Source of the DNA: a virus
DNA: 24,793 nt
Virus record (IMG/VR): IMGVR_UViG_3300027129_000023
Coordinates: 1-24,793 of that record
Reading direction: 5' to 3' (one strand)
Below, in pieces: positions 1 to 24,793 of this stretch. Under the pieces are notes generated by a model. That model did no database searches and was not told the DNA's origin. It saw only the letters and a list, made by a program, of their open reading frames with translations. The position numbers and the translations under genes were made by a program. Position 1 is the first letter of the stretch. Each line of letters opens with the position of its first letter.

Positions 1-99
1 GAATACAGTTTTGTAGTAACTCGCCCAGATGGTAAGAAATCAAGACACGTTTATCACGGAAGTTCTACTAAAGTTCAGTCAATGCAAGCTGCTAGTTAA
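1..99 (+). CDS. C-terminal fragment of an unidentified protein
   Basis: An open frame enters from the left edge and ends at TAA 97-99, giving the last 32 residues of a protein (begins EYSFVVTRPDG, ends SMQAAS). The piece is basic and polar, with no motif I recognise. It lies directly upstream of a perfect late promoter, so the upstream transcription unit probably ends near here, although I see no hairpin terminator. Function unknown. The reading frame is supported only by being open and by the promoter and ribosome binding site that begin straight after its stop. Confidence 0.6.
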   Translation, partial: EYSFVVTRPDGKKSRHVYHGSSTKVQSMQAAS

Positions 100-107
100 T
101 ATAAATA
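100..107 (+). promoter_or_regulatory. T4-type late promoter TATAAATA
   Basis: The octamer TATAAATA is the exact consensus of T4 late promoters, which are read by host RNA polymerase with the gp55 sigma factor and the gp33/gp45 co-activators. It begins right after the preceding stop codon. By T4 spacing, transcription would start near 113, leaving a leader of about 26 bases that contains AAGGAG at 125-130, 8 bases before the ATG at 139. It would drive the virion gene run downstream. It is the only perfect copy I found in the window. Confidence 0.8.
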
Positions 108-138
108 TAGCAAATAAGTAATTTAAGGAGAAGAAATT

Positions 139-702
139 ATGCCACAATGGGGCGCTAATACAACCGAAGAGTCAAAACCAAAAAATTTGACTGAAGAGGA
201 AAAAAGCCGAGTCTTTGCTACAACAAAGGGTTGGGAAATAACAAGAGCTGATGGAACAACAGAAGTGTTGGTAGCAATTCGTAACCTAAGTGGTGGCGAT
301 GCTGCAAGTAGCAAATTGGCTACAGCAACAATTTCTGCTGTATACTTCTTAAGCACAAGTTACTCAACTGGTGCTACTGGTAGAGTTCGTGTTGTATGGA
401 ACGAAAGAATCACACCAACTACAACTGGTACATTAATTGTTCAGCAATATAATACAGCTACAAGTATTGTAAACATTACAGCTACAAGAGCAGGTAATAC
501 TACAAGCAACTTCATTGACTATACATTCTCTGTAGGCAGTTCAACTGCTATAACATACAGAATCCCAGCTCAAACTATTACACAAGGTGTGAATGACTTT
601 GGTCAAACAGCAATTACATCACAAACTGTAGTTGTAACTAGTGCGATTGTTAGAGCTACTGCAGCTGCAAGTGGTAGTACAGGCGTAACTGTAACAGCTT
701 AA
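139..702 (+). CDS. Probable virion structural protein (marine T4-like type)
   Basis: A 187-residue protein. Residues about 1-50 contain the pattern EESKPKNLTEEEK, then KGWEI and TEVLVAIRNLSGG. I recognise this as the N-terminal layout of a structural protein family recurrent in T4-like marine phages, but I cannot assign it to a particular virion part. The remainder (residues 55-187) is rich in Thr, Ser, Ala and Val with alternating beta-strand character, as in fibres and capsid or tail decorations. There is no signal peptide or membrane segment. The start is strong: AAGGAG with good spacing under a perfect late promoter, which implies late expression at high level. The specific role is inferred only. 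Confidence 0.7.
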   Translation: MPQWGANTTEESKPKNLTEEEKSRVFATTKGWEITRADGTTEVLVAIRNLSGGDAASSKLATATISAVYFLSTSYSTGATGRVRVVWNERITPTTTGTLIVQQYNTATSIVNITATRAGNTTSNFIDYTFSVGSSTAITYRIPAQTITQGVNDFGQTAITSQTVVVTSAIVRATAAASGSTGVTVTA

Positions 703-711
703 GGATAAATC

Positions 712-978
712 ATGGCTGATCAAAAGCTCAGCGAACTAACCTTTGCTACGGGAGCAGTGTCGTCAGACCTGCTCTACGTGGTTCAGGGTAATACAAGCAA
801 GAAAATTTCTGTTAGCAGCCTAACTCGTAGTTTAAGTACAGCTTTTACTACAGTATTAGTTTTGCCTGTTTACACTACATCAACTGTTGCTGTTGCAGTG
901 ACTGGTTCAACTATTATCAATACTACTTTGAATGCTTTTCAGTGGTATAACGGGACAAGTTGGGTCACGATAACTTAG
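712..978 (+). CDS. Small fibre-like structural protein
   Basis: An 88-residue protein. Its N-terminus (KLSELT, then SSDLLYVVQG and SKKISVSSL) resembles the short segment that opens many phage fibre and baseplate-attached proteins. The end (FQWYNGTSWVTIT) resembles the WYNGTSW beta-motif seen at fibre tips. The middle is a Thr/Val-rich beta-prone stretch. It follows the preceding structural gene by 9 bases with AAGGA just before the ATG, so the two are probably co-transcribed from the late promoter at 100. The part of the virion it serves cannot be told from sequence. Confidence 0.65.
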   Translation: MADQKLSELTFATGAVSSDLLYVVQGNTSKKISVSSLTRSLSTAFTTVLVLPVYTTSTVAVAVTGSTIINTTLNAFQWYNGTSWVTIT

Positions 979-994
979 ACTAAATACATTTATA

Positions 995-1378
995 ATGATT
1001 GATTTGACAAATGAAAACTTCATCATGTTTGCCATTAAAAGCTATGATAATCCTAGCTGTAGTGGTTTAAGAGAATTTGAAGACGACCTAAAACGACTAA
1101 GATATGTCAAAAGACTTCTTGGACGTTACAAACTTACTGGTGATATTAAAGAACGATTAATAATTAATCACTTGGTAGTTTTATACAATGTGTTTGGGGC
1201 AGATTCTGCCACCCATATGTTATTTTTTAAGATCCAGGAAAAGTTTTGGCCAGAGCTAAAAACCTTCCTGGTTTTTTTAAATTATATGCCTGATATTGTT
1301 CGAGTGAGAGGTCAGAATGTCAAATCCTCTGATATAACGCTTGATCAACATATTGTAGAATTATTAAGGAAGATTTGA
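995..1378 (+). CDS. Conserved unknown protein of T4-like marine phages
   Basis: A 127-residue, mostly alpha-helical protein (begins MIDLTNENFIMFA, with FEDDLKRLRYVKRLLGRYK and NHLVVLYNVFG further on). I recognise the pattern as a small family that recurs beside virion genes in T4-like marine phages. No enzymatic motif, signal peptide or clear membrane segment is visible. The stop overlaps the next start in TGATG, so the two genes are translationally coupled and probably work together. A CTAAATAC element lies at 980-987 just before the ATG, a weak relative of the late promoter box. Function unknown. Confidence 0.65.
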   Translation: MIDLTNENFIMFAIKSYDNPSCSGLREFEDDLKRLRYVKRLLGRYKLTGDIKERLIINHLVVLYNVFGADSATHMLFFKIQEKFWPELKTFLVFLNYMPDIVRVRGQNVKSSDITLDQHIVELLRKI

Positions 1379-1914
1379 TGTCCAGATTTGTAGATGCTGT
1401 TATTACTTATCGAATTCTTAGAAAGCTCACAACTCCATTCGACGAGACCGACGCTTACCGTTTAGGTATTATTGATGCCAATGGTACAGTCTTAAAGAAA
1501 TGGAACGACCTCAATACTGTTGCAGAAAAAGATGCCTACACAATCTTAGATCGAATGATCTTTAGATTAAAGCGCATTATCCAAAAAGTTCCTGTAGAGA
1601 ATAGAAAAATTGCAAGCTATGCTGCAGCTCTTTCTTTAGTAAGAGAACATGCAGAAGATAAAGATGAACCTGTATTCTTAGAATCTGAGTTTATTAAAAG
1701 ATCGGCAAATCAAGAACAAATCAATGAAGTAACAAATTATCTAAATGGATCTAGTATGCTTACATTTAGAATGCACAGTGAAGAAATAGCTAATGCTGTT
1801 GGTGGTGGCTTTTCAGGACAAGCAACACCAAATCCAAATCCTAATTTAGCTGGTCGAGACATTATGTTGGGTAAAAAGATAAGACGAAGAAGACCAACTA
1901 ATGGACAGACTTAA
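1378..1914 (+). CDS. Conserved unknown protein, virion gene neighbourhood
   Basis: I start this gene at ATG 1378 (TGATG overlap with the previous stop) rather than at the TTG one codon earlier. The 178 residues begin MSRFVDAVITYRILRKLTTPF, and residues 1-110 look helical with many charged residues. The pattern TPFDETDAYRLGIID is one I associate with a conserved protein of T4-like marine phages next to structural genes. The C-terminus is disordered (GGGFSGQ, then NPNPN) and ends in a basic patch, KKIRRRRP, which could bind nucleic acid or a partner. The last 14 bases overlap the following gene. No known function. Confidence 0.65.
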   Translation: MSRFVDAVITYRILRKLTTPFDETDAYRLGIIDANGTVLKKWNDLNTVAEKDAYTILDRMIFRLKRIIQKVPVENRKIASYAAALSLVREHAEDKDEPVFLESEFIKRSANQEQINEVTNYLNGSSMLTFRMHSEEIANAVGGGFSGQATPNPNPNLAGRDIMLGKKIRRRRPTNGQT

Positions 1915-2659
1915 AGAACTCCAATCCCTACTCAATCTAAGTAAAGCTCTTAATCAAGAGCCTGATAGCGCTTTGTTAGAAGAAATTGAAGACCTATCAT
2001 CCCGTCAAGAAAAACTAAGAAAACGAATTAAAGAAAGTGTAGCTAAAGATTTAGCTCCAATATTTGAAGCTCCAAAGTATGAGCTTGATGATGGACCTTT
2101 AACAACCGAACAAGTAGAAAAGATTGAAGAAGTAGCAAAAGAAGAGATTGAAGAACCGATTACAATTGTTGAAGAACTCTTTCAAAAGAAAGAAACAGTG
2201 GTAGACAAAGTAGCGAGCTCTATTACAAGACAAGTACACCAAGAGGCAACATTAGTTAAACCAGACCCACAAATGCCAGCAGAGACTGCGGCACTAGAAC
2301 AAAAGTTAAAATATCTTGAAAACTGGGTTAGTCGAATTGCAGCTACTGGCCCTGGCGGTGGTGCTGCTCAGGTTTATAACCTCGACATGCCTACAAAACT
2401 AGTCACAACATCATCTTATACAATCGGTCGTAAAGATTACTATATTGGTGTCAACTACGCTGGCCTAAGTTATATTACGTTACCAACACAGAATTTATCC
2501 TCTGGCCGAGATGTTATTATTAAAGATGAATCGGGTAGATGTGAAGCATTTCCAATTACAGTGATTGGCAATGTTGACAATGATCCTGATGGTTTTAGAT
2601 TAGAAATTAACAACGGTGCAATTCATTTAATATACCGTGATGGATGGAGAATAGTATGA
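1901..2659 (+). CDS. Virion structural protein with coiled coil and beta C-domain
   Basis: A 252-residue protein in two parts. Residues 1-150 are highly charged, Glu/Lys-rich and coiled-coil-like (LSSRQEKLRKRIKESVAK), ending in the segment LEQKLKYLENWVSRI. After a Gly linker (GPGGGAAQ, about residues 149-156), residues 157-252 form a beta-rich domain with YIGVNYAGLSYITLP, GRDVIIKDESG and a terminal HLIYRDGWRIV. This layout resembles trimeric phage fibre proteins, in which a coiled-coil shaft carries a beta head. It overlaps the previous gene by 14 bases and the next by the 4-base ATGA. The exact virion location is not determinable. Confidence 0.65.
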   Translation: MDRLKELQSLLNLSKALNQEPDSALLEEIEDLSSRQEKLRKRIKESVAKDLAPIFEAPKYELDDGPLTTEQVEKIEEVAKEEIEEPITIVEELFQKKETVVDKVASSITRQVHQEATLVKPDPQMPAETAALEQKLKYLENWVSRIAATGPGGGAAQVYNLDMPTKLVTTSSYTIGRKDYYIGVNYAGLSYITLPTQNLSSGRDVIIKDESGRCEAFPITVIGNVDNDPDGFRLEINNGAIHLIYRDGWRIV

Positions 2660-3870
2660 CATATCTTTTCAAAGATAAAAACGAATATACCAGCAAGAAT
2701 CGTCTTAAAGTATCAAATTATCAAACTGATTTCTTTAACACATTTCAATACGGTAAAGAAACAGATGTCTGGGATGAAAGCACCACGTCTGGCGGCACAG
2801 CCACTTGGAACACTAATACCGACTGGATAGATATGGCAGTCGATGGGCAACTTGGATCTAAAGTCGTAAGACAAACTCGTAATGTGATGCGATACATTCC
2901 AGGTCGCAGTTCTAAGTTGACCTATGCTGTAAGATTTCAAACTCCTGTAACAGGGATACGAAGACGCATAGGACTATTTGATGAAAACAACGGGTTTTAC
3001 TTTGAAGATGCTGGAGTCTTAGGTTCCGATGGCTTACCTCAATACAATGTAGTAGTGCGTACCAGCACATCGGGTATGGTGGTTGAAAATCGTATACCTC
3101 GCAGTCAATGGAACGGCGATAAGTTGGACGGAACAGGTCGCAGTGGCATTATTGCTGATCCAACCAAAGCACAGATGGTAAGTTTTGAATATGAGTGGTA
3201 TGGTGCTGGACAGATCATTATTGGGTATGTGATCAACGGATCAACCCAGATCATCCACACGTTTAATCACGGTAATGTTACATCACTTCCCTGGAGTTCA
3301 ACACCGTTCTTGCCAATTAGGTTAGAGATAGAAAATTTGACAGGAGTAGCAGGCACGCACTACTTATATCAAGGATCCAACAGTCTTGTATCGGAAGGTG
3401 AAGCCACCAAATTGGGCATTGCACAAAACATTACTAACCCTATTGGAGGAACTAGAATGGCTGCGGCCAACACTTTTTATCCAATACTCAGTATTAGGTT
3501 AAAACCAAACGCATTAAAAGGTATTGTGTTACCCACATTCTTCCAGGCTGCTACTGTAGATAACACTAATGTATTTTACAAACTAATTCGTAATGCCACA
3601 TTGTCTGGCGCCAACTTTGTAAACATGCCGGATAGCAATGCATTTACACAGTTTGATACTAGTGCCACTACGTATACTAACGGCGTAGATCTTGACTCAG
3701 GATTCGTTATTGGTGGAGGCGGCACAAGTATTAGATTAGATGCAAATACCGTATATCAGATTGGCCGTGGCAACATGGGTACAACAAGCGACACTCTAAC
3801 ACTAGCCATATCTAGCCCCAATACTGGTAAAGATGCACTAGCTGCTATTACCTGGATTGAACAGAGATAA
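2656..3870 (+). CDS. Conserved virion structural protein, 404 aa
   Basis: I place the start at ATG 2656, inside the ATGA overlap with the previous stop; an ATG four codons upstream is possible but less typical. Residues about 60-230 carry a conserved beta-rich region with TPVTGIRRRIGLFDENNGFYFED, IPRSQWNGDKLDG and FEYEWYGAGQI. I recognise this as a structural protein family in T4-like cyanophages and other marine phages. The C-terminal third (LSIRLKP, VFYKLIRNATLSG) is also beta-like. No catalytic motif, signal peptide or membrane span. Its codon use is somewhat less AT-rich than that of the fibre genes downstream. Confidence 0.7.
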   Translation: MTYLFKDKNEYTSKNRLKVSNYQTDFFNTFQYGKETDVWDESTTSGGTATWNTNTDWIDMAVDGQLGSKVVRQTRNVMRYIPGRSSKLTYAVRFQTPVTGIRRRIGLFDENNGFYFEDAGVLGSDGLPQYNVVVRTSTSGMVVENRIPRSQWNGDKLDGTGRSGIIADPTKAQMVSFEYEWYGAGQIIIGYVINGSTQIIHTFNHGNVTSLPWSSTPFLPIRLEIENLTGVAGTHYLYQGSNSLVSEGEATKLGIAQNITNPIGGTRMAAANTFYPILSIRLKPNALKGIVLPTFFQAATVDNTNVFYKLIRNATLSGANFVNMPDSNAFTQFDTSATTYTNGVDLDSGFVIGGGGTSIRLDANTVYQIGRGNMGTTSDTLTLAISSPNTGKDALAAITWIEQR

Positions 3871-3878
3871 ATACTAGC

Positions 3879-4301
3879 ATGAAACCTCAAGAACAATTAG
3901 ATAAACTTATTAACGTTGCAGCTGACGTTCGTCAGATTTTAGCTGTTCATGATGAAAAAATTAATCAAACAGAACGAAAACAAGAAGATCTATTTCAATT
4001 ACTAGAGCAGAGACGAAACGAAATGGCTGACGATATCAAGGAATTACATAGTCGTATCACAACAGTACAAAGAGAATTAAGTACTGAAATCAGTGCCACA
4101 GAAACTCGTATCGTATCAGGTATTAATGATCTTAAAAATGAATTGAAAGTAGATCAAGAGTTTCATAATTCAAAGCAAAAGACTTTAGAGGATCGAATAG
4201 TTGATCTTGAAAAGTGGCGTTATATATTATTAGGTGCTGGCATTGCAGGAGGTTGGATCCTTACAAAATTTGGCGACATGATTGAGATTGTGGTGAAATA
4301 A
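3879..4301 (+). CDS. Coiled-coil protein with C-terminal membrane anchor
   Basis: A 140-residue protein. Residues 5-112 are a long charged helix with heptad spacing (KQEDLFQLLEQRR, then SRITTVQREL and LEDRIVDLEKW). A short hydrophobic span follows at about 114-131 (YILLGAGIAGGWILTKF), then a short tail. This shape matches XhlA-like or holin-associated membrane proteins and other small phage membrane-tethered coiled coils. No catalytic motif is visible. It sits between a structural gene and the long fibre gene, and its stop overlaps the fibre start in TAATG. I infer a membrane-tethered scaffold or lysis/assembly helper, with low certainty as to which. Confidence 0.6.
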   Translation: MKPQEQLDKLINVAADVRQILAVHDEKINQTERKQEDLFQLLEQRRNEMADDIKELHSRITTVQRELSTEISATETRIVSGINDLKNELKVDQEFHNSKQKTLEDRIVDLEKWRYILLGAGIAGGWILTKFGDMIEIVVK

Positions 4302-6751
4302 TGGCAACCACCCTACAGTTTATAGCTTATAGTACTACGAGTCTTTCTGGTCTTACAGGATCAGCTCGTGAACTTTATATAGATACTAGTAAAGCTACTG
4401 TAGTTGTTATGGATGGTGTAACTCCAGGGGGTAGTCCTCTTGTTACAGAAGCTTCTCTAACAAGTAGGCTAACAAGCTATTCTACTATAGAATATCTAAC
4501 AACAGTTTTAGTAAGCTATACAACAAATAGTAATCTTACAAGCACGTTAGCAAGTTATACTCTTAATGTCAGTTTAACTAGTACTTTATCTAACTATACA
4601 ACTAATGCTAATCTTACAAGCACTTTATCAAACTATACAACCAATGCTAACTTAACCTCTACACTTACTAGTTATGTAACTAATGCTAACTTAACAAGTA
4701 CACTATCAAATTATCTAACATCAAGCTTTCTTACTAGTTATGTAACTAATGTAAACTTAACAAGTACGTTATCAAGCTATGTTACAAACAATTCGTTAAG
4801 TAGTCAGCTTACAAGCTACGCCACTTTAGCTTTTGTTAATAATTTAAATAATCAAACTGACGTTATCGAACCTCTAACTTTAGCACCAGGATTTGTTTTT
4901 TACAGTGGAACATCATCAACAAGTTTAACAACAGGAACTGCATTTAGCAGTGTCTCTGTTATATCAGATTCAATTATTAGAATTACAAATCCAGTAGGTT
5001 CCACTATTACAAGTGTTACTAATCTATCTATTGGAAGTACTCTTTTAGTTAATTATTCAAGCATTACTCATGTAGCTGAAGTATTAAATACACCTGTTTT
5101 TCCTACTCAAGAATCTCTTTTACAAGTTTTCTTTAGTACGATAACTATTTCACCAGGAACTACTTTTGCTTTATCTTCTTCCGCAACAAATGGTTTAACA
5201 CACAATGCTAGTATTACTAGAGCTGGAATTCCACAAATTATATATTTAACAGAAGGTTCTGATTTTACTGTAACTGGTACGACCTTAACAATTAATATAG
5301 CAGTAACAAACGCCGTTGGTATCAATGTTACAGAAACAAACACTAGCGCATTAGATATAAATTATTCATCTAATACAATTAACAACAACTTTACTTTTTC
5401 TGAATTGAGTATTGGATACGATACTTCCTCTACAACTTATAATGGTAGCGATCCTGGATTTTTAGTTTATACAAATCCTAACGGTGTTCAGTATTTTAGT
5501 GATGGAAGAATAGAATATCCCAACAATCTTGTGTTTAATAGTAGTGGCACCATTGTTTTACCAGCTGGTGGTCAAGTATTAGACAACACTGGTAACACAA
5601 TTGGTATTACTATTAACGATGTAAATAATACAGTCTCCAGTACTCTTGCAACCTATCCTTTTACAACTGAAAACATTGTATTCGGTGATGGGTTTTATCT
5701 TTACAATGCAACCTCTTCAGCAACATACAATGCTAGTACAACTAGTGGTGGATTGTATTATGATGCTACAATTGGTTTTGATGAGTTTTCAGTATTTGTT
5801 GCTGGATATCAATCTCCAACATTAATTAATACTCTTAGTAGCTTAGCATCAACTTCTCTTATATCTTGTGACATAAATGGATACACCTTCTTTTATTCTT
5901 TAGATGACACACGTACTACTGGATTTACTGAAATAGCTCATATCAATGCATGGGTAGCTGATGAACTAAATTTAGGGCAAACTAGCTTAGTCATAATAGG
6001 TCCAGATGTTAGATATAACAATGTTGTTTCTCAGGTCGTAAGTGGTGTTACCTCAACAGAAACTCGTATCCTGTATCCGTCTTCTAATTATAGATTAATT
6101 AAAAATGGCTCAGCTATACAATCAGGAAATGCAGGAGCTACAGTATCGTTTGATGTTAGTAATGGAGATTGGTACTTACTACAAAGTGTGACTTCTGGAA
6201 CCTCTATAACTATTAGCGTAGGTAAAGATGGTAAATTTGGTAGCCCAGGGTTTGTTGTAGCTCAAAACTCTGTAAATTATAACGTAACGTCATTTACAAT
6301 AGGATACCAATCTGTACAATATATTACAGGAGCTACTTCTATTACTGTCGTTTCAGGACAAACAGTAGAAGATTCAGAACTTAAAAAATTTGGTAATATC
6401 AGACAATCTACAGCAACAGGCAGCACACTTGTTATAGATTTTAATTTTCCAACTAATTACATATATCAAGATGAAAACGTAACCAATCTTACATTCTTGA
6501 GCTTACCACCTCCTGGTAAAAGTATAAGTACGGAAGTCTTTATTAGACAAACTACAACTGGAAATACATTCAATGTATCAGCTGGTCCTTCAAGTGGTGT
6601 TACTATTTCTATAACACCAAACAGTAATAGCAATGTTTCTGGACTAACAGATATTTTTAGATTTACAGCTGTAAACACAACTATAGGTCCAGTCCCTCCT
6701 GCAACAACAAGTATTGTTGTATACGGAACAGGATTGTATAAAGGAATATAA
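4301..6751 (+). CDS. Long tail fibre protein with 13-residue repeats
   Basis: An 816-residue Ser/Thr/Asn-rich protein with no catalytic motif. Residues 1-52 form an N-terminal module (RELYIDTSKATVVVMDGVTPGG) of the type that starts many phage receptor-binding fibres. Residues 53-178 are about ten copies of a 13-residue unit, typically LTSTLSNYTTNAN, which would form a repetitive triple-stranded shaft. Residues 180-816 are a long beta-rich region without obvious repeats, probably the shaft and distal knob. It is the largest gene in the window, coupled by TAATG overlaps to genes on both sides. Role inferred: a long fibre for host contact. The absence of a recognised chaperone-type cleavage domain leaves open which fibre it is. 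Confidence 0.75.
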   Translation: MATTLQFIAYSTTSLSGLTGSARELYIDTSKATVVVMDGVTPGGSPLVTEASLTSRLTSYSTIEYLTTVLVSYTTNSNLTSTLASYTLNVSLTSTLSNYTTNANLTSTLSNYTTNANLTSTLTSYVTNANLTSTLSNYLTSSFLTSYVTNVNLTSTLSSYVTNNSLSSQLTSYATLAFVNNLNNQTDVIEPLTLAPGFVFYSGTSSTSLTTGTAFSSVSVISDSIIRITNPVGSTITSVTNLSIGSTLLVNYSSITHVAEVLNTPVFPTQESLLQVFFSTITISPGTTFALSSSATNGLTHNASITRAGIPQIIYLTEGSDFTVTGTTLTINIAVTNAVGINVTETNTSALDINYSSNTINNNFTFSELSIGYDTSSTTYNGSDPGFLVYTNPNGVQYFSDGRIEYPNNLVFNSSGTIVLPAGGQVLDNTGNTIGITINDVNNTVSSTLATYPFTTENIVFGDGFYLYNATSSATYNASTTSGGLYYDATIGFDEFSVFVAGYQSPTLINTLSSLASTSLISCDINGYTFFYSLDDTRTTGFTEIAHINAWVADELNLGQTSLVIIGPDVRYNNVVSQVVSGVTSTETRILYPSSNYRLIKNGSAIQSGNAGATVSFDVSNGDWYLLQSVTSGTSITISVGKDGKFGSPGFVVAQNSVNYNVTSFTIGYQSVQYITGATSITVVSGQTVEDSELKKFGNIRQSTATGSTLVIDFNFPTNYIYQDENVTNLTFLSLPPPGKSISTEVFIRQTTTGNTFNVSAGPSSGVTISITPNSNSNVSGLTDIFRFTAVNTTIGPVPPATTSIVVYGTGLYKGI
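4457..4834 (+). repeat. In-frame 39-bp tandem repeats in the fibre gene
   Basis: Ten consecutive degenerate units encode 13 residues each (residues 53-178 of the fibre), with the core L-T-S-x-L-x-[SN]-Y-x-T-N. Two adjacent units (residues 92-104 and 105-117) are identical in protein. The eighth unit (residues 144-152) has only nine residues, LTSYVTNVN, as if 12 bases had been lost without breaking the frame. The regular spacing suggests a fibre shaft whose length can change through repeat gain and loss. Confidence 0.85.
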
Positions 6752-7524
6752 TGGCAGCCAATTCGTATAAAGTCTTAGGACAAGCAAATCCACTAACAAG
6801 TAATACAGAAGCAATTTTGTATACTGTTCCTAGTGGTTTTATGGCTTTTGCTAGCATTCTTAATGTTTGTAATACTGGTGCAACTACCGGTACCTGTCGT
6901 ATAGCTGTACGGCCAGCTGGCATTACTTCTACCACAAAAACATTTATTGTTTATGATGCTTCAATTCAACCATATGATAGTTTATTACTTACTATCGGTT
7001 TAAGTTTAGCTCCCACTGACATCATTGGTGTCTTTGCAAGTACATCTAGCTTTGCATTTACGATATCAGGATCTGAAGTAGTTATAGATACAACTAATGT
7101 TGCTAGCGTCTATAACATAGCAACGACAAGTTCTGTTGGTATGATTAGACCTGATAACACTAGTATTTCAGTACAAAATGGAGTCTTAAGTCTTATTCCT
7201 GGTGGTAGCTTTACATTAGCTACAACAAGTAACTTTGGTGCTGTAAGACCTGATGGTACAAGTATTTTAATTACTTCAGGTGTTATTAGTGCTAACGTCA
7301 GTGTAGATGGAACTAGCGTATTGGTAACATCGGGACTTATCAGTGCCAACATAGCAAATGCCAGCGCTGCTGGTATTGTTAGACCAAACGGTACAAGTAT
7401 ACTCGTAACATCTGGAGTGGTTTCGGTCAACTTCAATGTAGCTCCTTATGCTACTCCATCCACGAGAGGTGTAGTAAGAATTGTTGTAACTGGGACTACT
7501 GTTAGTATTTTTACTTCTGACTAA
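6751..7524 (+). CDS. Two-domain fibre-associated structural protein
   Basis: A 257-residue protein with two recognisable parts. Residues 1-108 (YKVLGQANP, LYTVP, VCNTGA, IVYDASIQ, DSLLLTIG) form a beta-rich domain that also occurs alone as the gene at 8039. Residues 124-255 are repeats with the core V-R-P-[DN]-G-T-S-I-x-V-x-S-G-V-I-S, typical of phage tail-fibre regions and shared with the gene at 8365. It therefore corresponds to those two downstream genes joined in one frame. It starts in a TAATG overlap with the long fibre gene. Likely a fibre-attached or distal fibre component; no enzyme motif. Confidence 0.7.
   Translation: MAANSYKVLGQANPLTSNTEAILYTVPSGFMAFASILNVCNTGATTGTCRIAVRPAGITSTTKTFIVYDASIQPYDSLLLTIGLSLAPTDIIGVFASTSSFAFTISGSEVVIDTTNVASVYNIATTSSVGMIRPDNTSISVQNGVLSLIPGGSFTLATTSNFGAVRPDGTSILITSGVISANVSVDGTSVLVTSGLISANIANASAAGIVRPNGTSILVTSGVVSVNFNVAPYATPSTRGVVRIVVTGTTVSIFTSD
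7120..7515 (+). repeat. RPDGTSI-type protein repeats
   Basis: Residues 124-255 of the preceding protein contain four to five copies of a 20-26-residue motif: GMIRPDNTSISVQNGVLSL, GAVRPDGTSILITSGVIS, SVDGTSVLVTSGLIS, GIVRPNGTSILVTSGVVS, and a degenerate last copy RGVVRIVVTGTTVSI. The pattern is seen in the protein; the DNA copies have diverged. Repeats of this kind commonly form beta-structured fibre shafts or sites for recombination between fibre genes. Confidence 0.75.
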
Positions 7525-7526
7525 TT

Positions 7527-8009
7527 ATGCCACTAATTATAAACGGCACAACTATTGTAGATTACTCTCCAGGAGTAAATGTTAATGGGGTTGCTATGCA
7601 AGAAGTTAATGTTAATGGTGTTAGAATATGGACGAGATATCCATATCCTATAGGAACTGATGTATTCACTTATAGTTGGAATGCTGGAAATAATATTAAT
7701 AATTTTATTACATCAATATATGCCACGTATCCATTAGCTTTTGCATCAGCACCATTCTACACTAAAGGTGGTGGATCTCCTGATTCTGATTTGCGATTTA
7801 CGTTATCATCAGGATTTCAAGTATCGCGTTCCCAGAATAGTGAAAGAGGAACTGACAGCGATGGTGCTGGTGCTGGAAATACTGGAGGCACATGGCAACT
7901 TGGTGCTTATAACACGTTTACTGGAATTATTGGAATAACTTATCCACTATCTCCAAGTACATTTGGTAATGGTTCAACTAATTTTACAGTCAAATATGTA
8001 GGTAACTAA
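7527..8009 (+). CDS. Small fibre or tail tip protein
   Basis: A 160-residue protein. Residues 4-35 repeat a short motif, VNGVAMQEVNVNGVRIW, resembling the anchoring segments at the start of small phage tail proteins. Residues 40-160 are rich in Ser, Gly, Thr and aromatics (TKGGGSPDSD, GAGAGNTGGTWQLG) and look like a beta-structured tip domain. No recognisable enzyme or membrane features. It lies between the fused and the split forms of the neighbouring domain pair, which suggests that it belongs to the same exchangeable fibre block. The function assignment rests mainly on composition and position. Confidence 0.6.
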   Translation: MPLIINGTTIVDYSPGVNVNGVAMQEVNVNGVRIWTRYPYPIGTDVFTYSWNAGNNINNFITSIYATYPLAFASAPFYTKGGGSPDSDLRFTLSSGFQVSRSQNSERGTDSDGAGAGNTGGTWQLGAYNTFTGIIGITYPLSPSTFGNGSTNFTVKYVGN

Positions 8010-8038
8010 AAAAATTATTAAAAAGATAAATATAACTT

Positions 8039-8365
8039 ATGGCACTCTATAAAGTATTAGGACAAGCAAATCCTGTCACGACAGGAGTTATAACATCCCT
8101 TTACACCGTCCCTGCTGCTACACAAGCATTTTGTAGCACACTGAGCGTATGTAATCAGGGAGCTATAGCTACGCTTGTTAGAGTCTCAGTTCAACCTAAC
8201 GGTGAATCTATAGATAATAAACACTACATTGTTTATGACCATACTATTCAAGCAAACGATAGCCTATTTTTAACAATAGGGATTGCCTTAGATGAAGCCG
8301 ATGAAGTCAATGTTCAAGCAAGCACAACAAGTGTTAGCTTTAGTTTATTTGGAAGCACAGTATAA
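8039..8365 (+). CDS. Stand-alone copy of the YKVLGQANP structural domain
   Basis: A 108-residue protein closely related to residues 1-108 of the gene at 6751. Shared blocks include YKVLGQANP, LYTVP, VCN-GA, IVYD-x-x-IQ and DSL-x-LTIG, in the same order and spacing. It is predicted to be all-beta, without signal or membrane segments. It ends in a TAATG overlap with the next gene, which encodes the other half of the 6751 protein. A GATAAATA element lies at 8025-8032, directly before the ATG. Probably a virion-associated protein that works together with its partner at 8365. Confidence 0.65.
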   Translation: MALYKVLGQANPVTTGVITSLYTVPAATQAFCSTLSVCNQGAIATLVRVSVQPNGESIDNKHYIVYDHTIQANDSLFLTIGIALDEADEVNVQASTTSVSFSLFGSTV

Positions 8366-8712
8366 TGAGTACAAATTTCTTAAGTAATTCAAACCTTAGA
8401 AAGGGAGTAAGAGGTGGCGAATTCAATCAAGCTACATCGAGCTTCCTTGGTACCGTTCGTCCAGATGGCACAACCATTCTAATTAATTCATCTGGAACAA
8501 TTAGTGTTGTTCCTGTTACAACAGCTACTCCAAGTGCAACTGGTACTGTCAGACCAGACAATACAAGTATTACTGTAGCTGGTGGTGTTATTTCTGTCAA
8601 TTCATCTTATGTAACATTGGTTACAACAAGTAATGGCTTTGGTGTAAGAACAGTATCAACTGGAAATCCTACTGGTGGTAATGATGGTGACATTTGGTAC
8701 AAATACGTTTAA
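8365..8712 (+). CDS. Stand-alone RPDGTSI-repeat fibre protein
   Basis: A 115-residue protein with two copies of the repeat also seen in the C-terminal half of the 6751 protein: GTVRPDGTTILINSSGTISV and GTVRPDNTSITVAGGVISV. It ends in GGNDGDIWYKYV, a GDIWY motif frequent at the ends of phage fibre proteins. The start overlaps the previous stop (TAATG), so the two halves are probably made together and may assemble into one structure equivalent to the fused protein upstream. No catalytic features. Confidence 0.65.
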   Translation: MSTNFLSNSNLRKGVRGGEFNQATSSFLGTVRPDGTTILINSSGTISVVPVTTATPSATGTVRPDNTSITVAGGVISVNSSYVTLVTTSNGFGVRTVSTGNPTGGNDGDIWYKYV

Positions 8713-8724
8713 TAGGACTTAATA

Positions 8725-9375
8725 ATGATTGTTATATCCCAAAACGAAATAAAAATAAAACTTAACGGCACTACCTATAACCTTAAGAGTATACCATTCT
8801 TAGGTTTTAGTTATTCATATCTTAATTATGAACCAGAAGTAAATCTATACAGAAAGGTTGTTTTAAATTTTAATAATCAGTATGTATATGAAGATCTTAC
8901 TAATAATGATATCTTACTCATAGAAAAGTTTTTTAATGACTTGGATGATCCAGAAGTCTTATCTGATTTTTTAAATGAAAACGAAAAACGTTTAGAAACT
9001 GTTAATTTAAATACAAATAACACTTCATCAGTTACTCCTAAGCACGCTGTAGATGAAAACGGATTCTATGTTGGACAACAAGTCTTACCTAAAGATGGTC
9101 TAACAGAAGTTCCTTCTTTCCCTCCAAAAGATTTATATCTTGAACCGTTTGGTATCAGCTATAAGTGGGACAATTCAACTAATTCTTGGATTGTTAATGG
9201 AACCTATAAAGATAGACGAAAGTATCAATACTTAAATAGAACTACAGTAGGCGATCAACTAGACGCAATTATTTCTGCAATAGATGCGTTATCTAAAAAT
9301 GAAAGTTTACCAGATAAATTCAATCAACTCCTTTCAGAAATAGAAGCCATCAAACTATCAAATCCTAAGGACTAA
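8725..9375 (+). CDS. Probable tail fibre assembly protein
   Basis: A 216-residue acidic protein. The most telling part is near residues 163-216: KDRRKYQYLNRTTVGDQLDAI, followed by a helix and IEAIKLSNPKD. This matches the R-x-x-x-Y-x-x-x-x-x-GDQLDA-plus-terminal-PK pattern that recurs in small phage tail-fibre assembly or XkdW-like proteins. Residues 1-100 are mixed alpha/beta with an Asn-rich linker. It stands immediately before the glycine-rich adhesin gene, a usual place for a fibre chaperone. I infer a helper in folding or attachment of the neighbouring fibre proteins; a minor structural role is the alternative. Confidence 0.6.
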   Translation: MIVISQNEIKIKLNGTTYNLKSIPFLGFSYSYLNYEPEVNLYRKVVLNFNNQYVYEDLTNNDILLIEKFFNDLDDPEVLSDFLNENEKRLETVNLNTNNTSSVTPKHAVDENGFYVGQQVLPKDGLTEVPSFPPKDLYLEPFGISYKWDNSTNSWIVNGTYKDRRKYQYLNRTTVGDQLDAIISAIDALSKNESLPDKFNQLLSEIEAIKLSNPKD

Positions 9376-9377
9376 CA

Positions 9378-10106
9378 ATGACGTTACATGTTAAAAATTC
9401 GTCAGTCTTTAGACTCATCTGGAATGCCTATATAAAGATCTCAGGTCTTTGGAGAGAGGCTACTGTTGTCTATGTCAAGGATGCTGGAGTTTGGAGAGAA
9501 GTCCATAATGGTTATCCAGGACCTGGCTCACAAACATTTAATGTGTCAGGTACTTTTACAGTCCCAACTGGTGTTAATACCATTAGTGGAGTACTGTATG
9601 GTGGCGGTGGTGCAGGGGGTGGTAGTGGTTCACGAAACAGCTTTGATAATAACTCAGGTCGAGCAGCAGGTGGTGGCGGCGGTGGATCTGGACAACAAAG
9701 TTTTACAGTAGATGTAATTGGTGGTAGTAGTCATTTTGTACAAGTATCTGATGGTGGAGCTGCGCCTGGAGTAGGTGTTGGTGGTGGTGGTGCTGGAACT
9801 ACCTTTGTAGGAAGTTTATCCAGTATAGCTGCAGCTACAGCTGGCGAACCACCAACTCAGATTGGTGTTGGTAAAGGATCAACCGTACCAGGTGGCGTAG
9901 GTGGAGCTGGAATAGCTGGTGGTGCAGCTGGTAATCAGGGAGCTACAAATACTAATTCAGGTAACTTTGGAAACTCAGGTCCTGGTGGTAACGGAGGATC
10001 TGGGGGAGTTGGCACTGGTGGACTTGGTGGTCAGACTGTAGGGTTTGACGGTGGTGGTTCTGGTGGAGCTGCAGGAAATGCTGGAAGGGTAGTTATAAAC
10101 TGGTAA
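9378..10106 (+). CDS. Glycine-rich tail fibre tip adhesin
   Basis: A 242-residue protein. Residues 1-45 hold two copies of a short tryptophan motif (SGLWREATVVYVKDAGVWREV), a likely attachment segment. Residues 52-75 (QTFNVSGTFTVPTGVNTIS) are the start of the Gly_rich_2-type domain. From about residue 75 to 235 the chain has many glycine runs (GGGGAGGGSG, GGGGGGSG, GGNGGSGG) and closes with AGRVVINW. This resembles distal adhesins such as gp38 of T2/S16-type phages, in which polyglycine-II helices carry variable loops that touch the receptor. Likely a determinant of host range. It lies between two probable assembly chaperones, ending in a TAATG overlap with the second. Confidence 0.7.
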   Translation: MTLHVKNSSVFRLIWNAYIKISGLWREATVVYVKDAGVWREVHNGYPGPGSQTFNVSGTFTVPTGVNTISGVLYGGGGAGGGSGSRNSFDNNSGRAAGGGGGGSGQQSFTVDVIGGSSHFVQVSDGGAAPGVGVGGGGAGTTFVGSLSSIAAATAGEPPTQIGVGKGSTVPGGVGGAGIAGGAAGNQGATNTNSGNFGNSGPGGNGGSGGVGTGGLGGQTVGFDGGGSGGAAGNAGRVVINW

Positions 10107-10579
10107 TGAGAACCTGGGCAGAAATTTCTTTTGGTATTGTGCGATATGTATTTGAAGCACCTGTGGCACCTTTGGGTCAACCTGGTGTATATTATCATGA
10201 TGTAACAGATTATGATCCTGTGCCAGAAATATTTGATGAATATAATCCATCTACTAGGACGTTTGCTAAACCTCTTAGCAACGATCCAAATGATACGCAT
10301 AATCTACAAGTAGCATGGATAGGTGTTCGTAATACTCGCAATACAGCTTTGAATCTAAGTGATTATACTCAGATGCCGGATTTTCCGGATAAGATTATGC
10401 AAAAGCGTTACAGGAAATACAGACAGGAACTAAGAGACATACCCGAACGACATTCTAGTCCATACAGAATACCGTTTCCAACTGAACCGTATAAAACTGA
10501 GATAAAATTAACTTTTTGGGAAAAACTTCAATATGTTTGGTCATACATCAAAAACGGAAAAAATATTCGTAGTAGATAA
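10106..10579 (+). CDS. Tail fibre assembly chaperone (Phage_tail_APC-like)
   Basis: A 157-residue protein. Residues about 72-112 carry RNTALNLSDYTQMPDFPD, then YRKYRQELRDIPER. This matches the R-N-x-L-L-x-x-SDWTQ-x-PD and YRQALRD-x-P pattern of the phage tail assembly/attachment chaperone family. The N-terminal 65 residues are probably a beta-structured specificity part. The start overlaps the adhesin stop (TAATG), which suggests that it helps fold or attach that adhesin. Its last 47 bases overlap the next gene in another frame, unusually long for this window. Confidence 0.65.
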   Translation: MRTWAEISFGIVRYVFEAPVAPLGQPGVYYHDVTDYDPVPEIFDEYNPSTRTFAKPLSNDPNDTHNLQVAWIGVRNTRNTALNLSDYTQMPDFPDKIMQKRYRKYRQELRDIPERHSSPYRIPFPTEPYKTEIKLTFWEKLQYVWSYIKNGKNIRSR

Positions 10580-11078
10580 TGCCATTGATTATAGTAACCA
10601 AGAAGCTCTGTTTAACTTTTGTAAGAACAGTCTCTACAGTTTTGGTCATGGTGCAAGTTCAGTAAGCTCAATCGATCTTAGTAGATTTATTTGTAACCTA
10701 ACAGCAGAAGAATTATCTCGCACTGGGTTAGATAAACTATTTGAAGGTCTAGTTAAAAAATACAAGAACAAAAATGTTCGTATAGACCGTAGTTATATCA
10801 ATGTATACTTTCCTTATACTCCAACTGGTATGCACACAGATGATAACGATAAAGATGCTATATCATTTTTAGCTTATGCTAACCCTCAGTGGAATTTAGA
10901 TTGGGCAGGTGAAACTCAATTCTTTACTTCAGACTTATCTAAAGTAGAACAAAGTGTATTGCCAGAGGGTGGTAGAGTCATTGTATTTGATTCCAACATA
11001 CCACATACAGCTAGGAGTCCTGCAGTCATCTGTCCTGTTCCTAGATTTACTGTCACAATCAAAGGATTTTTAGTATGA
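10533..11078 (+). CDS. 2-oxoglutarate/Fe(II)-dependent oxygenase
   Basis: A 181-residue double-stranded beta-helix oxygenase. It shows the iron-binding HxD at H101-T-D103 (GMHTDDND), a GETQFF strand near residue 126, the distal histidine H158 (SNIPHTARSP) and R171 (PRFTVTIKG) for 2-oxoglutarate. Enzymes of this superfamily hydroxylate proteins, nucleic acids or small molecules; the substrate here cannot be read from sequence. It starts 47 bases inside the preceding chaperone gene (the only ATG upstream of the conserved fold) and ends in an ATGA overlap with a second oxygenase. Confidence 0.8.
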   Translation: MFGHTSKTEKIFVVDNAIDYSNQEALFNFCKNSLYSFGHGASSVSSIDLSRFICNLTAEELSRTGLDKLFEGLVKKYKNKNVRIDRSYINVYFPYTPTGMHTDDNDKDAISFLAYANPQWNLDWAGETQFFTSDLSKVEQSVLPEGGRVIVFDSNIPHTARSPAVICPVPRFTVTIKGFLV

Positions 11079-11689
11079 GTCTTTTTAGCAACAACGAATC
11101 CAAATTCCTAGACTTTATAGGCATGATACCAAATGCAGTGCCTAAGAAAATGTGTAAGGAGATCATAGAAGCCTATCACGATCTCGATAAACGTAATGAA
11201 ACTACGCAGGGTCGTATTGGTCGAGACGGTACAGGAGAAGTTGTTAAGTCAGCTAAAAATAGTAAAGATGTTGAGCTAGGTGCCTATCATAGTTATAGAG
11301 ATCTCTTATATCAATTCAATACTCATTTACAGAATGCTTATAATGCTTACGGTGAACAATTCTGGCAGGTCAGTCAGTATCTAGGCAAACATGCTGTAAC
11401 TGCTTGGCAAATACAACGCTATGATGCTAATGATCGTGGTGGCTATCATCACTTTCATGTAGAAAACAGCGGTGTCCATAATATGAGACGTTGCATGGCT
11501 TACATTGTTTATTTGAACGACATCAAAGAAGGTGGCGAAACAGAATTCCTCAATCAAAGTATTAGAGTAAAACCTGAAGCTGGTAAGATAGTGATATTCC
11601 CAGCATACTTTACTCATATACATCGTGGTAACCCGGTATTAAGTGGAGAAGACAAATACATCCTGACAGGCTGGATGGAATATGTCTAA
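11075..11689 (+). CDS. 2OG-Fe(II) oxygenase with HxE variant, prolyl-hydroxylase-like
   Basis: A 204-residue protein with the C-terminal half of the P4H-like oxygenase fold: YHHFHVEN (residues 124-131), RRCMAYIVYLND, GGETEF, PEAGKIVIFPA, FTHIHRGNP (179-187) and KYILTGW. The metal pair would be H128-x-E130 rather than the usual HxD, with H181 or H183 as the distal ligand and K194 or a neighbour binding 2-oxoglutarate. I recall this HxE form from related marine phage proteins, so it may be active. Substrate unknown. ATGA overlap at the start and an 8-base overlap at the end couple it to both neighbours. Confidence 0.78.
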   Translation: MSLFSNNESKFLDFIGMIPNAVPKKMCKEIIEAYHDLDKRNETTQGRIGRDGTGEVVKSAKNSKDVELGAYHSYRDLLYQFNTHLQNAYNAYGEQFWQVSQYLGKHAVTAWQIQRYDANDRGGYHHFHVENSGVHNMRRCMAYIVYLNDIKEGGETEFLNQSIRVKPEAGKIVIFPAYFTHIHRGNPVLSGEDKYILTGWMEYV

Positions 11690-12389
11690 ACTAATTGTAG
11701 GATGGGCACCATTACTAAACGAAGTACATTCTAAAGGTCTTACATTACTTGTAACTAAACCTCAGAACTTATTTGAGACTCATATCAAAAATGGTAACCA
11801 TCGTTACAAACTTTGTCCTGCTACATTAGATCTATCAAGAAATACATTTGTTATAAGATCCCCATTTGACGCGCATTTTATACTGGATGCAGATAAAAGA
11901 AGTATAGAGTTTATTGAACCACACGTACAAAGCATGGACTTCTATAATATGAGAAGCCATCAGTATAGTGAAACTGATGAACCAATTATGTCAATCAACT
12001 TCCATCAAATCTTTTTCACTGAAGAAAAAGATATTGAAGCTACAGTAACAGCTCCATGGTTTGAGAAAGCTCATCATAGCTTTAGAGTGATACCAGGTAG
12101 ATTCAAAATTAGTGACTGGTGGAGACCTTTAGACTTTGCTATTCAACTTCCAGAACGAAGACACGAAGTTACAATCAAAGAAGGAGATCCTCTTTTCTAT
12201 ATAACATTTAGTAGTAGAGATCCATCTGATGTAGTCATTCTAAAAGAAATAAAAGTAACTAAAGAATTAGATGATTTTATCTATGCCACAACTGGCGCTA
12301 AAAACTATAAGCCAAGATGTCCTATGAAAACTCTTTACGGTTTATTTAATAGGTTTAAAAAGAAACCTTCATTGGAATTTATAGATTAG
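11682..12389 (+). CDS. Conserved unknown protein after the oxygenases
   Basis: A 235-residue soluble protein with no signal peptide or membrane segment. It contains APLLNEVHSKG near the N-terminus, SPFDAHFILD (about residues 60-69), a conserved-looking block SFRVIPGRFKISDWWRPLDFA (about 132-152) and EGDPLFYITF (about 167-176). I do not recognise a named fold with certainty. The WWRPLDFAI and GDPLFYITF blocks recall an uncharacterised family found in marine phages and bacteria close to 2OG oxygenases. The 8-base overlap with the oxygenase upstream suggests a shared function. The C-terminus is basic (YGLFNRFKKKPS). Confidence 0.6.
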   Translation: MSKLIVGWAPLLNEVHSKGLTLLVTKPQNLFETHIKNGNHRYKLCPATLDLSRNTFVIRSPFDAHFILDADKRSIEFIEPHVQSMDFYNMRSHQYSETDEPIMSINFHQIFFTEEKDIEATVTAPWFEKAHHSFRVIPGRFKISDWWRPLDFAIQLPERRHEVTIKEGDPLFYITFSSRDPSDVVILKEIKVTKELDDFIYATTGAKNYKPRCPMKTLYGLFNRFKKKPSLEFID

Positions 12390-12400
12390 TTATGTATAAT
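12372..12400 (+). promoter_or_regulatory. Possible sigma70-type promoter before the primase gene
   Basis: TTGGAA at 12372-12377 and TATAAT at 12395-12400 are separated by 17 bases, the ideal sigma70 spacing. They straddle the end of the previous gene and sit where gene content switches from virion to replication functions, a sensible place for an early promoter. Weak points: the -35 box lies inside coding sequence, and transcription would begin near 12407, leaving almost no leader before the ATG at 12408. Confidence 0.35.
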
Positions 12401-12407
12401 AAAGAAT

Positions 12408-13448
12408 ATGAGCTTATACATTGACGTCAAATATCTAGGATTTATCGGTAATAGATTACCACTCTTTAAACGCAAGGGTGAATACCTCTATAACTGCAGG
12501 TGTATAATATGTGGTGATAGTCAGAAAAAGAAGAATAGAGCTCGTGGTTACTTTTATCGCCAAACCAATGATCTATTCTATAAGTGTCACAATTGTGAGG
12601 CTAGCCAACACTTTGGTACATTCCTAAAGACCTTTGATCAACAGCTATACCGTGAATATGCATTAGAACGATATGCTAATGGTGAGAATAAGAAAGCACA
12701 TGCAACATTAGATGACGAATTTAAAAGTCACTTTAAAGAACCAACCTTCTTTAAAGAAGCACCAGATCCAAATAAAATACCTGACATTTTTAGTAAGGTA
12801 ATTGATCAGCCTATAGATTCAGAGGTTAGAAAGTTTTGTAGTGATAGACAAATACCTACTCTAGCTTTGGAGCGACTTTGGTTTGTTGATGATATTAAGA
12901 AAGTAGAATCACTTAATGACAGATATGAAAATACAATTCAAAGCCATGAACCTAGATTAGTGATACCATTTAAAAATAAAGATGGTAAGTTAATTGGAGT
13001 ATCTTGCAGAGGACTTCGAGGTGAGTCATTAAGATACATTACGGTTCGTATTGATGAAAGCGATTCATTAGTATTTGGTATAGACCAAATTAACTCTCAA
13101 GAATTAGTCTATGCAGTTGAAGGTCCGATAGATAGTCTATTCTTACCTAATGCAATAGCTGTCGGTGGTACTGGATTTAATAAAATAGATCAGTTAGAAC
13201 TAAACAAAGATAAACTAATTCTTGTTTTAGACAATCAACCAAGAAACAAAGAAGTCTGTTCTGTCTATAATAAACTTATTACTAAAGGCTATAAAATAAT
13301 GATATGGCCTGATTATACCGATGCAAAAGATATAAATGATCTAGCATTACTTGGAACAAAAGGTGAAGAACTAAGGAAGTTTATTGAAATAAATAGTTAC
13401 AAAGATCTTACAGCTCAAATGAAATTTAACACATGGAAAAAAGTATAA
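12408..13448 (+). CDS. 61: DNA primase, T4 gp61 type
   Basis: A 346-residue protein, close to the 342 of T4 gp61. In T4 this enzyme, bound to the gp41 helicase, makes the pentaribonucleotide primers of the lagging strand. The N-terminal zinc ribbon is visible as CRCIICGDSQ (C30, C32, C35) and YKCHNCEA (C60, C63), with the T4-like KNRARGYFY between. The TOPRIM catalytic core follows: AVEGPIDSLFLPNA with E238, and LVLDNQPRN with D275. The start aligns with the T4 protein. The stop overlaps the thyX start (TAATG), linking primer synthesis with thymidylate supply. Confidence 0.9.
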   Translation: MSLYIDVKYLGFIGNRLPLFKRKGEYLYNCRCIICGDSQKKKNRARGYFYRQTNDLFYKCHNCEASQHFGTFLKTFDQQLYREYALERYANGENKKAHATLDDEFKSHFKEPTFFKEAPDPNKIPDIFSKVIDQPIDSEVRKFCSDRQIPTLALERLWFVDDIKKVESLNDRYENTIQSHEPRLVIPFKNKDGKLIGVSCRGLRGESLRYITVRIDESDSLVFGIDQINSQELVYAVEGPIDSLFLPNAIAVGGTGFNKIDQLELNKDKLILVLDNQPRNKEVCSVYNKLITKGYKIMIWPDYTDAKDINDLALLGTKGEELRKFIEINSYKDLTAQMKFNTWKKV

Positions 13449-14146
13449 TGTCAATAGCACGCCTAGTATCATATTCACAACCAGCAGAAGACTTTGTCAG
13501 TCGCGATGAAGTTAGGGACATCCAAGAATTAGTAGCCTATTGTGCTAGAGTATCAAATCCTGGCAATCAAACTAATTCGGAGACAGCTTCCAAGTTATTA
13601 AAATATATGATTAAGCACAAACACTGGTCACCATTTGAAATGGTAAATGTTTGTATGGAAATCACAACAACAAGAGATATCGGTCGTCAGATTTTAAGAC
13701 ATCGTTCTTTTTCATTCCAAGAATTCAGCCAAAGATACGCAGATCCTACAGATGCAGGTTCTGGTTTAGATTATTCTATTAGAGAATGTAGGTTACAGGA
13801 TCCAGTGAATAGACAGAATTCTGTTCCTGTTGATCCTGATAACATAGAACAAAAATACTTAGAACACTTGTGGATCAAGAAGCAGCAAGAATTGGTGTCA
13901 CTTTGTGACGAAACCTATAAATGGGCTATTAAAAATGGCATAGCAAAAGAGCAAGCAAGAGCAGTTTTGCCAGAAGGTTTAACTAATAGTCGTATGTATA
14001 TTAATGGAACTTTACGTTCATGGATCCATTATATTGAGGTTAGAGATGGGAATGGAACACAAAAAGAACACATGCAAATAGCTCAAGAATGTGCGAAAGT
14101 TATAGTAAAAATTTTCCCATTATTGCAAGAAACAAAATCTGAATAA
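13448..14146 (+). CDS. thyX: Flavin-dependent thymidylate synthase ThyX
   Basis: I start it at ATG 13448 (TAATG overlap with the primase stop) rather than at an in-frame ATG 15 bases upstream inside the primase gene; this gives 232 residues. It converts dUMP to dTMP using methylenetetrahydrofolate, NADPH and FAD. The ThyX signature RHRSFSFQEFSQRY is at residues 84-97 (RHR-x7-S). Other family blocks are HWSPFEMVN near residue 59, ARAVLPEGLTNSRMYINGTLR in the C-terminal half and the following WIHYIEVR. The protein is full-length for the family. It probably feeds dTMP to AT-rich phage DNA synthesis alongside NrdA/NrdB. Confidence 0.95.
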   Translation: MSIARLVSYSQPAEDFVSRDEVRDIQELVAYCARVSNPGNQTNSETASKLLKYMIKHKHWSPFEMVNVCMEITTTRDIGRQILRHRSFSFQEFSQRYADPTDAGSGLDYSIRECRLQDPVNRQNSVPVDPDNIEQKYLEHLWIKKQQELVSLCDETYKWAIKNGIAKEQARAVLPEGLTNSRMYINGTLRSWIHYIEVRDGNGTQKEHMQIAQECAKVIVKIFPLLQETKSE

Positions 14147-14173
14147 GCATATATACTATTTCAAGGAGAGTGT

Positions 14174-14773
14174 ATGTGGTTCTTAAGTTTCATCCCAGAT
14201 AGTTGGATTCAATTAGCAATTCACGCTTTAACCTTCTTTGGTTTAAGCTTATTTGTAGCAGGATCTATCGCCCATAAATTACCTTTTTTAGGTAGTCGTG
14301 GACGCTTAATTAAGATTGTTGGTGCTCTAATTTTATTAGTAGGTGTATTTTTTGAGGGTGGAATTGGTAATGAAATGTCATGGAGAGCTAGGGTCGCTCA
14401 ACAAGAAGCTGAGATAGAAAAGTTGAAAGCCGCAAGTAGTCAAGCCTCTACAAAAATTGTCACTAAGTATATTGAAAGAACTAAAGTTGTTAAGGAAAAA
14501 TCAAATGCAATTATCAAAGAAATCCCTAGGTACATTACTAAAGACGCTGACGCTAACTGTACTATTCCTAAGTCTGCAATCGTGCTCCACGATGCTGCCA
14601 GTCAAAATAGGGTTCCCGACGCCGCCACCGGAATTGATGAAGGAGCCAGCGGAGTTACGCTCAGTAGACTCCTCGACACCACCGTCCTCAACTACGGAAC
14701 CTTCCACGAAGTAAGAGAGCAACTCAAAGCTCTACAAGATTGGGCAAGAGAACAAAAGAAAATTAATCCATAA
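14174..14773 (+). CDS. Rz: Inner-membrane spanin (Rz-like) with two membrane spans
   Basis: A 199-residue protein preceded by AAGGAG at 14163-14168. Hydrophobic spans at about 11-32 and 46-61 flank a basic loop (HKLPFLGSRGRLIK), so both ends should be periplasmic. Residues 70-118 form a charged coiled coil (WRARVAQQEAEIEKLKAA onward), followed by DANCTIP with C129 and LHDAAS, a typical Rz ending pattern. The spanin complex joins inner and outer membranes at the end of lysis in Gram-negative hosts. The gene contains the outer spanin in another frame. No endolysin or holin gene is adjacent. The assignment rests on topology, coiled coil and the nested lipoprotein. Confidence 0.82.
   Translation: MWFLSFIPDSWIQLAIHALTFFGLSLFVAGSIAHKLPFLGSRGRLIKIVGALILLVGVFFEGGIGNEMSWRARVAQQEAEIEKLKAASSQASTKIVTKYIERTKVVKEKSNAIIKEIPRYITKDADANCTIPKSAIVLHDAASQNRVPDAATGIDEGASGVTLSRLLDTTVLNYGTFHEVREQLKALQDWAREQKKINP
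14505..14714 (+). CDS. Rz1: Outer-membrane spanin lipoprotein (Rz1-like), nested in Rz
   Basis: A 69-residue lipoprotein read in a different frame entirely inside the inner-spanin gene. TAAGGA at 14491-14496 lies 8 bases before ATG 14505, which I prefer to the ATG at 14457. The signal sequence has a basic start (MQLSKKS), a hydrophobic core (LLKTLTLTVLFLSL) and a lipobox LQSC with Cys27 as the acylation site. The mature part is short and rich in Pro, Ser and Thr (PTPPPEL, STPPSSTTEPST), as in lambda Rz1. It would be anchored in the outer membrane and bind the coiled coil of the inner spanin. The shared stretch is visibly GC-richer than its surroundings, fitting a double-coding constraint. Confidence 0.85.
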   Translation: MQLSKKSLGTLLKTLTLTVLFLSLQSCSTMLPVKIGFPTPPPELMKEPAELRSVDSSTPPSSTTEPSTK

Positions 14774-14793
14774 TATTATTTGAAAGGTAATTA

Positions 14794-16587
14794 ATGCAAC
14801 ACTTGGGTATTGAAATTAATCTCGAACGAGATGGGCTCTTTGACGAATTAGGGCTTCTAAGAATGAAGGAAAGTTATATGACAGAGGACGAAGATAGTCC
14901 TCAAAAAAGGTTTGCTTTTGTGAGCAAAACATTTGGGTCAGACCTTCAACATGCACAACGCCTATATGATTACGCTTCCAAACATTGGCTATCCTATGCA
15001 ACTCCGGTCTTAAGTTTTGGTAGATCCAAACGTGGTCTTCCTATTTCTTGTTTTTTAAACTTTATTGAAGATACGGCGGAGGGGTTAGTTGAAAACTTAT
15101 CTGAAACAAATTGGCTTTCTATGCTTGGGGGTGGTGTGGGTATTGGGTTTGGTATCCGCTCTGCTGACGATAAGTCAACTGGTGTCATGCCTCATCTCAA
15201 AATGTACGATGCTTCCTCATTAGCATATCGCCAAGGTCGTACTCGTCGTGGTAGTTATGCAGCTTACTTAGACATTAGTCATCCTGACATCTTAATGTTC
15301 TTAGAGATGAGGAAACCTACTGGTGACCAAAACATGAGATGCTTAAACATGCATCATGGTATCAACATTACAGATGACTTTATGCAAATTATTGAAAGGT
15401 CTATGTTAGAAAAAGATGTAGATGATTCTTGGAATTTAGTAGATCCACATAGCCACGAAGTAAGAGAGACTGTGTCAGCAAAAGAACTATGGCAACGCAT
15501 TATGGAAATGCGTATGCAAACAGGTGAACCATATTTACATTTTATTGACGAATCAAATAGAAAACTACCAGAGTGGTTAAAAGATAAAGGGTTAAAGATT
15601 CACCAATCTAACCTCTGTTCAGAAATTATTCTACCTACTAACGAAGAAAGAACAGCGGTTTGTTGTTTAAGTAGTTTGAATTTGGAGTACTACGATGAAT
15701 GGAAAAATGAACCATTATTTTTACAAGATATTGCAGAAATGTTGGATAATGTTCTACAATATTTCATTGATAATGCCCCTGATGTTATTAGCCGTGCTAA
15801 ATTTTCTGCTTCTCGTGAGCGGAGCATCGGTATTGGTGCTTTGGGCTGGCATGCTTTATTGCAGCGAAAGAATCTTCCGTGGGAAAGTGCATTAGCTGTT
15901 AGTTTAAACAAGCAAATTTTTAATCATGTTAGGAAACATTTAGATGTTGCGAACAAAGCCCTTGGTACGTCTCGTGGCGAAGCTCCTGATGCAGTGGGTA
16001 GCGGGAACCGTTTTAGTCATATGCTCGCTATTGCTCCCAATGCCTCAACTAGTATCATCATGGGAAATACTAGTCCTAGCATCGAGCCTTATCGTGCTAA
16101 TGCTTATCGTCAAGATACACTTTCAGGATCCCATTTAAATAAAAATAGGTATCTTGATAAGATCATTCAAGAGAAAGCAAAGGGTGAGAAAGAAGACTTT
16201 GCAGATGACACTTGGAGATCAATTATTGCAAACGATGGATCAGTCCAGCATTTAGAATGGATGGATGAATACACAAGAGATGTTTTCAAGACAGCAATGG
16301 AAATTGACCAACGTTGGGTAATCCAACATGCAGCTGACAGACAAGAGTATATTGATCAAGCACAAAGTTTAAATGTATTCTTTAGACCTGATAGTAACAT
16401 TAAGTATATTCATGCTGTTCACTTCCAGGCTTGGAAGTCAAAATTAAAAACTATGTATTATTGTAGATCAGACAAAATTGCTAAAGCTGACAAAGTAGCT
16501 AGGAAGATCGAACGTGAAGTAATTAAAGAGATTGACTTAACTGCACTAGCTCAAGAGGAATCTGTTTGTATCGCTTGTGAGGGTTAA
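14794..16587 (+). CDS. nrdA: Ribonucleotide reductase class I large subunit NrdA
   Basis: A 597-residue catalytic subunit that reduces ribonucleoside diphosphates to deoxyribonucleotides together with NrdB. Visible active-site elements: C86 (LPISCFLN) and C290/C291 (AVCCLSSLN) for the redox pair, N273-L-C275-S-E277 with the thiyl-radical cysteine, the tyrosine pair Y555-Y556 (KTMYYCRS) for radical transfer, and a C-terminal C592-x-x-C595 for re-reduction by thioredoxin or glutaredoxin. The protein is much shorter than the roughly 750 residues of bacterial NrdA and begins without an ATP-cone, so dATP feedback inhibition is probably absent. AAAGG lies at 14783-14787. Three genes separate it from nrdB. 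Confidence 0.95.
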   Translation: MQHLGIEINLERDGLFDELGLLRMKESYMTEDEDSPQKRFAFVSKTFGSDLQHAQRLYDYASKHWLSYATPVLSFGRSKRGLPISCFLNFIEDTAEGLVENLSETNWLSMLGGGVGIGFGIRSADDKSTGVMPHLKMYDASSLAYRQGRTRRGSYAAYLDISHPDILMFLEMRKPTGDQNMRCLNMHHGINITDDFMQIIERSMLEKDVDDSWNLVDPHSHEVRETVSAKELWQRIMEMRMQTGEPYLHFIDESNRKLPEWLKDKGLKIHQSNLCSEIILPTNEERTAVCCLSSLNLEYYDEWKNEPLFLQDIAEMLDNVLQYFIDNAPDVISRAKFSASRERSIGIGALGWHALLQRKNLPWESALAVSLNKQIFNHVRKHLDVANKALGTSRGEAPDAVGSGNRFSHMLAIAPNASTSIIMGNTSPSIEPYRANAYRQDTLSGSHLNKNRYLDKIIQEKAKGEKEDFADDTWRSIIANDGSVQHLEWMDEYTRDVFKTAMEIDQRWVIQHAADRQEYIDQAQSLNVFFRPDSNIKYIHAVHFQAWKSKLKTMYYCRSDKIAKADKVARKIEREVIKEIDLTALAQEESVCIACEG

Positions 16588-17181
16588 GTGGATACCAAAA
16601 CTATAAGTAATAATCTTGCACACCTTATGGTTGCAACTGATGTTCTATTCTCTAATGAAGAGGTAGATAAAATTATAGCACAAGGTATCAAACTCCAAGC
16701 TGAAGAAGCGATTGTTAATACTAAAGAAGAAAGCACAGTAAAACATTCGACTCGTACTTGTAAGATAGGTTGGTTCTATCCTAACGAAGATACAAATTGG
16801 CTCTTTAATAAAATGATAGATCTCATTGGCAACATTAATGAAAATTATTTTAAGTTTGATCTTAATCAGTTTGAACCATTACAGTTTACAAGCTATGATA
16901 GTAGTCGTAAAGAGTTTTACGGAAAGCACATGGATTGCTCTATGGGTATTCCTCATGCAACAGCAAGTCGTAAATTAAGTATTACATTACAACTTAGTGC
17001 TGCAGATGAATATGAGGGTGGAGATCTTTTACTCTACCAATCAAAAGATCCTGCTACTGCACCTAAGAAAAAAGGTCAGTTAGTAGTATTTCCTAGTTAT
17101 GTATTACATGAAGTAACGCCAGTTACAAAAGGTACAAGATATAGTTTAGTAACTTGGGTCCACGGACCAATGTTTAGGTGA
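16588..17181 (+). CDS. 2OG-Fe(II) oxygenase, PKHD-hydroxylase-like
   Basis: A 197-residue oxygenase starting at GTG 16588 directly after the nrdA stop, with GAGGG a few bases before; an in-frame ATG at 16627 is the alternative. The iron ligands are H114-M-D116 (YGKHMDCSMG) and H174 (FPSYVLHEVTPVT), and R184 (TRYSLVTW) binds 2-oxoglutarate. Blocks RKLSITLQLS and EGGDLLLY complete the prolyl/PKHD-type fold. Substrate not readable from sequence. It is the third oxygenase of this superfamily in the window and the most canonical. Its position directly behind nrdA and before nrdB suggests co-expression with nucleotide metabolism. Confidence 0.85.
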   Translation: MDTKTISNNLAHLMVATDVLFSNEEVDKIIAQGIKLQAEEAIVNTKEESTVKHSTRTCKIGWFYPNEDTNWLFNKMIDLIGNINENYFKFDLNQFEPLQFTSYDSSRKEFYGKHMDCSMGIPHATASRKLSITLQLSAADEYEGGDLLLYQSKDPATAPKKKGQLVVFPSYVLHEVTPVTKGTRYSLVTWVHGPMFR

Positions 17182-17185
17182 TAAT

Positions 17186-17755
17186 ATGAAAGTTGGATTT
17201 AATTGTTCTAGCTTTGATTTGTTACATGCTGGTCATGTTACAATGTTAAAGATGGAAAAAGAAATGTGTGACTACTTGAAGGTAGCATTACAAGTAGATC
17301 CTACAATAGATAGACCTGGAGTTAAAAATAAACCAGTCCAATCAATTTATGAACGGTATGTTCAGTTACAAGCATGTAAGTATGTTGATGAGATTTTAGT
17401 TTATGATACAGAAGCTGAGCTTCTAAACTTAATCCAAACACAAACAATACACATAAGGTTTTTGTCCGAGGAATACCTAAATCGAGATTTCACGGGCAAA
17501 CAATACTGTATCGATCGAGGTATAGAGCTATTCTATCATCCAAGAGAACATACATACAGCAGTTCAGATTTAAGAAACAGAACATATGACCTCGAGAAGT
17601 TGAAAAAAGACCAGCTCGATGATGAAGTTCCACAACACTCACCAGAATTAATTAAGGAAAATACACCGCATGAAAAAGAACCTAACCCTTTTGGCTTTAC
17701 TCCTACTACTACCACTAAGCCTCGCCGCAAAAACAATAGAAGGAAAAATACATAA
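17186..17755 (+). CDS. Cytidylyltransferase-like nucleotidyltransferase
   Basis: A 189-residue protein of the HxGH nucleotidyltransferase superfamily, most like glycerol-3-phosphate or choline-phosphate cytidylyltransferases (TagD type). Nucleotide-binding motif H14-A-G-H17 (FDLLHAGHV), the ERYVQLQACKYVDEI helix near residues 56-70 and a C-terminal YSSSDLR (124-130) matching the S-x-S-x-x-[LI]-R motif. It would join a phosphorylated alcohol or sugar to CMP; the substrate is uncertain. Residues 135-189 are a charged, disordered extension (TTTTKPRRKNNRRKN) beyond the usual roughly 130-residue core, and its last 86 bases overlap the signal peptide region of the next gene. Confidence 0.8.
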   Translation: MKVGFNCSSFDLLHAGHVTMLKMEKEMCDYLKVALQVDPTIDRPGVKNKPVQSIYERYVQLQACKYVDEILVYDTEAELLNLIQTQTIHIRFLSEEYLNRDFTGKQYCIDRGIELFYHPREHTYSSSDLRNRTYDLEKLKKDQLDDEVPQHSPELIKENTPHEKEPNPFGFTPTTTTKPRRKNNRRKNT

Positions 17756-18110
17756 CTTCAAAGTATTGGCTGTTAAAGATGGCGATACAGTAGTTATTGA
17801 CGCACCTTACTTACCAGCACCACTAAAGCCACAATTATCTATTCGTATTCTTGGCGTTGATACACCTGAAAAAGCTCCACGTGCTAAGTGTGATATTGAA
17901 GCACAACGTGGTCAAGCAGCTACAGACTTTACTAAGAAAGCAGTAGCCAATGCAAAACAAATCCAAGTTGAATTAGTAGACTGGGACAAATTTGGAGGTC
18001 GAGTATTAGGAGATGTTATCATCGATGGTCAAAGATTAAGTTCATTACTTATTAAGAATAACCTAGCTCGTCCATACTTCGGTGAAGCTAAGCAAAGCTG
18101 GTGTAACTAA
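17670..18110 (+). CDS. Exported SNase-type thermonuclease
   Basis: A 146-residue staphylococcal-nuclease-fold protein with a Sec signal peptide: basic MKKN, a leucine-rich core to residue 18, probable cleavage after LAA at residue 20. Catalytic residues are present: D39 (KDGDTVVID), R59 (SIRILGV), D64-T-P-E67 and R111 (KFGGRVLGD). IKNNLARPY and a terminal SWCN complete the fold. It should hydrolyse DNA or RNA outside the cytoplasm, in the periplasm or medium. The start lies 86 bases inside the preceding gene, with AAGGA at 17654-17658. Possible roles are digesting extracellular or incoming DNA, or host-nucleotide recycling after lysis. Confidence 0.85.
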   Translation: MKKNLTLLALLLLLPLSLAAKTIEGKIHNFKVLAVKDGDTVVIDAPYLPAPLKPQLSIRILGVDTPEKAPRAKCDIEAQRGQAATDFTKKAVANAKQIQVELVDWDKFGGRVLGDVIIDGQRLSSLLIKNNLARPYFGEAKQSWCN

Positions 18111-18111
18111 T

Positions 18112-19092
18112 ATGACAACAAAATACAAACTTACCGAAACAAGAGATTTCTTCAAGCCTTTTAGTTATCCATGGGCATATGAAGCTTGGCTTAAGCACGA
18201 ACAAAGTCACTGGCTTCATTCAGAAGTTCCAATGATGGAAGATGTTAAGGATTGGAAGAAGAAACTGACTGATGAAGAAAAGAAGTTTTTAACTAATATC
18301 TTTAGATTCTTTACACAAGGTGACATCGATGTTGCTGGAGGATATGTTAAAAACTATCTACCTTACTTTCCACAGCCAGAAATTAGAATGATGTTAATGG
18401 GATTTGCTGCACGCGAAGCATTACACATTGCAGCATATAGTCACTTGATTGAGACTTTAGGGATGCCTGAGTCAACTTATAATGAATTTCTACAATATCA
18501 AGAAATGAAGGATAAGCACGACTATGTTACAGAACTCAGTTCGAAAAATGGTGACAAAGAGTCAACTGCAGCACACATCGCCGTCTTCAGTGCTTTTACG
18601 GAGGGCATGCAGCTTTTTAGTAGCTTTATTATGCTTCTTAATTTTCCTCGCCATGGTTTAATGAAAGGCATGGGTCAGATTGTGACCTGGTCTATTGTTG
18701 ACGAAACTCAGCATGCTGAAAACATGATTAAATTATTTAGAGAATATATTAAAGAAAATAATGAAATTTGGAATGATCAACTAAAATCTCGTATATATAC
18801 AATAGCAGAAAAGATGGTTGAGTTAGAGGATAAGTTTATTGACTTATCATTCTCTGGTTCAGACATGAGAGATCTAAAATCAGAAGATGTAAAAGAATAT
18901 ATCAGATACATTGCTGATCGACGTCTAATTAGTCTTGGCATGAAGGGTATTTTTAAACGCAAAAAGAATCCTCTACCTTGGGTAGAAGAGATGATTAATG
19001 CACCAGTTCATAGTAACTTTTTTGAAGCAAGATCAACTGATTATGCTAAAGGTTCATTGACTGGTAAATGGGAAGGTGACGTTTGGGCTTAA
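18112..19092 (+). CDS. nrdB: Ribonucleotide reductase class I small subunit NrdB
   Basis: I start it at ATG 18112, one base after the nuclease stop, rather than at the in-frame ATG 18082 inside the nuclease gene; this gives 326 residues. NrdB houses the diiron-tyrosyl radical that NrdA uses. Ligands and radical site are readable: E102-x-x-H105-x-x-x-Y109 (REALHIAAY) with Y109 as the radical tyrosine, E164 (FTEGMQLF), and E198-x-x-H201 (IVDETQHAEN); an acidic ligand lies in the HSEVPMMEDV segment (about 36-45). The retained tyrosine argues for a classical radical enzyme. The C-terminus (GKWEGDVWA) should dock on NrdA. Confidence 0.93.
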   Translation: MTTKYKLTETRDFFKPFSYPWAYEAWLKHEQSHWLHSEVPMMEDVKDWKKKLTDEEKKFLTNIFRFFTQGDIDVAGGYVKNYLPYFPQPEIRMMLMGFAAREALHIAAYSHLIETLGMPESTYNEFLQYQEMKDKHDYVTELSSKNGDKESTAAHIAVFSAFTEGMQLFSSFIMLLNFPRHGLMKGMGQIVTWSIVDETQHAENMIKLFREYIKENNEIWNDQLKSRIYTIAEKMVELEDKFIDLSFSGSDMRDLKSEDVKEYIRYIADRRLISLGMKGIFKRKKNPLPWVEEMINAPVHSNFFEARSTDYAKGSLTGKWEGDVWA

Positions 19093-19093
19093 A

Positions 19094-19939
19094 ATGAGAG
19101 ATATGATAACCGTCGCTTCAATGCAACGGAATGAAGAAAAATATATTTTAGAATGGATGGCCTACTACCTCTTACAGGGGGTAGATAGATTTGTCATTTA
19201 CAATCACATGAGTGAAGACGGCACAGAAGGACTCTGGCGCCGTCTTGCTCGTCATTATCACATCGAAATACATAATCGCGAAGGATATAATGTTCATTAT
19301 CCAATGCTTGAGCATGCTCTAACTGAAGTCTTACCTACAACAGATTGGTTAGTCTTCGCTGATATGGATGAGTTTTATTTTCCATTAGACCGCTTTACAT
19401 TAAGAGAAGTTCTTGAAGAACGAAAAGATTGGAACTGTTCTGCGTTTGGAGTCTATTGGTGTCAGTTTGGATCTAGTGGATATATAGATGATCCAGAATT
19501 AGTCTTACAAAGTTATGAACATCGTGGTCCTTTAAACTTAAGTACTAACCATCACATGAAGTCTATCGTAAAAGGTAGAGGACTTGCTGGTAAAGTTTCA
19601 GGCACTAATCCTCATGTCTTTACAACAGAATTTGGAACATTAGACTTCTGGGGTAGAGAAATTCCACCTCATGCAGGGCACAATGCAGGAGTTGAACCTT
19701 GTCATGAAGTGATGAGACTTAATCATTACCAATGTAAAAGTTTAGAGTATTTTAAAACTAAGAAGCAAGCAAGAGGATCAACAGCAGATCGTCCACCTGA
19801 AGCTCCAGGCGCTCAGATCCCAGATTCAGTATTTCATGACTATGATCACAACGAAGTGTTTGACAATAGTGCGTGGGTAAAGTATGGTTTCCAATTGAAA
19901 AACAAAATCCTTGAATTGAAAGAGAAGATAAATTTATGA
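19094..19939 (+). CDS. Glycosyltransferase, GT92/GT2-like fold
   Basis: I start it at ATG 19094 right behind the nrdB stop rather than at the ATG inside nrdB; this gives 281 residues. The N-terminus carries MQRNEEKYILEWMAYYLLQGV and FVIYNHMSEDGT, typical of the family formerly called DUF23/GT92. The metal- and nucleotide-sugar-binding D90-M-D92-E93 (LVFADMDEFYFP) is intact. RLNHYQCKSLEYF in the C-terminal half is another family block. No membrane span, so cytoplasmic. Likely transfers a sugar to a host or phage glycan; donor and acceptor unknown. It opens the glycan gene run, with an ATGA overlap to the next transferase. Confidence 0.8.
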   Translation: MRDMITVASMQRNEEKYILEWMAYYLLQGVDRFVIYNHMSEDGTEGLWRRLARHYHIEIHNREGYNVHYPMLEHALTEVLPTTDWLVFADMDEFYFPLDRFTLREVLEERKDWNCSAFGVYWCQFGSSGYIDDPELVLQSYEHRGPLNLSTNHHMKSIVKGRGLAGKVSGTNPHVFTTEFGTLDFWGREIPPHAGHNAGVEPCHEVMRLNHYQCKSLEYFKTKKQARGSTADRPPEAPGAQIPDSVFHDYDHNEVFDNSAWVKYGFQLKNKILELKEKINL

Positions 19940-20604
19940 TAATTCTAGCCACAATCCACGATCAAAACTACCGAGCCCTAGCAGACGAAACATGGGAAAA
20001 TAATAAAGTCCAATATGCAGAGAAGCATGGCTATGGATATCTAGCTAAGACAGATGACTTTTATGGCTTTCCTCCAGGCTTTGAAAAGATACAATTCTTA
20101 ATTGATACTTTAGATGAGTATCCAGACATTGAATGGATTTGGTGGACAGGAACAGACTCAATGGTCACAAACTTCAATACTAGAATTGAAGATAAGATTA
20201 AAGAAGTCCCAGAAGGTGTTAATATCATTATGAGTGCAGACTTCAATTTCGCAATCAATTGTGATAGCATCTTAATTAAGAATACAAAAGAAGCTAAAGA
20301 GTGGTTACAAGATATTATGGATCACATGCCAGAATATAAAGACCACCAATATAAAGAACAACAGTACATGCTAGACTCAGCAACAACATATACTGACATC
20401 ATGGAGATCATGCCTCAGAATTTTATGAACAGTTATGAGTATAAGATGTATAAGGTTCCACCATGGAATTACATGGAAACTGTTGACGTTCATGGTGAAC
20501 GTGGTCAGTGGGAAGAAGGTGACTGGTTGGTTCATTGGCCAGGCACACAACCATTAGAACGTAAGGAATTGGTAGAGGAATTTAAGAAAAAAATTATTTA
20601 TTAA
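19936..20604 (+). CDS. Glycosyltransferase, GMA12/MNN10 (GT34)-like
   Basis: A 222-residue protein. It shows the GT34-like pattern WIWWTGTDSMVTNF (residues 67-80) with a DxD-type aspartate D74, a central INCDSILIKN block, and GDWLVHWPGTQPL near the C-terminus, where the HWPG motif is characteristic of this family (alpha-galactosyl, xylosyl or mannosyl transferases). No membrane anchor. It overlaps the preceding transferase by ATGA, so the two probably add successive sugars to the same glycan. Donor sugar is not predictable. Confidence 0.75.
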   Translation: MIILATIHDQNYRALADETWENNKVQYAEKHGYGYLAKTDDFYGFPPGFEKIQFLIDTLDEYPDIEWIWWTGTDSMVTNFNTRIEDKIKEVPEGVNIIMSADFNFAINCDSILIKNTKEAKEWLQDIMDHMPEYKDHQYKEQQYMLDSATTYTDIMEIMPQNFMNSYEYKMYKVPPWNYMETVDVHGERGQWEEGDWLVHWPGTQPLERKELVEEFKKKIIY

Positions 20605-20614
20605 TGGGGTTATA

Positions 20615-21952
20615 ATGAGTAAAGAAAATATATTGAGTTTGATTGAAGAGTTTGTGAAAGAAAAGAATGCTGCCAAGACCTGGACAGCAGGAAAAGATTT
20701 CGTTAATTATGCTGGTCCATATTATGATCATCAAGAAATAATAGCTGCAGCAAGCACACTTCTTGATGGTTGGTTAGTGATGGGCAAAGATTGTCTCAGA
20801 TTTGAAAACAAATTTCCAAAATACTTAGGTAAAGAGCATGGCGTCCTAACTAATTCAGGATCGTCAGCCAACTTACTTATGATGACTGCTCTTAAAAGTA
20901 AGAGAGGTCATAACTTCCCCCCGGGCACGAAAGTGCTCATGCCCATTGCAGGGTTCCCTACCACACTCAACCCCACCCTGCAAGCGGGCTTCATTCCTGT
21001 GTTTCTTGATATTGAATATGAAACACTAAACCTTGATCTTGAGAAAGCAGAAGACTTACTTAAGAAACATGACATTAAAGTAATTACATTCGCACACGTA
21101 TTAGGTAATTGTCCTAATATGGATCAACTAATGGACTTAGTTAAGAAGTATAACTTAGTTCTATTAGAAGATTGTTGTGATGGATTAGGTTCAACCTATG
21201 ATGGAAAACTACTAGGATCATTCGGTGAAATGTCATCATGCTCATTCTATCCTGCACATCATATTACTATGGGTGAAGGTGGCTTTGTTGCATGTAGTGA
21301 TAAGAATACAGAAACGATTGTACGTTCTCTAAGAGAATGGGGTCGTGGTTGCTATTGTGTAGGACCAGAAGCTAACAAATTGAAATGTGGAACATGTGGC
21401 AAACGATTTGATAACTGGTTACCATCTATGCCAAATGAAATCTTTGATCACAAGTATGTCTATGATGAGATTGGTTACAACTTAAAACCAATTGAGCTTC
21501 AAGCATCTATGGGTCTTAAACAAATCGACAAACTAGAAGAGATTGGTAAGCTACGTCGTCGTAACTATCAATTGTTATTTAATATCTATGAGAAGTATGA
21601 GGAGTTCTTCTATCTACCAAGAGCTAGAGCTAAATGTGATCCAGATTGGTTTGCTTTCCCTCTTACTATTAGAAAAGATGCTCCATTCAAGAGAGCTGAG
21701 ATTGTAGATTACTTAGAAGAGAATTTAATTCAAACTCGACCATACTTTGCTGGTAACATTATGTTACAACCAGCTTATTCTGATTATGTTAATACACCTA
21801 TGTTATCAATGGAGTCATTACATAACGACTTCCCTGTAGCTAATCATGTTACAACTCATACTTATTTCCATGGCACAAGTCCTGTTATTACTCCAGAACA
21901 AATTGCCTATATAGGAGACAGGGTTGATGGTTTTATGAGTTTGTATCTATGA
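20615..21952 (+). CDS. rfbH: RfbH-type 3-dehydrase (E1) of 3,6-dideoxysugar synthesis
   Basis: A 445-residue DegT/DnrJ-fold enzyme. The usual PLP lysine is replaced by histidine in the signature PAHHITMGEGG (H215-H216), the hallmark of CDP-4-keto-6-deoxyglucose 3-dehydrase (E1). A cysteine group C246-x-C248-x9-C258-x2-C261 in GRGCYC and KCGTCGKRFD matches the iron-sulfur loop of E1 and separates it from ColD, which lacks the cluster. TNSGSSANLL binds the cofactor phosphate, and EDCCDGLGS holds the conserved aspartate. E1 removes the C3 hydroxyl using PMP and the cluster, normally with an E3 reductase, not seen here. The start at 20615 follows GGGGTT. An 88-base GC-rich patch lies inside (see findings). 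ATGA overlap with the next gene. Confidence 0.9.
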   Translation: MSKENILSLIEEFVKEKNAAKTWTAGKDFVNYAGPYYDHQEIIAAASTLLDGWLVMGKDCLRFENKFPKYLGKEHGVLTNSGSSANLLMMTALKSKRGHNFPPGTKVLMPIAGFPTTLNPTLQAGFIPVFLDIEYETLNLDLEKAEDLLKKHDIKVITFAHVLGNCPNMDQLMDLVKKYNLVLLEDCCDGLGSTYDGKLLGSFGEMSSCSFYPAHHITMGEGGFVACSDKNTETIVRSLREWGRGCYCVGPEANKLKCGTCGKRFDNWLPSMPNEIFDHKYVYDEIGYNLKPIELQASMGLKQIDKLEEIGKLRRRNYQLLFNIYEKYEEFFYLPRARAKCDPDWFAFPLTIRKDAPFKRAEIVDYLEENLIQTRPYFAGNIMLQPAYSDYVNTPMLSMESLHNDFPVANHVTTHTYFHGTSPVITPEQIAYIGDRVDGFMSLYL

Positions 21953-22575
21953 CGGTTGATGAATTAAAACAATTCGAGAAGGATATTGGAGATAGCTTTA
22001 ATCGAGCAGAGATTAAAGCTCCAATCCATTTATATGATGGTAATGAAGAACAGATATTAGAAGTCTTTAAGCTCATTGATATAAAGAATGATTGGATATG
22101 TGCTACATGGCGTAACCATTATCAGTGTCTTCTAAAGGGTGTGCCTCCAGAATATTTAAAAGAAAAGATTCTTGAAGGTAAGAGCATGGTCATGAATCTT
22201 CCTGAATATAAAATTCATTGCTCAAGTATTGTTGGTGGCATTCCATCTATTGCTGTTGGTTTAGCTGCTGCAGCTAAATTAAGAAACACTGGCGAAAAGG
22301 TTTGGTGCTGGGTTGGTGATATGTCTGCTGAAACTGGAGCATTTCACGAAGCATTAAAGTATGCCAGAGCTCAAAAATTACCTATTACATTTGTTATTGA
22401 AGATAATGAACTATCTGTCGAGACTCCAACAAAAGAAGTTTGGGGTGACGATAAGTGGTATATAAAAAATCCAAAAGTTCACGGTCGCTATGTCACAGAT
22501 GAAAATCTAATCTATTACCACTACAAGAATGCAAAGTATCCACATGCTGGAGCTGGAGTGAGGGTACAATTTTGA
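21949..22575 (+). CDS. Thiamine-diphosphate enzyme, alpha (E1-alpha-like) subunit
   Basis: A 208-residue protein resembling the PP-binding domain of the pyruvate dehydrogenase E1 alpha subunit. Visible: CATWRNHYQCLLKGVP (residues 51-66) as in the substrate-channel region, SSIVGGIPSIAVGLAAAAK (92-110), and the ThDP/Mg motif G123-D-M through D152-N153 (WVGDMSAETG to VIEDNELSV). It is much shorter than the usual 330-370 residues. With the beta gene, whose start overlaps its stop, it probably forms a two-subunit enzyme. In this sugar cluster it may transfer a two-carbon acetyl unit from pyruvate to a ketosugar, as AviB1/AviB2 and YerE do, rather than belong to a central-metabolism complex. Confidence 0.82.
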   Translation: MTVDELKQFEKDIGDSFNRAEIKAPIHLYDGNEEQILEVFKLIDIKNDWICATWRNHYQCLLKGVPPEYLKEKILEGKSMVMNLPEYKIHCSSIVGGIPSIAVGLAAAAKLRNTGEKVWCWVGDMSAETGAFHEALKYARAQKLPITFVIEDNELSVETPTKEVWGDDKWYIKNPKVHGRYVTDENLIYYHYKNAKYPHAGAGVRVQF

Positions 22576-23111
22576 TTAATCGCAACCAAGTTTATAATGA
22601 AAAACTAGTAGAAGCTATGAAGTATCTTAATACTAAAAAGGATACTTTGTTTATTGGCCAGGCTGTAAGATATGCAGGAACTGGTATGTTTAATAGTCTA
22701 CTTGAAGTAGATGATCACAAGAAGATAGAATTTCCTGTTGCAGAAAACTTTCAAATGGGTTACTGCACAGGATTAGCTTTAAATGGATTTTGTCCAATTG
22801 CTATCTATCCTCGATGGAATTTTTTACTCTGTGCTGCAGATCAAATTGTTAATCACTTAGATAAACTTTATAACATGAGTAGTGGCAAAGTAACACCTAA
22901 GATGATTATTAGAGTAGCGGTTGGTACTGAGATCCCTGTTGATCCACAAGACCAACACAAAGGCAATTTTGCTAATGCATTTAGAAGTATGTTAAAGACA
23001 GTAGATGTAATTGAACTTAATCATTCCGATGACATTGTAGATGCTTACAGACATGCTTATAGATCAAAGTATTCAACTATCATTGTAGAATTCCCTGATT
23101 ACGGAAAATAA
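22572..23111 (+). CDS. Thiamine-diphosphate enzyme, beta (E1-beta-like) subunit
   Basis: A 179-residue protein matching the pyrimidine-binding domain of E1 beta/transketolase. The start is TTG 22572, overlapping the alpha stop, with GGAG and GAGGG a few bases upstream; the first ATG would lose 15 conserved-looking residues (NQVYNEKLVEAM). E58 in FPVAENFQMGYCTGLAL is the expected glutamate that activates the thiamine pyrimidine ring. IAIYPRWNFLLCAADQIVNHL and the VDPQDQHKG loop fit the domain. The C-terminal transketolase domain of normal E1 beta (about 330 residues) is absent. It likely pairs with the preceding subunit. Confidence 0.8.
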   Translation: MINRNQVYNEKLVEAMKYLNTKKDTLFIGQAVRYAGTGMFNSLLEVDDHKKIEFPVAENFQMGYCTGLALNGFCPIAIYPRWNFLLCAADQIVNHLDKLYNMSSGKVTPKMIIRVAVGTEIPVDPQDQHKGNFANAFRSMLKTVDVIELNHSDDIVDAYRHAYRSKYSTIIVEFPDYGK

Positions 23112-23875
23112 TGGATATAGTCATCACTGGAGCTTCGGGTGTTGTTGGTAAAATTCTTACCATGCATTTGTCTCCATGGCACAATGTAATACCTTTAAAT
23201 GGTCACAATGAAGTAGACCTAATGGACCCTACTTCTGTTGATAACTTTTTCTTTGCAAGAAGGTTTAATGCTGTAATTCACTGTGCTGTTGCAGGTGCGA
23301 AGGATGTTAATGATACAAGTCCAAGTATCACACATAGAAATTTAACTATGTATGAAAACATTAAGCGAAATTACAATGGGTTTGATAAGCTAATTAATAT
23401 AGCTTCTGGATGTGAATTAGGGTATGGCGGCAATAAACAAGAAATTGAATTGAGAAATCAATTACCAGTTACACCTTATGGATTAAGCAAAAACTTAATA
23501 GCAAGAGATGTGATGAAGCAGGTTGAATGGCATAACCTAAGACTCTATGGACTTATTTCCAATACGAGAGTCTTTTGGAAAGTATGGGATCTTGCTAACA
23601 AAGGTGAGAAGGAAATAGAGATAGTAGATAAGTACATGGACTATATATCAGAAGATGATATGGTGAAGGTAGTGAGATACTTTGTTGAAAACCACTACAT
23701 TCCAGAAAAAGATGTCAATATGGTTTACCAAGAAAAGAAAAAAGTATCGGAAGTTCTTAAAGAATATATAAAAGATCACAATCTTGATATTGAAGTTAAA
23801 GTAACACAAACGGCTCCAAGTAGTGAAGACTACACTGGAGATGGATATAGATTAGCTAGGATGAATATTTTATGA
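23111..23875 (+). CDS. NAD(P)-dependent sugar reductase/epimerase (extended SDR)
   Basis: A 254-residue short-chain dehydrogenase. The nucleotide-binding G7-A-S-G10-V-V-G13 lies at the N-terminus, S99 in IASGCELGYGG is the catalytic serine region, and Y123-G-L-S-K127 is the catalytic YxxxK. The short length and simple C-terminus suggest a ketoreductase or epimerase rather than a 4,6-dehydratase. It follows the ThDP pair with a TAATG overlap and precedes a dehydratase gene, so a reduction of a keto-sugar, for example the acetyl-branched intermediate, is a reasonable inference. Cofactor choice and exact substrate cannot be read. Confidence 0.8.
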   Translation: MDIVITGASGVVGKILTMHLSPWHNVIPLNGHNEVDLMDPTSVDNFFFARRFNAVIHCAVAGAKDVNDTSPSITHRNLTMYENIKRNYNGFDKLINIASGCELGYGGNKQEIELRNQLPVTPYGLSKNLIARDVMKQVEWHNLRLYGLISNTRVFWKVWDLANKGEKEIEIVDKYMDYISEDDMVKVVRYFVENHYIPEKDVNMVYQEKKKVSEVLKEYIKDHNLDIEVKVTQTAPSSEDYTGDGYRLARMNIL

Positions 23876-24793
23876 CAAAAGTTGTTTATGTAACAGGATG
23901 TTGTGGCTTCATTGGATACTATGTTGCCAAGGCTTGCCTAGAACAAGGCTGGCATGTTATGGGTGTAGATAAATTAACCTATGCTGCTAATCAAGATAGA
24001 ATTTCAGATCTTTATGAAATTGCAGATAAAGAAAATGTTAAGTTTGAATTTATTCAGTCAGACATTAATGATCTAGAACGATTGGTAGAATGCGATTATG
24101 TTATTAATACAGCAGCAGAAACTCACGTAGATAATTCTATTGAAGCTTCTGATGTATTCTTAAGATCTAATGTTAATGGTGTTCATCACTTATTGAAACT
24201 AATCCAAAACAAACAGTATGGAATGCCAACTCTTTTACACTTTTCTACTGATGAAGTCTATGGAGATATTGATGACGGTAGCTTCAATGAAGATCATTTA
24301 TTAAAACCATCCAATCCATATTCAGCAACAAAGGCTGCAGCAGATCAACTCGTTCTTGCTTGGGCAAGAACACACAATGTACCTTTTATTATTGTACGAC
24401 CAACTAACAATTATGGATCTGGTCAATATGTGGAAAAGCTAATTCCTAAAGCTGTGAAGTATTTACAATTAGGTAGAAAGATTCCTCTTCACTTAGGAGG
24501 TAGCCCTGTTAGAACGTGGCTACATGTGGAAGATACAGCAGCTGCTGTAATGCATATTATTAATAATGGATCTATTAATCAAATCTATAACATTCCAGGT
24601 AACTTTGAGGCTTCAAACTTATTTGTAGTCACTGAAGTAGTGAAGGCAATGTACGGTGATGATGTTGGCCAAGATGTGCAGGAATTTATTAATACAGATT
24701 ATGAACGACCAGGTGCTGATCTTAGATACAGTATCGATGGAAGTAAGCTAAAAAATATTGGATGGGAAGCAAGACGTGAATTCATTCCTGAGC
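23872..24793 (+). CDS. rfbB: dTDP-glucose 4,6-dehydratase-like (partial, cut at window end)
   Basis: The N-terminal 307 residues of an extended SDR that runs beyond the right edge. Family blocks: GCCGFIG (residues 9-15) for NAD, DKLTYAANQDRI, AAETHVDNSIE, STDEVYGD (S125-D132) with the T126-D127-E128 catalytic set, Y150-S-A-T-K154, RPTNNYGSGQYVEKLIP, RTWLHVEDTA and ERPGADLRY. These match dTDP-glucose 4,6-dehydratase (RfbB) rather than the CDP-glucose enzyme RfbG. It would make the 4-keto-6-deoxy precursor of deoxysugars. Its start overlaps the preceding stop as ATGA, placing it in the same run. Confidence 0.88.
   Translation, partial: MTKVVYVTGCCGFIGYYVAKACLEQGWHVMGVDKLTYAANQDRISDLYEIADKENVKFEFIQSDINDLERLVECDYVINTAAETHVDNSIEASDVFLRSNVNGVHHLLKLIQNKQYGMPTLLHFSTDEVYGDIDDGSFNEDHLLKPSNPYSATKAAADQLVLAWARTHNVPFIIVRPTNNYGSGQYVEKLIPKAVKYLQLGRKIPLHLGGSPVRTWLHVEDTAAAVMHIINNGSINQIYNIPGNFEASNLFVVTEVVKAMYGDDVGQDVQEFINTDYERPGADLRYSIDGSKLKNIGWEARREFIPE

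Follow-up and report, generated by a model that had tools for sequence, protein, structure and literature searches.

The locus at positions 20615-23875 of the window, the complete 24,793-nucleotide stretch of viral DNA analysed here, raises the question of what a T4-like aquatic phage, the source of this DNA, would make with a nucleotide-sugar 3-dehydrase encoded next to a split ThDP-dependent enzyme. A sequence-only reading had proposed that these genes and an adjacent SDR specify a route to a two-carbon-branched 3,6-dideoxysugar.

Gene organization of the locus

An ORF check bore out the proposed gene order: the RfbH-type, alpha, beta and SDR genes are real ORFs forming a four-gene run on the + strand, in which most junctions overlap (by 4 bases at RfbH/alpha, 4 bases at alpha/beta and 1 base at beta/SDR). 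Together with their neighbors these genes are:

19076..19939, + strand: glycosyltransferase, GT92/Glyco_tranf_2_4-like (Pfam PF13704, 4e-15; PF01697, 2e-11)
19936..20604, + strand: glycosyltransferase, GT34-like (Pfam PF05637, 1.5e-23), ending 10 bases before the RfbH-type gene
20615..21952, + strand: RfbH/E1-type PMP- and [2Fe-2S]-dependent nucleotide-sugar 3-dehydrase, 445 aa (PRK15407, 3bcx_A, His215 and cysteines)
21949..22575, + strand: ThDP alpha subunit, E1-alpha-like PP domain, 208 aa (E1_dh, 2e-16; AF2 fold)
22572..23111, + strand: ThDP beta subunit, E1-beta-like Pyr domain only, 179 aa, TTG start (PRK09212, 7.5e-14; AF2 fold)
23111..23875, + strand: short extended-type SDR, RmlD/epimerase-like, with a YGLSK motif (PF01370 (Epimerase), 3e-13)
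23872..24792, + strand: dTDP-glucose 4,6-dehydratase-like SDR, cut at the window end (TIGR01181, PDB 2hun)

About 70 other viral loci carry these genes as well, with alpha subunits 60-77% identical, which rules out chance clustering. Linkage was counted over 59 non-redundant viral loci, and the two glycosyltransferases differ in this respect: relatives of the GT34-like gene lie near 16 of them, whereas the GT92-like gene is present in only 3, indicating that it is an accessory gene and possibly a member of a glycan module.

The dehydratase-like gene at 23872 had been missing from the earlier reading. It is completed in a near-identical phage contig, L001, where it encodes 321 aa (L001 3451-4416). 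The full-length protein scores 289.9 bits against TIGR01181, below the equivalog cut-off of 365.1, as opposed to 60.4 bits against the CDP model. Its best PDB matches, including 2hun (3e-67), are all annotated as dTDP-glucose 4,6-dehydratases, and the TDE dehydration motif and YxxxK are present in 82/82 viral relatives. As the dehydratase is of the dTDP type, sequence comparison makes dTDP a more likely nucleotide carrier than CDP. The SDR has no close relative among solved structures in a PDB search; it is encoded directly 3' of beta in 72 of 88 viral loci, retains the catalytic YxxxK in 72 of 73 homologues and is probably a ketoreductase.

The 3-dehydrase and its probable electron supply

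The RfbH-like protein scores above the cut-off of the NCBIfam RfbH model PRK15407 (438.3 versus 423 bits) and matches the solved E1 structures 3bcx/3bb8 at about 1e-100 (3bcx_A, 2e-100). Alignment places His215, within a FYPAHHI motif, at the site of the PLP lysine, and Cys188, Cys246, Cys248 and Cys261 at the four [2Fe-2S] cluster cysteines, so that the earlier assignment of an RfbH-type enzyme with these features is confirmed. Histidine replaces the active-site lysine in 111/111 viral DegT rows, and 93 of the viral rows keep all four cluster cysteines. Known RfbH enzymes act on CDP sugars, and their linkage here to a dTDP-type dehydratase counts against the pathway proposed below.

The partners expected past position 24793, an E3 reductase and a sugar nucleotidylyltransferase, did not materialize: among the genes scanned, the window and L001 contain neither. 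L001 runs 3.7 kb further, and its scanned genes there are ordinary phage genes. Of 20 large related contigs of viral origin, each possibly incomplete, none had the E3-type reductase domain PF00970 and 4 had PF00483, used in the nucleotidylyltransferase search. The spinosyn enzyme SpnQ, which draws on ferredoxin or flavodoxin reductases instead of an E3 (PMC8987622), illustrates that an E3 is not obligatory for an E1-type 3-dehydrase. The same precedent offers a different reading, namely that the RfbH-like enzyme is an aminotransferase and that the sugar branched by the ThDP pair is not 3-deoxygenated, given that SpnQ deprived of a reductase catalyzes glutamate-dependent transamination (PMC8987622) and that the 20 contigs lack an E3-type reductase. 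However, E1 and ColD gave no transamination under such reductase-free conditions (PMC8987622), and both the universal histidine and the cluster cysteines of the viral proteins speak against an aminotransferase, which we regard as improbable.

A truncated E1-type ThDP pair

In profile searches the alpha subunit recovered PDH E1-alpha with 81.7 bits (cut-off 393.85) and transketolase with 38 bits, while the beta subunit recovered PDH E1-beta with 51.4 bits (cut-off 321) and Transket_pyr weakly (2e-4). The AF2 model of alpha (pLDDT 86.5) superimposes on human PDH E1-alpha, 1ni4_A, with Z 18.0 (rmsd 2.9, 199 residues aligned), above the Z of 14.3 for the split transketolase 6yak; that of beta (pLDDT 83.2) matches 1um9_B and 1ni4_B, both with Z 20.6. 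Alpha stops at the level of residue 271 of the 362 of E1-alpha and lacks the E1-alpha tail, and beta matches E1-beta only up to residue ~179 of ~325, so that the whole C-terminal domain is absent. As modeled, these proteins are a truncated E1-type pair, with the PP and Pyr domains on separate subunits.

Alpha D124 and N153 align with the BCKDH Mg ligands E193 and N222; the counterparts of beta E58 and H129 in PDH-beta are E59 and H128. The sequence-only reading had named loss of the ThDP-binding residues in the predicted complex as grounds for abandoning the proposal; at the sequence level, all four are invariant in 88/88 viral rows and, apart from a D/E alternation at position 124, in the bacterial relatives. 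Nor does phylogeny place the pair in a family with an unrelated proven reaction: in a quick tree with long outgroup branches, whose rooting was not used, it groups apart from ordinary E1 sequences, within a clade without any proven reaction. Of the two ThDP analogies drawn earlier, that to pairs of the AviB1/AviB2 type applies, albeit in truncated form, whereas that to YerE fails: the phage enzyme consists of two short chains of E1/alpha-KADH2-like sequence and fold, with no TPP_enzyme_N or M match in Pfam.

With PDH E1-alpha and E1-beta as the best profile relatives, the pair could be a fragment, still functional or decayed, of a dehydrogenase for pyruvate or branched-chain 2-oxo acids and could serve to alter the host's central metabolism. 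This is very improbable. Both scores lie far under the family cut-offs, beta is missing the C-terminal domain with which E1-beta docks E2, the genes scanned in the window and in L001 include no E2 or E3 family, and sugar genes occupy the genomic context throughout; the invariance of the catalytic residues further rules out a decayed pair.

Distribution and gene-neighborhoods

The pair belongs to a large, undescribed subfamily present on at least 312 viral contigs and in at least 118 bacterial genomes. Of the 59 viral loci, 58 have the 4,6-dehydratase and 56 the SDR linked to the pair, and a lysine-less DegT protein of the 3-dehydrase type lies within 7 kb in 53, in 45 of them with all four cysteines. 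In 5 of the 6 loci without a nearby DegT protein, an all-cysteine RfbH is found further along the contig (in one case via a near relative, L071).

The bacterial relatives point to a pathway unlike the viral one, as their 39 loci are GDP-heptose-like, encoding HddA (34), HddC (28) and a B12 radical SAM protein (31). Here too a lysine-less 3-dehydrase, of the ColD-like type, is present in 33 of the 39 loci; the remaining DegT proteins of these genomes have lysine in 33 cases versus histidine in 3, of which at least 2 are linked to the pair. A 3-dehydrase partner common to two different nucleotide-sugar contexts indicates a 4-keto-3-deoxy acceptor, and the linkage points to C2 branching of a 4-keto-3,6-dideoxy sugar as the likely reaction. 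Fused relatives in the cultured cyanophages S-SM2 and P-TIM68 are ~38% identical and lie in heptose-like clusters without a 3-dehydrase, suggesting that other acceptors may be used in the superfamily at large.

The heptose genes of the bacterial loci, together with the annotation of the fused cyanophage relatives as 'transketolase central region' and their position beside a phosphoheptose isomerase, would also suit a minimal split transketolase-like enzyme, which would transfer a ketol (hydroxyacetyl) group or supply sedoheptulose-type precursors, and thus serve a hydroxyacetyl branch or a heptose role. Split-gene transketolases have indeed been proposed for miharamycin branching (PMC12247030). 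We consider this reading unlikely, since alpha favors E1-alpha over transketolase in both profile score and fold, and since heptose genes are nearly absent from the viral loci (GmhA 1/59, HddC 1/59).

A search for AviB1-like proteins in 395 actinobacterial genomes returned E1 matches of at most 39% identity and yielded no identified AviB reference. A simple homology scan showed no sugar genes in 6 of the 7 best regions; the seventh (L245) is a sugar cluster that contains an E1 pair and a DegT protein of the lysine type. A plasmid search for relatives of the pair yielded ordinary E1 enzymes only (best 36%).

Proposed pathway and significance

The enzyme families, catalytic residues and gene linkage make a branched 3,6-dideoxysugar route the best-supported reading of the cluster, though not the YerE type and the nearby E3 and nucleotidylyltransferase originally envisaged with it. 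We think it reasonably probable that the cluster is a phage-encoded nucleotide-sugar branch making a two-carbon-branched 3,6-dideoxysugar. In the predicted order of steps, the 4,6-dehydratase would form NDP-4-keto-6-deoxyglucose, probably from host dTDP-glucose, and the RfbH-type enzyme would remove the C3 hydroxyl; because no E3 is encoded, ferredoxin or flavodoxin reductases of the host are presumed to supply the electrons, as with SpnQ. Alpha and beta would then form a ThDP site between their PP and Pyr domains, decarboxylate a 2-oxo acid, probably pyruvate, and add the acyl anion at the C4 ketone to give the branched sugar. Reduction by the SDR would turn the ketone of the branch into a hydroxyalkyl group, and the resulting yersiniose-like sugar may be placed by the glycosyltransferases on a glycan of the virion or of the infected cell. 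A further point against this pathway is the absence from the phage pair of the E1-alpha tail and of the C-terminal domain of E1-beta; known branching pairs, judging by length, apparently keep both.

More broadly, and with the arguments evenly balanced, we suggest that minimal split ThDP carboligases, comprising bare PP and Pyr domains, form a widespread undescribed subfamily dedicated to C-branching of 4-keto-3,6-dideoxy sugars; that T4-like aquatic phages carry it in a self-contained module of 4,6-dehydratase, 3-dehydrase, carboligase pair and ketoreductase; and that a sister clade serves bacterial surface glycans via a GDP-heptose-like route.

Tertiary-alcohol, C-branched sugars are chemically rare. 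Most of the branching enzymes known to be of the E1 type come from actinobacterial antibiotics, and a 2025 review lists viruses as unexplored (PMC12247030). The compact phage pair, abundant in IMG/VR, would offer structural and biocatalytic studies a small carboligase of two chains, and since the pair is tightly linked to a 3-dehydrase in two pathways that are unrelated, its substrate can be tested directly. If the proposal is correct, phages could display on virions or infected cells sugars possibly lacking in their hosts, which would matter for receptor change and superinfection exclusion and for escaping host defences.

Comparison with known systems

A literature search found no phage branched octose. 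The closest parallel to the predicted pathway is yersiniose A of Yersinia pseudotuberculosis VI (E1/E3, YerE, YerF), with which it shares, by prediction, 4,6-dehydration, E1-type C3 deoxygenation and a ThDP-dependent C2 branch at C4 followed by reduction of the branch ketone. The yersiniose system differs in using CDP sugars and a dedicated E3, whereas the phage has a dTDP-type dehydratase and the E3 is missing; moreover, YerE is a single-chain, acetolactate-synthase-type flavoprotein (PMC4425429, PMC12247030), a decarboxylase-type enzyme in contrast to the E1-type phage pair. SpnQ resembles the phage 3-dehydrase as an E1-like, [2Fe-2S] enzyme with a dTDP-linked substrate and no dedicated E3 (PMC8987622), but acts on a 2,6-dideoxy sugar and has no ThDP branching partner. 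PHROG 34187, the family of the S-SM2 and P-TIM68 proteins, contains the same two domains (alpha 8.6e-44, beta 2.9e-27), also truncated; unlike the phage pair, it is a single fused chain in a heptose-like cluster with no 3-dehydrase or RmlB-SDR pair nearby.

AviB1/AviB2, Pau11/Pau12 (Plm8/Plm9), EvdU5/EvdS3 and KbDH-alpha/beta are, like the phage pair, two-subunit E1-type ThDP enzymes. These alpha-KADH2 sugar-branching pairs adjoin 4-keto-deoxysugar genes, as does the phage pair, and take their C2 unit from pyruvate, but they belong to actinobacterial antibiotic clusters rather than a phage glycan cluster, and are longer: Pau11 and Pau12 have 325 and 345 aa (PMC4425429), versus 208 and 179 aa in the phage pair, which lacks the E1-beta C-terminal domain. 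In the paulomycin pathway and related ones, such full-length E1-type pairs carry out C2 transfer (PMC4802897, PMC4753412), and KbDH-alpha/beta catalyzes C2 transfer onto ketone sugar analogues in vitro (PMC12247030).

Gene run and its encoded enzymes

The sequence-only reading had placed four ORFs, for an RfbH-like protein, E1-like alpha and beta subunits and an SDR, at 20615-23875, and these proved genuine. Together with flanking genes they belong to a series of seven, all on one strand, that starts at 19076 and extends beyond the window end; its junctions mostly overlap by 1-4 bases, the sole gap being one of 10 bases upstream of RfbH.

Features of the window (the last five lie on the same strand)
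2644-3870: virion structural protein, ~56% identity to marine T4-like cyanophages
20615-21952: RfbH-type 3-dehydrase, passing the NCBIfam RfbH cut-off
21949-22575: alpha, E1-like in profile searches
22572-23111: beta, E1-like in profile searches
23111-23875: SDR, epimerase-like in profile searches
Starting at 23872: dTDP-glucose-4,6-dehydratase relative, absent from the sequence-only reading and completed in the phage contig L001

The RfbH protein aligns along its entire length with a solved E1 3-dehydrase and, like it, has a histidine at the PLP-lysine site and four cluster cysteines. L001 and the window agree at 99.7% over the window's final 4.4 kb; the contig then continues for 3.7 kb with other phage genes, among them those for a 5'-3' exonuclease and a GIY-YIG nuclease of the SegE type. 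Of the 20 largest related viral contigs, 11 encode Gp23, the T4-type major capsid protein, and all but one of these exceed 160 kb. The sugar cluster is preceded, a few genes earlier, by a gene for a CTP_transf_like protein (17186-17755). Its nearest profiles, both scoring below cut-off, are the HldE adenylyltransferase domain (56.1 bits) and glycerol-3-phosphate cytidylyltransferase (40.6 bits); activation of a sugar phosphate or polyol phosphate is a possible role. A 2OG-Fe(II) oxygenase (16588-17181) and a thymidylate-synthase-family protein (13433-14146) adjoin the phage NrdA/NrdB genes.

When modelled singly with AlphaFold, alpha (pLDDT 86.5) and beta (pLDDT 83.2) matched PDH/BCKDH E1 subunits with Z-scores of 18.0 and 20.6. 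Alpha covers only residues 37-271 of the 362 of E1-alpha, and beta stops at about residue 179 of the ~325 of E1-beta, whose C-terminal domain, responsible for E2 docking in 2-oxo acid dehydrogenase complexes, is missing. As this short length is common to all relatives, the truncated pair is a fixed architecture rather than a broken gene. The ThDP-binding residues, whose loss would have spoken against the earlier assignment, are predicted to be retained: alpha D124 and N153 align with the BCKDH Mg ligands E193 and N222, beta E58 and H129 with PDH-beta Glu59 and His128, and all four are invariant across 88 viral sequences and also in bacterial ones, except that position 124 is Glu in 24 of 61. 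In a quick alpha tree the viral forms constitute one group (SH-aLRT 93), short bacterial forms a second (95) and full-length E1 a third; this separation indicates that the viral form was not recently acquired from any sampled bacterium.

Linkage to lysine-less 3-dehydrases

Scans recovered the pair in at least 312 viral and at least 118 bacterial stretches. Genes in the Python scans were simple ORF calls, and the virus records are possibly incomplete. Removal of near-copies and a requirement for sufficient flank left 59 viral loci, with a 4,6-dehydratase in 58, an SDR in 56 and a lysine-less DegT-fold protein in 53; in 45 of these 53 it is the four-cysteine RfbH form, in the others a ColD-like or 'ASH' variant, the best solved relatives of the 'ASH' variant being E1 and ColD. 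Five of the six remaining loci have the RfbH form farther along the contig (one via the near relative L071), and the sixth is on a 10.6-kb fragment. The PLP lysine occurs in none of 111 aligned viral DegT proteins. RfbH also occurs in phages without the pair, so the dependence is one-way, of the pair on the 3-dehydrase.

The third of these lysine-less subtypes (L057, L061, L062, L023 and other viral loci), with the motif TSFYASHxITAGG, no cluster cysteines and 29-31% identity to RfbH, replaces RfbH in some viral modules. Separately, Synechococcus phage ACG-2014f (L278, 2098-5215) has consecutive Gmd-, Fcl- and ColD-like genes, the last for a lysine-less DegT protein, likely a colitose-type pathway in cyanophages that is annotated as hypothetical protein and epimerase.

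Around the pair, 39 bacterial loci encode a different pathway, comprising HddA, HddC, a B12 radical SAM protein and a GDP-fucose-synthase-like protein; 33 of them have a ColD-like 3-dehydrase that lacks the lysine and, among solved structures, is most closely related to ColD. Background DegT loci from 12 of these genomes, a sample skewed to high profile scores and thereby favouring the lysine type, yielded 33 proteins with the lysine and 3 with histidine; no fewer than two of these 3 are pair-linked. Thus, the pair tracks 3-deoxygenation over two differing nucleotide-sugar routes, and this co-occurrence provides the chief new reason to predict a 4-keto-3-deoxy sugar as its acceptor.

Short pairs clustered with HddA, HddC, B12 radical SAM and ColD-like proteins (L078-L157) occur in Nitrospira, Pelagibacteraceae, SAR116, SAR86, Verrucomicrobia, Burkholderiales and cyanobacteria, and are candidates for the synthesis of a branched, GDP-linked deoxyheptose destined for surface glycans. 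An actinobacterial E1 pair of 294 and 328 aa (L245, 8938-10786), whose sugar cluster also encodes a DegT protein of the lysine type, is possibly an unrelated surface-glycan branching system.

Proposed route and comparison with known systems

The proposed route would proceed by C4/C6 dehydration and C3 deoxygenation, after which an acyl anion would add to C4 and the ketone of the branch would be reduced. The host probably supplies the starting NDP-sugar, since a hexose-1-phosphate nucleotidylyltransferase is encoded in only 4 of 20 large related contigs. No E3 reductase was found in these 20, which is compatible with host reductases serving instead, in the manner of SpnQ (PMC8987622). Although the position and YxxxK motif of the SDR are conserved, its sequence is highly variable (27-36% identity), possibly as a reflection of differing branch stereochemistry. 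Precedents for the pair come from antibiotic pathways (PMC12247030, PMC4802897), including in vitro work on KbDH-alpha/beta. Yersiniose synthesis follows the same step logic as that proposed for the phage, but its ThDP enzyme is YerE, whereas here it would be an E1-type pair.
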